A stretch of 64,000 bases of DNA from Nocardioides immobilis (GTDB lineage: Bacteria; Actinomycetota; Actinomycetes; Propionibacteriales; Nocardioidaceae), in the NCBI RefSeq assembly GCF_003515065.1, contig NZ_QXGH01000033.1, forward strand, positions 1 through 64,000, given 5' to 3'. The notes below the pieces were generated by a model. The model ran no database searches. It was given only the letters and a program-made list of their open reading frames with translations, and was not told the DNA's origin. The position numbers and the translations under genes are program-made. Positions 1-64,000 of this stretch are shown one piece after another. Positions within the stretch are counted from its first letter, which is position 1, and each line of letters opens with the position of its first letter.

Positions 1-113
1 CGTTCAACGACCACAAGCAGTGGCGAGGGATCGCAACCCGCTACGACAAGCTCGCCGCCGTCTACCGAGGAGCCGTTGTCCTACGCGCCATCACCATCTG
101 GCTCGCGACTTAG
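1..113 (+). CDS. IS5-family transposase, C-terminal fragment (cut by window edge)
   Basis: Frame 3 reads 36 residues to a TAG at 111-113, including KQWRGIATRYDKLAAVYRG and a final hydrophobic stretch. This is the conserved C-terminus of IS5-family DDE transposases, the part that follows the last catalytic glutamate. The rest of the gene lies outside the window, so whether the element is intact cannot be judged. The stop codon lies inside the probable terminal inverted repeat, as is common for compact IS elements. Family assignment rests on the short KQWRGIATRYDK signature and is fairly secure; subgroup is not. Confidence 0.8.
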   Translation, partial: FNDHKQWRGIATRYDKLAAVYRGAVVLRAITIWLAT

Positions 114-124
114 GAGACACGCCC
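111..124. repeat. Probable right terminal inverted repeat of the IS5-type element
   Basis: The sequence TAGGAGACACGCCC directly after the transposase stop resembles the GGGCGTGTCTCC-type ends of actinobacterial IS5 elements when read on the other strand. It is followed by CTAG, a plausible short target duplication. The partner end lies outside the window, so this is inference. The next gene starts only 7 bases further on. Confidence 0.5.
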
Positions 125-131
125 TAGACCC

Positions 132-701
132 ATGCGTGCCGCCCTCGGCTTCGCGCGACTCGTGCTGGCCTGGGTCGTCATCCTCGGCGCCGGCGGCATC
201 CTCGTCGTGGCCGTGGTGGTGCCCTGGCTCGCCGGGGCGACGCCGTACCACGTCCAGACCGGCTCGATGCGGCCCTCGCTGCCGCCGGGGACGCTGGTCG
301 TCGTCGAGCCGGTCGAGCCCGAGGAGATCGGGATCGGGACCGTGATCACCTACCAGATCGAGTCGGGCCGGCCGGAGGTCACGACCCACCGGGTGACCGA
401 GATCGGGATCAACAACGTGTCGGGCGACCGCACCTTCCGGACGAAGGGCGACGCCAACGAGGCGGTCGATCCCGACCTGGTCCGTCCGGTCCAGGTGCGG
501 GGAAGGGTCTGGTACGCCGTGCCGTACGTCGGGCGCGTGAACGACCTCGTCACGGGCCCGCGACAGGTTCCGCTGCTCGTGGCCGTCGGCGGACTGGCCT
601 GCTACGCGGGATGGATGTTCGTGGGAGCGGCTCGTGACAAGCGCAGGGGCCGGAAGCAGAACGACCTGGAGCGGAAGGAAGGGGAGCTCGTCGCACCATG
701 A
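132..701 (+). CDS. Signal peptidase I, SipW/ER type (S26B)
   Basis: A 189-residue membrane serine protease that removes signal peptides from exported proteins. There is an N-terminal membrane segment (about 11-33), the catalytic serine in TGSMRPSLPPG (Ser45), and His86 in TTHRV in place of the lysine of classical LepB; the Ser/His pair defines the ER/SipW subtype. A second membrane segment lies at about 146-166, followed by a basic, charged tail. No ribosome binding site is visible because the IS end lies immediately upstream, so the natural promoter or earlier operon genes may be missing. The next gene overlaps it by 4 bases. The neighbours are two likely substrates and a second peptidase, so this enzyme probably serves the local cluster. 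Confidence 0.85.
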   Translation: MRAALGFARLVLAWVVILGAGGILVVAVVVPWLAGATPYHVQTGSMRPSLPPGTLVVVEPVEPEEIGIGTVITYQIESGRPEVTTHRVTEIGINNVSGDRTFRTKGDANEAVDPDLVRPVQVRGRVWYAVPYVGRVNDLVTGPRQVPLLVAVGGLACYAGWMFVGAARDKRRGRKQNDLERKEGELVAP

Positions 702-1339
702 CGGGATGCCGGTTGATCCTCGGGACGATGCTCGCGACGATCGCACTCGCGACCGCCGCGGCCCCGGCGCGCGCCGACGACGAGATCGCCCTCAGCGCCG
801 ACGGCGTGACCTGGGGTGACGAGCTGAGCTCGCCGCTCTTCGGCCGGGGGCGGGACTGGGTCCCGGGCGACGCCGCGACCCGGTCCTTCTACGTCCGCAA
901 CGACGGCCGCAGCGATGCCCGGCTCCGCATCTCGGTCGTCACCCGCGACCGTGACCGGCTGGTCTCGTACGGGGACGTCGCGCTCTCGGCGCGGGTCGCG
1001 GGCGGCGGCTGGAGCGCTCTGGACAACGGTCAGGACGTGGCGCCGTTGGTCCGGACCGACCTCGGCGAGGACCGGTCGGTGCGGGTCGACGTACGGGCGT
1101 CCTTCCGGTGGGCTTCCCCCAACGAGTCCATGGTCGAAGCGCTGCCGCTCAAGATCACCGTGACCCTGGTCCAGGACGGCCCGGTCGACGGGTCCGACGG
1201 CGACGCCGGACCGGACGGGCTGCTCCCGGAGACCGGGAGCGCCGTTCCCTGGTGGCTGGTCGTGGCCGGTGCCGGCTTCATCCTCGGAGGCGTGATGCTC
1301 GTGGCGGCCGGCCGTCGGCGGGAGGACCAGCATGAGTAG
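698..1339 (+). CDS. Secreted LPXTG-anchored protein
   Basis: A 213-residue protein with a signal peptide ending ...APARA at residue 26, a mature region of about 150 residues without a motif I can name, and a sorting signal of LPETG near 176-180, a hydrophobic stretch and a GRRR tail. This is a canonical sortase substrate that would be attached to the cell wall. It starts at ATG 698, overlapping the peptidase stop by 4 bases, so the two are translationally coupled. The middle region (YVRNDGRSDARLRISV) resembles the beta-rich domains found beside SipW-type signal proteins. No sortase gene lies in the window. The function is unknown; a surface or fibre-anchoring role is a guess from context. Confidence 0.75.
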   Translation: MTGCRLILGTMLATIALATAAAPARADDEIALSADGVTWGDELSSPLFGRGRDWVPGDAATRSFYVRNDGRSDARLRISVVTRDRDRLVSYGDVALSARVAGGGWSALDNGQDVAPLVRTDLGEDRSVRVDVRASFRWASPNESMVEALPLKITVTLVQDGPVDGSDGDAGPDGLLPETGSAVPWWLVVAGAGFILGGVMLVAAGRRREDQHE

Positions 1340-1937
1340 GCACGTCGCCCGCCGTCGTACCGGCCGGGTCCGGGCCCTGCTCTGCCTCGCGCTGCTGGGT
1401 GGGCTCGGTGCCACGACCAGCCTCGCGTACTGGACCGATGACGTGTCGATCACGGGCTCGACGTTCACCGCAGGAACCCTCGACCTCGAGGTCGACAACG
1501 CCGATCCGTTCGCCGGGGCGACGGTTCTGTCGATGACCAACATGGTCCCGGGCAACACCTCGGCCCAGGTGCTGACGATCGGGAACGCCGGCACCGCGCC
1601 GCTCAAGTACACGCTCACCGGCGGCCTCACCGGGGCCGGCGCGACGGCCCACAACACGGCCGCCTCGTTGAGGCTGACCATCGTGCTCAACGGCACGACG
1701 TCAGGGACCGGGAACACGAGCACGTGCACCGGCGGTGCGGTCATCTACGGACCGACCGCCCTGACGAGCACCACGACGACCTCGATCCTGCCCAAGCGGC
1801 CGGCGGCCCCGCTCGCCACGACCGCCACCGAGTCGCTCTGCTTCCAGGTCACCTTCGACGCCGCCGCGCCGACCACTCTGCAGGGGACCTCCGTCAGCGC
1901 GGTCTTCACCGCCACGGGCACCTCGGACGTGTCGTGA
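1332..1937 (+). CDS. SipW-dependent (TasA/camelysin-like) secreted protein
   Basis: 201 residues. The N-terminus has a basic patch, a hydrophobic core (about 15-31), then SLAYWTDDVSITGSTFTAG. This A-Y-W-T-D pattern after the core is typical of SipW-dependent signal peptides of TasA and camelysin relatives, which SipW-type peptidases process. The mature part is threonine- and glycine-rich with few charges, as in secreted beta-sandwich or fibre subunits. It overlaps the upstream gene by 8 bases and shares a GTGA overlap with the second peptidase downstream, so all four genes form one operon. Assignment to the broad SipW-substrate class is firm; fibre formation is inference. Confidence 0.75.
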   Translation: MSRHVARRRTGRVRALLCLALLGGLGATTSLAYWTDDVSITGSTFTAGTLDLEVDNADPFAGATVLSMTNMVPGNTSAQVLTIGNAGTAPLKYTLTGGLTGAGATAHNTAASLRLTIVLNGTTSGTGNTSTCTGGAVIYGPTALTSTTTTSILPKRPAAPLATTATESLCFQVTFDAAAPTTLQGTSVSAVFTATGTSDVS

Positions 1938-2962
1938 CCGGCCGCCTCCGCGCCGCGGGTCGTATCGCCGGCAGCACCGCGCTCAATCTGGGCGCGGCAC
2001 TCGGGCTGCTCGTGCTCGCCGCGCTGGTCGCAGGCGTCGCGTTCGGCGTGCGGCCGATCGTCATCACCTCCGGGTCGATGGAGCCGTCGATCGGGACCGG
2101 AGCCCTCGTCCTGGCGCGCACGGTCCCCGCGTCCGACGTCGAGGTCGGCGACGTGGTGACCGTGCCGACCGCGAGTGGCACCCGCGTGACCCACCGGGTG
2201 GTGCAGGTGGACGACGGGGGAGCGGGCCTCGCGGTCCTGACGCTCCGCGGCGACGCGAACGCGACGCCCGATGCCGAGCAGTACCCCGTTTCCTCCGCGG
2301 ACCGGATGCTTCTCGACGTCCCGCTGGTGGGCTACGTGCTGGGCGCGATGAGGAGCCCCGCCGGGCTCGTCGTGGTCGGCGGTCTCGCGGCCCTCCTCCT
2401 GGTGCTCATCGTCGGTCCCCGCGGGCGCGACCGCGGCGGCCGGGACGGCCCGGGTGGCCCGCGTGGGAGCGGCCGGCACCGCGCCCCCCACGCTGCGATC
2501 CCTGCGGGGAAGGCGGCCGCCGGTGCCCTCACCACCCTCTCGGCCGCTGCCGTACTGGCGGTGCCGAGCAGTGCGGCGTGGACCGACGGTGTCGACGTGA
2601 GCGGTACGACGCTGGCGGCGTACGACGTCCCGAAGCCGGCGATCCAGAGCTGTACCGTCACCGGCCCCGCTCTCGGCCAGAAGTCGGCCACGATCGTCTG
2701 GCCCGAGGTGTCCAGCCCGTACCCGATCGTCTACACCGCCCGGATCGTCGAGACCGGTCAGGCGATGACGGTGACGGACAACGGCACGACCCGGCAGACC
2801 GTGTTCTCGGCGGGGCTCCTGGGGACCGTCGTCAACCAGACCTACAACGTCCGGATCACCGCCTCGCTGCCGGCCCCGGGCACGTCGTGGACCGACACGG
2901 CGAACCAGCCGGTCACGGTCGGCTCGCTCGGGCTCAGCCTGACCTGCGGGGTCGCGAGCTGA
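1934..2962 (+). CDS. Signal peptidase I (S26B) fused to a SipW-substrate-like domain
   Basis: 342 residues from GTG 1934, which overlaps the previous stop. The first 160 residues are a second ER-type signal peptidase: membrane segment 20-38, Ser48 in TSGSMEPS, His87 in VTHRV, and a second membrane segment 143-160. A basic Gly/Arg linker (161-193) follows. Then comes another signal-peptide-like hydrophobic stretch (194-215) ending in SSAAWTDGVDVSGTTL, which mirrors the AYWTD motif of the upstream secreted protein, and a further 125-residue beta-rich region. No in-frame start precedes the second part, so it is one polypeptide. Predicted topology puts both the catalytic domain and the C-terminal domain outside the cell. 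The C-terminal part could be a self-processed substrate or an accessory domain. Confidence 0.75.
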   Translation: MTGRLRAAGRIAGSTALNLGAALGLLVLAALVAGVAFGVRPIVITSGSMEPSIGTGALVLARTVPASDVEVGDVVTVPTASGTRVTHRVVQVDDGGAGLAVLTLRGDANATPDAEQYPVSSADRMLLDVPLVGYVLGAMRSPAGLVVVGGLAALLLVLIVGPRGRDRGGRDGPGGPRGSGRHRAPHAAIPAGKAAAGALTTLSAAAVLAVPSSAAWTDGVDVSGTTLAAYDVPKPAIQSCTVTGPALGQKSATIVWPEVSSPYPIVYTARIVETGQAMTVTDNGTTRQTVFSAGLLGTVVNQTYNVRITASLPAPGTSWTDTANQPVTVGSLGLSLTCGVAS

Positions 2963-2980
2963 TCCGGTCGGGCCGGTGAC

Positions 2981-2986
2981 TAGCCT
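2981..2986 (+). promoter_or_regulatory. -10 box for pdxT, leaderless arrangement
   Basis: TAGCCT ends 6 bases before the GTG at 2993. With the usual 6-7 base distance from a -10 box to the transcription start, the mRNA would begin at or next to the start codon. There is no Shine-Dalgarno sequence in between. Confidence 0.5.
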
Positions 2987-2992
2987 CGTGCC

Positions 2993-3568
2993 GTGGCATC
3001 GGTCGGAGTCTTCGCACTGCAGGGCGACGTTCGCGAGCACCTGGCGACGTTGACCGCGCTGGGCGCAGAGGCGTTCCCGGTCCGCCGCCCCGATGAGCTC
3101 GCGCGCTGTGACGCGTTGGTTCTGCCCGGCGGCGAGTCGACCACCATGGTCAAGCTGGCCCGCACGTTCGAGCTGCTCGACCCGCTCCGCGACCGCGTGC
3201 GGTCCGGCATGCCGACCTTCGGCACCTGCGCGGGCATGATCCTGCTGGCCGACCGGATCCTGGACGGAGCGGTCGGCCAGGAGACGATCGGCGGGCTCGA
3301 CGTGACCGTACGGCGCAACGCGTTCGGCCGCCAGGTCGACTCGTTCGAGGCCGACCTCGCCCTCAAGGGTCTCGACGCCCCCGTGCACGCGGTGTTCATC
3401 CGCGCACCGTGGGTCGAGGAGGCGGGTGCCGGCGTGGACGTGCTCGCCGAGGCAGCAGGGCACCCGGTCGCCGTACGCCAGGGACACCTGATGGCGACGT
3501 CGTTCCACCCGGAGGTCGCCGACGACGGGCGGATCCACCGGCTCTTCCTGGATCTGGTGCAGGGATAG
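2993..3568 (+). CDS. pdxT: Pyridoxal 5'-phosphate synthase glutaminase subunit PdxT
   Basis: 191 residues, the normal length. PdxT hydrolyses glutamine and channels ammonia to PdxS, which makes pyridoxal phosphate. The class I amidotransferase features are all visible: substrate loop LPGGEST (44-50), nucleophile elbow GTCAGM with Cys79, and the His172/Glu174 pair in FHPEV. In related genomes pdxS lies directly upstream; here that place is occupied by the SipW cluster and the IS end, and pdxS is not in the window. The start is set by the leaderless -10 box and by the family N-terminus VGVFALQGD. Confidence 0.96.
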
Positions 3569-3571
3569 GAT
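3566..3571 (+). promoter_or_regulatory. -10 box for yebC
   Basis: TAGGAT lies 32 bases before the yebC ATG, with a GGAAGAGGG ribosome binding site between them. It overlaps the end of pdxT. Confidence 0.4.
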
Positions 3572-3603
3572 CGACTGCTGTTGTCGAGTCGGAAGAGGGA
3601 TAG

Positions 3604-4371
3604 ATGTCTGGCCACTCCAAGTGGGCGACCACGAAGCACAAGAAGGCCGCGATCGACGCCAAGCGCGGCAAGCTGTTCGCCAAGCTGATCAAGAACATCG
3701 AGATCGCGGCCAAGATGGGCGGTCCCGATCCCGCCGGCAACCCGACCCTCTACGACGCCATCCAGAAGGCGAAGAAGCAGTCCGTCCCCAACAAGAACAT
3801 CGACTCCGCGGTCAAGCGGGGCGGTGGCCTCGAGGGCGGCGCCGTCGACTACGAGACGATCATGTACGAGGTCTACGGCCCGCAGGGCGTCGCGCTCCTC
3901 GTCGAGTGCCTGACCGACAACCGCAACCGCGCCGCGATGGAGGTCCGGACGGCGGTCACCCGCAACGGCGGCACGATGGCCGACCCGGGCTCGGTGTCGC
4001 GGCTGTTCAACCGCAAGGGCGTCGTCGTCGTACCCAAGGCCCAGGAGGGCAGGGACGTTTCTGAGGACGACGTCCTCGAGGCCACACTCGATGCGGGCGC
4101 GGAGGAGGTCATCGACCTCGGCGACGGCTTCGAGGTGCAGTCCGAGGCCAGCGACGTCGTCGCGGTCCGTACGGCGCTCCAGGCGGCCGGCATCGACTAC
4201 GACTCCGCCGAGGTCCAGTTCGTCGCATCGATGGACATCCCGGTCGCCGACCCGGAGGCCGCGGGCAAGGTGTTCCGACTGGTCGACGCGGTCGACGACC
4301 TCGACGACGTGCAGAACGTCTTCTCCAACGCCGACGTGCCGGACGAGGTCATGGAGGCGGTCGAGGCCTGA
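3604..4371 (+). CDS. yebC: YebC/PmpR family protein
   Basis: 255 residues, full length for the family. The signature N-terminus [15 protein letters not shown] and the segment [15 protein letters not shown]-type helix are present, followed by the acidic C-terminal domains. YebC proteins are described both as DNA-binding regulators and as ribosome-associated factors that help translate proline stretches. The position directly before ruvC is conserved in bacteria. The ATG has a good ribosome binding site. I see no truncation or missing element. Confidence 0.95.
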
Positions 4372-4418
4372 CGCCGCAGACCGGGCGTGTCGTCCGCGGC
4401 CGCCCGGCCGCGTCGCGT

Positions 4419-4424
4419 TAGCCT
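4419..4424 (+). promoter_or_regulatory. -10 box for ruvC
   Basis: TAGCCT immediately precedes the LexA-type box, so a repressor bound there would block the promoter. Confidence 0.45.
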
Positions 4425-4425
4425 G

Positions 4426-4439
4426 CGAACAGATGTTCG
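4426..4439. promoter_or_regulatory. LexA (SOS) box before ruvCAB
   Basis: CGAACAGATGTTCG is an exact CGAAC-N4-GTTCG palindrome, the Gram-positive/actinobacterial LexA operator. It lies 20 bases before the ruvC ATG, next to a -10 box. It implies that the ruv genes are DNA-damage inducible. Confidence 0.85.
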
Positions 4440-4459
4440 ACAGGAAGGTGGGGCCGACG

Positions 4460-4984
4460 ATGCGTGTGCTCGGGATCGATCCGGGCCTGACCCGCTGCGG
4501 GATGGGCGTGGTCGAGGGTGACGTGGGTCGACCGCTGTCGCTGGTCGACGTCAATGTCATCCGTACGTCGTCCGACGTGCCGGTGCCGCAGCGACTGGTG
4601 ACCATCGAGCGCGGCATCGACGCGTGGCTCGACGAGCACCAGCCCGACGCCGTGGCAGTCGAGCGGATCTTCGCCCGCTCCGACGTCAGCACGATCATGG
4701 GCACCGCCCAGGCGGCGGGCGTCGCCATGGTGTGTGCCGCCCGGCGCGGGCTGCCGATCGCGCTCCACACCCCGAGCGAGGTCAAGGCAGCGGTCTCGGG
4801 CAACGGCCGTGCCGACAAGGCGCAGGTCGGGATGATGGTCACGCGGATCCTGCGCCTCGACGCCGTGCCGAAGCCGGCCGACGCCGCTGACGCGCTCGCG
4901 CTCGCGATCACCCACATCTGGCGGGGCGGGGCCCAGGCCAGGATCGATGCGGCGGTCGCCGCCGCAGGAGGGCGCAGGTCATGA
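4460..4984 (+). CDS. ruvC: Holliday junction endonuclease RuvC
   Basis: 174 residues from ATG 4460, with a GGAAGG ribosome binding site upstream. RuvC cuts Holliday junctions after RuvAB branch migration. The four acidic metal ligands of the RNase H fold can be placed: Asp7 in GIDPGL, Glu68 in AVERIF, and Asp141 and Asp144 in ADAADALA. Length is normal. It overlaps ruvA by 4 bases. The LexA box upstream places it in the SOS regulon. Longer in-frame extensions upstream are not supported because they would remove the operator and the ribosome binding site. Confidence 0.96.
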
Positions 4985-5577
4985 TCGCGCACGTCCGTGG
5001 CCGGGTCGCGGCCGTCACGCTCTCGAGCGCGGTGCTCGAGGTCGGAGGCGTCGGTCTCGAGCTCATGTGCACGCCCGGCACCCTGGCCACCCTCCGGACC
5101 GGTACGGAGGCCACGCTGCCCACGAGCCTGGTCGTCCGCGAGGACTCGCTGACCCTCTTCGGCTTCGTCGACGACGACGAGAAGTGCGTCTTCGAGCTCG
5201 TGCAGACGGCGTCGGGAGTCGGTCCGAAGCTGGCCCAGGCGATGCTCGCCGTACTGTCGCCGGACGGGGTGCGCACCGCGATCGCGACCGACGACGTCAA
5301 GACGCTGACCAGGGTCCCGGGCATCGGCCAGAAGGGCGCCCAGCGGATCATCCTCGAGCTCAAGGACCGGATCGGAGCGCCGACCGGACGCGTCGGCGCC
5401 CTTCCGACGCTGCCCACAGCGCCGTGGCGGGACCAGGTCACCCAGGGCCTGGTCGGTCTGGGCTACAACGCCAAGGACGCCGACAAGGCGATCGACGCGG
5501 TGGCCGACCAGGCCGGTGACGCCCCCGACGTCGGCGTGCTGCTCCGCGCCGCGCTCCGCTCCCTCTCCAAGGCCTGA
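4981..5577 (+). CDS. ruvA: Holliday junction branch migration protein RuvA
   Basis: 198 residues. RuvA binds the four-way junction as a tetramer and loads RuvB. The N-terminal OB-fold begins [10 protein letters not shown], two helix-hairpin-helix motifs are visible ([11 protein letters not shown] and [13 protein letters not shown]), and the C-terminal three-helix domain that contacts RuvB ([15 protein letters not shown]) closes the protein. It starts in the ATGA overlap with ruvC and is followed 14 bases later by ruvB, so the three genes form one SOS-controlled operon. Confidence 0.96.
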
Positions 5578-5591
5578 TCGGAGGCCCACGC

Positions 5592-6671
5592 ATGCCCTTC
5601 CACGAGGACGAGCTCGACGTCGCGGAGCAGTCGCACCTGCAGTCGCTCACGGCGCTCGAGGCCGAGGGCGACGAGCGCGCTGTCGAGGCGGCGCTCCGGC
5701 CCCGCAGCCTCGACGAGGTCGTCGGCCAGACCCGGGTCAGGGACCAGCTGGGGCTGGTGCTCGAGGCCGCGCGGCGCCGGGGGAGGGCACCCGACCACGT
5801 CCTCCTGTCGGGTCCTCCCGGTCTCGGCAAGACCACGCTCGCGATGATCATCGCCCACGAGATGAACACGCCGCTGCGCCTCACCAGCGGCCCGGCGATC
5901 ACCCACGCCGGCGACCTCGCGGCCATCCTGTCGGGCCTCAACGAGGGCGACGTCCTCTTCGTCGACGAGATCCATCGGATGTCGCGGCCGGCCGAGGAGA
6001 TGCTCTACATGGCGATGGAGGACTTCCGCGTCGACGTCGTGATCGGCAAGGGCCCCGGCGCCACCGCGATCCCGCTCGAGATCCCGCCGTTCACGCTGGT
6101 CGGCGCCACGACCCGGGCCGGTCTGCTGCCTGGTCCGCTGCGGGACCGGTTCGGCTTCACGGCTCACCTCGAGTTCTACGAGGCCGCCGACCTCGACCGG
6201 ATCGTGCACCGGTCCGCCGGGCTGCTCGACGTGGCTCTGACGGGCGAGGGCTCGGTCGAGATCGCGACCCGCTCCCGCGGCACGCCGCGGATCGCCAACC
6301 GGCTGCTGCGGCGGGTCCGTGACTACGCCCAGGTCCGCGCCGACGGCGTCGTGACCCACCCGGTCGCCCAGGCCGCGCTCGCCCTGTACGAGGTCGACGA
6401 GCTCGGCCTCGACCGGCTCGACCGTGCCGTGATCGACGCGCTGTGCCGGAGGTTCGGCGGCGGGCCCGTCGGGGTGTCCACGCTGGCTGTCGCCGTCGGT
6501 GAGGAGCGCGAGACGGTGGAGGAGGTGGCGGAGCCGTTCCTCGTCCGCTCCGGGTTCCTCGCCCGGACTCCGCGCGGCCGGATCGCGACGCCCGCCGCCT
6601 GGGAGCACCTCGGGCTGACACCGCCTCCGATGGCCGCCGAACCGGTCGAACCCACGCTCTTCGAAGAGTAG
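5592..6671 (+). CDS. ruvB: Holliday junction helicase motor RuvB
   Basis: 359 residues. This AAA+ ATPase forms hexameric rings that pump DNA through the RuvA tetramer. Walker [10 protein letters not shown] lies at 74-82 and Walker B DEIH at 125-128; sensor and arginine-finger regions follow ([17 protein letters not shown]). The C-terminal winged helix contains [10 protein letters not shown]. The start at ATG 5592 has a GGAGG ribosome binding site. Length and motifs are typical. Confidence 0.97.
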
Positions 6672-6739
6672 GGAGCGTCGCGGGCGCGACGCGGTCCGCG
6701 ACCGCCGTACGGCGATGTGGGCTGCCTAACACGCACGGC

Positions 6740-6745
6740 TACACT
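6740..6745 (+). promoter_or_regulatory. -10 box in the gap before yajC
   Basis: TACACT lies about 88 bases before the yajC start, in the 161-base gap after ruvB. I see no other feature in that gap. It suggests that the yajC-secD-secF genes have their own promoter. Confidence 0.35.
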
Positions 6746-6832
6746 TGCCCGTCGGCCCGCCCAGGGGTCCGTGCGGCTGCCCGGATCCGGTCGTGTGGCC
6801 ATGTCCTTGGACCGTTTTCGGAAGGCTCTTTG

Positions 6833-7189
6833 GTGGAAGAACTCGCCCCCTTGCTGTGGATCGTCGCCATCGCGCTGATCTTCTGGCTGCTGATCATCCG
6901 CCCGGCACAGCGGCGCCAGAAGGAGATCGCCCGGGTGCAGGCGTCCATCGCCCCTGGCGAGACCGTCGTCCTCACGTCGGGGATCTTCGGGACCGTCGTG
7001 TCGACCGATGACGGCTCCCTGATGGTCGAGATCGCCCCCGGTGTCGCGGTCAAGGTCGCGCGCGGCGCGGTCGGGTCCGTCGTACGCCCGGAGGAGGCGG
7101 CCGCCGTCGACAGCGCCGACGAGGCCGGCGAGGCGCCGGCCGAGGACGCTGCGGACCAGGCCCCCGACGCCGACAACGAGGAGCGCTGA
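6833..7189 (+). CDS. yajC: Preprotein translocase subunit YajC
   Basis: 118 residues from GTG 6833; a TTG one codon earlier is possible, but the GGAAGG ribosome binding site is better spaced for the GTG. YajC is a small membrane partner of SecDF. One membrane helix (about 5-22) precedes the conserved IIRPAQRRQKE segment and the VVLTSGIFGTV beta domain. The tail is acidic and alanine-rich, as in actinobacterial relatives. It is followed one base later by secD. Confidence 0.93.
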   Translation: MEELAPLLWIVAIALIFWLLIIRPAQRRQKEIARVQASIAPGETVVLTSGIFGTVVSTDDGSLMVEIAPGVAVKVARGAVGSVVRPEEAAAVDSADEAGEAPAEDAADQAPDADNEER

Positions 7190-7190
7190 A

Positions 7191-9056
7191 GTGGCGACCC
7201 GTCGTCACCGGCCCGGCCGGACCCTGGTCGTCTTCTTCCTGGGTGTCGCCGTCCTGTTCGGCCTGGTCGCCCTCGGTCAGACCTGGAAGCCAGCGCTCGG
7301 CCTCGACCTCCAGGGCGGACTCCGGATCACGCTGACGGCTCTCGGCGACCCCAGCGACGAGAACTTCGAGGAGGCGCGCCGGATCATCGACCAGCGCGTC
7401 AACGGCTCGGGTGTCGTCGAGGCCGAGGTCACCGCGCAGTCCGGCGAGTACATCGTCGTCGAGATCCCGGGTTCCACCGAGAACCGGCGGGAGACCGAGG
7501 AGCTCGTCCGGCGCCAGGCACAGCTGCGGTTCCGGCTGGTGGCGTGCGGCGAGCAGTCCCCGGTCAACCCGTGCGCGTCCGGCGCGCCGTTGGGTCGGGC
7601 CCCGCTCACGCTGGAGCCGTCGGACAAGCCCGGTGGCAAGAAGGGCAGGAACAACGAGCCGTCGTACACGACCAGCCCGACCGATACCGCGAGCCCGACC
7701 GACACCGCGAGCCCGTCGGACACAACGAGCCCGACGGACGGGCCGGCCGAGGACCCGGAGGGTGAGGCGGGACCGGAGGTCCGCACCGCGCAGGACGAGA
7801 TCACCTGGGCGGCGTCGCCGGACCAGGAGTCGATCGCGCTCTACAACTCGTTGCAGTGCAACGACGAAGGCGCCGTTGTCATGACGGACGAGCAGGGCGA
7901 GACCGTCCCGGCGCCCCAGCCTGACGACCCGGACCAGCCGCTCGTCTCGTGCGGCTTCCGCGGCGACACGGTGGTGAAGTACCTGCTGTCGCGCTCGGTC
8001 ATCGAGGGCACCGAGCTCTCCGACGCCAGCGCCGGCATCCCCCAGGGCGACGTCAAGTGGGCTGTGTCGATCGACATCGGAAACGACAAGGACAAGGCCC
8101 ACCCGATCTCACCCGAGCCGTGGACGTGCGACGGCGACGGCAACATCGTCGACGAGGACGACAACGTCGTCGATGCCAAGCCCGCGGGCGAGGGTGACCC
8201 CTGCGCCGGCGGCGAGGACGACTTCGAGACCATCTCCTCCCAGCTCGTCGACACCGAACGCCAGTTCGCGATCGTGCTCGACGGCACCGTGCTCTCCGAC
8301 CCGACGATGGAAGCGGTGATCTACGACGGCAAGTCGCAGATCACGGGCGACTTCACCGAGGAGGAGGCGTCCAACCTCGCCAACAGCCTCAAGTTCGGCG
8401 CCCTCCCGATCGCGTTCGACAAGGACGTCACCACCGAGGACGTCGGTCCGTCGTTGGCGGGCGACCAGCTGACCGCCGGTCTCACCGCCGGTGGCATCGG
8501 CCTCGGAATGGTCATGCTCTACTGCCTTCTCTACTACCGCGGCCTCGGCATGGTCGTGGTGGGCTCGCTGTTCGTGGCGGCCGCCGTCACCTACGCGATG
8601 GTCCTGCTGCTCAGCGAGGCTGCCGGCTTCACCCTGACCCTGCCCGGCATCGCCGGTCTCATCATCGCGGTCGGCATCACCGCGGACTCGTTCGTCATCT
8701 ACTTCGAACGGATCCGCGACGAGATGCGAGAAGGCAAGTCGATGCGGGTCGCGGTCGAGACCGGGTGGGCCCGTGCTCGGGTCACCCGGATCGCGGCCAA
8801 CACGGTGTCGATGCTCTCGGCGGTGGTCCTCTACATCTTCGCGACCGGTGCCGTGAAGGGCTTCGGCTTCGCGCTCGGCCTGTCGACGCTGATCGACCTC
8901 GCGGTCCTGTTCTGGTTCACGAAGCCGCTGGTGTCGTGGCTCGCGCAGTTCAAGCTGTTCAACTCGGGTCACCGGCTGTCCGGTCTCAGCCGCGACACGC
9001 TGGGTCTCGACGCGCCGCCGGCCCGCGCCGCGACCCCGGCTGGAGGGAACGCCTGA
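7191..9056 (+). CDS. secD: Protein translocase subunit SecD
   Basis: 621 residues from GTG 7191, one base after the yajC stop. SecD uses the proton gradient to pull proteins through SecYEG from outside. An N-terminal membrane segment is followed by LGLDLQGGLRITL, the conserved start of the periplasmic domain. The large extracellular region contains an inserted Ser/Pro/Thr/Asp-rich repeat (residues about 162-184) and an acidic stretch. Five membrane helices follow from GLTAGGIGLG, including GIAGLIIAVGITADS with the conserved Asp. The insert makes it longer than proteobacterial SecD; similar linkers occur in actinobacteria. Confidence 0.96.
   Translation: MATRRHRPGRTLVVFFLGVAVLFGLVALGQTWKPALGLDLQGGLRITLTALGDPSDENFEEARRIIDQRVNGSGVVEAEVTAQSGEYIVVEIPGSTENRRETEELVRRQAQLRFRLVACGEQSPVNPCASGAPLGRAPLTLEPSDKPGGKKGRNNEPSYTTSPTDTASPTDTASPSDTTSPTDGPAEDPEGEAGPEVRTAQDEITWAASPDQESIALYNSLQCNDEGAVVMTDEQGETVPAPQPDDPDQPLVSCGFRGDTVVKYLLSRSVIEGTELSDASAGIPQGDVKWAVSIDIGNDKDKAHPISPEPWTCDGDGNIVDEDDNVVDAKPAGEGDPCAGGEDDFETISSQLVDTERQFAIVLDGTVLSDPTMEAVIYDGKSQITGDFTEEEASNLANSLKFGALPIAFDKDVTTEDVGPSLAGDQLTAGLTAGGIGLGMVMLYCLLYYRGLGMVVVGSLFVAAAVTYAMVLLLSEAAGFTLTLPGIAGLIIAVGITADSFVIYFERIRDEMREGKSMRVAVETGWARARVTRIAANTVSMLSAVVLYIFATGAVKGFGFALGLSTLIDLAVLFWFTKPLVSWLAQFKLFNSGHRLSGLSRDTLGLDAPPARAATPAGGNA
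7674..7742 (+). repeat. 18-base imperfect tandem repeat inside secD
   Basis: Three units of 18 bases plus a partial fourth encode SPTDTA, SPTDTA, SPSDTT and SPTDG. The region forms an unstructured linker in the extracellular part of SecD. The reading frame is kept because the unit length is a multiple of three. Confidence 0.8.
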
Positions 9057-10306
9057 TGGGCAAGATGTCGAGGCTCGGCAACGAGCTGTACAACGGACAC
9101 AAGTCGGTCGACTTCGTCGGCCGGAAGGCCCTCTTCTACGTGATCAGCCTCGTGATCGTCGGCCTGGCGATCACCGCGATCGCGGTGAAGCCGCTGAACT
9201 TCGGCGTGGAGTTCCGCGGGGGCACCGAGCAGAAGATCCAGGTCGCCTCCGGCGTCGACCAGGCAGAGGCCGACGAGCTCCGCGAGGCGATCGCCGATGC
9301 CGACATCGAGGGTGCCGCGAACCCCTCGGTCACCACGGCCGGCGACGACTCCCTGGTGCTGACCACCGAGTCGTTGTCGGAGGAGGGTGAGGACGAGACG
9401 GAAGCCGTCATCCTGGACCTCTACCCGGAGATCGACCCCGAGCAGGACATCTCGGTCCAGGACGTCGGTCCGAGCTGGGGCCGTGAGGTCGCCGAGCGGG
9501 CGCTGATCGGTATCGCGGTCTTCCTGGTCCTGGTCGTCCTCTTCATCTGGGGCTACTTCCGCGAGTGGAAGATGTCCGCGGCGGCACTGGCTGCGCTCTT
9601 CCACGACGTGGCGATCACGATCGGCGTCTACGCACTCTCCGGCTTCCAGGTGACGCCTGCCGCCGTCACCGGTCTCCTCGCGATCCTCGGCTTCTCGCTC
9701 TACGACACCGTCGTCGTGTTCGACAAGATCAAGGAGAACACCACCACCCTGCGCAAGAGCACGGAGTCCTACTCCGACGCGGCCAACCTCGCGGTCAACC
9801 AGACGTTGGTGCGGTCGATCAACACCAGCATCGTGGCCCTGATCCCGATCGGCGCGATCCTCTACGTGAGCGCCGTCCAGCTGGGCGCGAGCTCACTGCA
9901 GGACCTCGCCCTGGCGCAGTTCGTCGGCATGGCAGCCGGCGTCTACTCCTCGGTCTTCCTCGCACCGCGCATCCTCGTGCACCTGAAGTCGAGCGAGACC
10001 GAGGTGGTCGAGCAGGCGCGCCGGGCCCGGGCCCGGAAGCGGGCGCTGGCGGACCGCTACGCCGCGGTGCCGGTGTTCAAGGACGACATGCCGATCGTCG
10101 ACGGCGAGCCTGCCGAGCAGCGACCGGCCACCGGCGGCCTGCCACCGGCCGACGAGGAGGAACCCGGCAACCGGGCGCGCCCCTCCGACGAGGCACTGGG
10201 CAAGGGGCGGGTCGCCCCGGCGCAGACGCGTCCGGTGAGCCAGAGCAGCAGCTCCGGCCGGCAGCAACCGGTCCGGCAGACGCGGTCGAAGCGCGGCAAG
10301 AAGTAG
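9056..10306 (+). CDS. secF: Protein translocase subunit SecF
   Basis: 416 residues; the ATG shares one base with the secD stop (TGATG). SecF pairs with SecD. The N-terminal membrane segment, LNFGVEFRGGTEQKI, the DVGPSWGREVAERA junction and the core AILGFSLYDTVVVFDKIKEN are all family signatures. About 100 C-terminal residues after the last helix are charged, proline-rich and probably disordered, a common actinobacterial extension. Transcription with yajC and secD is clear from the spacing; apt follows 8 bases later. Confidence 0.96.
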   Translation: MGKMSRLGNELYNGHKSVDFVGRKALFYVISLVIVGLAITAIAVKPLNFGVEFRGGTEQKIQVASGVDQAEADELREAIADADIEGAANPSVTTAGDDSLVLTTESLSEEGEDETEAVILDLYPEIDPEQDISVQDVGPSWGREVAERALIGIAVFLVLVVLFIWGYFREWKMSAAALAALFHDVAITIGVYALSGFQVTPAAVTGLLAILGFSLYDTVVVFDKIKENTTTLRKSTESYSDAANLAVNQTLVRSINTSIVALIPIGAILYVSAVQLGASSLQDLALAQFVGMAAGVYSSVFLAPRILVHLKSSETEVVEQARRARARKRALADRYAAVPVFKDDMPIVDGEPAEQRPATGGLPPADEEEPGNRARPSDEALGKGRVAPAQTRPVSQSSSSGRQQPVRQTRSKRGKK

Positions 10307-10314
10307 CCGCGGAC

Positions 10315-10878
10315 GTGCCGGGGGAGCCGACGGCGGCGATGCTGGCCGCGGGGGAGGCGCTCGAGCGGTTGGTCCGCGACGTCGCCGACTTCCCCGAGCC
10401 GGGCATCGTCTTCAAGGACATCACGCCGCTGCTGGCCGACCACGTCGCGTTCCGCACGATCGTGACCGCACTGGCCGACGCCGGACGTGACGCCGACGGC
10501 CGCCCCGTCGTCGACAAGGTGGTGGGGATGGAGGCCCGGGGCTTCATCCTCGCGGCGCCGGTCGCGCTCGCGCTCGGCGTCGGGTTCGTGCCGGTCCGCA
10601 AGGCCGGCAAGCTCCCCGGCGAGACGCACGCCGTCGCCTACGCCTTGGAGTACGGCGAGGCGGTGCTCGAGGTCCATCGCGATGCCATCGGGGTCGGCGA
10701 GCGGGTGCTGGTCATCGACGACGTCCTGGCGACCGGCGGCACGGCCCGGGCGACGGCGGACCTGGTAGCCGCGTGCGGCGCCACCGTCGCGGCGATGGCG
10801 TTCCTGATGGAGCTGTCGTTCCTTCCCGGGCGCGCGGCTGTCGGCGACGTACCGATGACCACGCTGGCCGTCGTCTGA
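10315..10878 (+). CDS. apt: Adenine phosphoribosyltransferase
   Basis: 187 residues from GTG 10315, with an alternative ATG at 10339. The enzyme salvages adenine to AMP using PRPP. The PRPP loop VLVIDDVLATGGT (131-143), FPEPGIVFKDITPLL and GMEARGFI are diagnostic. It lies between secF and the ppGpp synthetase gene, a conserved actinobacterial arrangement. I chose the upstream GTG because it leaves the shortest gap to secF, but no strong ribosome binding site separates the candidates. Confidence 0.93.
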   Translation: MPGEPTAAMLAAGEALERLVRDVADFPEPGIVFKDITPLLADHVAFRTIVTALADAGRDADGRPVVDKVVGMEARGFILAAPVALALGVGFVPVRKAGKLPGETHAVAYALEYGEAVLEVHRDAIGVGERVLVIDDVLATGGTARATADLVAACGATVAAMAFLMELSFLPGRAAVGDVPMTTLAVV

Positions 10879-10897
10879 CCACCTGCGAGCAGACGAA

Positions 10898-10903
10898 TAG
10901 ACT
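10898..10903 (+). promoter_or_regulatory. -10 box for rel, leaderless arrangement
   Basis: TAGACT ends 6 bases before ATG 10910, with no ribosome binding site in between. The transcript would start at the ATG. Confidence 0.5.
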
Positions 10904-10909
10904 CCGTGT

Positions 10910-13237
10910 ATGAGTGAGGAACGGGCCGGCGACCGCCCCGTTCCCGCGCGCCCGGCCGAGGTGCCGGCGTCGACGAGCGAGGCTGCCGGTGGCGGCCGCG
11001 GCATGCGCGCCCGGCTGGCCCGGATGGGCACCCGCACGCCCAGCTCCAACCCGGTGCTCGAGCCCCTGTTCCGTGCGGTCCGGGCCAACCACCCGAAGGC
11101 CGACCTGATCCTGCTCGAGCGCGCCTACGCGACGGCTGAGCGCCTGCACGGCACGCAGATGCGCAAGAGCGGCGACCCCTACATCACCCACCCGCTCGCG
11201 GTGACGACGATCCTCGCCGGGATCGGCATGACCGAGCCGACGCTCGTGGCCGCTCTGCTGCACGACACCGTCGAGGACACGCCGTACACCTTGGAGGAGT
11301 GTCGCCGCGACTTCGGCGACGAGGTCGCCCGCCTGGTCGACGGCGTCACCAAGCTCGACAAGGTCGTCTACGGCGACTCCGCCCAGGCGGAGACCATCCG
11401 CAAGATGATCGTGGCGATGTCGCGCGACATCCGGGTGCTGGTCATCAAGCTCGCCGACCGGCTCCACAACATGCGGACGCTGCGGTACGTGCCGCAGAAG
11501 AGCCAGGAGCGCACCGCCCGCGAGACGCTCGACATCTACGCGCCGCTGGCCCACCGGCTCGGCATGAACACCATCAAGTGGGAGCTCGAGGACCTCGCGT
11601 TCGCGACCCTTCACCCCAAGATCTACGACGAGATCGTGCGGATGGTCGCGGAGCGGGCGCCCTCGCGCGACCAGTTCCTGGCCGAGGTGATCACCCAGGT
11701 CGAGAAGGACCTGCGCGAGGCGAAGATCAAGGCGACCGTCACCGGCCGCCCGAAGCACTACTACTCGATCTACCAGAAGATGATCGTCGGCGGCCGCGAC
11801 TTCTCCGACATCTACGACCTGGTCGGCATCCGGATCCTCGTCGAGGAGGACCGCGACTGCTACGGCGTGCTCGGTGTGCTGCACTCGCGGTGGAACCCGG
11901 TCCTCGGCCGGTTCAAGGACTACGTCGCGATGCCGAAGTTCAACATGTACCAGTCGCTCCACACCTCGGTCATCGGCCCGCAGGGCAAGCCGGTCGAGAT
12001 GCAGATCCGCACCTTCGCCATGCACCGTCGTGCCGAGTACGGCGTCGCGGCGCACTGGAAGTACAAGGAGGACGGCCGCGCGGGCGCCGACACCGACAAG
12101 CGCGGCGACGTCGACGACATGAGCTGGGTGCGGCAGCTCCTCGACTGGCAGAGCGAGGTCGACGACCCGGGGGAGTTCCTCGAGTCCCTGCGGTTCGAGA
12201 TCAACCAGACCGAGACCTACGTCTTCACGCCCCGGGGCGACGTCATCGCGCTGCCGTCGGGCTCGACGCCGGTCGACTTCGCGTACGCCGTCCACACCGA
12301 GGTCGGGCACCACACGATCGGCTCCCGGGTCAACGGCCGCCTGGTGCCGCTCGAGTCGACGCTCGAGAACGGCGACGTGGTCGAGGTCTTCACCTCGAAG
12401 TCCCCGACCGCTGCCCCGTCCCGCGACTGGCTCAACTTCGTGAAGTCCCAGCGGGCCCGCTCCAAGATCAAGCAGTGGTTCACCAAGGAGCGCCGGGAAG
12501 AGGCGATCGACCACGGCAAGGACGAGATCGCCAAGCTGATGCGCAAGGAGGGGCTGCCGCTCAAGCGGCTGCTCACCCATGAATCGCTCAACACGGTCGC
12601 CGAGCACTTCCGGCTCGCGGACGTCACCGCGCTCTACGCAGCGGTCGGCGAGGGCAACCTCGGCGCCCAGGCCGTCGTCCGCCGGGTCATCGAGATGCAC
12701 GGCGGCGACGAGGGCGCCCAGGAGGACCTCGCCGAGGCCGTCACCATCACCGGCCGTCGCAGCCGCCCGCGCCGCTTGGCCCCCGGCACCGACGCCGGCG
12801 TCGTGGTCAAGGGCGCGCCGGACGTGTGGGTGAAGCTCGCGAAGTGCTGCACCCCCGTCCCGCCCGACGGGATCCTCGGGTTCGTCACCAAGGGGGGCGG
12901 GGTGTCGGTGCACCGGACGGACTGCACCAACGCCAGCAACCTCCTGGGGCAGCCGGAGAAGGTGCTCGAGGTCGAGTGGGCGCCCACCGGCCAGACGACG
13001 TTCCTCGTCAACATCCAGGTCGAGGCCCTCGACCGCTCACGCCTGCTGTCCGACATCACGATGGTGCTGTCCGACGCCCACCTCAACATCCTGTCGGCGA
13101 ACCTCACCACCACCCGTGACCGGGTCGCCAAGACCCGCTTCACGTTCGAGATGGCCGACGCCAAGCACCTCGACACCGTGCTCAAGAGCGTGCGCAGCAT
13201 CCCCGGCGTCTTCGACGCCTACCGCGTCACGCAGTAG
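10910..13237 (+). CDS. rel: Bifunctional (p)ppGpp synthetase/hydrolase (RelA/SpoT family)
   Basis: 775 residues, the full long-RSH layout. It makes and degrades the starvation alarmone (p)ppGpp on the ribosome. A disordered N-terminus is followed by the HD hydrolase domain with HDTVEDT (118-124). Then comes the synthetase domain around [13 protein letters not shown] to [16 protein letters not shown], a TGS domain ([19 protein letters not shown]), a conserved Cys pair region ([11 protein letters not shown]) and a C-terminal ACT domain. Intact hydrolase residues argue for a bifunctional Rel, as expected where there is a single long RSH. The apt-rel order is conserved. Expression is likely from the leaderless promoter just upstream. 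Confidence 0.96.
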
Positions 13238-13273
13238 CCCGCGGGCGGGGCGCTGGGCTGCGGGAGGACCGTC

Positions 13274-13309
13274 GTGCAGGAATCACCGGTGCACCGGTGA
13301 ATCCTGCAC
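13274..13309. repeat. Palindrome, left copy, before the nuclease-like gene
   Basis: Two 18-base arms meeting at 13291/13292 without a spacer. The left arm is GTGCAGGAATCACCGGTG and the right arm is its complement except for one position. A copy of the inner 32 bases lies at 14470-14501. It also sits just after the rel stop and could act as its terminator, though no T-run follows. Confidence 0.9.
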
Positions 13310-13343
13310 TTCTCGGCCGATGCGATGGCCGAGAAGCGCAGGA
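13302..13343. repeat. Second hairpin overlapping the left palindrome
   Basis: A 17-base stem with one mismatch (13302-13318 with 13327-13343) around an 8-base loop. The stem core is CTTCTCGGCC/GGCCGAGAAG. It reuses the last 8 bases of the palindrome, so the two hairpins cannot form at once on one strand. Confidence 0.85.
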
Positions 13344-13434
13344 TGCGGCGGGGAGGATCGCGGTTTCACGCTGCCATCCACAGGTCAGAAGGGCACCGGT
13401 TTGGGACGAATGTTGGCGGGGGCAGCCCTCTTGC

Positions 13435-14394
13435 ATGTACGTCAAGCCCGACGATCCCCGTCTCCTGCCGATCTCCCTGCGCTCCGAACTGCTGGCGGCC
13501 GGAGAGTCCGACCGCAGCCTTGCCCGTGCGATCCGGACCGGGTCGCTTGAACGACCGCGGCGTGGCGCCTACGTGGATGGGGAGCTTTGGCGGTCGATGA
13601 CAGATGAAGAGCGGTACGCCGTACGTTGTCGGGCCGCCTACCGCCAGGCGGAGGCCGAGGTGTTCCTGAGTCACGCGTCCTCGTTGCCGTTACTCGACGG
13701 CCCTCTCTGGGGCCTCGAGCTCGGCGATGCGCACCTGACCCGCTTTGACGGGAAGGCGGGCCGCCGGCAAGCGCGGATCCGCCAGCACTGCGGTGCCGTG
13801 TCCGACGGAGACGTGGTGTCAGCCCATGGAACGCGATTCAGTTCACCGATGCGGTCGGCGCTCGAGGTGACGATGGTCGGCTCGGTCGAGTCCGGGCTCG
13901 TCGTGGCCAATCACTTCCTCCACCGAGGCGACTTCACGCTCGCTCAACTGCAAGAGCGCTACGACGGCGCGATGACCCGATGGCCGTTCTCACTCAAGAC
14001 GGACCTTGTTGTCAGGCTGGCCGATCCGCGGATCGAGTCGGTCGGGGAGAGCCGTACCTTCCACTTTCTGTGGGCGTGGCACTTTCCGCGACCGGATCCC
14101 CAGTTCAAGGTCTACGACAATGGTCTTCTCGTCGCGCGGCTCGACTTCGCACTCCCGGAGCACCACGTGTGGATCGAGTTCGACGGCAAGGTCAAGTATC
14201 AGGGCTCACTTCGCGACGGCGATGACGTGACTGCCGTCGTACTCCGGGAGAAGCGGCGCGAGGAGCGGATCGCTGAGATCACCGGTTGGCGGTGCCTGCG
14301 CATCACCTGGGCGGATCTGGCGAACCCCGCGCGGCTCGCGGCGCGGCTTCGGAACCTCATCGACTCCGTCGCGCGGTCTCGCCGGCCCCGCTGA
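13435..14394 (+). CDS. AbiEi-antitoxin-like wHTH / PD-(D/E)XK nuclease-like protein
   Basis: 319 residues from ATG 13435. The N-terminus (about 1-50: SDRSLARAIRTGSLERPRRGAYV) looks like the winged-helix AbiEi antitoxin domain seen in many actinobacterial proteins. The C-terminus has a DUF559/Vsr-like restriction fold: Glu202 or Glu204 in a helix, Asp237 in ARLDFAL, Glu248 and Lys252 in WIEFDGK, and a final GWRCLRITWADL strand-helix. No toxin gene is adjacent, so a two-gene toxin-antitoxin pair is unlikely. The gene is bracketed by inverted copies of a palindromic repeat (13274-13343 and 14434-14501), which suggests a mobile unit or nuclease-repeat partnership. Biochemical activity is not established for this family as far as I know. 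Confidence 0.75.
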   Translation: MYVKPDDPRLLPISLRSELLAAGESDRSLARAIRTGSLERPRRGAYVDGELWRSMTDEERYAVRCRAAYRQAEAEVFLSHASSLPLLDGPLWGLELGDAHLTRFDGKAGRRQARIRQHCGAVSDGDVVSAHGTRFSSPMRSALEVTMVGSVESGLVVANHFLHRGDFTLAQLQERYDGAMTRWPFSLKTDLVVRLADPRIESVGESRTFHFLWAWHFPRPDPQFKVYDNGLLVARLDFALPEHHVWIEFDGKVKYQGSLRDGDDVTAVVLREKRREERIAEITGWRCLRITWADLANPARLAARLRNLIDSVARSRRPR

Positions 14395-14433
14395 ACGCTA
14401 CTCCTGTCCCACTATTCACATCACCCAGGCAGT

Positions 14434-14501
14434 TCTGGCACTTCTCGGCCGTTGCATTGCCTGATAAGTGCAGGAATCACCGGTGCACCGGTGATTCCTG
14501 C
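14434..14501. repeat. Palindromic repeat, right copy, inverted relative to the left
   Basis: 14470-14501 is a perfect 32-base palindrome with half-site GCAGGAATCACCGGTG. The bases before it (14434-14468), with a CTTCTCGGCC arm and an 8-base loop, match the reverse complement of the left copy without gaps. Its flanking hairpin is degraded (GCCTGATAAG against CTTCTCGGCC). It lies between the nuclease-like gene and the convergent DUF349 gene. Confidence 0.9.
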
Positions 14502-14555
14502 GCCCCCGGTACCTGCTCCCTCGCCCCCGCGGCTCGGCTGACTCGACCCGCAGGC

Positions 14556-15782
14556 TCAGCGGTAGTCGGCGCTGGCCCGCTTGGCCATGTCGAGGAAGGA
14601 GCGGCGGCCCTCGAGGTTCTCCTCGAGCTCGCGGATCTTCTTGGCGTCGCCGGCGGCGCGGGCCTTCTCGAGCTTGGCCTCGGCCTCGGCGATCGCGGCC
14701 TCGAGCTTGGCGACCATGTCGTCGGCACGGGCGGACTTCTCCGGATCCGTGCGCTTCCACTGCTCATCCTCGACCTTGCGGATCGCCTGCTCGACGGTGC
14801 GCATCCGGCCCTCGAGCTCCTTGATCCGGTCCCGGGGCACCTTGCCGGCCTCGTCCCACCGGTCGGCCAGGTCGCGGAACGCGGTCTTCGCCGCCTGCAG
14901 ATCGGTGACCGGGAGCAGCGCCTCGGCCTCGAGGATGAGCTGTTCCTTGACCACCGCGTTGGCGGCGAACTCGGCATCGAGCGCGGCGTTGGCCGCGTCG
15001 CGGGCGCCGAAGAAGGTGTCCTGGGCGGCGCGGAACCGCTTCCACAGCTCGTCGTCGACGCCCTTCGGCGCCGGTCCGGCCGCCTTCCACTGGCGCATCA
15101 GCTCGCGGTACTGACCGGCGGTCGGTCCCCAGTCGGTCGAGTCGGCGAGGCTCTCGGCCTCCTTGGCCAACCGCTCCTTCACCACGCGCGCGGCGTCCCG
15201 CTTCTCGTCCTGCTCCGCGAAGTGCAGCTTGCGCGCCTTGGTGTACGCCGACCGCGCCGACGAGAACCGCTTCCACAGCGCGTCGTCGGCCGCCTTCTCG
15301 ATGCGGGGGAGCTGCTTCCACTGCTCGAGCAGCTCACGGAGCCGGTTGGCGCCGTTCTTCCAGTCCCGGCCGCTGGCGATCGCCTCGGCCTCGACCGCAA
15401 GCTGTTCCTTCTGCTCCTTGGCCTCCGTCGTGCGCCGGGCCTTGTCGGCGCGGCGGGCCTCGCGCTGGACGGCGATGACCGGGCCCAGCTCGTCGAGCCG
15501 CGCGCTCAGCCCGGCCAGGTCCCCGACCGCATGGGCGTCGGACAGCTGCGCGCGCACGGTCTTGACCGCGTTCGCCGCCTCCTCCGGCGACAGAACGCCG
15601 GAGTTCACCCGCTTGTGCAGCAGGTCCACCTCGAGCGCGAGCGCGTCGTACCGCCGCACGTAGAAGGCCATCGCCTCCTCCGCCGGGGCATCGGGCATCT
15701 GCCCCACCGGCCGTTCGCCGTCGGCGGTCTTGACATAGACGGTGCCGTCGTCATCGACGCGGCCCCACTCGCTCGCAGTCAC
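14556..15782 (-). CDS. DUF349 domain-containing protein
   Basis: 408 residues from GTG 15782; TTG 15791 is an alternative. The protein begins VTASEWGRVDDDGTVYVKT and then consists of successive alpha-helical DUF349 repeats with the W-K and LWKRF pattern (DDALWKRFSSAR, DDELWKRFRAAQ). It ends in a strongly charged coiled-coil region. Homologues are widespread in actinobacteria as single genes; the biochemical role is not established. It is transcribed divergently from the MBL hydrolase and convergently with the palindrome-bracketed gene. Confidence 0.88.
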   Translation of the reverse strand: MTASEWGRVDDDGTVYVKTADGERPVGQMPDAPAEEAMAFYVRRYDALALEVDLLHKRVNSGVLSPEEAANAVKTVRAQLSDAHAVGDLAGLSARLDELGPVIAVQREARRADKARRTTEAKEQKEQLAVEAEAIASGRDWKNGANRLRELLEQWKQLPRIEKAADDALWKRFSSARSAYTKARKLHFAEQDEKRDAARVVKERLAKEAESLADSTDWGPTAGQYRELMRQWKAAGPAPKGVDDELWKRFRAAQDTFFGARDAANAALDAEFAANAVVKEQLILEAEALLPVTDLQAAKTAFRDLADRWDEAGKVPRDRIKELEGRMRTVEQAIRKVEDEQWKRTDPEKSARADDMVAKLEAAIAEAEAKLEKARAAGDAKKIRELEENLEGRRSFLDMAKRASADYR

Positions 15783-15816
15783 AATGGGCAATGCTAAGGG
15801 AGACGTGCCTGGCCGA

Positions 15817-15822
15817 TAGGCT
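15817..15822 (+). promoter_or_regulatory. -10 box for the MBL hydrolase gene, leaderless arrangement
   Basis: TAGGCT ends 6 bases before GTG 15829, with no ribosome binding site between them. Confidence 0.5.
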
Positions 15823-15828
15823 GGGTCG

Positions 15829-16548
15829 GTGCTGATCGCCGGCTTCCCCGCAGGACCGTGGGGCACCAACTGCTACGTCGCGGCCACGAGCGCGGGCGCG
15901 GAGTGCGTCGTGGTCGACCCCGGCAAGGACGCTGCGCCCGGCATCGCCGAGGTCATCCGCGAGCACCGGCTCAAGCCGGTTGCGGTGCTGCTGACCCACG
16001 GCCACGTCGACCACATGTGGAGCGTCGCCCCGGTCGCCGGGACGTACGACGCCACCGCGTGGATCCATCCCAACGACCGACACCTGTTGACCGACCCCCT
16101 GGCCGGCGTCTCCCGCGAGTCCGCGGCGATGCTGCTCGGGATGCCCGAGGGCAAGTTCGAGTTCGCCGAGCCCGACGACGTCCGTGAGCTGGCCGACGGC
16201 GTCGACCTCGAGTTGGCGGGCCTGCGGTTCGTCGTCGACCACACGCCCGGCCACACCGAGGGATCGGTCACGTTCCGCACGCCCTACGACCACCCCGACG
16301 TCAGCGAGGTCATGTTCTCCGGCGACCTGCTGTTCGAGGGCTCGATCGGCCGGACCGACCTGCCGGGCGGCGACCACCCGACGATGCTGCGCAGCCTCGC
16401 GACCAAGGTGCTGACGCTCGCCGACGACATCGTGGTGCTCCCGGGCCATGGCGGACAGACGTCCATCGGTCGCGAGCGCGCGACCAATCCCTTCCTGCTG
16501 GAGCTCCAGGACTCGAGCACCGCAGGTCAAGTCACGCGAGGACTCTGA
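15829..16548 (+). CDS. MBL-fold metallohydrolase (glyoxalase II-like)
   Basis: 239 residues. The metal-binding THGHVDH motif (His57, His59, Asp61, His62), the later DHTPGHTEG histidine and FSGDLLF aspartate make it a complete metallo-beta-lactamase-fold hydrolase with two-metal ligands. The N-terminus GPWGTNCYV is typical of the glyoxalase II/thioesterase branch. It precedes hisS in many actinobacteria. The substrate is not known; hydroxyacylglutathione is unlikely because these organisms use mycothiol. The hisS TTG start follows directly after the stop. Confidence 0.88.
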   Translation: MLIAGFPAGPWGTNCYVAATSAGAECVVVDPGKDAAPGIAEVIREHRLKPVAVLLTHGHVDHMWSVAPVAGTYDATAWIHPNDRHLLTDPLAGVSRESAAMLLGMPEGKFEFAEPDDVRELADGVDLELAGLRFVVDHTPGHTEGSVTFRTPYDHPDVSEVMFSGDLLFEGSIGRTDLPGGDHPTMLRSLATKVLTLADDIVVLPGHGGQTSIGRERATNPFLLELQDSSTAGQVTRGL

Positions 16549-16549
16549 A

Positions 16550-17956
16550 TTGAGCAAGCCGACGCCGCTGAGCGGCTTCCCCGAGTTCCTGCCTGCCCAG
16601 CGTGTCGTCGAGCAGCACGTGGTCACGACGCTGGCGGCGACGTTCGAGCTGCACGGCTTCGCGAACGTCGAGACCCGGGCCGTCGAGCCGATGGACCAGC
16701 TGCTCCGCAAGGGCGAGACGTCCAAGGAGGTCTACGTCCTGCGTCGCCTCCAGGAGGAGGACACCTCCCGGGACAAGGGGATCGGGCTCCACTTCGACCT
16801 GACCGTGCCGTTCGCCCGCTACGTGCTGGAGAACGCCGGCAAGCTCGAGTTCCCGTTCCGCCGCTACCAGATCCAGAAGGTCTGGCGCGGCGAGCGCCCG
16901 CAGGAGGGCCGGTTCCGCGAGTTCCTCCAGGCCGACATCGACATCGTCGGCCGGGACGAGCTGCCGTTCCACCACGACATCGAGGTCACCCGGGTGATGC
17001 TCGACGCCCTCGGCAAGCTCGCCGACCCCGATTCGATCGGCCTGCCCGGGTTCCGGCTCCAGGTCAACAACCGCAAGCTGATCCAGGGCTTCTACCTCGG
17101 GATCGGAGCGACCGACGTCGACGAGGTGATGCGCCTCGTCGACAAGCTCGACAAGCTCTCGCCCGAGCAGGTGGCCTCGCAGCTGGTCGCCGAGGCCGGC
17201 CTGACGCCGGAGCAGGCCGAGCAGTGCCTCGCCCTTGCCGCCATCCGCTCCATCGACGACTCGTTCGTCAAGGAGGTGCGCGCGCTGGGCGTCGACCACC
17301 CGCTGCTCGACGAGGGTCTCGACGAGCTCGCGCAGCTGCTCCGCGGCACCGTCGGACTCGCCACCGACAAGGTGCGGATCGAGGCGGACCTCTCGATCGC
17401 CCGCGGTCTCGACTACTACACCGGCACGGTCTTCGAGACCCGGCTCGACGGCTACGAGTCACTCGGCTCGATCTGCTCGGGCGGGCGCTACGACGCCCTC
17501 GCCAGCGACGGTCGTACGACGTACCCGGGCGTCGGCATCTCCCTCGGCGTCAGCCGGGTGCTGGTGCCGCTGATCCAGCGCGGCGTCGTGACGGGGGACC
17601 GGTCGGTGCCGAGCGCCGTCCTCGTCGCGCTCGCGGACGAGGACTCCCGACCGCGGGCCGACGAGGTCGCGACCGCCCTGCGGGCCCGGGGCATCCCGTG
17701 CGAGGTCGCGCCGTCCGCCGCGAAGTTCGGCAAGCAGATCCGTCACGCCGACCGGCGCGGCATCCCCTACGTGTGGTTCACGTCCGTCGACACCGACGGC
17801 CCGGCCGCCGACAGCATCACCCACGAGGTCAAGGACATCCGCAGCGGAAACCAGGTGCCGGCCGACCCGGCCACCTGGGAGCCTCCTGCTGGGGACCTGC
17901 GACCGACCATCAAGGTCTCGACAAGCTCGACCAACGAAACGGAGACAGTTCAGTGA
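16550..17956 (+). CDS. hisS: Histidine--tRNA ligase
   Basis: 468 residues from TTG 16550, one base after the MBL hydrolase stop; no better start exists near the family N-terminus LSGFPEFLP. HisRS charges tRNA-His. Class II motif 2 ([22 protein letters not shown]), cut short here to its core [12 protein letters not shown], is present, as is histidine-binding [12 protein letters not shown] and the C-terminal anticodon-binding domain. The last 15 or so residues are encoded by a REP-like sequence (17914-17935), a probable late extension. aspS starts in the GTGA overlap, a conserved pair. Confidence 0.95.
17914..17935. repeat. REP-like short repeat in the 3' end of hisS
   Basis: GGTCTCGACAAGCTCGACC followed by AAC. 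A close variant lies at 60182-60203, and a looser one at 20928-20951. It is translated as part of the HisRS tail. Confidence 0.6.
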
Positions 17957-19728
17957 TCCGCACCCACGACGCCGGCGCCCTCTCGCTGCCTGCGCACGTC
18001 GGCCAGACCGTAACCCTCGCCGGCTGGGTAGCCAACCGGCGCGACCACGGCGGGGTTGCGTTCATCGATCTGCGCGACGCCAGCGGCGTCGTCCAGGTGG
18101 TGATCCGCGACGAGGCGGTCGCCCACGCGCTGCGCGCCGAGTACTGCCTCAAGGTCACCGGTGAGGTCACCGCCCGCAAGGAGGGCAACGAGAACCCCAA
18201 CCTCCCGACCGGCGCCATCGAGGTCGTCTCCACGGACGTCGAGGTCCTCTCGGCGGCGGCACCGCTGCCGTTCCCGATCAGCGACCACGTCGACGTGGGG
18301 GAGGAGGTGCGGCTCAAGCACCGCTACCTCGACCTGCGTCGTACGGCGCCCGGCGCCGCTCTGCGGCTGCGCAGCAAGGTCAACCAGGCCGCACGTGCCG
18401 TCCTCGACGCGCACGACTTCGTGGAGATCGAGACGCCGACCCTGACCCGCAGCACCCCGGAGGGGGCCCGCGACTTCCTGGTGCCCGCCCGGCTGCAGCC
18501 CGGCAGCTGGTACGCCCTGCCGCAGAGCCCGCAGCTGTTCAAGCAGCTGCTCATGGTCGCCGGCATGGAGCGCTACTACCAGATCGCGCGCTGCTACCGC
18601 GACGAGGACTTCCGTGCCGACCGGCAGCCCGAGTTCACCCAGCTCGACGTCGAGATGAGCTTCGTCGAGCAGGACGACGTCCTCGCCCTGTCGGAGGAGA
18701 TCCTTGCCGCGCTGTGGCAGCTGATCGGCTACGACCTGCCCCGTCCGATCCCGCGGATCACCTTCGCCGAGTCGATGGCCCGCTACGGCTCCGACAAGCC
18801 CGACCTGCGGATGGGCCAGGAGCTCGTCGACTGCACCGACTACTTCAAGGACACGCCCTTCCGGGTGTTCCAGGCGCCGTACGTCGGCGCCGTGGTGATG
18901 CCGGGCGGTGCCAGCCAGCCGCGCAAGCAGCTGGACGCCTGGCAGGAGTGGGCCAAGCAGCGCGGTGCCCGCGGGCTCGCCTACGTGCTCTTCCAGGAGG
19001 ACGGCGAGCTGGGCGGCCCCGTCGCCAAGAACCTCAGTGACGAGGAGAAGGCCGGCCTCGCCGCGCACGTGGGCGCCCAGCCGGGCGACTGCGTGTTCTT
19101 CGGCGCCGGCGCCGTGAAGTCCAGCCGCGCGCTGCTCGGTGCCGCCCGGCTCGAGATCGGCCGTCGCTGCGGGCTCATCGACGAGAGTGCCTGGAGCTTC
19201 GTCTGGGTCGTCGACGCGCCGCTGCTGGAGCCGGCGTCCGAAGCGACGGCAGCAGGTGACGTCGCTGTGGGTCAGGGCGAGTGGACCGCGGTCCACCACG
19301 CGTTCACCAGCCCCCAGGACGCCGAGGGCTTCGACAAGGACCCCGGCACTGCCCTGGCCTGGGCCTACGACATCGTGTGCAACGGCAACGAGATCGGCGG
19401 CGGCTCGATCCGTATCCATCGCGAGGACGTCCAGAAGCGAGTGTTCGCGTTGATGGGCATCGGCGAGGAGGAGGCCGAGGAGAAGTTCGGGTTCCTGCTC
19501 CAGGCCTTCAAGTACGGCGCGCCCCCGCACGGCGGCATCGCGTTCGGATGGGACCGGATCTGCGCGCTCCTCGCGGGCACCGACTCCATCCGCGAGGTGA
19601 TCGCCTTCCCGAAGTCCGGCGGCGGCTTCGACCCGCTCACGGCGGCCCCTGCTCCCATCACTCCCGAGCAGCGCAAGGAGGCCGGAGTCGACGCCGTTCC
19701 GGAGGAGGATGTTCGGGCTGACGCCTGA
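17953..19728 (+). CDS. aspS: Aspartate--tRNA ligase
   Basis: 591 residues from GTG 17953, overlapping the hisS stop. The N-terminal OB-fold ([20 protein letters not shown]) binds the anticodon. The class II core contains [11 protein letters not shown] and [18 protein letters not shown], and a GAD-type insertion domain follows in the middle. Motif 3 is in [13 protein letters not shown] near the C-terminus. This bacterial-type layout is the usual 580-600 residues. Actinobacteria often use such an enzyme in non-discriminating form together with GatCAB; that cannot be decided from the sequence. Confidence 0.96.
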
Positions 19729-19782
19729 TCCGCGGGCAAAGCCCTGCGAACACCCGGCTCCGACCGGATGCGGGCACCGAGA

Positions 19783-19809
19783 CCAGATCGTTACGCGTCA
19801 GTGATCTGG
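19783..19809. promoter_or_regulatory. Candidate operator before the ABC importer operon
   Basis: CCAGATC and GATCTGG form an inverted repeat with a 13-base spacer, ending 18 bases before a TAGAGT -10 box. Its position over the -35 region fits a repressor or activator site. No regulator gene is adjacent. Confidence 0.4.
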
Positions 19810-19827
19810 AACACGGTGGGGCTCGCC

Positions 19828-19833
19828 TAGAGT
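19828..19833 (+). promoter_or_regulatory. -10 box for the ABC importer operon
   Basis: TAGAGT, 68 bases before the ATG at 19902. The rest of the 173-base gap after aspS shows only the inverted repeat at 19783-19809. Confidence 0.4.
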
Positions 19834-19901
19834 CTCGGACGGCGCCGCATCGGACGGTGCTGCCGGGGTGACCCGGGCGGGTGTTCCTGCGGAGGGATCG
19901 G

Positions 19902-20909
19902 ATGACATTGCCGGCGGGGGACCTCGAGGTCCACGGCGAGACCGTCGCACGGCCCCCTGAGGCCGAACGCAAAGCCATTGCCGGCAGGTCCCCGACGCGG
20001 ATCGCGTTGGACCGGCTCCGCAAGGACCCGATCGCCGTCGTCTGCTTCCTGATCGTCGTCTTGTTCGCAGCGATCGCCGTGTTCGGCGGCCTGATCCAGG
20101 ACTTGCTCGGGGTCTCCACGGAGACGGTGCGGGCGACCGACGTCATCCATCCCGTCACGCGGCTGCCGCTCGAGGGCCCGCCGACCGGCACTTTCGACCC
20201 GGACCACCCGTTCGGGGTCGCGCCCGGCAACGGCACCGACAACCTCGCCGTGTGGATCGAGGGCTGCCGGACATCGCTCTACCTGGCAACCGTGGCCGCC
20301 GTGCTGTCGACCATCATCGGGGTGACCCTCGGTCTGATCGCCGGCTTCATGGGCGGCATCGTCGACTCGATCATCTCCTTCGCCACCGACCTGTTCCTGA
20401 CCTTCCCGTTCCTGGTGATGGCGCTGGCGATCTCGCCCATCCTCAACGACCGGTTCGGCGACGACACCGACAAGCTGAGATTCGCGAGCTTCTACTCGCT
20501 GGTCGCGATCCTGGTGGTCTTCGGCTGGATGGGCGTCGCCCGTCTGGTGCGCGGTGAGGTGCTCTCGTTGCGCGAGCGCGAGTTCGTCAAGGCGGCGCGG
20601 GTGATCGGCGTGCCGACCCATCGGATCCTGATCCGCGAGATGCTCCCCAACCTGATCGCGCCGATCGTCATCTCGTTCTCGCTGGGCCTGCCCGCTTTTG
20701 TCGCGGCCGAGGCCGGACTGTCCTTTCTCGGCATCGGCGTGTTCGGGCGCGAGTCGTGGGGTCAGACCATCAACGCGGCCACCACCTGGTGGGAGGACTA
20801 CCCGCTGTACCTGCTCGAGCCCGTCCTGGGCATCGCCATCCTCGTCGTCGCGCTCAACCTGCTCGGCGACGCCCTCCGCGACGCGTTCGATCCCAAGACA
20901 AGACGCTGA
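19902..20909 (+). CDS. Peptide-type ABC transporter permease (DppC/OppC family)
   Basis: 335 residues from ATG 19902, chosen over GTG 19881 because GGAGGGA lies just before it. The cytoplasmic N-terminus and first membrane segment (DPIAVVCFLIVVLFAAIAVF) are typical of DppC. The EAA loop that contacts the ATPases is REFVKAARVIGVPTHRIL. About six membrane helices are present, ending with GDALRDAFDPKTRR. It forms the membrane channel together with the DppB-type permease at 22855. It is unusual that the C-type permease comes first in the operon. Confidence 0.93.
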   Translation: MTLPAGDLEVHGETVARPPEAERKAIAGRSPTRIALDRLRKDPIAVVCFLIVVLFAAIAVFGGLIQDLLGVSTETVRATDVIHPVTRLPLEGPPTGTFDPDHPFGVAPGNGTDNLAVWIEGCRTSLYLATVAAVLSTIIGVTLGLIAGFMGGIVDSIISFATDLFLTFPFLVMALAISPILNDRFGDDTDKLRFASFYSLVAILVVFGWMGVARLVRGEVLSLREREFVKAARVIGVPTHRILIREMLPNLIAPIVISFSLGLPAFVAAEAGLSFLGIGVFGRESWGQTINAATTWWEDYPLYLLEPVLGIAILVVALNLLGDALRDAFDPKTRR

Positions 20910-20927
20910 AGCGGCAACCTGATCGTC

Positions 20928-20951
20928 GGTCGAGCGGACGCTTCGACCAAC
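20928..20951. repeat. Imperfect hairpin between permease and binding-protein genes
   Basis: GGTCGA at 20928-20933 pairs with TCGACC at 20943-20948, with partial pairing inside. The right end TCGACCAAC matches the end of the REP-like repeat in hisS. It could be a distant copy or a simple intercistronic hairpin. Confidence 0.4.
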
Positions 20952-20973
20952 GCAACAAAGAGAGGCTGGACAC

Positions 20974-22755
20974 ATGAAACGCACTAATGCGTTGGTCGCC
21001 GGGCTCAGTGCGGCGACGCTCGCACTGACCCTGGCCGCCTGTGGTGGTGGAGGGGACGACGATTCCGGTGGCGACACCGAATTCAACCAGGGCGGCACCA
21101 GCGCGGGAGGCAAGAACCCGACGGCCGTCGGCCCTGCCCCCGAGCTCGAGGGTGCCCAGGAGGGTGGCGAGCTCACGGTTCTCGCACCGGACCCCGACGA
21201 CGGGCCCACCAGCCTGGACCCGGCCGCCCTGTGGTCGGTCACGGACAACGGCATCGCTCAGGACCTGTTGTTCCGGTCGCTGACCACGTTCCGTCAGGCC
21301 GAGGACGGCTCCTACGAGCTGGTTCCCGACCTGGCCACCGACCTCGGCACGCCCAACGAGGACTTCACCGAGTGGCGGTTCACGCTCAAGGACGGCATCA
21401 AGTGGGAGACCGGCGACCCGGTCACCGCTGAGGAAGTCGCCTTCGGCATCAAGCGGTCCCTCGACGGTGACACGTTCGCGACCGGCCCCGGCACGGCGTA
21501 CTCGAAGCCCTATCTCGAGGGTGGCGACGAGTACAGCGGCCCGTACGCCGACGGCGAGAACTTCCCGGCCGTCACGACCGAGGGCAACGACATCATCCTG
21601 AAGTTCGGCACGCCGTTCGCGGAGATGGACTACTACTCCATCTTCCCGGCGATCGGCCCGGTGCCGCTCGACGCGAGCCAGACCGACTACGGCCTCGACC
21701 CGCTGTCGACCGGTCCCTACAAGATCGAGAAGTTCGTCCCGAACCAGGAGCTGGTCCTGGTCCCGAACGACCAGTGGGACCCTGCCACCGACCCGGCGCG
21801 TCGTCAGCTGATCGACAAGTACACCTTCAAGTTCGACGTCAACCCGCAGGTCGCGGGCGAGACCGTGCTCAGCGACGCCGGCAACACGACGGTCGTCACC
21901 GCTCTCCAGGCGACTGACTACAACAAGGCGCGGGACGAGGGCCTCGAGGACCAGATCCTGGTCGGCCCGCAGCCGTGCACCGGCTTCGTGATGCCGAACT
22001 ACGAGAAGGTCAAGGAGCTCGAGGTGCGGCAGGCGCTCGCCTATGCGTACGACTACGAGAGCATCTGGCTGGCCGCCGACGAGGTGGTCGGTGTGACGCT
22101 CGCCAACGGTGTGACCGACGACTCGCTGGGCTTCGGCCTGCTGCCGCCGGGCATGGCCGGACGTCAGGTGTGGAACGGTCCCGACGGTGAGGGCATCTCG
22201 TTCGACCCCGAGAAGTCGAAGGAGCTCCTCGCGGAGGCCGGCTACGACCCGGGCGAGTACGAGGTCTCGTTCGTCTACGACTCGACGACCGAGACGGCCG
22301 AGGCCGCTGCGGAGCAGCGCAAGCTCAGCTACGAGGATGCCGGCTTCAAGGTGCAGTCGTACCCCTACGGTGGCGGCAGCCTGTACGACGTGTGGACCAA
22401 CCCGGACCACAAGCTGTACAAGAAGATCAACCTGCTCGGTACCGCGTGGTGCCAGGACTGGCCGTCGGCGGCGACGTTCCTGCCGCCGATCGTCGAGACC
22501 GGGTCTGCCTACAACACGGGCAACTTCTCGGAGCCCGCGATCGACGACGAGATGGACCGGATCCGGTCGCTCCCCGTTGACGAGCAGGCTGAGGCCTGGG
22601 GTGAGCTGGAGCAGACGGTGATGACGGACTACCAGCCCGTGATCAACACCGGCTACTACCAGAACATCTTCGGGTTCGGTACCGACATCGGCGGCTTCGC
22701 CAACGACATCTCGGTCGGTGGCGCGCCGGACTACCGGTCGATCTACATCAAGTAG
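20974..22755 (+). CDS. Peptide-type ABC transporter substrate-binding lipoprotein
   Basis: 593 residues. A lipoprotein signal peptide ends in LTLAAC with Cys23 as the lipidated residue, followed by a Gly/Asp-rich linker. The rest is a family 5 extracellular binding protein (SBP_bac_5): GPTSLDPAALWSVTDNGIAQ, DLATDLGTPNEDFTEWRFTLKD cut here to EWRFTLKDGIKWETGDPVTA, and LSTGPYKIEKFVPN are characteristic. It captures the substrate, probably peptides or a related ligand, outside the membrane; the exact ligand cannot be read from sequence. It lies between the two permease genes and is followed by a strong hairpin. Confidence 0.92.
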   Translation: MKRTNALVAGLSAATLALTLAACGGGGDDDSGGDTEFNQGGTSAGGKNPTAVGPAPELEGAQEGGELTVLAPDPDDGPTSLDPAALWSVTDNGIAQDLLFRSLTTFRQAEDGSYELVPDLATDLGTPNEDFTEWRFTLKDGIKWETGDPVTAEEVAFGIKRSLDGDTFATGPGTAYSKPYLEGGDEYSGPYADGENFPAVTTEGNDIILKFGTPFAEMDYYSIFPAIGPVPLDASQTDYGLDPLSTGPYKIEKFVPNQELVLVPNDQWDPATDPARRQLIDKYTFKFDVNPQVAGETVLSDAGNTTVVTALQATDYNKARDEGLEDQILVGPQPCTGFVMPNYEKVKELEVRQALAYAYDYESIWLAADEVVGVTLANGVTDDSLGFGLLPPGMAGRQVWNGPDGEGISFDPEKSKELLAEAGYDPGEYEVSFVYDSTTETAEAAAEQRKLSYEDAGFKVQSYPYGGGSLYDVWTNPDHKLYKKINLLGTAWCQDWPSAATFLPPIVETGSAYNTGNFSEPAIDDEMDRIRSLPVDEQAEAWGELEQTVMTDYQPVINTGYYQNIFGFGTDIGGFANDISVGGAPDYRSIYIK

Positions 22756-22778
22756 TCCGGGCCAGCCCGGTCAACCAA

Positions 22779-22823
22779 GCGGTGAGCCGGGTGGGGTCCT
22801 CGCGGCCCCATCCGGCTCACCGC
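22779..22823 (+). terminator. Strong intercistronic hairpin after the binding-protein gene
   Basis: An 18-base stem (22779-22796 with 22806-22823) with one G-U pair and a 9-base loop. There is no T-run. It probably causes partial termination or protects upstream mRNA, giving more binding protein than permease. Confidence 0.7.
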
Positions 22824-22854
22824 AAGCCACCACTGAAGAGGGACAGTCACACCG

Positions 22855-23862
22855 ATGTTCGCGTTCCTGGTCAAGCGCATCCTGTCCGGATTCTTGACGA
22901 TCATGCTCGTGTCGATGATCGTCTACGCGCTGTTCTGGTACGGGCCGAAGAGCCCGGCGCTGCAGCTGTGCGTGCAGGAGACCAACGGCCGGTGTGGGCC
23001 GACCTCTCCCCGACTTGCCGACTACGAGGAGCGGCTGGGCTACAACAACCCGGTCTACGAGGAGTACGGCAAGTGGGTCAAGGGCCTGGTCATCGACCGC
23101 ACGATCATGCTCGGGAAGACGCCCTACGAGTGCCCGGCTCCGTGCCTCGGCCTGTCGTTCCGCGACAAGACGCTGGTGAGCGAACAGCTCAAGGACAAGT
23201 TCCCGGTGACGGTGAGCCTCGCCGTCGGCGCTGCGAGCCTGTACCTGTTGATCGGCGTCACGGTCGGCGCTCTGGCCGCGCGAAGACGCGGGACCCTGGC
23301 CGACAAGCTGCTGGTCTCGTCGACCCTGGTCTTCAGCTCGATCCCCTACTACCTGGTCGCCTTGCTCAGCTTCCTGTTACTCACCCTCAACACATCGATC
23401 TTCCCTGACGTCGCCTACACCCCGCTCCTCGACAACCCTGCGAAATGGGCGTCCGGGCTGTTGCTCGTGTGGCTGGTGATGGGCATCTTCGGCGCGACCT
23501 CCTATACCCGCTACTCCCGAGGGGCCATGGTCGAGTCGCTGAGCGAGGACTACGTCCGCACGGCCAAGGCCAAGGGCCTCTCGGCGCGGACGGTCGTCGT
23601 CAAGCACGCCCTGAGATCGGCCCTCGTCCCCGTGGTGACGATCTTCGGCCTCGACTTCGCGTTCCTGCTGTCCGGGACCGTGTTCACCGAGCAGATCTTC
23701 GACCTCGAGGGCATCGGCAAGTGGGGCCTGGACGCCACCTACATCCAGGACCTGCCGGTGGTCCAGGCGACGTCGCTGGTCCTCGCCGTCGCCGTGGTGG
23801 TCGCCAACATCGTCGTCGACATCATCTACAGCTTCCTGGACCCGAGAGTGAGACTTTCATGA
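22855..23862 (+). CDS. Peptide-type ABC transporter permease (DppB/OppB family)
   Basis: 335 residues. The start MFAFLVKRILSGFLTIMLV is the usual DppB first helix. A long extracellular loop follows, with extra cysteines (LCVQETNGRCGPT and CPAPCLG). The remaining helices include the EAA loop EDYVRTAKAKGLSARTVV and FLLSGTVFTEQIFDLEGIG. An AGAGGGA ribosome binding site lies upstream. It pairs with the permease at 19902, and the next ATPase gene starts in the ATGA overlap. The loop cysteines may form disulfides; I have not seen these in every family member. Confidence 0.93.
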   Translation: MFAFLVKRILSGFLTIMLVSMIVYALFWYGPKSPALQLCVQETNGRCGPTSPRLADYEERLGYNNPVYEEYGKWVKGLVIDRTIMLGKTPYECPAPCLGLSFRDKTLVSEQLKDKFPVTVSLAVGAASLYLLIGVTVGALAARRRGTLADKLLVSSTLVFSSIPYYLVALLSFLLLTLNTSIFPDVAYTPLLDNPAKWASGLLLVWLVMGIFGATSYTRYSRGAMVESLSEDYVRTAKAKGLSARTVVVKHALRSALVPVVTIFGLDFAFLLSGTVFTEQIFDLEGIGKWGLDATYIQDLPVVQATSLVLAVAVVVANIVVDIIYSFLDPRVRLS

Positions 23863-24938
23863 GCGGCGCTGCCCGCCCTGTGGAGGGCGAGCCCTACCTC
23901 GCCGTCGAGGACCTGACCGTCCGGTTCCCCACTGCAGACGGATTGGTTCAGGCCGTGACCGACCTGAGCTACTCCGTCGAGCTGGGCAAGACACTCGGCA
24001 TCGTGGGGGAGTCGGGATCCGGCAAGTCCGTGTCCAGCATGGCGGTCCTCGGCCTCCATGACCGGCGCTCGGCGCAGATCACGGGTTCGATCAAGGTGGC
24101 CGGCACCGAGGTGGTCGGCCTGTCCGAGTCGAAGCTGCGCGACCTGCGAGGCAACGCCGTCGCGATGATCTTCCAGGACGCCCTCGCCGCGCTGCACCCC
24201 TTCTACAAGATCGGCAAGCAGCTGGTCGAGGCCTACCTCGTCCACCACCCGCAGGCCACCAAGCGCGAGGCGCGGGCCCGCGCGGTCGAGATGCTCGACC
24301 GTGTCGGCATCCCGCAGCCGGACCGCCGGGTCGACCAGTACCCGCACCAGTTCTCGGGCGGCATGCGACAGCGCGCCATGATCGCCATGGGGCTCATCAA
24401 CGACCCCTCGTTGCTGATCGCCGACGAGCCGACCACAGCGCTCGACGTGACGGTGCAGGCCCAGATCCTCGACCTGCTCCAGGACCTCCAGCGCGAGTTC
24501 AACTCTGCCGTGGTCCTCATCACCCACGACCTGGGCGTCGTGGCCGAGGTCGCCGACGACGTGCTCGTGATGTACGGCGGTCGTGCAGTCGAGTACGGCA
24601 CCTGCAAGCAGGTGCTCACCCGGCCGGAGATGCCCTACACCTGGGGCCTGTTGTCGAGCGTGCCGGACATCGGTGCCGACACCGGCGCGCGGATGATCCC
24701 GATCCCGGGCAACCCTCCCAGCCTGCTCGCTCCTCCGACGGGGTGCGCCTTCCACCCGCGGTGCGCACACAAGGACAAGGTGCCCGGCGACCTGTGCTCG
24801 ACCACGCTTCCCGAGCTGCTGCCCGGCTCGGAGGGCGAGCGGCACGTGAAGCGCTGTCACCTCGCTGACCCCGACGCGATCTTCGCAGCCGAGGTGCTGC
24901 CCGAGATCGCCCCCGACCTGGTGGAGGAGCCACGATGA
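23859..24938 (+). CDS. Peptide-type ABC transporter ATPase (DppD/OppD family)
   Basis: 359 residues from ATG 23859. Walker A is GESGSGKS, the signature is FSGGMRQR, and Walker B with the catalytic glutamate is LLIADEPTTALD. The C-terminal oligopeptide-transporter extension has the cysteine pattern CAFHPRCAH and a later Cys pair typical of DppD/OppD. It powers import with the next gene's product. Both its ends overlap neighbours by 4 bases. Confidence 0.95.
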   Translation: MSGAARPVEGEPYLAVEDLTVRFPTADGLVQAVTDLSYSVELGKTLGIVGESGSGKSVSSMAVLGLHDRRSAQITGSIKVAGTEVVGLSESKLRDLRGNAVAMIFQDALAALHPFYKIGKQLVEAYLVHHPQATKREARARAVEMLDRVGIPQPDRRVDQYPHQFSGGMRQRAMIAMGLINDPSLLIADEPTTALDVTVQAQILDLLQDLQREFNSAVVLITHDLGVVAEVADDVLVMYGGRAVEYGTCKQVLTRPEMPYTWGLLSSVPDIGADTGARMIPIPGNPPSLLAPPTGCAFHPRCAHKDKVPGDLCSTTLPELLPGSEGERHVKRCHLADPDAIFAAEVLPEIAPDLVEEPR

Positions 24939-26170
24939 CGGACGAGACCACGGACGTCGTCCAGGACGGAGAGGTCACGTCGTTCACCGAGCTCGTCGGC
25001 CAGACGCACGCGGCGGCGGAGCTGAAGGCCGACGCGGAACCGATCCTGACGGTCGAGAACCTGCGGATGTACTTCCCGATCAGGTCGTCCCTCCTCAAGC
25101 GCACGATCGGGCAGGTCCAGGCGGTCGACGGGGTGTCGTTCGTCGTACCCAAGGGCGGATCGCTCGGCCTGGTGGGCGAGTCGGGTTGCGGCAAGTCGAC
25201 GACGGGCCAGCTGATCACGCGGCTCTACAAGCCGACCGGCGGGTCGATGCAGTTCGAGGGCCAGGACCTGGCGCAGCTCAGCAACCGCCAGATGCGGCCG
25301 CTGCGTCGCGACATCCAGATGATCTTCCAGGACCCCTACAGCTCGCTGAACCCCCGGCACACGGTCGGTTCGATCGTCGGCACGCCGCTGCGGGTCCACG
25401 ACGTGGTGCCGCGCTCGAAGACGCTCGCCCGGGTGCAGGAGCTGCTCGAGGTCGTCGGCCTCAACCCGGAGCACTACAACCGCTACCCGAACGAGTTCTC
25501 CGGTGGCCAACGGCAGCGCATCGGCATCGCCCGGGCGCTGGCACTCCAGCCGAAGCTGATGGTGGCCGACGAGCCGGTCTCGGCGCTGGACGTGTCGATC
25601 CAGGCCCAGGTGATCAACCTGCTCCAGGACATCCAGAAGGAGTTCGACGTCGCCTTCCTGTTCATCGCGCACGACCTCGCTGTGGTGCACCACTTCTGCC
25701 CTGAGGTCGCGGTGATGTACCTCGGCAAGATCGTCGAGATCGGTGACCGCGAGAGCATCTACTCCAACGCCCACCACCCTTACACCCAGGCGCTCCTGTC
25801 GGCGGTCCCGGACATCAAGCAGGCCGTCACCGGCGAGCGACGGGAGCGGATCCGCCTCACCGGCGAGGTGCCGAGCCCGATCGACCCGCCGTCGGGCTGC
25901 CGGTTCCGGACGCGGTGCCCGATCGCGCAGGAGATCTGTGCTCGCCACGAGCCGCCCCTCCTCCAGATCGGCAAGAGGCACAAGGTCGCGTGCCACTTCG
26001 CGGGTCGGCTCGGCGAGCACCCGCGCGAACCCCTCACCGCCCGGCTCCTCGGGGTCGACGCGTCCGGACAGCCAGACCCTGGCGCCAGCCCGGTCACGGA
26101 CCTGGTCGAGCAGCCCGGGTACGCCGACACCTGGTTCGACCTGGACCAGAAGACGATCGGACGCGCGTAA
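24935..26170 (+). CDS. Peptide-type ABC transporter ATPase (DppF/OppF family)
   Basis: 411 residues. After an N-terminal extension of about 35 residues come Walker A GESGCGKST, signature FSGGQRQRIG, and Walker B LMVADEPVSALD. The C-terminal part has the oligopeptide extension CRFRTRCPIAQEIC, then about 60 further residues rich in Asp, Pro and Gly. It is the last gene of the importer operon. The following gene has its own promoter. Confidence 0.95.
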   Translation: MTDETTDVVQDGEVTSFTELVGQTHAAAELKADAEPILTVENLRMYFPIRSSLLKRTIGQVQAVDGVSFVVPKGGSLGLVGESGCGKSTTGQLITRLYKPTGGSMQFEGQDLAQLSNRQMRPLRRDIQMIFQDPYSSLNPRHTVGSIVGTPLRVHDVVPRSKTLARVQELLEVVGLNPEHYNRYPNEFSGGQRQRIGIARALALQPKLMVADEPVSALDVSIQAQVINLLQDIQKEFDVAFLFIAHDLAVVHHFCPEVAVMYLGKIVEIGDRESIYSNAHHPYTQALLSAVPDIKQAVTGERRERIRLTGEVPSPIDPPSGCRFRTRCPIAQEICARHEPPLLQIGKRHKVACHFAGRLGEHPREPLTARLLGVDASGQPDPGASPVTDLVEQPGYADTWFDLDQKTIGRA

Positions 26171-26191
26171 CCAGTCCAGCCGACGACCCGT

Positions 26192-26197
26192 CAGAAT
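26192..26197 (+). promoter_or_regulatory. -10 box for rarA, leaderless arrangement
   Basis: CAGAAT ends 6 bases before GTG 26204. It is a weaker match than the TAGNNT boxes elsewhere but has the same spacing. Confidence 0.4.
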
Positions 26198-26203
26198 GGC
26201 GGC

Positions 26204-27577
26204 GTGTCCGACGACGCGCTCTTCGACGCCCCTGATCCCGGCCGCACCGCGGCACCCGGGACCGGGGGCTCGCTGAGCGACTCCGTCCACGCGGCGGCCC
26301 CGCTCGCCGTACGGATGCGTCCGCGCGACCTCGACGAGCTGGTCGGGCAGCCGCAGCTGCGGGCCCCCGGGTCCCCGCTGCGGCAGCTGGTGGAGGGCGA
26401 CCGGGCGATGTCGCTGCTGCTGTGGGGCCCGCCGGGCACCGGCAAGACGACGATCGCGTCGATCCTGAGCCGGCAGACCGGCCGCCGTTTCGTCGAGGTC
26501 TCGGCGGTCTCCGCGGGGGTGAAGGAGGTGCGCGCGGCCATCGACGCCGCGCGGGCCACCCTGGTCGGCTCGGGACGCGAGACGGTGCTGTTCGTCGACG
26601 AGGTGCACCGCTTCAGCAAGGCGCAGCAGGACGCTCTGCTGCCCGGCGTGGAGAACCGATGGGTGACCCTGGTCGCGGCGACCACCGAGAACCCCTCGTT
26701 CAGCGTGATCTCGCCGCTGCTGTCCCGCAGCCTGCTGCTCCGCCTGGAGTCGCTCAACGACGACGACATACGCGAGGTGGTGGTCCGGGCTGTGACCGAC
26801 GATCGCGGGCTGGCGGGGGAGTTCAAGCTCGACGACGACGCCCTCGACCACATCGTCCGGCTCGCGGGTGGTGACGCCCGGCGGGCGCTGACCTACCTGG
26901 AAGCTGCGGCCGGGGCCGCGGGGCTCGCCGGCTCCACCCGGATCACGCTGGAGACGGCGGAGACCGCCGCCGACATGGCCGCGGTCCGCTACGACCGGGA
27001 CGGCGACCAGCACTACGACGTGATCAGCGCGTTCATCAAGTCGGTCCGCGGCTCCGACGCCGATGCCGCGCTCCACTACCTGGCGCGGATGCTCGAGGCG
27101 GGGGAGGACCCCCGGTTCATCACCCGGCGGCTGATGATCCTCGCGAGCGAGGACATCGGCCTCGCCGATCCGACAGCCCTGACGACCGCGGTCGCCGCGG
27201 CCCAGACCGTGCAGCTGATCGGGATGCCGGAGGCGCAGCTCACCCTCGCCCACGCGACCATCGCGCTGGCCGTGGCCCCCAAGTCGAACGCGGTGACGAC
27301 TGCGATCGGCGCCGCGATCGCCGACGTACGCGCCGGGAAGATCGGGTCGGTGCCGCCGCACCTGAGGGACGCGCACTACCCGGGGGCCTCCAAGCTCGGT
27401 CACGGTACGTCGTACCGCTATTCCCACGACGAGCCGTTCGGCATCGCCGAGCAGCAGTACGCCCCGGACGTGCTCGCCGACGCCGAGTACTACCGTCCGA
27501 CCGAGCTCGGCGCCGAGGCGGCGGTCAAGCAGCGCTGGGAGCGGGTCCGGCGGATCATCCGCGGTCAACGCGACTGA
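26204..27577 (+). CDS. rarA: Replication-associated recombination protein A (RarA/MgsA)
   Basis: 457 residues. This AAA+ ATPase, related to clamp loaders and RuvB, acts at stalled replication forks. The region [15 protein letters not shown], Walker [10 protein letters not shown], Walker B FVDEVHRF, and sensor 1 [11 protein letters not shown] are present. The C-terminal part ([15 protein letters not shown]-like [14 protein letters not shown], and YPGASKLG) is specific to RarA. It comes before alaS, as in mycobacteria. Confidence 0.95.
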
Positions 27578-27587
27578 ACGGGGCCGA

Positions 27588-27593
27588 TAGTCT
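27588..27593 (+). promoter_or_regulatory. -10 box before the 27602 gene
   Basis: TAGTCT ends 8 bases before ATG 27602. It is a likely leaderless or near-leaderless start for the alaS operon. Confidence 0.45.
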
Positions 27594-27601
27594 TGCGTCC
27601 C

Positions 27602-28171
27602 ATGACGAGCGCGCTGGTGGTCCCTGGCTTCTTGGCCTTCCTGACGGTGCTCCTCGTCATCGGCCTGCTCGCCGCTGTCGGCTGGCTCGTGAGCGAGCTG
27701 AGGCGGACCCGGGACCAGGGCGAAGAGGTGCTGGCGAACGCCGCGGCCGACCTCGACGCGCTGCGCGAGGAGCTCGACGCGCTCCAGGCCCGGCTGCACG
27801 AGGAGGCGGAGCAGCTCGAGGAGGCGCGCAGGACCCTGCGTCTGGCCGACCTGACGATCGTCGACGACAAGGAGTACCGCATCACCGCGCTCGGTGAGCG
27901 CCGTGGCGGCGGACCGCTCGCGCTGGTGCCGACCGTTCCCGGCCCGCAGTTCGTCGACGCGATGCTGCGCGAGAGCCTGATCCGCACCGCGTCGATCGCG
28001 GCCGGCCTGCGGCGCGCGCTCGCGCCCGAGGTGCGCAACCGGATCCGGTTCGAGATGAAGCGTGAGGTGAAGCGCTCGCGCAAGCAGCGCAAGACCGACA
28101 TGAAGCAGGCGCGACGCGAGTGGGAAGCGCGGCAGCGCGCGGCGATCCCGGCGTCGGAAGTGTCTCGATGA
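27602..28171 (+). CDS. Membrane-anchored coiled-coil protein of unknown function
   Basis: 189 residues from ATG 27602. One membrane helix (about 8-30: FLAFLTVLLVIGLLAAVGWL) is followed by a coiled coil of about 60 residues rich in Glu, Ala and Leu. A compact middle segment with VDDKEYRITALGER comes next, then a very basic helical tail. The same location, just before a DUF6167 gene and alaS, often holds a small membrane protein in actinobacteria (DUF948 in some). I do not recognise a specific family. A role tied to the cell envelope is a guess. Confidence 0.7.
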   Translation: MTSALVVPGFLAFLTVLLVIGLLAAVGWLVSELRRTRDQGEEVLANAAADLDALREELDALQARLHEEAEQLEEARRTLRLADLTIVDDKEYRITALGERRGGGPLALVPTVPGPQFVDAMLRESLIRTASIAAGLRRALAPEVRNRIRFEMKREVKRSRKQRKTDMKQARREWEARQRAAIPASEVSR

Positions 28172-28190
28172 GCCCCTGGGCGGAGGACCG

Positions 28191-28475
28191 ATGAGGCGCG
28201 GCTTCTGGTTCGTCGCCGGTGCCGCGACCGGCGTCTACGGGGTGGTGAAGGCGCGGCGGGTCGCGGAGGCGTTCACCGCCGACGGCGTGCGCGACCGAGC
28301 GAGTGCCGCGTCCGTCGGAGCCCGGATGTTCCGCGAGGAGTTCCGCGAGGCACGGACCGACGCCGAGGCCGCGCTCCGCGAGAGTTATGAGGTCGCGGCA
28401 GCGCGGCACCGGGAACTAACCTCCGGAGCCCGACCCGCGATCGAAGGATCCGAGACCGAAAGAGGCCAGGACTAA
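28191..28475 (+). CDS. DUF6167 family protein
   Basis: 94 residues. It begins MRRGFWFVAGAATGVYGVVK, a membrane-spanning or membrane-associated start typical of this small actinobacterial family. A helical charged part with FREEFREARTDAE follows. It ends one base before the alaS ATG and lies 19 bases after the preceding gene, so it is in the alaS operon. Its function is unknown. Its presence before alaS is conserved in actinobacteria. Confidence 0.8.
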   Translation: MRRGFWFVAGAATGVYGVVKARRVAEAFTADGVRDRASAASVGARMFREEFREARTDAEAALRESYEVAAARHRELTSGARPAIEGSETERGQD

Positions 28476-31190
28476 ATGGGACTGATGGGCAGCGGCCTGA
28501 GCACGGCGGACATCCGTTCGCGATTCCTGGCGCACTTCGAGGCGGCCGGGCACACCGCGGTCCCGTCGGCGTCGCTGCTGGCCGACGACCCGAACCTGCT
28601 GTTCGTCAACGCCGGAATGGTGCCGTTCAAGCCGTACTTCCTGGGCCAGGAGACCCCGCCGTACTCCCGCGCGACCAGCGTCCAGAAGTGCATCCGGACT
28701 CCCGACATCGAGGACGTCGGCAAGACCACCCGTCACGGCACGTTCTTCGAGATGTGCGGCAACTTCTCGTTCGGTGACTACTTCAAGGAAGGCGCCATCG
28801 AGATGGCGTGGAACCTGGTCACCAAGCCCGTCGAGCACGGCGGCTTCGGCCTGGACGCGGACCGGCTGTGGCCGTCGATCCTGCACGGCGACGACGAGGC
28901 TCTCGAGCTTTGGATGCAGGCCACCGGCCTTCCGGCCGAGCGGATCGTCAAGCTCGGCAAGCGCGAGAACTACTGGTCGATGGGTGTCCCCGGGCCGGGG
29001 GGCCCGTGCTCGGAGATCCTCTACGACCGCGGCCCGTCGTACGGCCCGGACGGCGAGTTCGCGACCACCGAACGGCTCGCGATGCCCACCGAGCTCGAGG
29101 ACCGCTACCTCGAGATCTGGAACCTGGTCTTCATGCAGGACGAGCTCTCCGCTGTCCGCAGCAAGGAGGACTTCGACATCGCCGGCGCGCTGCCCAAGCG
29201 CAACATCGACACCGGCATGGGTCTCGAACGCGTCGCCTTCCTGCTCCAGGGCAAGGAGAACATGTACGAGATCGACGTCATGTTCCCGGTCATCGAGAAG
29301 GCCGAGCAGCTCACCGGTAAGAAGTACGGCGCCCACCACGAGGATGACGTTCGGTTCCGGGTGATCGCCGACCACATCCGCTCGTCGATGATGCTGATCA
29401 ACGACGGCGTGACGCCGGGCAACGAGGGGCGGGGCTACGTCCTGCGCCGGCTGGCCCGGCGCGTCGTACGTTCGATGCGGCTGCTCGGCTACGAGGACCC
29501 GTGCCTGCCCGAGCTGCTGCCCGTCAGCCGCGACAAGATGGGCGAGACCTACACCGACCTGTTCACGAACTGGGAGCGGATCTCGACGGTCGCGTACGCC
29601 GAGGAGGACGCGTTCCGCGCCACGCTCCGGGCGGGCACGACCATCTTCGACGTCGCCGCGGGCGAGGTGAAGGGCTCGGGCGGCAAGGTCTTCTCCGGCG
29701 ACAAGGCGTTCCAGCTCCACGACACCTACGGGTTCCCGATCGACCTCACCCTCGAGATGGCCTCCGAGCAGGGCCTGCAGGTCGACGAAGAGGGCTTCCG
29801 CCGGCTGATGACCGAGCAGCGGGAGCGGGCGAAGGCCGACGCCAAGGCCAAGAAGGGCTCCCACCGCAACACCGACTCCTACCGCGCGATCGCCGACACG
29901 ATGGGCGGGACGGTCGAGTTCACCGGCTACGACACCGTGGTCGACGAGGGCACGGTCCGGGGCATCGTCGCCGGCGGCGCGGTCGTCGGCGCCGCCCACG
30001 AGGGCGACGAGGTCGAGGTCGTGCTCGACCGCACGCCGTTCTACGCGGAGGGCGGCGGCCAGCTCGCCGACCAGGGAGTGATCGAGCTCGCCAACGGCGC
30101 GGTGCTCCGGGTCCGCGACGTGCAGTCGCCGATCACGGGGCTCGTGGTCCACAAGGCCACGGTGCTGTCGGGCGAGCTGGCCACGGGTGTCGCCGCGCAG
30201 GCGCTGGTCGACACCGACCGGCGACTGGCGATCTCGCGGTCGCACACGGCGACCCACATGGTCCACAAGGCGTTCCGTGAGGCGCTCGGCGAGACGGCGA
30301 CCCAGGCGGGCTCGGAGAACTCGCCGGGCCGGTTCCGGTTCGACTTCTCCGCCTCCGGCGCGGTGCCCGCGTCGGTGATGGCCGACGTCGAGGCTCGGGT
30401 CAACGCCGTCGTGCTCGACGACCTCGCCGTCCAGGCCGAGGTGATGACCCAGAAGGAGGCCGTCGCCTCCGGCGCGATGGCCCTCTTCGGCGAGAAGTAC
30501 GGCGACAAGGTGCGCGTGGTGTCCGTCGGCGACTGGGCCCGGGAGCTCTGCGGTGGCACGCACGCCCGGAGCTCGGGACGGCTCGGCGTGATCAAGCTGC
30601 TCGGGGAGTCGTCGATCGGCTCGGGCGTGCGCCGGGTCGAGGCGCTCGTCGGCACCGACGCCTACCAGTTCCTGGCGCGTGAGCACGTCCTCGTCGCGCA
30701 GCTCGCGGAGACGCTCAAGGCGCGCCCGGAGGACCTGCCGGCGCGGGTCAACGACCTGGTCGAGAAGCTGCGTGCCGCCGAGAAGGAGATCGAGAAGATC
30801 CGGCTCGGCCAGCTGCTCGCCGGCGGGGCCACGCTCGCTGCGGGCGCTGCCGACATCAACGGCGTGAAGGTGGTTGCTCACCACGTCGACGGTGCGGGTG
30901 GCGGCGACGTCCGCACTCTCGCGCTCGACGTGCGCGGCCGCCTGCCGGGCGACGCGCCCGGTGTCGCGGTGATCATCGGTGTCGCCGAGGGCAAGGTCTC
31001 GGTGGTGGCGGCAGTGAACCCGGCGGCGAATGCGCGCGGCATCTCGGCCAACGAGCTGGTCCGGGCCGTGGCGCCGTACGTCGACGGCCGCGGCGGTGGC
31101 AAGGACGACGTCGCCCAGGGTGGCGGCACCGACGCCTCCCGGATCGACGAGGCGCTCGCAGCCGTCACCGCGACGGTGGCGACTGGGTGA
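28476..31190 (+). CDS. alaS: Alanine--tRNA ligase
   Basis: 904 residues, directly after the DUF6167 stop; an internal ATG at codon 4 is an equally good start. AlaRS charges tRNA-Ala and edits mischarged Ser and Gly. The class II core has FVNAGMVPFKPYF and HGTFFEMCGNFSFGDYF. The editing domain has HTATH and, later, the Cys-His of CGGTHA that bind zinc. The C-terminal C-Ala/DHHA1 region ends in GGGKDDVAQGGG. Length and domains are complete. ruvX starts in the GTGA overlap. Confidence 0.97.
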   Translation: MGLMGSGLSTADIRSRFLAHFEAAGHTAVPSASLLADDPNLLFVNAGMVPFKPYFLGQETPPYSRATSVQKCIRTPDIEDVGKTTRHGTFFEMCGNFSFGDYFKEGAIEMAWNLVTKPVEHGGFGLDADRLWPSILHGDDEALELWMQATGLPAERIVKLGKRENYWSMGVPGPGGPCSEILYDRGPSYGPDGEFATTERLAMPTELEDRYLEIWNLVFMQDELSAVRSKEDFDIAGALPKRNIDTGMGLERVAFLLQGKENMYEIDVMFPVIEKAEQLTGKKYGAHHEDDVRFRVIADHIRSSMMLINDGVTPGNEGRGYVLRRLARRVVRSMRLLGYEDPCLPELLPVSRDKMGETYTDLFTNWERISTVAYAEEDAFRATLRAGTTIFDVAAGEVKGSGGKVFSGDKAFQLHDTYGFPIDLTLEMASEQGLQVDEEGFRRLMTEQRERAKADAKAKKGSHRNTDSYRAIADTMGGTVEFTGYDTVVDEGTVRGIVAGGAVVGAAHEGDEVEVVLDRTPFYAEGGGQLADQGVIELANGAVLRVRDVQSPITGLVVHKATVLSGELATGVAAQALVDTDRRLAISRSHTATHMVHKAFREALGETATQAGSENSPGRFRFDFSASGAVPASVMADVEARVNAVVLDDLAVQAEVMTQKEAVASGAMALFGEKYGDKVRVVSVGDWARELCGGTHARSSGRLGVIKLLGESSIGSGVRRVEALVGTDAYQFLAREHVLVAQLAETLKARPEDLPARVNDLVEKLRAAEKEIEKIRLGQLLAGGATLAAGAADINGVKVVAHHVDGAGGGDVRTLALDVRGRLPGDAPGVAVIIGVAEGKVSVVAAVNPAANARGISANELVRAVAPYVDGRGGGKDDVAQGGGTDASRIDEALAAVTATVATG

Positions 31191-31687
31191 GGCGCGGCGT
31201 ACGGCTCGGCGTGGACCCTGGTGACGCCCGGATCGGCGTCGCCCGCTGCGACCCGTCCGGGATGCTCGCCACCCCGGTCGAGACGGTCCGCCGCGGCAAG
31301 GGCGATCTCCGGCGACTCCGTCAGCTCGTCGTCTCCGAGGAGGCGGTCGAGGTCGTCGTCGGGCTGCCGCGGTCTCTGTCGGGCCGCGAAGGACCTGCTG
31401 CGGTGAAGACCCGGGAGTTCGCCGGCCGGCTCGCGGAGCGGATCGCGCCGGTGCCGGTGCGCCTGGTCGACGAGCGTCTCACCACGGTCACCGCGGAGGC
31501 TATGCTCCGCGATCAACGCAAGGGACAGCAGCGGCGCGCCGTGGTCGATCAGGTCGCGGCCGTCGTGATCCTGCAGCACGCTCTCGACACGGAGCGCGCG
31601 ACGGGTCGTGCACCGGGAGAGGTGGTGGCGGTGCCCGGGGCAACCGTCGACGACGCTGCAACCGACGTCGAGGAGACGCATGAGTGA
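31187..31687 (+). CDS. ruvX: Putative Holliday junction resolvase / pre-16S rRNA nuclease (YqgF family)
   Basis: 166 residues. The RNase H-like fold begins LGVDPGDARIGVA, containing the first acidic residue; VVGLPRSLSGREG and VDERLTTVTAE supply the other conserved segments. YqgF proteins process the 16S rRNA 5' end in Escherichia coli; the resolvase label is historical. The alaS-ruvX-mltG-aroE order is conserved in actinobacteria and some firmicutes. It overlaps both neighbours. Confidence 0.93.
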   Translation: MRRGVRLGVDPGDARIGVARCDPSGMLATPVETVRRGKGDLRRLRQLVVSEEAVEVVVGLPRSLSGREGPAAVKTREFAGRLAERIAPVPVRLVDERLTTVTAEAMLRDQRKGQQRRAVVDQVAAVVILQHALDTERATGRAPGEVVAVPGATVDDAATDVEETHE

Positions 31688-32852
31688 CCCGCAGAGCCTC
31701 GGGGAGAGCCTGGCTCGGCTCGACGACCACAGTGCACCGAAACGCGCAGGCAGGCGACGCAAGAGGCGCCTCTCGGGCTGCGTGCCGATGCTGGTGTTCA
31801 TCGCCGTCGCCGTGGTGCTGATCGCCGCTGCCGGCAACTACGTCGTCCGGCCGTGGTTCGAGGACCTGTTCGCCGACCCGGAGGACTACCCGGGGCCCGG
31901 CGAGGGCGAGGTGATGTTCGTCGTCGAGAGCGGCCAGACCATCCAGTCGATGGGCGACGAGCTCGAGGACCTCAACGTGGTCGCCTCGTCGGAGGCGTTC
32001 GTCGACGCCGCCGAGGAGCGCGACGAGGAGACGCGCGGCATCCAGGCCGGGACCTACCTGCTGATGGAGGAGATGAAGGCCTCCGACGTGGTCGAGGTCC
32101 TGATCGACCCGGGCAACCTCGCCCAGGCGACGGTGACGATCCCGGAAGGACTGCGGGCCGTCGACATCATCGACAGGCTCGCCGCGGGCACCGACTTCCC
32201 GAAGAAGCAGCTGCAGCGGGCACTGGCCGACACCGAGGCGCTCGGCCTGCCCGCCTATGCCCGGGGCAACCCGGAGGGCTACCTCTTCCCGGCGACCTAC
32301 ACGATCAGGCCGGACGACACCGCCGCGTCGCTCCTCCGCTCGATGGTCGAGCGTTGGGAGCAGGCGGCCGGCGACCTCGACTTCGAGAGCGCGGCTGCCG
32401 AGCTGGGCTATCGACCGCACGAGGTCATGACGGTGGCGGCGCTGGTGCAGGCCGAGGGCCGCGGCCGGGACATGTCGAAGATCGCGCGGGTGATCTACAA
32501 CCGGCTGGAGAACCCGGGAACCGCCGGGCAGATCGGCCGGCTGCAGATCGACGCCACGGTCGACTACGCGCTCAACCGACCGCTCACGGTGGGACTCACC
32601 CAGGAGGAGCGCGAGAACACGCAGTCGCCGTACAACACGTTCCTCCACGCGGGGCTGCCGCCGGGTCCGATCGGCAACCCCGGCGAGGAGGCGATCCGCG
32701 CTGCACTGAAACCGACGGCCGGGGACTGGTACTACTACGTCACGGTCAACCTGCGCACCGGCAAGACCAAGTTCGCCGAGTCGTACGCCGAGTTCCAGCA
32801 GTACCAGGCGGAGCTGCGCGACTACTGCGCCACCCAGTCCCGCGCGTGCTGA
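31680..32852 (+). CDS. mltG: Endolytic murein transglycosylase MltG
   Basis: 390 residues from ATG 31680, overlapping the ruvX stop by 8 bases. It cleaves nascent glycan strands and probably sets their length. A basic cytoplasmic start is followed by one membrane helix (34-53), a LysM-like segment (GQTIQSMGDEL), and the YceG catalytic domain. The catalytic Glu259 is in LVQAEGRGRDM, with NRL and the later SPYNTF-LHAGLPPGPIGNPG region, cut here to LHAGLPPGPIGNPG. Length is typical of actinobacteria. Confidence 0.95.
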   Translation: MSDPQSLGESLARLDDHSAPKRAGRRRKRRLSGCVPMLVFIAVAVVLIAAAGNYVVRPWFEDLFADPEDYPGPGEGEVMFVVESGQTIQSMGDELEDLNVVASSEAFVDAAEERDEETRGIQAGTYLLMEEMKASDVVEVLIDPGNLAQATVTIPEGLRAVDIIDRLAAGTDFPKKQLQRALADTEALGLPAYARGNPEGYLFPATYTIRPDDTAASLLRSMVERWEQAAGDLDFESAAAELGYRPHEVMTVAALVQAEGRGRDMSKIARVIYNRLENPGTAGQIGRLQIDATVDYALNRPLTVGLTQEERENTQSPYNTFLHAGLPPGPIGNPGEEAIRAALKPTAGDWYYYVTVNLRTGKTKFAESYAEFQQYQAELRDYCATQSRAC

Positions 32853-32870
32853 GCCGGGCCGGGTGACGTC

Positions 32871-33677
32871 GTGAAGTGCGCCGTGCTGGGCGATCCGATC
32901 GCCCACTCGTTGTCGCCGGTGCTGCACCGGGCGGGCTACGCCGCGGTCGGCCTCCAGTGGGAGTACGACGCCGTGCGGGTGCCGGCCGGCGGACTGGCCT
33001 GGTTCGTGGCCGGTCTGGGGGAGGAGTGGCGAGGCTTGTCGGTGACGGCGCCGCTCAAGCGCGAGGCGATGATCCTCGCCGACGTGGTGAGCGATCGGGT
33101 CACGCTCGCGGGTGCCGCCAACACGCTGCTCATGGCGGGCGGTGAGGTGCACGCCGACAACACCGACCTGCCGGGCGCGGTCGCGGCCATCCGGGAACGC
33201 TACGACGGTCCGATCGGCGACGCGCTGATCCTCGGCGCGGGAGCAACGGCCGCTTCGACCGGCCTCGCCCTCGCGGAGCTCGGGGCGACCCGGATCGCGA
33301 TCGCTGCGCGGTCGGCGTCGCGCGCGTCGGACACCGTCGCTGCCATCGCGCGGCATCCGAGCCGCCCCCAGATCCGGGTCCTCGATCTCGCCACCGTCGA
33401 GCTTCACGACGAGGGCATCGTGGTGTCGACGATCCCCGTGGTGGCACAGACGCCGGGACTGGTCGCGCGCGTCGGCGACGTCGCGGTCCTGTTCGACGTC
33501 GTCTACGACCCCTGGCCGACGCCGCTGGCGCTGGCCGCCTCTCGCACGCTCGTGAGCGGGCTCGACCTGCTGGTCCACCAGGCGGCGCTCCAGTTCACCG
33601 CGTTCACCGGCATCGCCGCGCCGCTCGCGGCGATGCGCGCCGCCGGCGAGGCGGCGCTGCGGGAGCGGTCGAGGTGA
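32871..33677 (+). CDS. aroE: Shikimate dehydrogenase
   Basis: 268 residues from GTG 32871. It reduces 3-dehydroshikimate to shikimate with NADPH. The substrate site is LGDPIAHSLSP with catalytic Lys63 in TAPLKREA and Asp99 in DNTD. The nucleotide-binding loop is LGAGATAAST, where the usual GxGGxx is slightly altered. It overlaps the prepilin peptidase gene by 4 bases. It belongs to the operon that continues the aromatic pathway further down. Confidence 0.94.
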   Translation: MKCAVLGDPIAHSLSPVLHRAGYAAVGLQWEYDAVRVPAGGLAWFVAGLGEEWRGLSVTAPLKREAMILADVVSDRVTLAGAANTLLMAGGEVHADNTDLPGAVAAIRERYDGPIGDALILGAGATAASTGLALAELGATRIAIAARSASRASDTVAAIARHPSRPQIRVLDLATVELHDEGIVVSTIPVVAQTPGLVARVGDVAVLFDVVYDPWPTPLALAASRTLVSGLDLLVHQAALQFTAFTGIAAPLAAMRAAGEAALRERSR

Positions 33678-34432
33678 ACGAGCACCTGGCAGCGGCACTG
33701 GTCGGGCTGGTCGGGTGCAGCCTCGGGGGCGCGCTCACGCCGTACCTCATCCGGCGCCTGCCGGAACCACCGCCGGACCCGGAGCCCGAGGAGGGCGCCG
33801 AGCTCACCGCCGCCCAGAAGGCGCGGCTCGCGGAGGGTCCCAAGGAGCTGTACGCCGACCTCGGCCGCCGCCCGCGGCTGGGGCTGGTCGCCGCGGCGAT
33901 CTCCGCAGTCGCCGGCGCCGGCGTCGGGGCAGCGCTCGGCTGGGACTGGCTGCTGTGCCTGCTGCTGCCGCTGGTGCCGGTCGGCACCCTGCTGGGCATC
34001 GTCGACCACCGGACCCGGCTGCTGCCGTCGATCGTGGTGCTGCCGGCGACCCTTGCCGCGCTGGGCTACGGCGGCCTCCGCTGGGCGCTGACCGGCGCAG
34101 CGGACGACCTGGTCCGTGGCGTCGTGTGCCTGCTGCTGGTCCGGACGGTGTTCTGGCTGCTGTGGTTCATCCGGCAGGCCGGCATGGGGTTCGGCGACGT
34201 ACGACTCTCTGCCCTGCTCGGCTGCACGCTCGGGTACGCCGGGGCCGGCCCCCTGCTGGTCGGCCTGTACTCGGCGTTCCTGATGTTCGCGATCCCGGGG
34301 TTGGTCATCGCGATCGCCAAGCGGGACCGGTCTGTCTTGAAGCGGGCCTACCCGTTCGGACCGTTCCTGCTGGTCGGGGCGTGGCTCGGCGTCGTGGCCG
34401 GTGAGCCGATGGTCGCCGCGATCTGGGGCTGA
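33674..34432 (+). CDS. A24 family prepilin peptidase
   Basis: 252 residues. It is an integral membrane aspartyl protease that cleaves type IV prepilin-like leader peptides. The two catalytic aspartates are Asp111 in GIVDHRTRLLPS and Asp175 in GFGD (172-175). The cytoplasmic cysteine-containing methylation domain of full prepilin peptidases is absent; a charged loop (30-66) takes its place. An A24 gene between aroE and aroC is a known mycobacterial arrangement. No pilin gene lies in the window, so its substrate is elsewhere. Confidence 0.9.
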   Translation: MNEHLAAALVGLVGCSLGGALTPYLIRRLPEPPPDPEPEEGAELTAAQKARLAEGPKELYADLGRRPRLGLVAAAISAVAGAGVGAALGWDWLLCLLLPLVPVGTLLGIVDHRTRLLPSIVVLPATLAALGYGGLRWALTGAADDLVRGVVCLLLVRTVFWLLWFIRQAGMGFGDVRLSALLGCTLGYAGAGPLLVGLYSAFLMFAIPGLVIAIAKRDRSVLKRAYPFGPFLLVGAWLGVVAGEPMVAAIWG

Positions 34433-34481
34433 CGCGGTCTCGCGCCACCACGCCCATGACGCGGCGCCCGAGCCCGGATGG

Positions 34482-34487
34482 GAGAAT
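34482..34487 (+). promoter_or_regulatory. -10 box for aroC, leaderless arrangement
   Basis: GAGAAT ends 7 bases before ATG 34495. It suggests a promoter specific to the aroC-aroK-aroB-aroQ genes. Confidence 0.35.
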
Positions 34488-34494
34488 GTGACGC

Positions 34495-35673
34495 ATGTTG
34501 CGCTGGCTGACTGCGGGGGAGTCCCACGGACCCTCCCTGGTCGCGATCCTCGAGGGCCTGCCGGCCCACGTCGAGGTCACGACCGATGACATCTCCGACT
34601 CCCTGGCGCGGCGGCGGCTGGGCTACGGCCGCGGCGCCCGGATGAAGTTCGAGGCCGACGCGGTGCGGGTCGTCGGGGGAGTCCGGCACGGCCGCACCCA
34701 GGGCGGCCCGGTGGCCATCGAGGTCGGCAACACCGAGTGGCCCAAGTGGGAGCAGGTGATGTCCGCCGACCCCGTCGACCAGGACGTGCTCGACGGGCTG
34801 GCCCGCAACGCGCCCCTCACCCGCCCACGCCCGGGTCACGCGGACCTGGCGGGCATGCAGAAGTACGACTTCGAGGACGCGCGTCCCGTGCTGGAGCGCG
34901 CCTCTGCCCGCGAGACCGCCGCCCGGGTCGCGCTCGGCCGGGTCGCCAGCAACTTCCTCGAGCAGGCCGTCGGCGCGCAGATCGTCTCCCACGTGATCGA
35001 GATCGGTGGCGTGCGCGTGCCCGCCGGCCTGTGGCCCGAGCCCACGGACGTGGAGCGCCTCGACGAGGACCCGGTCCGCTGCCTCGACCCCGACACCTCG
35101 AAGCTCATCGTCGAGCGGATCGACCAGGCCCACAAGGACGGCGACACCCTCGGCGGTGTGGTCGAGGTCGTGGTCCACGGACTGCCCCCCGGCCTCGGGT
35201 CGCACGTGCACTGGGACCGCCGGCTCGACTCCCGGCTGGCCGGCGCGCTGATGGGCATCCAGGCGATCAAGGGCGTCGAGGTCGGCGACGGCTTCGAGCT
35301 CGCCGCGACGCCCGGCTCGCTCGCCCACGACGAGATCGTCCCGACCGACGAGGGCCTGCGCCGCGTCTCCGGCCGCTCCGGCGGCACCGAGGGCGGCATG
35401 ACCACCGGCGAGATCCTCCGGGTCCGCGCCGCCATGAAGCCGATCGCGACCGTGCCGCGTGCGCTGCGCACGGTCGACGTCGCCACGGGCGAGGAGGCCG
35501 TCGCCCACCACCAGCGCTCCGACGTGTGCGCAGTGCCGGCCGCCGGCATCGTCGCCGAGGCGATGGTCGCGCTGGTCCTGGCGGACGCCGTGATCGAGAA
35601 GTTCGGCGGCGACTCGGTCCAGGAGACCCGGCGCAACGCCGAGAGCTACCGGGCCTCGCTGAGGTACAAGTGA
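34495..35673 (+). CDS. aroC: Chorismate synthase
   Basis: 392 residues. It converts EPSP to chorismate using reduced FMN. The family signatures [14 protein letters not shown] near the start and [14 protein letters not shown] near residue 295 are exact, and there is a conserved [13 protein letters not shown] segment. Length is typical of the actinobacterial enzyme. It is the head of aroC-aroK-aroB-aroQ, all joined by short overlaps. Confidence 0.97.
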
Positions 35674-36200
35674 GCCAGCCCGTCGCTGTCCTGGTCGGCA
35701 CCATGGGCGCCGGCAAGACGACGGTCGGCCGGTTGCTGGCGGCCACGCTCGGTGTCACCTTCCTCGACAGCGACCACGCGGTCGAGGCCCGCGCCGGGAA
35801 GCCGGTGCAGGAGATCTTCGTCGACGACGGCGAGGCGGCTTTCCGCACGTTGGAGCGGGAGGCGGTCGCGGCAGCCCTCGACGAGCACGACGGTGTCCTC
35901 GCCCTGGGTGGGGGAGCCGTGCTCGATCCGGCGACCCGCGCGCTGCTCGAGGGCCACGCGGTGGTGTTCCTCAGGGTCGGCCTCTCCGACGCCGTGAAGC
36001 GGGTCGGGCTCGGTGCCGGCCGTCCACTGCTCCTGGGCAACGTCCGGGCGCGGGTGAAGCAGCTGCTCGACGAGCGGACGCCGATCTACGAGGGCCTGGC
36101 GCGGATCTCGGTCGACACCGATGGCCGGAGCCCGCAGGATGTGGCTGCCGAGATCGCTGCGGGTCTCGACCGGCTTCCGCACCGAACGGAGGAGCGATGA
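35670..36200 (+). CDS. aroK: Shikimate kinase
   Basis: 176 residues from GTG 35670, overlapping the aroC stop. It phosphorylates shikimate at O3. Walker A is GTMGAGKTT (about 9-17), and the shikimate-binding residues lie in [16 protein letters not shown] and LGGGAV. The lid and adenine-binding segment GAGRPLL is also visible. The aroB ATG overlaps its stop by 4 bases. Confidence 0.95.
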
Positions 36201-37297
36201 CCGACACCGTCCTGCACGTGGGAAGCGCTTCGCCGTACGACGTCGTGGTCGGCCGCGGCCTCGCCGACCGGCTGCCGGGGATCCTCGGCAGTGAGGTGCA
36301 GCGGGTCGCCTTCCTCTACGCCGCGGAGCTCGACGAGCTTGCGGAGCCGGTGCTCGACGCGCTGCGTGCGGACTACGACGTGCTCGCGCTCGGGCTGCCC
36401 TCCGGCGAGGCGACGAAGTCGGCCGAGGTGGCGTTCCAGTGCTGGGACGCGCTCGGCGAGGCCGGGTTCACCCGGTCCGACGCGGTCGTGACGTTCGGTG
36501 GTGGCGCGACCACCGACCTCGGCGGCTTCGTGGCTGCGACCTGGCTGCGGGGGGTGCGGGTCGTCCACGTCCCGACCACGCTGCTGGGGATGGTCGACGC
36601 CGCCGTGGGCGGCAAGACCGGCATCAACACCGGGGCCGGCAAGAACCTCGTGGGCTCGTTCCACGAGCCGGCCGGCGTGCTCGTCGACCTCGACACCCTG
36701 CTCACGCTGCCCCGTGAGGAGCTGGTCGCCGGCATGGGTGAGGTCGTCAAGTGCGGCTTCATCGCCGACCCGGTGATCCTCGACCTGGTCGAGGCGGACC
36801 CGGCGGCGGCGACCGACCCGGCCGGCAAGATCCTTCCGGAGCTGGTCGAGCGGGCGATCCGGGTCAAGATCGACGTCGTCGTCGCCGACCTCAAGGAGAC
36901 CGGTGGTGGCGACGGTCATCCCGGGCGCGAGGTGCTCAACTACGGCCACACGATGGCGCACGCGATCGAGCGGGCCGAGGGCTACACGATGCGGCACGGC
37001 GAGGCGGTGGCCATCGGCTGCTGCTACGTCGCCGAGCTGGCCCGGCTCGAGGGGCACCTCGACGACGCCACCGCGGCCCGGCACGCGACGGCGTTCGCTG
37101 CCGTGGGCCTGCCGACGACGTACGCCGGCGCCGGGTTCGACGAGCTCCTGGCCGCCATGCGGGTCGACAAGAAGGCGCGCGGCAACACGCTCCGGTTCGT
37201 CGTCCTCAACGGGGTGGCCGAGCCGGTCGTGCTGTCCGGTCCGTCCCAGGAGCACCTGCGGGCGTCGTACGACGTGATGACAGGCGGTGCGCGATGA
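36197..37297 (+). CDS. aroB: 3-dehydroquinate synthase
   Basis: 366 residues. It uses NAD and zinc to convert DAHP to 3-dehydroquinate. The NAD-binding region TFGGGATTDLGGFVA, HVPTTLLGMVDAAVGGKTG and FHEP are diagnostic, and the zinc ligands are in GEVVKCG, NYGHTMAHAIE and RHGEAV. It starts in the aroK overlap and itself overlaps aroQ by 4 bases. Confidence 0.97.
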   Translation: MTDTVLHVGSASPYDVVVGRGLADRLPGILGSEVQRVAFLYAAELDELAEPVLDALRADYDVLALGLPSGEATKSAEVAFQCWDALGEAGFTRSDAVVTFGGGATTDLGGFVAATWLRGVRVVHVPTTLLGMVDAAVGGKTGINTGAGKNLVGSFHEPAGVLVDLDTLLTLPREELVAGMGEVVKCGFIADPVILDLVEADPAAATDPAGKILPELVERAIRVKIDVVVADLKETGGGDGHPGREVLNYGHTMAHAIERAEGYTMRHGEAVAIGCCYVAELARLEGHLDDATAARHATAFAAVGLPTTYAGAGFDELLAAMRVDKKARGNTLRFVVLNGVAEPVVLSGPSQEHLRASYDVMTGGAR

Positions 37298-37731
37298 AGG
37301 TCCTGGTCCTCAACGGCCCGAACCTGGGGCGGCTCGGCCGCCGCCAGCCGGAGATCTACGGCCACACCACGCACGGCGACCTCGCGGATCTGTGCCGCAA
37401 CTGGGGCGAGCAGCTCGGCCTGGAGGTCGAGGTCCGGCAGACCAACCACGAGGGCGAGCTCCTGGACTGGCTCAACGCCGCGGCCGACACCGAGACCCCG
37501 GTCGTGCTCAACGCCGCCGCCTGGACCCACTACTCGTACGCGATCTTCGACGCCTGCGCCCAGCTGACCACGACCCTGGTCGAGGTCCACATCTCCGATC
37601 CCTCGCAGCGCCCGGAGGTGTTCCGGCACTCGTCGGTGGTCACTCCGCACGCGACGAAGGTGATCGCCGGCCAGGGGATCGACGGCTACCGGCAGGCTCT
37701 CGAATTCATTGCCGCCGAGGACGACGACTAG
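37294..37731 (+). CDS. aroQ: Type II 3-dehydroquinate dehydratase
   Basis: 145 residues from ATG 37294. It dehydrates 3-dehydroquinate to 3-dehydroshikimate and forms dodecamers. The N-terminus VLVLNGPNLGRLGRRQPEIYG carries the catalytic Tyr22 (cut here to its ends NGPNLGRLG and PEIYG), and His99 is in VEVHIS. NAAAWTHYS binds substrate. It closes the aro operon; efp follows after 72 bases with its own -10 box. Confidence 0.96.
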   Translation: MKVLVLNGPNLGRLGRRQPEIYGHTTHGDLADLCRNWGEQLGLEVEVRQTNHEGELLDWLNAAADTETPVVLNAAAWTHYSYAIFDACAQLTTTLVEVHISDPSQRPEVFRHSSVVTPHATKVIAGQGIDGYRQALEFIAAEDDD

Positions 37732-37734
37732 ACT
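37729..37734 (+). promoter_or_regulatory. -10 box for efp
   Basis: TAGACT spans the aroQ stop codon, 69 bases before the efp ATG, which also has an AGAAGG ribosome binding site. Confidence 0.4.
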
Positions 37735-37803
37735 TCCCCGCTGGCCCGACTGGCCACCACGACCCCTGTTGAAATTGACATCTGCATCGAAGAAGGCTGA
37801 CGC

Positions 37804-38370
37804 ATGGCAACGACGAACGACCTGAAGAACGGCATGGTTCTCAAGCTGGAAAACCAGCTCTGGCAGGTGGTCGAGTTCCAGCACGTCAAGCCCGGCAAGG
37901 GCCCTGCGTTCGTGCGCACCAAGCTCAAGCACGTCGAGTCGGGCAAGAACGTCGACAAGACCTTCAACGCCGGCACCAAGGTCGAGACCGCCACGGTCGA
38001 CCGCCGCACGATGCAGTACCTCTACAACGACGGCACCAGCTACGTGTTCATGGACACGGGCACCTACGACCAGATCGAGGTCGACCCCGACATCGTCGGC
38101 GGCGCCAAGAACTTCCTGCTCGAGAACATGGAGGCGATCGTCGCCACCAACGAGGGCCGCGTGCTCTTCATCGAGCTTCCCGCGTCGGTCGAGCTGACGA
38201 TCACCTACACCGAGCCGGGCGTCGTGGGCGACTCCGCGACCGGCCGCACCAAGCCCGCCACCCTCGAGACGGGTGCCGAGATCCAGGTGCCGCTGTTCAT
38301 CGAGCAGGGCGAGAAGATCAAGGTCGACACCCGCGACGGTGGCTCCTACCTCAGCCGCGTGAAGTCCTGA
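37804..38370 (+). CDS. efp: Elongation factor P
   Basis: 188 residues. EF-P relieves ribosomes stalled at polyproline. The three beta-barrel domains are present in full. The tip loop is KPGKGPAF with Lys32 and Pro34; this PGKGP form belongs to the subfamily common in actinobacteria that works without lysine modification, in line with no modification gene nearby. The C-terminal signature [19 protein letters not shown], here its core [13 protein letters not shown], is intact. nusB begins on its last base. Confidence 0.97.
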
Positions 38371-38789
38371 TGGCTGCTGGTGGCGCGCGCTCCAAGGCCC
38401 GCAAGCGGGCCCTGGACCTGCTCTTCGCCGCTGACCTGCGGCGGGAGTCGGCCGGCGAGACCCTCGACCGGTCCATCGCCGAGGGCGCGGCCCCGACCAA
38501 CCCCTACACCGAGACGCTGGTGCGCGGCGTGGTCGACCACCTCACGCGCATCGACGAGGTGCTCGCCAGCTACGCCCAGGGCTGGACGCTCGACCGGATG
38601 CCGGCGGTCGACCGCAACGTGCTGCGGATCGGCGTGTTCGAGCTGCTGTACGTCGACGACGTCCCGGACGCGGTCGCCGTCACCGAGGCGCTGGCGCTGG
38701 TGCGGGAGCTCTCCACCGACGAGTCGCCGTCGTTCGTCAACGGCGTCCTCGGCGCGATCGTGAAGAGCAAGCCCAGCCTGATCGCCTGA
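38370..38789 (+). CDS. nusB: Transcription antitermination factor NusB
   Basis: 139 residues; the ATG shares one base with the efp stop. NusB binds boxA RNA with NusE in rRNA antitermination. The all-helical family is recognised by RSKARKRALDLLFAADLR and AVDRNVLRIGVFELLY, and by NGVLGAI near the end. The efp-nusB pair is conserved in actinobacteria. The 62 bases that follow before the next gene show no clear terminator. Confidence 0.95.
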   Translation: MAAGGARSKARKRALDLLFAADLRRESAGETLDRSIAEGAAPTNPYTETLVRGVVDHLTRIDEVLASYAQGWTLDRMPAVDRNVLRIGVFELLYVDDVPDAVAVTEALALVRELSTDESPSFVNGVLGAIVKSKPSLIA

Positions 38790-38851
38790 ATCGTCCGTCT
38801 TAGATCCGCAAGTCGGTTCCGTCCGGCGCCCGCTCATGGAATGTTTGACCA

Positions 38852-40228
38852 ATGAGCGAGAGCATCGACGTCGCCGTCATCGGTCTCGGCCCGGGAGGGG
38901 AGCACGTCGCCGCGCAGCTGGCGCAGGCCGGGCTCACCGTTCTCGGCGTGGAGAAGAACCTGGTCGGCGGTGAGTGCCCCTACTACGGGTGCATCCCCTC
39001 GAAGATGATGATCCGGGCGGCCAACGCCCTCGCCGAGGCACGCCGGGTGCCCGACCTCGGTGGATCGGTCGAGGTGACACCCGACTGGACTCCGGTCGCG
39101 AAGCGGATCTCCGACGAGGCGACCGACGCCTGGAACGACCAGGTGGCGGTCGACCGGCTCATCGACAACGGTGGCCGGTTCACCCGCGGACACGGCCGGT
39201 TGGCCGGACCGGGCAAGGTCGTCGTGGAGACCGACGACGGCACCGAGGAGTACGACGTGAGCCGCGGCGTCGTGCTCAACGTCGGCACGTCGCCCGCGGT
39301 CCCGCCGGTGCCCGGGCTGGCGAACACGCCGTACTGGACCAACCGCGACGTTGTCCAGGTCAAGAACCTCCCGGACACCATGATCGTGCTCGGCGGCGGC
39401 GCGATCGGCTGTGAGATCGCGCAGGCCTTCGCCCGCTTCGGCGTCCAGGTCACCATCCTGGAGGTCGCGGACCGGATCCTCGGTCCCGAGGAGCCGGAAG
39501 CGAGCGCGGTCGTTGCCGAGGCAATGGCTGCGGAGGGCATCGACGTGCGCGTCGGTGTGCAGATCACTCGGGTCGACCACACGCCCCGGCCCGGATTCAC
39601 CGTCTCTCTTGACGGCGGCAGTGCCATCGCGGCGGGGGCGCTGCTCGTGGCCGCCGGTCGCCGTACCAACCTGTCCGACCTGGGCCTCGACTCCGTCGGC
39701 CTCGACCCCTCCGCGCGGTTCCTGGACACCGACGAGCAGATGCGGGCCGGCGACAACCTCTGGGCGGTCGGTGACATCACCGGCAAGGGCCTGTTCACCC
39801 ACGTCTCGATGTACCAGGCCGAGATCGCTGTGCGGTCGATCCTCGGAAAGGACGGGCCGTGGGCCGACTACACGGCGGTCAGCCGAGCGACGTTCACCGA
39901 CCCGGAGGTGGGCTCGGTCGGGCTCACCGAGGCGCAGGCGCGCGACGCCGGCATCCGGGTGGCGACCGGCAGCTACCAGCTGCCGTACTCGAGCCGGGGG
40001 TGGATCCACAAGAGCGGCAACCACGGCGTGATCAAGGTGGTCGCCGACGCCGACCGCGGCGTCCTCGTCGGCGGTACGACGGTGGGCCCGTCGGGCGGGG
40101 AGATGATCGGGCTGATCGCGACGGCAGTGCACGCCGCGGTGCCGGTCTCGAAGCTGCTGACGATGCACTACGCCTACCCGACCTTCCACCGGGCGATCGA
40201 GAACGCCATCAAGGAGCTCGACATGTGA
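38852..40228 (+). CDS. FAD/NAD(P)-dependent disulfide oxidoreductase (dihydrolipoamide dehydrogenase-like)
   Basis: 458 residues. FAD-binding VIGLGPGGEHVA, the redox disulfide Cys42/Cys47 in ECPYYGCIPSK, the NAD-binding VLGGGAIGCEIAQAF and the AVGDITGKGLFTHV segment place it in the class I pyridine nucleotide-disulfide family. At the C-terminus the HPT motif of the catalytic His-Glu pair is YPT (Tyr442), so it is not a normal lipoamide dehydrogenase. The CPYYGC form recurs in actinobacterial uncharacterised members. The substrate is unknown; low-molecular disulfides or quinones are possible. Confidence 0.85.
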   Translation: MSESIDVAVIGLGPGGEHVAAQLAQAGLTVLGVEKNLVGGECPYYGCIPSKMMIRAANALAEARRVPDLGGSVEVTPDWTPVAKRISDEATDAWNDQVAVDRLIDNGGRFTRGHGRLAGPGKVVVETDDGTEEYDVSRGVVLNVGTSPAVPPVPGLANTPYWTNRDVVQVKNLPDTMIVLGGGAIGCEIAQAFARFGVQVTILEVADRILGPEEPEASAVVAEAMAAEGIDVRVGVQITRVDHTPRPGFTVSLDGGSAIAAGALLVAAGRRTNLSDLGLDSVGLDPSARFLDTDEQMRAGDNLWAVGDITGKGLFTHVSMYQAEIAVRSILGKDGPWADYTAVSRATFTDPEVGSVGLTEAQARDAGIRVATGSYQLPYSSRGWIHKSGNHGVIKVVADADRGVLVGGTTVGPSGGEMIGLIATAVHAAVPVSKLLTMHYAYPTFHRAIENAIKELDM

Positions 40229-40278
40229 TTTTCGGCCGAGCTTGTCACGTGCCGATTTTCAGTGCTTCGCCCCCGGGT

Positions 40279-40284
40279 TAGGGT
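40279..40284 (+). promoter_or_regulatory. -10 box for the MinD-like gene
   Basis: TAGGGT, 36 bases before GTG 40321; a GGGAGG ribosome binding site follows. Confidence 0.4.
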
Positions 40285-40320
40285 CTGGCCAGTCGTTCCG
40301 CCGCTTCTCGGGAGGTAGCA

Positions 40321-41565
40321 GTGAGCCAGCCGTCCGCCGACTCCGACACCGGTCACAACACGTCCGACCGGCTCTTCACGCCCGAAGAGCTGGAGATCTT
40401 CGCCCGTCGCCAGGTCGAGGCTGCGCGCACCGGCGCGGACGTCGATCCGCTCAGCGACCCGATCGACGCCGATCCGCTGGCGACCGCCACGGTCCCGCGC
40501 GGTCCGATGCCCTCCGGCCCGCCTCCGTCGGCGCCGCCCACGGCACCACCTCCGTCGGCGCCGCCCACGGCACCACCGCCGTCGGTGGTGCCCCAGATCC
40601 AGAACCTGGTCCCCGCCGAGCCACGCCGGTTCATGACCGCGACCGACTTCCTCGACCGCCGGGCGAACGACCTGCACCAAGGGCCGGCCACCTGGGGCTG
40701 GAGGGGCAGGGTCCGCAGGGCCAGCGGCGGCCTGGTCAAGCCGAAGATGGGCGCCAAGGAGCAGGCCTACCACGCGGATCGGCAGGCCATCCAGAAGGAC
40801 TTCGCCGGACCGCGCACGATCGCGTTCATCAACCCCAAGGGCGGGGCCGCCAAGACGACCGGCGTTCTCGCGGCCGGCTTCACGTTCGGCACCGTGCGCG
40901 GTGGCGGGGTGGTGGCGTGGGACAACAACGAGACCCGCGGCACGCTCGGCATCCGGGGCCAGCGCAGCAACCACCGCAACACGACCCGGGAGCTGCTCGA
41001 GGACCTGGGCCGGTTCAAGGACGTCTACCAGTCCCGCATCGGCGACCTGGGTGCCTTCGTCCGGTCCCAGGGGGACGCCCACTTCGACGTGCTCGCCTCG
41101 GACGAGCGGCCCGACGTCACCGGCATCATCCACGCCGCGGACTTCGCCGACGTGCACGGCCTGCTCCAGCGGTTCTACCGCTTGATCCTGGTCGACACCG
41201 GCAACAACATGCGGGCCGAGAACTGGCTCGCCGCCGCGGAGGCGGCCGACCTGCTCGTCGTCACCAGCACCGTCCGCGAGGACACCGGCTACAGCGGTCT
41301 CTGGATGCTGGACGCCCTGCAGGACGCCGGCTACGCCAACCTCAAGCACAAGACGATCACCGTGCTGTCCGACCCGAGCGACAAGGTCGACACCCGGCTC
41401 GCGAACGACCTGGTCCAGGTCTACGAGCAGCGGACCCGCGGGGTCTACCGGGTGCCCTACGACCCGGCCCTCGTGTCCGGCTCGGTCGTGCCCTACAGCC
41501 AGCTCAGCGAGGCGACCCAGCGGTCGTGGCTGGCGGCGTGCGCGGCGATGGCACAGGCGCTCTGA
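40321..41565 (+). CDS. MinD/ParA-like ATPase with proline-rich N-terminus
   Basis: 414 residues from GTG 40321 with GGGAGG upstream. The N-terminal 165 residues are low-complexity, with a proline-rich stretch encoded by a perfect 27-base duplication (PPSAPPTAP twice). The ATPase domain has the deviant Walker A NPKGGAAKTT (171-180) and LILVDTGNNM for Walker B. Proline-rich ParA-like proteins of this kind occur with ESX/type VII secretion loci and as solitary genes in actinobacteria; no ESX gene is here. The role may be spatial organisation of a membrane or cell pole complex, by analogy only. Confidence 0.8.
   Translation: MSQPSADSDTGHNTSDRLFTPEELEIFARRQVEAARTGADVDPLSDPIDADPLATATVPRGPMPSGPPPSAPPTAPPPSAPPTAPPPSVVPQIQNLVPAEPRRFMTATDFLDRRANDLHQGPATWGWRGRVRRASGGLVKPKMGAKEQAYHADRQAIQKDFAGPRTIAFINPKGGAAKTTGVLAAGFTFGTVRGGGVVAWDNNETRGTLGIRGQRSNHRNTTRELLEDLGRFKDVYQSRIGDLGAFVRSQGDAHFDVLASDERPDVTGIIHAADFADVHGLLQRFYRLILVDTGNNMRAENWLAAAEAADLLVVTSTVREDTGYSGLWMLDALQDAGYANLKHKTITVLSDPSDKVDTRLANDLVQVYEQRTRGVYRVPYDPALVSGSVVPYSQLSEATQRSWLAACAAMAQAL
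40522..40575 (+). repeat. Perfect 27-base tandem duplication
   Basis: Two identical 27-base units (40522-40548 and 40549-40575), each encoding PPSAPPTAP, inside the MinD-like gene. A partial third unit follows. Confidence 0.9.
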
Positions 41566-41577
41566 GCCTGAGCGCGC

Positions 41578-43006
41578 TCATCCGCCGGGCGTCGAGCGGG
41601 GCAGCAGGATCGCTCCCGGGTTGAGGATGCCGTCGGGATCGAGCGCGTCCTTGATGCGCCGGGTCAGCGCGATCACGTCGTCGCCGAGCTGGTCGGGGAG
41701 CGCGGCCCGCTTGGCGCGCCCCACGCCGTGCTCGCCGGTGATGGTGCCGCCGAGCCCGATCGCCAGCGCCATCACCTCCGCGAACGCGCGACGGGCGCGG
41801 TCGACCGAGTCGGGATCTGCGGCGTCGTACACGATGATCGGATGGGTGTTGCCGTCGCCGGCATGGGCCACGACAGCGATCTCGACACCGGATCGGGCTG
41901 CGATGGCGGCAACGCCGTCGACCAGGTCAGGGAGCAGCGGCACCGGGACCCCGACATCCTCGAAGAGCACGCTGCCCCCGCTGCTCGAGAGCGAGGAAGG
42001 CGTTGCGGCGGCCGGCGACGAACATCGAGGCCTCCTCCGCGTCCGTCGTGGTGAACACCTCGACGGCACCGGCCGCCTCACAGCTCTCCCGCATCAGCTC
42101 GACCTCGGCCGCGCAGGCGGCACCGGGCGCGTCGGACTGGGCGATCAGCAACGCACCCGATGCCCGGTCCAGGCCGTGGGAGCGCCAGTCCTCGACGGCG
42201 TTGATCGTCGCGTGGTCCATGAGCTCGAGCATGGAGGCGCGGACCCTGCTGCGGATCGCCACGACCGCCCGGGACGCGGCGGTCATCGTCGAGAAGCTGC
42301 TGACGAGAGTGGCGCCGGCGGTCTGGGCCGGGATCAGCCGAAGGACGGCCCGGGTGATGATGCCGAGGGTCCCTTCGCTGCCGACGAAGAGCTTCAACAG
42401 CGAGAGCCCGGCGACGTCCTTGATCTGCTTGCCACCCAGGCGGACCAGGCTGCCATCGGCGAGCACCACGTCCATGCCGAGGACGTAGTCGGTCGTCACG
42501 CCGTACTTCACACAACAGAGGCCGCCGGCATTGGTCGCGAGGTTGCCACCGATCGAGCAGATCTCGTACGACGACGGGTCCGGCGGGTACCACAGGCCGT
42601 GCTCGGCCGCTGCTCCCTTGACCTCGACGTTCAGCGCACCCGGCTCGACGATCGCGACCTGGCTGGCGGGGTCGATCTCGATCGCGCGCATCCGGTCCAG
42701 CGAGATCGTGATGCCGCCGTCGACCGCGGAGGACCCGCCGGACAGGCCGGTGCCCGCGCCGCGGGGCACCACCGGCACCCGGTGAGCAGCGGCCCAGCGC
42801 AGGGCGGTCTGGACGTGGGCGGCGGTCTCGGCGCGGACCACCGCGATCGGGGTCCCGGCCGAGCCGTCGCGCGCGAAGTCCTCGCGGTACTTCTCGATCG
42901 CGGCCGCGTCGCTGACCACCACCCCATCGGGGAGGTCGGCGACCAGTTGCGCCAGTGCGGCGCCGAGCGGCGCGGTGCCATGCGATGCAACTCGCGGAGT
43001 GCTCAC
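41578..43006 (-). pseudogene. FAD-linked oxidase (GlcD/D-2-hydroxyacid dehydrogenase type), frameshifted
   Basis: The reading frame starts at GTG 43006 and encodes the FAD-binding half, with VVPRGAGTGLSGG, SIGGNLATNAGG and LFVGSEGTLGIITRA. It leaves the family sequence after AFLALEQ near 41980. The C-terminal half continues in another frame (SVLFEDVGVPVP, HAGDGNTHP, TGEHGVGRAKR, LDPDGILNPG) to the stop at 41578. The total of 1429 bases is 3 x 476 plus 1, so one extra base restores a 475-residue protein, the normal GlcD length. The break lies at a run of five C (41975-41979). Either a real frameshift or a sequencing error is possible. If intact it would oxidise glycolate, D-lactate or similar. 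It is divergent from the FdhF gene. Confidence 0.85.
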
Positions 43007-43041
43007 AGCCGCAGCCTAGTGAGGCGGCTCCCGCTGATAAG

Positions 43042-43068
43042 CAACATTGATCGAGCGATCCAATGTTG
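43042..43068. promoter_or_regulatory. Dyad between the oxidase and FdhF genes, LysR-type candidate
   Basis: CAACATTG and CAATGTTG form a perfect 8-base inverted repeat with an 11-base spacer, 70 bases before the FdhF start. A TTTGACG -35-like element follows. A LysR regulator gene lies at the other end of this gene group. The dyad does not match the strict T-N11-A form. Confidence 0.6.
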
Positions 43069-43137
43069 ATCTTTGACGCCCCGGACACCGTCGGAGGACG
43101 ATGAGGAGGCGGCGCTCGGCCGCAGGACAGAGGTGCA

Positions 43138-45432
<2,295 letters not shown>

Positions 45433-45434
45433 CG

Positions 45435-46262
45435 ATGGGCAGGGTGACGGTACGGCGTCCGGTGCTGCGGGTCCGCGACGGCGCGACCAGCCGCCGCCCG
45501 GACTCCTTGGCCGCCGAGGAGCCGATGGAGATCAGGGTCGACGGCCGGGCGTTGACCGTGACGATGCGGACGCCGGGTGACGACTTCGACCTGGCGGTCG
45601 GGTTCCTCGTCAGCGAAGGTGTCGTCGGCGCTGTCGAGGACCTGGCATCCGTGCGCTACTGCGCCGGCGCCACCGCAGACGGCGGCAACACCTACAACGT
45701 CGTCGACGTCGCGCTGGCACCGGACGTGCCGCGGCCGGACCCGTCGCTGGAGCGCAACTTCTACACGACGTCGTCCTGCGGGCTGTGCGGCAAGGCCAGC
45801 CTCGACGCGGTCCGGACGACTGCGCGGTGGACCGTCGCGGACGACCCGCTGCGGATGAGCGCGGACCTGCTTGCCGCACTTCCCGATCGGCTCCGCGCGG
45901 CGCAACGGGTCTTCGACCGGACCGGCGGCCTCCACGCCGCCGGCCTCTTCTCGGCCGACGGCGAGCTGCTGTGCCTTCGGGAGGACGTCGGGCGCCACAA
46001 CGCCGTCGACAAGGTGATCGGGCATGCGCTGCGCACCGGTCTGCTGCCCCTCCGGGGCACCGTGCTGATGGTGAGCGGACGAGCGTCCTTCGAGCTGGTG
46101 CAGAAGGCCGTCATGGCGGGGATCCCGATGATGTCGGCGGTCTCGGCGCCGTCCTCGCTTGCCGCGGACCTTGCCGACGAGGAGGGTCTGACGCTGGTCG
46201 GGTTCCTCCGGGGCGCGTCGATGAACGTCTACACGGGGTCGGAGCGCGTGCTCACCGAGTGA
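45435..46262 (+). CDS. fdhD: Formate dehydrogenase accessory sulfurtransferase FdhD
   Basis: 275 residues from ATG 45435. FdhD transfers sulfur to the molybdopterin cofactor of formate dehydrogenase-type enzymes, an essential activation step. The CxxC pair Cys115/Cys118 in SSCGLCGKAS and the region LREDVGRHNAVDKVIG are diagnostic. It is coupled to the FdhF/YdeP gene and almost certainly matures it. Its end overlaps the convergent LysR gene by 11 bases. Confidence 0.95.
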   Translation: MGRVTVRRPVLRVRDGATSRRPDSLAAEEPMEIRVDGRALTVTMRTPGDDFDLAVGFLVSEGVVGAVEDLASVRYCAGATADGGNTYNVVDVALAPDVPRPDPSLERNFYTTSSCGLCGKASLDAVRTTARWTVADDPLRMSADLLAALPDRLRAAQRVFDRTGGLHAAGLFSADGELLCLREDVGRHNAVDKVIGHALRTGLLPLRGTVLMVSGRASFELVQKAVMAGIPMMSAVSAPSSLAADLADEEGLTLVGFLRGASMNVYTGSERVLTE

Positions 46263-47154
46263 GTGCGGCGCGGAGGCCGGCGCCTCCGGCGACCTCGACG
46301 AGCGCACGGGTGAGCATCGACTCGGGACCGTGTCCGGCGAGGACCAGGCCGACCTGGAACGAGCGACGGGGCTGGGGGAGCGGGGTGACCCGGGTGCCCT
46401 CGGGTACGCCGAACGCCGGCAGCCAGGTGTGCGGCACGATGCTGGACAGACCCATCGAGGTCACGTGCTCGTAGATGGCCGAGATGGTGTCGGTCTCCAC
46501 GACCGGCTGCACGTCGACCCCGGCGTCGGCGAAGTAGCCGTCGAGGATCCGCCGGTTCTGCATGACCGGGGACAGCAGGCACAGCGGGGCCGACGCCGCC
46601 TCGGCCCACGTGACGGAGTCCCGGGCGCCCAGCTCCCCGGTCACCGGGGTGAGGAACAGGTAGCGCTCCCGGTAGAGCGGGATCACCTTGACCTGCCCGA
46701 GCGGCTCGCCGTCGACGTACGTCATGCCGACGTCGATGTCGAAGTCGTTGAGGCTGCTGACGATCTCGCGCGACGACATCGAGGCCAGGTGGAAACGGAC
46801 GAGCGGGTGCTGCTCCCGCAGCGGCGCGGTGAGGAGTGAGGCGACGCTCAGTGCGGTGGGGATGGCCCCGATCCGCAGCGTGCCCGTGAGCTCGCCGCGC
46901 ATACCAGCCAGCGTCTGGCCGAGCGCCTCGCGCTCCGCGAGGATCCGCTGCGCCCACTTGAGGACCTGGGCGCCCTCCGGCGTGAAGCCCTCGAACCGTT
47001 GGCCGCGCTGGACGACCTGGACGCCGAGCTCGGTCTCGAGCTTCCGGATGCCGGCCGACAGGGCCGGCTGGGTCACGTGGCACGCCTCCGCGGCGCGACC
47101 GAAGTGACCCTCACGGGACAGTGCCGTGAGGTACTCCAGTTGGCGCAGCAGCAT
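46252..47154 (-). CDS. LysR family transcriptional regulator
   Basis: 300 residues from ATG 47154. The N-terminal winged helix-turn-helix is complete (LEYLTALSREGHFGRAAEAC, then VTQPALSAGIRKLE), and the C-terminal part is the periplasmic-binding-like effector domain (IGAIPTALSV, LSSIVPHTWLP). It is convergent with fdhD and divergent from the CsbD gene. By position it probably controls the fdhF-fdhD genes, perhaps through the dyad at 43042-43068, in response to formate or a related effector. LysR genes next to formate dehydrogenase loci are common. Confidence 0.9.
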   Translation of the reverse strand: MLLRQLEYLTALSREGHFGRAAEACHVTQPALSAGIRKLETELGVQVVQRGQRFEGFTPEGAQVLKWAQRILAEREALGQTLAGMRGELTGTLRIGAIPTALSVASLLTAPLREQHPLVRFHLASMSSREIVSSLNDFDIDVGMTYVDGEPLGQVKVIPLYRERYLFLTPVTGELGARDSVTWAEAASAPLCLLSPVMQNRRILDGYFADAGVDVQPVVETDTISAIYEHVTSMGLSSIVPHTWLPAFGVPEGTRVTPLPQPRRSFQVGLVLAGHGPESMLTRALVEVAGGAGLRAALTR

Positions 47155-47270
47155 GGCGCCATGAATACCAGAGTGGCGCGGAGCCGGGGCGTTCCCGGGC
47201 TGACCCGGATCGGCACGCTCTCGTCGGGTACCTCCCGGGATGAACGCACATCCGAGCGAGAGGAGATGTC

Positions 47271-47441
47271 GTGGGCAACCAGGACAAGCTCGAGAACATG
47301 GCAGAAGAGAAGGTCGGCGAGGCCAAGGAAGCCGTCGGCCGCGCGTCGGACGACAAGGACCTGGAGAGCGAAGGCAAGGTCGACCAGACCAAGGCCAACC
47401 TCAAGCAGGCCGGCGAGAAGGTCAAGGACGCCTTCCGCTGA
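47271..47441 (+). CDS. CsbD family stress protein
   Basis: 56 residues from GTG 47271 with AGGAG five bases upstream. The sequence MGNQDKLENMAEEKVGEAKE, with KVDQTKANLKQAGEKVKDAF at the end, is the CsbD family pattern: small, highly charged, helical, unstructured in isolation. Family members are induced in general stress responses; the mechanism is unknown. It is divergent from the LysR gene, with a 116-base gap, and is followed by a strong bidirectional terminator. Confidence 0.92.
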   Translation: MGNQDKLENMAEEKVGEAKEAVGRASDDKDLESEGKVDQTKANLKQAGEKVKDAFR

Positions 47442-47458
47442 TCTGCAGCTGTCGATGA

Positions 47459-47490
47459 CGAAGGGACCCGGCACCCGCCGGGTCCCTTCG
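47459..47490. terminator. Bidirectional terminator between csbD and the repeat protein
   Basis: A perfect 14-base stem (CGAAGGGACCCGGC) with a 4-base loop lies between two convergent genes, 17 bases after the csbD stop and 4 bases before the stop of the minus-strand gene. There is no long T-run, as usual in high-GC actinobacteria. Confidence 0.85.
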
Positions 47491-47494
47491 TTCG

Positions 47495-49834
47495 TCAGTC
47501 GCTGGGACTGATCGTGATCCGGTGGATGTAGACCGAGCCGATCGTGGCTCCGTCGGGTCTGGTGAGGAAGAGGTTGGCGGTCTCGCTGCCTTCGGTGGCG
47601 GCGTCGTCGACGATCTCGAGATCGAAGGTCGCGGCGCGCTGGCCGGGTGGGATGGTCAGCCGGGTCTCGGTGACGTAGTCGGCACCTGAGGTTGCGGTGC
47701 CACCGCGGCCGAGGGCGACCGTCACGGACCTTCCGGAGACCGCGCTCAGCCGCACGGTGAGCTCGATGAGGCCGGTGGCTTCGGTGGCCGCGGTGGTCGC
47801 GGTGGTGAAGTTGATCCGGGGTGGGTCGTCGTTGTCGCCGATGGAGCCGGACACGAGCCCGTTGCCGCCGAGGAGTACGCCGACGGGGTTGCTGAGGCTG
47901 AGCGTGAACCGTTCGCTGTTCTCGTCGAGGGCGTCGTCGAAGACCGGGACGGTGAAGGTCTTGATGGTGTCGGCGTCGGCCCAGGTCAGGGCGCCGGCGA
48001 CGTCGGTGAAGTCGGCGCCGAGGGTAGCGGTGCCGGGTGCGGAGTCGTACTGGACGCTCGAGGTACCGCAGTTCGTGCCGTGCCGGGTGACCGTGGCGGT
48101 GATCGACGAGGACTCGCCCTTGGCGTAGCCCGGGTGGGCGAACTCGATGGCGCACATCACGCTGGTCCGCTCGACCTCGACGTTGTTGGCCGGGACGGGG
48201 TCGACCTGCGCCTCATAGACGCGGGCCTGGTGTTGTGCCGGGCCGGCGACGCTCGGGGCGGCATAGGTCAGCAGCAGGCCGGGAGCGACATCGCCAGCCG
48301 CGATCGTCGTGGCGAGCTTGCACGTGATCTTCGTGGTGGGAGCGCCACAGGTCCACCCGGCTCCGGAGGCGGAGAGGAACGTGGCGCCGTCGGGCACCGC
48401 GCTGACGACGTAGACGCCACTGGCTGCGCCGATCGCGCCGTCGATCGCCTCGACGCCGGTGACGTCGGCGTCGTCGTTCAGGTTGGTGACGCGGACCCGA
48501 TAGCTGATCCGACCGTCGACGGCGACCGGGTCGGTGTTGTCGGACTGGGACAGCGCGAGGTCGACGGTCTCCGGGCCCCGGAACCGACGGGCGAACACAT
48601 CTTGGTACGAGTCCTGCTCAACACTGCTCCAGGTGACGACGTAGTCGCCGTCGGCGTCCATGGCCGCGCTCGGCAGGTACTGGCTACCGGCGGTGGTGGC
48701 GGTCACCCGGGTCTCTTGACCTTGGGGAGCGCCCGTGGCGACGAAGCGCTGGGAGTACACACCGAAATCGCTGCCGTCCTGGTGCAGGCTGGTCCAGGCG
48801 ATGACGAAGTTGCCGGCGGCGTCCATCGCCACCTGCGGGTCGCTCTGACCGTTGGCTGTCGTGGTGTTGACGGGAGTCTCGGCGCCTTGCGGTGTGCCTC
48901 CGGCGCTGTAGCGCTGGGCGTAGACGCCGAAGCTGCTGCCGTCCTGTTCGGTGCTCGTCCAGGCGATGACGTAGCGACCTTCGGTGCCCATCGCGATCGA
49001 CGGTTCGAACTGGCCGTAATTCGTGGTGGTGTTGACGAGGGTCTCGGTGCCTTGGGGGGTGCCGGTGGAGCTGTACCGCTGGGCGTAGATGCCGTAGATG
49101 CCGTACCCGCCGGCGTCCTGATCGGAGCTGGTCCAGGCAATGACGTAGTCGCCATCGGCGTCCAGGGCGACCTCGGGGTCACGCTGACCGGAGAAGGTAG
49201 TCGTGTTGATGCGGGTTTCGGTCCCTTGGGGGGTGCCGGCGGAGTCGTACCGCTGGGCGTAGACGCCGTACCCACTGCCGTCCTGACCGAGGCTGGTCCA
49301 GGCGATGACGTAGTCGCCATCGGCGTCCATGGCGACGCTCGGCTCGTGCTGGGAATCGACGGTGGTGGTGGGGACGAGCGTCTCGGGTCCTTGGGGGATG
49401 CCGGCTGCGCTGTAGCGCTGTGCGTAGACGCCGGTGCCGCTGCCGTCCTGCACGTGGCTGGTCCAGGCGATGACGTAGTCGCCATCGGCGTCCATGGCGA
49501 CGCTCGGCTCGTACTGGGGACTGACGGTGGTGGTGGGGACGAGGGTCTCGGGTCCTTGGGGGATGCCGGCTGCGCTGTAGCGCTGGGCGTAGACGCCGGT
49601 GCCGCTGCCGTCCTGCACGTGGCTGGTCCAGGCGATGACGTGGTCGCCATCGGCGTCCATGGCGATGTCCGACTCCGACTGGTCGAAGCTGGTGTGCGTG
49701 TTGACGCGGGTTTCAGCCGCGGCCGCCGGCCCCGCAAGAGCCGGCGGGGTCGCGCCCGCCACGAGTAGCGGAGCCGCTGTCGCGGCGAGGAGCAACAGCA
49801 GGTAGCGACGGGTGCGGCGGGAATCTGGGTTCAT
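47495..49834 (-). CDS. Secreted protein with seven 55-residue repeats, DUF11-like and two Calx-beta domains
   Basis: 779 residues from ATG 49834, with AAGGA upstream; longer in-frame extensions lack signal-peptide character. The signal peptide (1-40) is followed by seven repeats of about 55 residues (about 48-425) built on AMDADGDYVIAWTS and GVYAQRYSAAG. Seven such units suggest a beta-propeller. A DUF11-like domain (about 425-555: VDLALSQSDNTDPVAVDGR) and two Calx-beta domains (about 565-775) follow. DxDxDG-like loops and Calx-beta domains suggest calcium binding. No cell-wall anchor is visible, so it is probably secreted. Its ligand is unknown; adhesion or matrix binding is a guess. Confidence 0.85.
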   Translation of the reverse strand: MNPDSRRTRRYLLLLLAATAAPLLVAGATPPALAGPAAAAETRVNTHTSFDQSESDIAMDADGDHVIAWTSHVQDGSGTGVYAQRYSAAGIPQGPETLVPTTTVSPQYEPSVAMDADGDYVIAWTSHVQDGSGTGVYAQRYSAAGIPQGPETLVPTTTVDSQHEPSVAMDADGDYVIAWTSLGQDGSGYGVYAQRYDSAGTPQGTETRINTTTFSGQRDPEVALDADGDYVIAWTSSDQDAGGYGIYGIYAQRYSSTGTPQGTETLVNTTTNYGQFEPSIAMGTEGRYVIAWTSTEQDGSSFGVYAQRYSAGGTPQGAETPVNTTTANGQSDPQVAMDAAGNFVIAWTSLHQDGSDFGVYSQRFVATGAPQGQETRVTATTAGSQYLPSAAMDADGDYVVTWSSVEQDSYQDVFARRFRGPETVDLALSQSDNTDPVAVDGRISYRVRVTNLNDDADVTGVEAIDGAIGAASGVYVVSAVPDGATFLSASGAGWTCGAPTTKITCKLATTIAAGDVAPGLLLTYAAPSVAGPAQHQARVYEAQVDPVPANNVEVERTSVMCAIEFAHPGYAKGESSSITATVTRHGTNCGTSSVQYDSAPGTATLGADFTDVAGALTWADADTIKTFTVPVFDDALDENSERFTLSLSNPVGVLLGGNGLVSGSIGDNDDPPRINFTTATTAATEATGLIELTVRLSAVSGRSVTVALGRGGTATSGADYVTETRLTIPPGQRAATFDLEIVDDAATEGSETANLFLTRPDGATIGSVYIHRITISPSD
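49380..49710 (-). repeat. Near-identical 165-base tandem repeats
   Basis: The first two repeats of the secreted protein differ at only a few bases, with a period of 165 (tctcggg at 49381 and again at 49546). Later repeats are more diverged, so this pair is a recent duplication. Confidence 0.85.
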
Positions 49835-49943
49835 GGCGACGTCCTTAGCGAGGTGCGACGACGGTAGAACCGCCGAGCGGTGGTCGGACCCGGAGCGCGG
49901 GAATCCAATCCCTGCGGATGAGAGAGCCCATCCATAGGGATGA

Positions 49944-51576
<1,633 letters not shown>

Positions 51577-51580
<4 letters not shown>

Positions 51581-52899
51581 CCAGCGTGACCAGCCCGAGT
51601 TTTCTCCTCAAGAACGCAGCGATCCTCGGGGGTGAGCCGACCGACATCCGGATCGCGGACGGTGTGATCGCCCAGATCGGCGCCGGACTCACCGCCGACG
51701 GCGCGGAGGTGATCGAGGCCGACGGCCTGATCGCCCTCCCCGGACTGGTGGACCTCCACACCCACCTGCGCGAGCCCGGCCGCGAGGACGCCGAGACGGT
51801 CGAGACCGGCACCCGCGCCGCCGCACTCGGTGGCTTCACCGCGGTGCACGCGATGGCCAACACCGACCCGGTCGCCGACACCGCCGGTGTCGTCGAGCAG
51901 GTGTGGCGGCTCGGCCGGGAGGCGGGCTACTGCGACGTCTTCCCGATCGGCGCGGTCACCGTCGGCCTCAAGGGCGAGCGGCTCGCCGAGCTCGGCGCGA
52001 TGGCCGACTCCGCGGCCCGCGTGCGGATCTTCTCCGACGACGGGCACTGCGTCAGCGACCCGCTGCTGATGCGGCGCGCGCTGGAGTACGTCAAGGCGTT
52101 CGACGGCGTCATCGCCCAGCACGCGCAGGACCCGCGGCTCACCGAGGGCGCGCAGATGAACGAGAGCGAGCTCTCCGGACGGCTAGGCCTGGCCGGGTGG
52201 CCGGCGGTCGCCGAGGAGGCCATCATCGCCCGCGACTGCCTGCTGACGGCTCACGTCGGCTCACGGCTGCACGTGTGTCACGTCTCCACGGCGGGCTCGG
52301 TCGAGATCGTCCGCGACGCCAAGCGCAAGGGCTGGAACGTGACGGCGGAGGCGTGCCCGCACCACCTGCTGCTGACCGACGAGCTGGCGGCGACGTACAA
52401 CCCGATCTACAAGGTCAACCCGCCGCTGCGCTCGGCCGCCGACGTCGAGGCGCTGCGCGCCGGCCTGGCCGACGGGACGATCGACATCGTCGCCACCGAC
52501 CACGCGCCGCACCCGCACGAGGACAAGGACTGCGAGTGGGCGGCCGCGGCGTTCGGCATGCTCGGCCTCGAGACGGCGCTGTCGATCGTGCAGCACGCGA
52601 TGGTCGACACCGGCCTGCTCGACTGGGAGGGCGTGGCCGAGCGGCTGTCCTACGCGCCGGCCCGGATCGGCCGGGTCGCCGACCACGGGCGTCCGATCGA
52701 GGTCGGGGCGCCGGCCAACCTCGCGCTCTACGACCCAGCGGCTACCAGGACGATCGACGCCGCCGAGTCCGCGTCCCTCTCGCGGAACACGCCGTACGCC
52801 GGCATGGAGCTGCCGGGAAGGATCGAGGCGACGTTCCTCCGGGGCCGGCCGACCGTGCTCGACGGCAAGCTGTACAGCCTGGACGGGAAGGTGGCCTGA
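51577..52899 (+). CDS. pyrC: Dihydroorotase
   Basis: 440 residues; ATGA overlap with pyrB. It cyclises carbamoyl-aspartate to dihydroorotate. The class I layout is clear: metal ligands in [16 protein letters not shown], an internal HVSTAGSVE segment, and catalytic [11 protein letters not shown] near 308. The last base of its stop is shared with the carA ATG. In mycobacteria a small membrane protein gene separates pyrC and carA; it is missing here. Confidence 0.96.
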
Positions 52900-54010
52900 T
52901 GGCGATCTTGGTGCTCGAGGACGGACGGACCTTCCACGGGGAGACGTACGGCGCCGAGGGCGAGACGTACGGCGAAGCGGTGTTCAACACCGGCATGACG
53001 GGCTACCAGGAGACCCTGACCGACCCGTCGTACCACCGCCAGGTCGTCGTGATGACGGCTCCGCACATCGGCAACACCGGCGTCAACGACGAGGACCAGG
53101 AGTCCCGCCGGATCTGGGTGGCCGGGTACGTCGTCCGCGATCCCGCGCGGCGCGCCTCGAACTGGCGCTCGCGCCGGTCCCTGGACGACGAGCTGCGGTC
53201 GCAGGGCGTGGTCGGCATCAGCGGGATCGACACCCGCGCGCTGACCCGGCACCTGCGCGAGCGCGGCGCCATGCGCTGCGGCATCTCCACGACCGAGACC
53301 GACCCGGGCGCGCTGCTGGCGCGGGTGCTGCAGCAGCCGGAGATGAAGGGCGCGGACCTCGCCGGCGAGGTCAGCACGATGGACTCCTACGTCGTCCCGG
53401 CGGTGGGGGAGAAGCGCTTCACCGTCGCGGCCGTCGACCTGGGCATCAAGGGGATGACCCCGGCGCTGATGGCCGAGCGCGGGATCGAGGTGCACGTGCT
53501 GCCCTCGACGGCGACGATCTCTGATGTGATGGCCGTCGGGACGAATGGTCCCGACGGGGTCTTCTTCTCCAACGGTCCGGGCGACCCGGCCACGGCCGAC
53601 GTCAGCACCCTGCAGGCGGTGCTTGAGCGGGGGATCCCCTACTTCGGCATCTGCTTCGGCAACCAGCTCTTCGGGCGCGCACTCGGGTTCGGCACCTACA
53701 AGCTGACCTACGGCCATCGCGGCATCAACCAGCCGGTGATGGACCGCACGACCGGCAAGGTCGAGGTCACCGCGCACAACCACGGCTTCGCGGTCGACGC
53801 CCCGCTCGACACCGCCACGGAGACGCCGTACGGATCGGCGACGGTGAGCCACATCTGCCTCAACGACGACGTCGTCGAAGGGCTCGAGCTGCGGCGGGAC
53901 GACCGCCTCGTGGCCTTCTCGGTGCAGTACCACCCCGAGGCCGCGGCCGGGCCGCACGACGCCGCCTACCTGTTCGACCGGTTCATTGATCTGATGGGGG
54001 CACACGCCTG

Positions 54011-54011
<1 letters not shown>
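52899..54011 (+). CDS. carA: Carbamoyl-phosphate synthase small (glutaminase) subunit
   Basis: 370 residues from ATG 52899. It releases ammonia from glutamine for CarB. The N-terminal CPSase small domain begins [14 protein letters not shown] and has [17 protein letters not shown] (core [15 protein letters not shown]). The class I glutaminase has the nucleophile in [10 protein letters not shown] and the His/Glu pair in QYHPEA. carB starts on its last base. Confidence 0.97.
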
Positions 54012-57312
<3,301 letters not shown>

Positions 57313-57316
<4 letters not shown>

Positions 57317-58356
57317 CCCTCCCGATCTACAGCACGGTCTTCAAGCACGGGCTGGCCCGACTCGACGCCGAGATCGCCCACCACCGCACCTTCGACGCGC
57401 TCCGGGCAGCCGGCCCGGTGCTGCGCCGGGTGAAGGTGCCGGCCGGGACCCCGGTCCAGGCGATGGGCCTGACCTTCCCCAACCCGCTCGGCCTGGCGGC
57501 CGGCTTCGACAAGACGGCCCAGGCGTTCGAGGAGCTCGGCGCCTTCGGGTTCGGTCACGTCGAGATCGGCACGGTGACCGCGCTCGCCCAGCCCGGCAAC
57601 CCGAGGCCCCGCCTGATGCGGCTGGTCGAGGACCAGGCGGTCGTCAACCGGATGGGCTTCAACAACGACGGCGCCGCCGCGGTCGCGCAGCGGCTGGCGA
57701 AGCGGGGTCGCCGTGCCGGCGGACCCGTGCTCGGCATCAACATCGGAAAGTCCAAGGTCGTCCCCGACGACGACCAGGCAGCGGTCGAGGCCGACTACGA
57801 GGCGTCGACGAGGCTGCTGGCGCCGTACGCCGACTACCTGGTCGTCAACGTCAGCTCGCCCAACACGCCGGGACTGCGCAACCTGCAGGCGGTCGAGAAG
57901 CTCGCTCCGCTCCTCGCCCACGTCCGTCAGGTCGCGGACCGGGCCGCCGAGGACGGGGGACGCGACCGGATCCCGCTGCTGGTCAAGATCGCGCCGGACC
58001 TGGCCGACGAGGACGTGCTCGAGGTTGCCGACCTCGCGCTCGCCCAGGAGCTCTCCGGGATCATCGCGACCAACACGACGATCAGCCGCGACGGACTGCG
58101 GTCGAAGCCGGACCTGGTCGGGGCGGCGGGTGCCGGCGGGCTGTCCGGAGCGCCGCTGCGCGAGCGGGCGACCGCCGTCGTGTCGCTGCTCCGCGGTCGG
58201 GTCGGACAGGAGCTGACCCTGATCGGCGTCGGCGGCATCTCGACGCCCGACGACGCACGGGAGCGCCTCGCTGCCGGTGCGGACCTGATCCAGGCCTACA
58301 CCGGCCTCATCTACGGTGGCCCGATGTGGCCGCGCCGGATCCTGAAGGGGCTTTGA
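57313..58356 (+). CDS. pyrD: Dihydroorotate dehydrogenase (quinone), class 2
   Basis: 347 residues from GTG 57313 in the carB stop; ATG 57301 is an alternative. It oxidises dihydroorotate at the membrane with FMN and quinone. The N-terminal helix [18 protein letters not shown] is the quinone-binding part that defines class 2. The catalytic serine is in [11 protein letters not shown], and FMN-binding segments include [19 protein letters not shown] and [10 protein letters not shown]. The product's electron acceptor is presumably menaquinone. Confidence 0.95.
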
Positions 58357-59204
58357 TGACCGCACCGTTCGGCGAGAGGTTCGCGGCAGCGCTGGCGGAG
58401 CGCGGCCAGTTCTGCGTCGGGATCGACCCCCATGCGGGCCTGCTGCACGAGTGGGGTCTCGACGACACCGTCGAGGGCCTGGAGAAGTTCGCGCTCACGG
58501 CGGTCGAGGCGGTGGCGCCGTACTGCTCGGTCGTGAAGCCGCAGTCGGCGTTCTACGAGCGGTTCGGCAGCCGGGGGATCGCGGTCCTCGAGCGCGTGAT
58601 CGCCGAGTCCCGCGCCGCGGGCGCACTGGTGCTGCTCGACGTCAAGCGCGGTGACATCGGCTCGACGTCGCAGGCGTACGCCGAGGCCTACCTCGACCCG
58701 GCCTCGCCGCTCGCGTCCGACGCGATCACGACCAGCCCGTACCTGGGCTTCGGCTCGCTGGTGCCGTTCATCGAGGTCGCCCGGATCAACGGCGCCGGCC
58801 TGTTCGTGCTCGCGGCGACCTCCAACAAGGAGGGCCCGGAGGTGCAGGAGGCGGTGACCAGCGACGACTTCGGCGGGCGCACGGTCGCGTCGGCGATGCT
58901 CGACCACCTCCGCGAGCTCAACCGCGGCGCGCAGCCGGTCGGTTCGTTCGGCGCCGTCGTGGGCGCCACCATCGACGGTGGCTTCTACGACTTCGCGAGC
59001 TCCCCCATCAATGGCCCGATCCTGGCGCCCGGGTACGGCGAGCAGGGCGGCACCGCCGCCGACATCGTCAGGATCTTCGGGGCGTCTGCGCACAACGTCG
59101 TGGCCAGCTCCTCCCGCGGCGTGCTCAGGCTCGGTCCCGACGCGGTCGCGATGCGCGGCGCCGTCGACCGCGCCAACGACGAGCTGCGGAGCCTGCTCGG
59201 GTGA
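58356..59204 (+). CDS. pyrF: Orotidine 5'-phosphate decarboxylase, type 2
   Basis: 282 residues from ATG 58356, sharing one base with the pyrD stop. It decarboxylates OMP to UMP. The longer type 2 form is recognised by FCVGIDPHAGLL and the catalytic LLDVKRGDIGST. The later GAVVGAT segment and the phosphate-binding APGYGEQGG are present. It completes UMP synthesis except orotate phosphoribosyltransferase (pyrE), which is not in the window. Confidence 0.95.
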   Translation: MTAPFGERFAAALAERGQFCVGIDPHAGLLHEWGLDDTVEGLEKFALTAVEAVAPYCSVVKPQSAFYERFGSRGIAVLERVIAESRAAGALVLLDVKRGDIGSTSQAYAEAYLDPASPLASDAITTSPYLGFGSLVPFIEVARINGAGLFVLAATSNKEGPEVQEAVTSDDFGGRTVASAMLDHLRELNRGAQPVGSFGAVVGATIDGGFYDFASSPINGPILAPGYGEQGGTAADIVRIFGASAHNVVASSSRGVLRLGPDAVAMRGAVDRANDELRSLLG

Positions 59205-59692
59205 GGCGCAGCGCTTGCGTGCGGCTGGGTGTCGCGGCTGTCGCCGCGATCGCCCTGCTCGGCGTTGCTGGCTGCGGTGGGGATGACGCCGACGACCCCT
59301 ACGCGATCCCGGACGAGTTCCAGGACTACTGCGAGGAGGTCGACGAGCAGCAGGCACCACTGAGCGCCGCGCTCGCGGCGGGAGGCAGGTCGAGCGGGCT
59401 GATCGAGGCGCTGCCCATCTTCGAGACCCTTGCCGCCAAGGCGCCGGAGGACATCGCCGATGACTGGGAGATCGTCATCGAGCGGATCCACGACCTCGTC
59501 GACGCGCTCGACGCCGCGGGGGTCGACCCGGCCAGCTACGACCGTCGCCACCCGCCCGCGGGGCTCGACCAGGAGCAGCGGGACACGATCGACGCTGCCG
59601 CTGTCGCCTTGGTCTCGAGGACGACCGGAGAGGCGATGATCGGCGTCGAGCAGCACGCCCGCGACGTCTGCAAGACGCAGCTGGCCCCCTGA
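59201..59692 (+). CDS. Lipoprotein of unknown function, last gene of the pyr operon
   Basis: 163 residues from GTG 59201, overlapping the pyrF stop. A signal peptide with LLGVAGC (lipidated cysteine about 25) is followed by an Asp-rich stretch, a helical region, and two further cysteines (FQDYCEE and RDVCKTQ) that may form a disulfide. I do not recognise the family. Its translational coupling to pyrF suggests co-regulation with pyrimidine synthesis, but a functional link is not evident. Confidence 0.75.
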   Translation: MRRSACVRLGVAAVAAIALLGVAGCGGDDADDPYAIPDEFQDYCEEVDEQQAPLSAALAAGGRSSGLIEALPIFETLAAKAPEDIADDWEIVIERIHDLVDALDAAGVDPASYDRRHPPAGLDQEQRDTIDAAAVALVSRTTGEAMIGVEQHARDVCKTQLAP

Positions 59693-59763
59693 CCCCGAGC
59701 TGACAGCCGGAACTGCACGCGAAAGCTGCCCGGCCCGCGTTGCCCGCCCATCGACCACGTGAC

Positions 59764-59769
59764 TAGGGT
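59764..59769 (+). promoter_or_regulatory. -10 box for mihF
   Basis: TAGGGT in the 168-base gap before mihF, giving a leader of about 90 bases. No other structure stands out in the gap. Confidence 0.4.
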
Positions 59770-59860
59770 GGCGGCTTGGTGGCTGGTCCGGCCTCCTCCC
59801 GTCGTTGTCACCGTGCTGTCGCTGCCCGCGCTCGACATCTGAACAGAAGGATCCGTGTAC

Positions 59861-60181
59861 GTGGCCCTGCCTCCCCTCACCCCCGAACAGCGTCAAGCTG
59901 CGCTTGTGAAGGCTGCCGCCGCCCGGCGCGAGCGGGCCGAGGTGAAGAACCGGCTGAAGAACTCCGGAGCCTCCATCGCAGACGTCCTGGCCGAGGGACA
60001 GAAGAACGACGTCGTCGGCAAGATGAAGGTCCTCGACCTGCTCCAGGCGGTGCCCGGTCTTGGGAAGGTCCGCGCCGGCCAGCTCATGGAGCGGCTCGGC
60101 ATCGCCGAGTCCCGCCGGGTCCGTGGACTCGGCGCGAAGCAGATCGCCGCCCTGGAACGCGAGTTCGCCCCGGGTGACTGA
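59861..60181 (+). CDS. mihF: Actinobacterial integration host factor mIHF
   Basis: 106 residues from GTG 59861, matching the family start [14 protein letters not shown] 59855 is two codons earlier but too close to the AGAAGGA site. mIHF is an essential nucleoid protein unrelated to HU/IHF. The segments [31 protein letters not shown] and [17 protein letters not shown] are nearly invariant in actinobacteria. The mihF-gmk-rpoZ-coaBC order is conserved. Confidence 0.96.
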
Positions 60182-60203
60182 GTCTCGACCGGCTCGACCA
60201 CCC
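60182..60203. repeat. REP-like short repeat between mihF and gmk
   Basis: GTCTCGACCGGCTCGACC plus ACCC starts one base after the mihF stop. It closely matches the repeat at 17914-17935. If gmk starts at 60174 it would be translated. Confidence 0.55.
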
Positions 60204-60206
60204 AGC

Positions 60207-60782
60207 GTGACCGGACCGAGCCGTCTCGTCGTACTCGCCGGGCCGACGGCGGTCGGCAAGGGAACGGTCGCGGAGGCGGTCCGGCAGGACCATCCCGAGG
60301 TCTGGATCTCGGTGTCGGCGACGACCCGGGCACCGCGGCCCGGTGAGGTCGACGGCGTCCACTACCTCTTCATGGACGACGCCGAGTTCGACCGGCTGGT
60401 CGCCGAGGACCAGCTGCTCGAGTGGGCCGTCGTGCACGGGACCCACCGCTACGGCACACCGCGGGGGCCGGTCGAGGCCGCTCTTGCCTCCGGGCGCCCG
60501 GCAATGCTCGAGATCGATCTCCAGGGCGCGCGGCAGGTACGACGGACGATGCCGGAGGCGCTGTTCGTGTTCCTCAAGCCGCCGTCGTGGGACGAGCTGG
60601 TACGCCGGCTCGTCGGCCGGGGCACCGAGACCGACGCGGAACGCGAGCGGCGGCTCGCGACCGCGGTCGAGGAACTGGCCGCCGAGGCGGAGTTCGACGT
60701 CACCATCGTCAACCACGAAGTTCACGATGCAGCTGCCGAGTTGGTAGCCTTGATGACGCTCGGTGACGGCTCCGTCCGTTGA
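60207..60782 (+). CDS. gmk: Guanylate kinase
   Basis: 191 residues from GTG 60207 ([13 protein letters not shown]); GTG 60174 would add 11 residues through the REP-like repeat. It phosphorylates GMP to GDP. The P-loop is GPTAVGKGT, the GMP-binding region [17 protein letters not shown], and [12 protein letters not shown] is diagnostic. The length from 60207 is normal for the family, which is why I prefer it, although no clear ribosome binding site is seen for either. Confidence 0.92.
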
Positions 60783-60856
60783 CCCTGTTCAGGGGGTCGA
60801 GATCGCCGTCCGGGCCGCCGCTCTGATTCCCCTACCGACCCTGTGAGGCCAACCGC

Positions 60857-61189
60857 GTGTCTGCCCCGAACATCGACGCCGTGGGTGTGACCAACCCGCC
60901 GATCGACGACCTGCTGACCAAGACCGACAGCAAGTACAAGCTGGTCCTCTACAGCGCCAAGCGCGCCCGGCAGATCAACGCCTACTACTCGCAGCTCGGT
61001 GAGGGTCTCCTCGAGTACGTCGGCCCGCTCGTGGACACCCACGTGCAGGAGAAGCCCCTGTCGATCGCGCTCCGCGAGATCAACGAGGACCTGCTGACGT
61101 GTGAGGACATCGACCCGGCCGAGCTCGCCGCCGAGGAGGCAGCCGCCGCGGCCGTCACCAACGTGGCCCGCGCCGACGCCGCCGAGTGA
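60857..61189 (+). CDS. rpoZ: RNA polymerase omega subunit
   Basis: 110 residues from GTG 60857. Omega helps assemble RNA polymerase by binding the beta-prime subunit. The actinobacterial form is recognised by [20 protein letters not shown] (core [16 protein letters not shown]) and [13 protein letters not shown], and by [10 protein letters not shown] near the end. The acidic alanine-rich tail is variable. It lies between gmk and coaBC. Confidence 0.95.
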
Positions 61190-61202
61190 TCTGAGCTCTC
61201 CG

Positions 61203-62462
61203 ATGCCGCGGCAGCGCGTGGTGCTCGGGGTCTCCGGCGGCATCGCCGCCTACAAGGCCTGCGAGCTGCTGCGCCGGTTCACCGAGTCCGGGGGCGGCGC
61301 CGACTTCGAGGTGACGGTCGTGCCCACGGCTGCCGCGCTCGAGTTCGTCGGCGCTCCGACCTGGGCGGCGCTGTCCGGCAAGCCGGTCGCCACCGACGTC
61401 TGGACCGCCGTGCACGAGGTGCCCCACGTCCGGATCGGCCAGGAGGCCGACCTGGTCGTGGTCGCCCCGGCGACCGCCGACCTGCTGGCCAAGGCCGCGC
61501 ACGGTCTCGCCGACGACCTGCTGACCAACACGCTGCTGACGGCGCGGTGCCCGGTGGTGATGGCGCCGGCCATGCACACCGAGATGTGGGAGCACGCGGC
61601 CACGGCCGCGAACGTCGCGACCCTCCGGTCCCGCGGTGTCCTCGTGATCGAGCCCGCCGAGGGCCGCCTCACGGGCGCCGACACCGGCAAGGGGCGGCTG
61701 CCCGAGCCGGAGGAGATCTTCGAGCTCTGCCGCGACCTGCTCGAGCGGGCCTCGACCGGCGCGACGACCCAGAGCGCGGTGGGCGACCTCGACCTCGCCG
61801 GCCGTCACGTCGTGGTGTCGGCCGGGGGCACCCGGGAGAAGCTCGACCCCGTCCGATTCCTCGGCAACCGCTCGTCCGGCCGCCAGGGCTACGCACTGGC
61901 CAGGGCCGCCGCCGCCCGGGGGGCCGAGGTCACGCTGGTCGCTGCCAACGTCACCCTGCCCGATCCCGCCGGCGTGAAGGTCGTCCGCGTCGAGTCCACG
62001 GCCGAGCTGCGGGACGCCGTACTCACGGCCGCCGCAGGGGCCGACGCCGTCGTGATGGCGGCGGCTCCGGCCGACTTCCGTCCCGTGCACCGCTCGGACA
62101 CCAAGATCAAGAAGTCCGACGATGGCTCAGCCCCCGTGATCTCGCTGGAGCAGAACCCCGACATCCTCAAGGAGCTCTCGGCCCACCGTCCCGGCGCCCA
62201 CACCGTCGTCGTCGGGTTCGCTGCCGAGACCGGCGACGCGAGCGGCTCGGTCCTGGACCTGGCGCGCGCCAAGCTGGCACGCAAGGGATGCGACCTGCTC
62301 GTGGTCAACGACGTCGGCGGTGGTGCGGTCTTCGGGTCAGACGACAACGAGGCGGTTATTCTGGCCGCCGACGGCACCGCGGTCGACGTGCCGCGGGGGA
62401 GCAAGGGAGCTCTCGCCCACGTCATCTGGGACCAGGTCTCGGCACGCCTGGCTCCTGCGTGA
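61203..62462 (+). CDS. coaBC: Bifunctional phosphopantothenoylcysteine decarboxylase / phosphopantothenate-cysteine ligase
   Basis: 419 residues from ATG 61203. It makes 4'-phosphopantetheine precursor for coenzyme A. The N-terminal CoaC domain binds FMN ([17 protein letters not shown]), with catalytic His75 in VPHVRIG and PAMHTEMW at 122-129. The flap reads [15 protein letters not shown], where the Cys of the E. coli ACGD motif is absent. The C-terminal CoaB domain begins [20 protein letters not shown] (core [14 protein letters not shown]) and includes [12 protein letters not shown] and KIKKSDD. Fusion of both activities is usual in bacteria. Confidence 0.96.
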
Positions 62463-62559
62463 GACTGCCCCGCGTCACCTGTCGATCCCCGTATCGTTGG
62501 ATCGGCAATCGGCCCCTGACAACCCCCTAAGACGCCCGATGCGAAAGCGAGAAACCAAC

Positions 62560-63759
62560 GTGGCTGGACGCCTCTTCACCTCCGAGTCCGTGACCGAGGG
62601 GCACCCCGACAAGATCGCTGACCAGATCAGCGACACCGTGCTCGACTACCTGCTCGAGCACGACCCGAAGAGCCGGGTCGCTGTCGAGACGCTCCTGACC
62701 ACGGGTCTCGTCGTCGTCGCCGGTGAGGTGACCACGTCGGCGTACGCCCCGGTTGCCCAGCTGGTGCGCCAGAAGATCCTCGAGATCGGCTACGACTCGT
62801 CCGAGAAGGGCTTCGACGGCAACTCCTGCGGCGTGCAGGTCGCGATCGGCTCCCAGTCGGCCGACATCGCACAGGGCGTCGACGACGCGTTCGAGGAGCG
62901 GGTCGGCGGCTCGGACGACGAGCTCGACCGTCAGGGCGCCGGCGACCAGGGCCTGATGTTCGGCTACGCCTGCGACGACACCCCCCAGCTCTTCCCGCTG
63001 CCGATCAAGATCGCGCAGACGCTGGCCGAGCGGCTGACCGAGGTCCGGAAGGACGGGACGCTTCCGTACCTCCGCCCGGACGGCAAGACCCAGGTCACCA
63101 TCGAGTACGACGAGGACGACCGCCCGCTGCGCATCGACGCTGTCGTGCTGTCCACCCAGCACGCCGAGGACGTCAGCCAGGACCAGCTGGCCAAGGACAT
63201 CGAGGTCAACGTCATCGAGCCGGTCCTCGAGCAGTTCAAGGCACTGGTGCCGTCGGAGGGCTACAAGCTCTACATCAACCCGACCGGCCGCTTCGTCATC
63301 GGTGGCCCGATGGGTGACGCCGGCCTGACCGGTCGCAAGATCATCGTCGACACCTACGGCGGCATGGCCCGCCACGGCGGCGGCGCGTTCTCCGGCAAGG
63401 ACCCGTCGAAGGTCGACCGCTCGGCCGCCTACGCGATGCGCTGGGTCGCCAAGAACATCGTCGCGGCGGGCCTGGCCCGTCGCGCCGAGGTCCAGGTCGC
63501 CTACGCGATCGGCAAGGCCGCCCCGATGGGCGTCTTCGTCGAGACGTTCGGCACCGGCGTCGTCCCGGACGAGAAGATCCAGGAGGCCGTGCTCGAGGTC
63601 TTCGACCTCCGCCCGGGCGCCATCCTGCGCGACCTCGACCTGCTCCGGCCGATCTACGCCAAGACCGCCGCCTACGGCCACTTCGGCCGCGAGCTGCCGG
63701 AGTTCACCTGGGAGCGGACCGACCGGGCCGAGGCCCTGAAGGCCGCCGCAGGCATCTGA
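62560..63759 (+). CDS. metK: S-adenosylmethionine synthetase
   Basis: 399 residues from GTG 62560, which matches the family start [16 protein letters not shown] 62539 would add seven residues. It makes SAM from methionine and ATP. ATP and metal sites are in [24 protein letters not shown] and [18 protein letters not shown], all exact. I see no SAM riboswitch in the 97 bases upstream. A strong terminator follows. Confidence 0.97.
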
Positions 63760-63769
63760 TCCACCTGCC

Positions 63770-63807
63770 GGGTCGGCGCGTCTTCGGTACCGGAGATGCG
63801 CCGACCC
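63770..63807 (+). terminator. Terminator after metK
   Basis: A 16-base stem (63770-63785 with 63792-63807, including G-U pairs) with a 6-base loop, starting 10 bases after the metK stop. A weak T-containing tail follows. Confidence 0.8.
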
Positions 63808-63862
63808 GTTGCAATTCCCGTGCCGGGATGAGCCGGCTCGACGAGTCGTCGGGCGTCGCTGG

Positions 63863-63868
63863 TAGACA
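63863..63868 (+). promoter_or_regulatory. -10 box for priA, leaderless arrangement
   Basis: TAGACA ends 6 bases before ATG 63875. Confidence 0.4.
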
Positions 63869-63874
63869 ACGCGC

Positions 63875-64000
63875 ATGACCGCCGACGAGCAGGACGCCGC
63901 CCTCCCCGGGCTGGCGCGTGCCGCTGCGCGGCGCTCGGGGGCGGCGGCCCGTGCCCGCCGGGCGAAGCAGGCGACGCCCGTGGAGCTGGCCGAGGTCGAT
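63875..64000 (+). CDS. priA: Probable primosomal protein PriA, N-terminal 42 residues (cut by window edge)
   Basis: ATG 63875 opens a frame to the window end: MTADEQDAALPGLARAAARR, then a basic alanine/arginine-rich stretch. The visible part is a variable N-terminal extension without catalytic motifs. The assignment rests on position: priA follows metK in actinobacteria. The helicase core would lie beyond the window. Confidence 0.55.
   Translation, partial: MTADEQDAALPGLARAAARRSGAAARARRAKQATPVELAEVD

Follow-up and report, generated by a model that had tools for sequence, protein, structure and literature searches.

In the genome of the soil bacterium Nocardioides immobilis (6.5 Mb), the window—the whole stretch of 64,000 nucleotides analysed here—contains a gene bracketed by two copies of a palindromic element in opposite orientation, the encoded protein joining an AbiEi-like part to a Vsr-like nuclease part. 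Further copies of the element are dispersed, mostly in extragenic DNA, and from one gene to the next its sequence changes together with that of the protein. There is rather more to be said for than against regarding the whole as a REP-like repeat system with a dedicated nuclease, i.e. the layout of the RAYT 'REPtron' with an unrelated enzyme, the copies being possibly propagated by cleavage and repair.

The locus, the protein and the element

The nuclease gene and its two elements (Table 1) occupy the gap between the genes of a RelA/SpoT protein (rel) and a DUF349 protein. A preliminary description of this DNA had seen one gene between two inverted palindromic copies with no toxin partner adjacent, and both statements are borne out: the inverted arms (13276-13339 and 14438-14501) cover 64 nt, align without gaps and are 88% complementary, with the inner hairpin on both sides, and the window has no second gene between rel and DUF349. 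The element had been given as about 70 bases; the two inverted copies with an inner hairpin stand, the element itself being longer, about 92 nt, with a third half-site. A toxin–antitoxin pair was set aside, its partner gene being absent in the window; nor is there a methylase as neighbour, the flanking genes being those of RelA/SpoT and DUF349. The GC3 of the nuclease gene is 0.80 versus 0.97 and 0.93 for its neighbours. The closest named homologue originates from Nocardioides pelophilus (72% identity), apparently identical with genome G119 of the comparisons below. The own genome contains no near-identical second copy of the gene, the other matches there exhibiting 26-28% identity.

Table 1. 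Positions of the genes and element parts within the window
Feature	Position	Strand	Remark
RelA/SpoT protein (rel), left neighbour	10910..13237	+	rel-DUF349 gap is the insertion site
Upstream element, outside to inside	13275..13366	+	covariance-model match 79.6 bits; end was in the training set
Outer palindrome P2, upstream	13274..13309		94% complementary
Inner palindrome P1, upstream	13306..13339		
Nuclease gene, 319 aa: AbiEi-like N-terminal DNA-binding part and Vsr/I-Bth0305I-like PD-(D/E)XK nuclease part	13435..14394	+	predicted active site E205, D237, E248, D250, K254
Downstream element, inverted copy	14411..14502	-	covariance-model match 80.3 bits; end was in the training set
Third half-site of downstream element, approximate	14415..14430	-	offset of 20 columns in the alignment
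Inner palindrome P1, downstream	14438..14473		imperfect; limits approximate
Outer palindrome P2, downstream, 32 nt	14470..14501		perfect, 100%
DUF349 protein, right neighbour	14556..15869	-	

Concerning the protein, AbiEi_4 is its sole Pfam match, below the curated cut-off, the same family being matched at E 0.1 or better by 23 of 24 aligned homologues. The AlphaFold2 model, built from 24 sequences, has a mean pLDDT of 91.6 and a pTM of 0.88. Its residues ~10-197 correspond to AbiEi from Streptococcus agalactiae (6y8q; Z 9.7, 172 residues, 6.2 A) and to Rv2827c (Z 7.8), and residues 202-314 to the catalytic domain of the homing endonuclease I-Bth0305I (Z 12.3, 97 aligned residues, 2.4 A)—the closest nuclease fold—as well as to Vsr (Z 10.0), all these assignments coming from VIA-align lists that leave room for other folds. 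The AbiEi structure is matched also by Foldseek (E 2.5e-5), and a profile search yields AbaSI over residues 181-302 (E 0.0044). The domains had previously been described as an AbiEi-like winged helix joined to a DUF559/Vsr-like PD-(D/E)XK domain; AbiEi and Vsr/I-Bth0305I are supported by structure, and the window protein gives no match to Pfam DUF559 (PF04480) at E 1 or better. The DUF559 profile matches one other place in the own genome. The five predicted active-site residues show no substitution in any of the 90 aligned Nocardioides proteins; among 39 wider sequences, which comprise 36 class-wide loci and the three remote paralogues of the own genome, E205, D237, E248 and D250 are present in 39 and K254 in 37. 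Since these residues are conserved across the homologues, the nuclease is predicted to be probably active.

The element, according to the consensus of 61 aligned ends, consists from outside to inside of P2 (TGCAGGAATCCCCGGTnnACCGGGGATTCCTGCA), the overlapping P1 (GCACTTGTCGGGCGTTGCAACGCCCGACAAGnGC) and the third half-site, which is the right arm of P1 repeated 20 columns further inward; half-site and P1 right arm agree at 65% of positions within one element versus 49% between different elements. The GTAG tag is absent at either end of this consensus. Changes on both sides are seen in 24 of the 28 palindrome pairs, and the covariation score is 0.41, compared with 0.14 when the pairings are shuffled and no more than 0.08 when they are slid, values for which the share of paired cells leans upwards, the covariance model being based on those 61 of 125 ends that passed a palindrome filter. 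Two-sided changes (227 cells) exceed one-sided ones, such as G-U (64 cells), which leans towards recognition of the palindromes as DNA, without being decisive; an RNA hairpin as the selected form was set aside.

Two further features of the repeats should be mentioned. In other genera (L186-L205), many ends have a common outer motif near AATGATCACGTTCA as their first part; iterated half-sites come next, in many cases around a TGCA-like centre, and the outer motif recurs in several GTDB families. One Nocardioides genome (G010; L034, L036 and L037) exhibits composite solo copies of the type P2-P1-P2, resembling REPIN doublets.

Inverted flanks across homologues and gene-specific pairing

For each gene, the upstream flank was scored against that gene's downstream flank after inversion, the window gene reaching 49. 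The control set comprised 258 ordinary genes in a 400-kb portion of the own genome, with the 99th percentile at 21.4, a value applied also to the other genera; two of the ordinary genes scored at least 36 (44 and 58), both being apparently flanked by related coding sequence rather than by palindromes. A homologue at E 1e-20 or better is present in 163 of 196 Nocardioides genomes, and the sample was formed by the best-scoring 90 Nocardioides loci with both flanks, leaving out L076 (apparently the same species as L047), L063 (at a contig edge, with one flank) and L185 (with too short a flank). All but one of these 90 loci (89) lie above the percentile of the ordinary genes, and outside Nocardioides the same holds for 33 of 35 loci of the class, which cover 12 GTDB families. 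Matched flanks have a median score of 55, the value for flanks taken from different genes being 18; 67 of the 90 loci lie above the 99th percentile of mismatched flank pairs. For the class-wide loci, a stricter control using flanks from other GTDB families was adopted, the mismatched-flank percentile having been inflated by homologous neighbourhoods, and 24 of the 35 pass it. The further second genes, ten in number, all score between 31 and 75. Chance palindromes or ordinary terminators were set aside, the pattern not being shown by the 258 ordinary genes. As to taxonomic range within the class, the protein profile has matches in 124 of 296 genomes and in 64 of 114 genera, counting the own genus.

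It should be pointed out that the flanks of one locus (L198, G449:C12) share a long direct repeat scoring 188 versus 55 for the inverted comparison. The own genome of the window gene harbours, in addition, three remote paralogues of 26-28% identity (L004, L005 and L006 on contigs C45, C62 and C34, respectively), whose inverted flanks score 36, 32 and 61 and whose repeat sequence differs from the window element. Several such gene-repeat systems may coexist in one genome.

The sequence of the element varies from gene to gene, the two copies around one gene matching each other. Of 178 ends, 124 find their best match, among 176 others, in the partner end of the same gene, and for 172 this partner is within the first five; in the 14 genomes from which more than one gene was fetched, the own upstream-downstream pair beats the ends of the other family genes for 29 of 29 genes. 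Protein identity is correlated with element similarity (Spearman 0.36, permutation p 0.001, 88 genes). At the rel site, compared across 15 species, the within-locus pair has a median of 52 versus 26-30 between species, the upstream end being nearest to its own partner, over every other species, in 8 of 15 cases; two other sites give 4 of 12 and 10 of 12. Close relatives can therefore still share orthologous ends and, judging from the 8 of 15 (rel) and 4 of 12 (second site), homogenisation is not fast.

Dispersed copies, empty sites and mobility

The search of the palindrome through the genome, proposed in the preliminary description, was answered differently by the exact and the degenerate forms. 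The exact core ACCGGTGCACCGGT occurs at two places in the own genome, both of them flanking the window gene, while the degenerate P2 (ATCNCCGGNNNNCCGGNGAT) has 17 matches there, with 0 for the control, and up to 38 matches per genome among 118 genomes, never so for the control—this pattern counting one palindrome type, with 1-2 matches per genome being explicable by chance (some of those listed are not palindromic). The covariance model finds matches in 102 of the 118 Nocardioides genomes. When counted among a maximum of 36 scored candidates per genome, with both strands of a palindrome included, the median number of model hits is 29 in the 76 genomes with a homologue at E 1e-65 or better, 10 in the 22 with weaker homologues only and 0.5 in the 20 with none at E 1e-20, the first group differing from the rest with p 1.4e-10 (Mann-Whitney). 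Two of the 76 genomes have no model hit. Seven of the 20 genomes without a homologue at E 1e-20 (G020, G039, G045, G058, G086, G087 and G104) carry at least 10 element hits, so that the elements either outlive the gene or have another user.

Among about 150 listed model hits, eight adjoin a listed family gene, the rest being located apart from the listed genes. The gene context of 43 solo loci, as delimited by a crude gene caller, is intergenic in 33 of them: 20 lie in convergent gaps, 12 in tandem and 1 in divergent ones, and 10 could not be placed, the background neighbour pairs comprising 48 convergent, 78 tandem and 32 divergent ones. Solo density in the own genome is low, with one clear and one weak copy in 400 kb of one contig.

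The solo copies resemble the ends of the gene residing in the same genome. Compared with the gene ends of 74 genomes, 5 of 6 own solos are nearest to their own gene ends, the corresponding values being 4 of 5 for G008 and 1 of 5 for G010, where the others rank 2-4; with the best-scoring solo of each of 20 genomes, the own genome comes first in 10 and within the first three in 12. At an orthologous intergenic site (contig C12), the element has been found in G000, G119, G055, G034 and G042, the model finding no element there in G025, G002, G014 and G033. The copies at this site differ between the genomes, and their own gene ends rank, among 74, 1 for G000, 1 for G119, 39 for G055, 2 for G034 and 1 for G042; copies at one orthologous site thus mostly follow the resident gene. 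The exception, G055, has solos with a TCGA centre, a rel-site gene with a CTAG centre and a second fetched gene of a third type; its best-scoring solo ranks 48 of 74 with regard to the own gene ends, and its solos match neither of the two fetched genes. At a second solo site (C62), the element is found by the model in two genomes, the own one and G119, and in none of the remaining seven loci; the gap there, compared for five of the nine rows, is 37 nt in G025, 30 nt in G014 and 23 nt in G033 versus 123 nt in the own genome.

Concerning the insertion site of the window gene, 5 of 30 rel loci contain the gene, all five with strong element matches, and the 25 without it have a single, weak element match (G033, 36 bits). 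That the gene and both repeats might be fixed at this site in all relatives, a possibility raised in the preliminary description, is contradicted by empty sites: rel and DUF349 are at most 215 nt apart without the gene in 15 of the 30 loci, including G025 and G033. The former is the nearest by rel (96%) among the 59 genomes searched; it lacks the gene at rel and has no P2 match, its family homologue being a weaker one (E 5e-49) and its model hits numbering 7, all of them weak. The rel-DUF349 gap of G033 (L250:1455-1510), 57 nt long and without a gene, contains P2 and the start of P1, the homologue being situated elsewhere in that genome; this truncated element is possibly the scar of a lost or moved unit.

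The 91 genes define 15 shared sites, 20 of the genes being located at sites not shared with other fetched genes, and the gene is mostly inherited in place. No homologue was found in two collections, of plasmids and of phages, and in 51 end pairs direct repeats of 2-9 nt outside P2 are not clearly in excess—the largest count being 4 versus 1.5 expected, at 3 nt—the exact boundaries being uncertain and the insertions old. The mobile unit originally suspected is therefore weakly supported, in view of the absence of a close copy in the genome and of plasmid or phage homologues, the mostly shared sites and the lack of a clear target-site duplication; a classical insertion sequence was set aside on the same grounds of target duplication, close copies and plasmid/phage homologues.

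Possible mechanisms and relation to known systems

The gene-specific variation bears on how the protein may act. That it recognises the palindrome is strongly suggested as a prediction from sequence, and the elements are very likely, as candidates, its cognate DNA. The iteration of the half-sites, the pairing specific to each gene and the conservation of the nuclease make it likely that the protein both reads and cuts its own element: its AbiEi-like part may bind the iterated half-sites, its Vsr-like part would cut or nick at the element, and the break would be repaired from another copy, so that diverged copies, and perhaps nearby sites, would be overwritten by a homing-like conversion. Through such copying, the elements within one genome would remain similar, would spread at a slow rate and would stay linked to the resident gene, while the gene unit presumably moves rarely and behaves as a domesticated gene. 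Orthologous copies changing in step with the resident gene would be explained by cutting and repair from another copy, and we consider it quite possible, with some reserve, that the elements are maintained by cleavage and recombinational copying. More tentative is the general proposal of a second, independently evolved REP system, widespread in Actinomycetes, in which a homing-type nuclease would cut its own dispersed palindromes and repair would copy them, the repeats changing in concert.

Other readings should be considered against the same evidence. A transposase-like enzyme, excising and inserting element units and rarely its own gene, would make the solos non-autonomous MITE/REPIN-like copies, as proposed for RAYTs; the inverted ends around one gene, the presence or absence of solos at orthologous intergenic sites, the composite P2-P1-P2 copies in G010 and the 20 of 91 genes at unshared sites all agree with it, but with no clear target-site duplication in the 51 end pairs, no close gene copies in the genome and absence from the plasmid and phage collections, we regard it as unlikely. 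Strand joining is, moreover, not known to us for Vsr-like nucleases. Slightly greater doubt attaches to a chromosomal DNA-binding protein or a transcription terminator/regulator, for which the elements would be sites in an ordinary protein-site co-evolution, the nuclease acting elsewhere. Many solos are indeed positioned just behind stop codons (20 convergent and 1 divergent of the 33 placed), and AbiEi autoregulates through its winged helix (PMC3985639); this reading would, however, require concerted change at many sites in every lineage, the active-site residues are conserved, and the copies around the genes lie both upstream and just past the stop codon (median 90 nt and 9 nt, 85 loci).

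Two further readings are the least probable. A restriction or defence nuclease, the chromosomal palindromes being self marks or decoys, might be expected from the weak PADLOC matches (AbiEi 24/24, ZorE 10/24, methyl-directed REase 7/24) and the AbaSI profile match, yet it is very improbable next to neighbours such as RelA/SpoT and DUF349 without a methylase, and tens of copies would be few for self marking. The orphan AbiEi antitoxin of a type IV toxin-antitoxin pair, in spite of the AbiEi_4 matches in 23 of 24 members, is disfavoured to the point of being hardly credible: the rel-DUF349 gap has no second gene, a conserved nuclease is fused to the AbiEi-like part, and the repeats are found on both sides and dispersed.

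If the general proposal of a second, independently evolved REP system is correct, much of what is annotated in the class as single-gene AbiEi-type antitoxin would be repeat-maintaining nucleases. In the parts of the literature surveyed, REP families with a dedicated enzyme have a tyrosine transposase as the partner, the same arrangement being formed here with a non-homologous nuclease; dispersed palindromes and dedicated DNA-cutting genes would then have become partners at least twice, the nuclease version occurring in many genera of the class. The family offers candidate cognate DNA sites for a large group labelled as antitoxins by profile libraries, dozens of candidate enzyme-site pairs with distinct sequences, and a natural test of whether the homogeneity of repeat populations is due to transposition, conversion or selection on binding.

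Among the known enzymes, AbaSI, a 5hmC-dependent restriction enzyme, is related by its profile match, its companion domain being different, and we know of no dispersed cognate repeats for it. Vsr and I-Bth0305I have the nuclease fold in common with the window protein, the gene of which stands in an intergenic unit and not in an intron, with the AbiEi-like fusion and dispersed cognate repeats. The AbiEi antitoxins (6y8q; Rv2827c) share the N-terminal fold and the AbiEi_4 profile; AbiE is a bicistronic toxin-antitoxin (PMC3985639), AbiEi binding inverted repeats to regulate its own operon (PMC7319586), whereas the window protein has an extra nuclease domain, no toxin partner in the window, and repeats both on its two sides and dispersed. 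None of the best-ranked papers from open-access PMC, as judged by titles and abstracts, describes this nuclease-repeat association.

The arrangement itself leads to the RAYTs, described as tyrosine transposases whose genes always have two inverted REPs at their sides (PMC2817692), as distinct single-copy genes, each with its own repeat and not self-mobile (PMC3116915), and as housekeeping-like, domesticated genes (PMC8266576). The TIRYTs forming the TIRtrons are RAYT-like genes with longer inverted repeats on either side, and these repeats may in addition constitute a family (PMC3733652), a layout likewise seen in the window; unlike the window protein, they are tyrosine transposases. RAYT repeats flanking the gene by accident were set aside, Y1_Tnp being absent from all 59 Nocardioides genomes examined by a search that was positive in 5 of 14 control genomes; nor is Y1_Tnp among the 7 Pfam families matched by 24 family members. 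The enzyme of the window family, unlike RAYT, is thus a Vsr-like PD-(D/E)XK nuclease with an AbiEi-like part and not an HUH/Y1 protein, its element consists of two palindromes and a half-site with no GTAG tag, and the copies count in tens as measured, whereas RAYT repeats often number hundreds. Like the domesticated RAYTs of two of these sources (PMC8266576, PMC3116915), the family is found mostly in shared sites, with no close copies and no plasmid or phage homologue. The likeness to REP elements and RAYTs with a restriction-fold protein, remarked upon at the outset, therefore holds in anatomy—dispersed palindromes, the inverted pair and gene-repeat co-variation—and, as in the RAYT/REP 'REPtrons', one gene is accompanied by two inverted palindromic repeats, by dispersed extragenic copies and by a repeat of its own.
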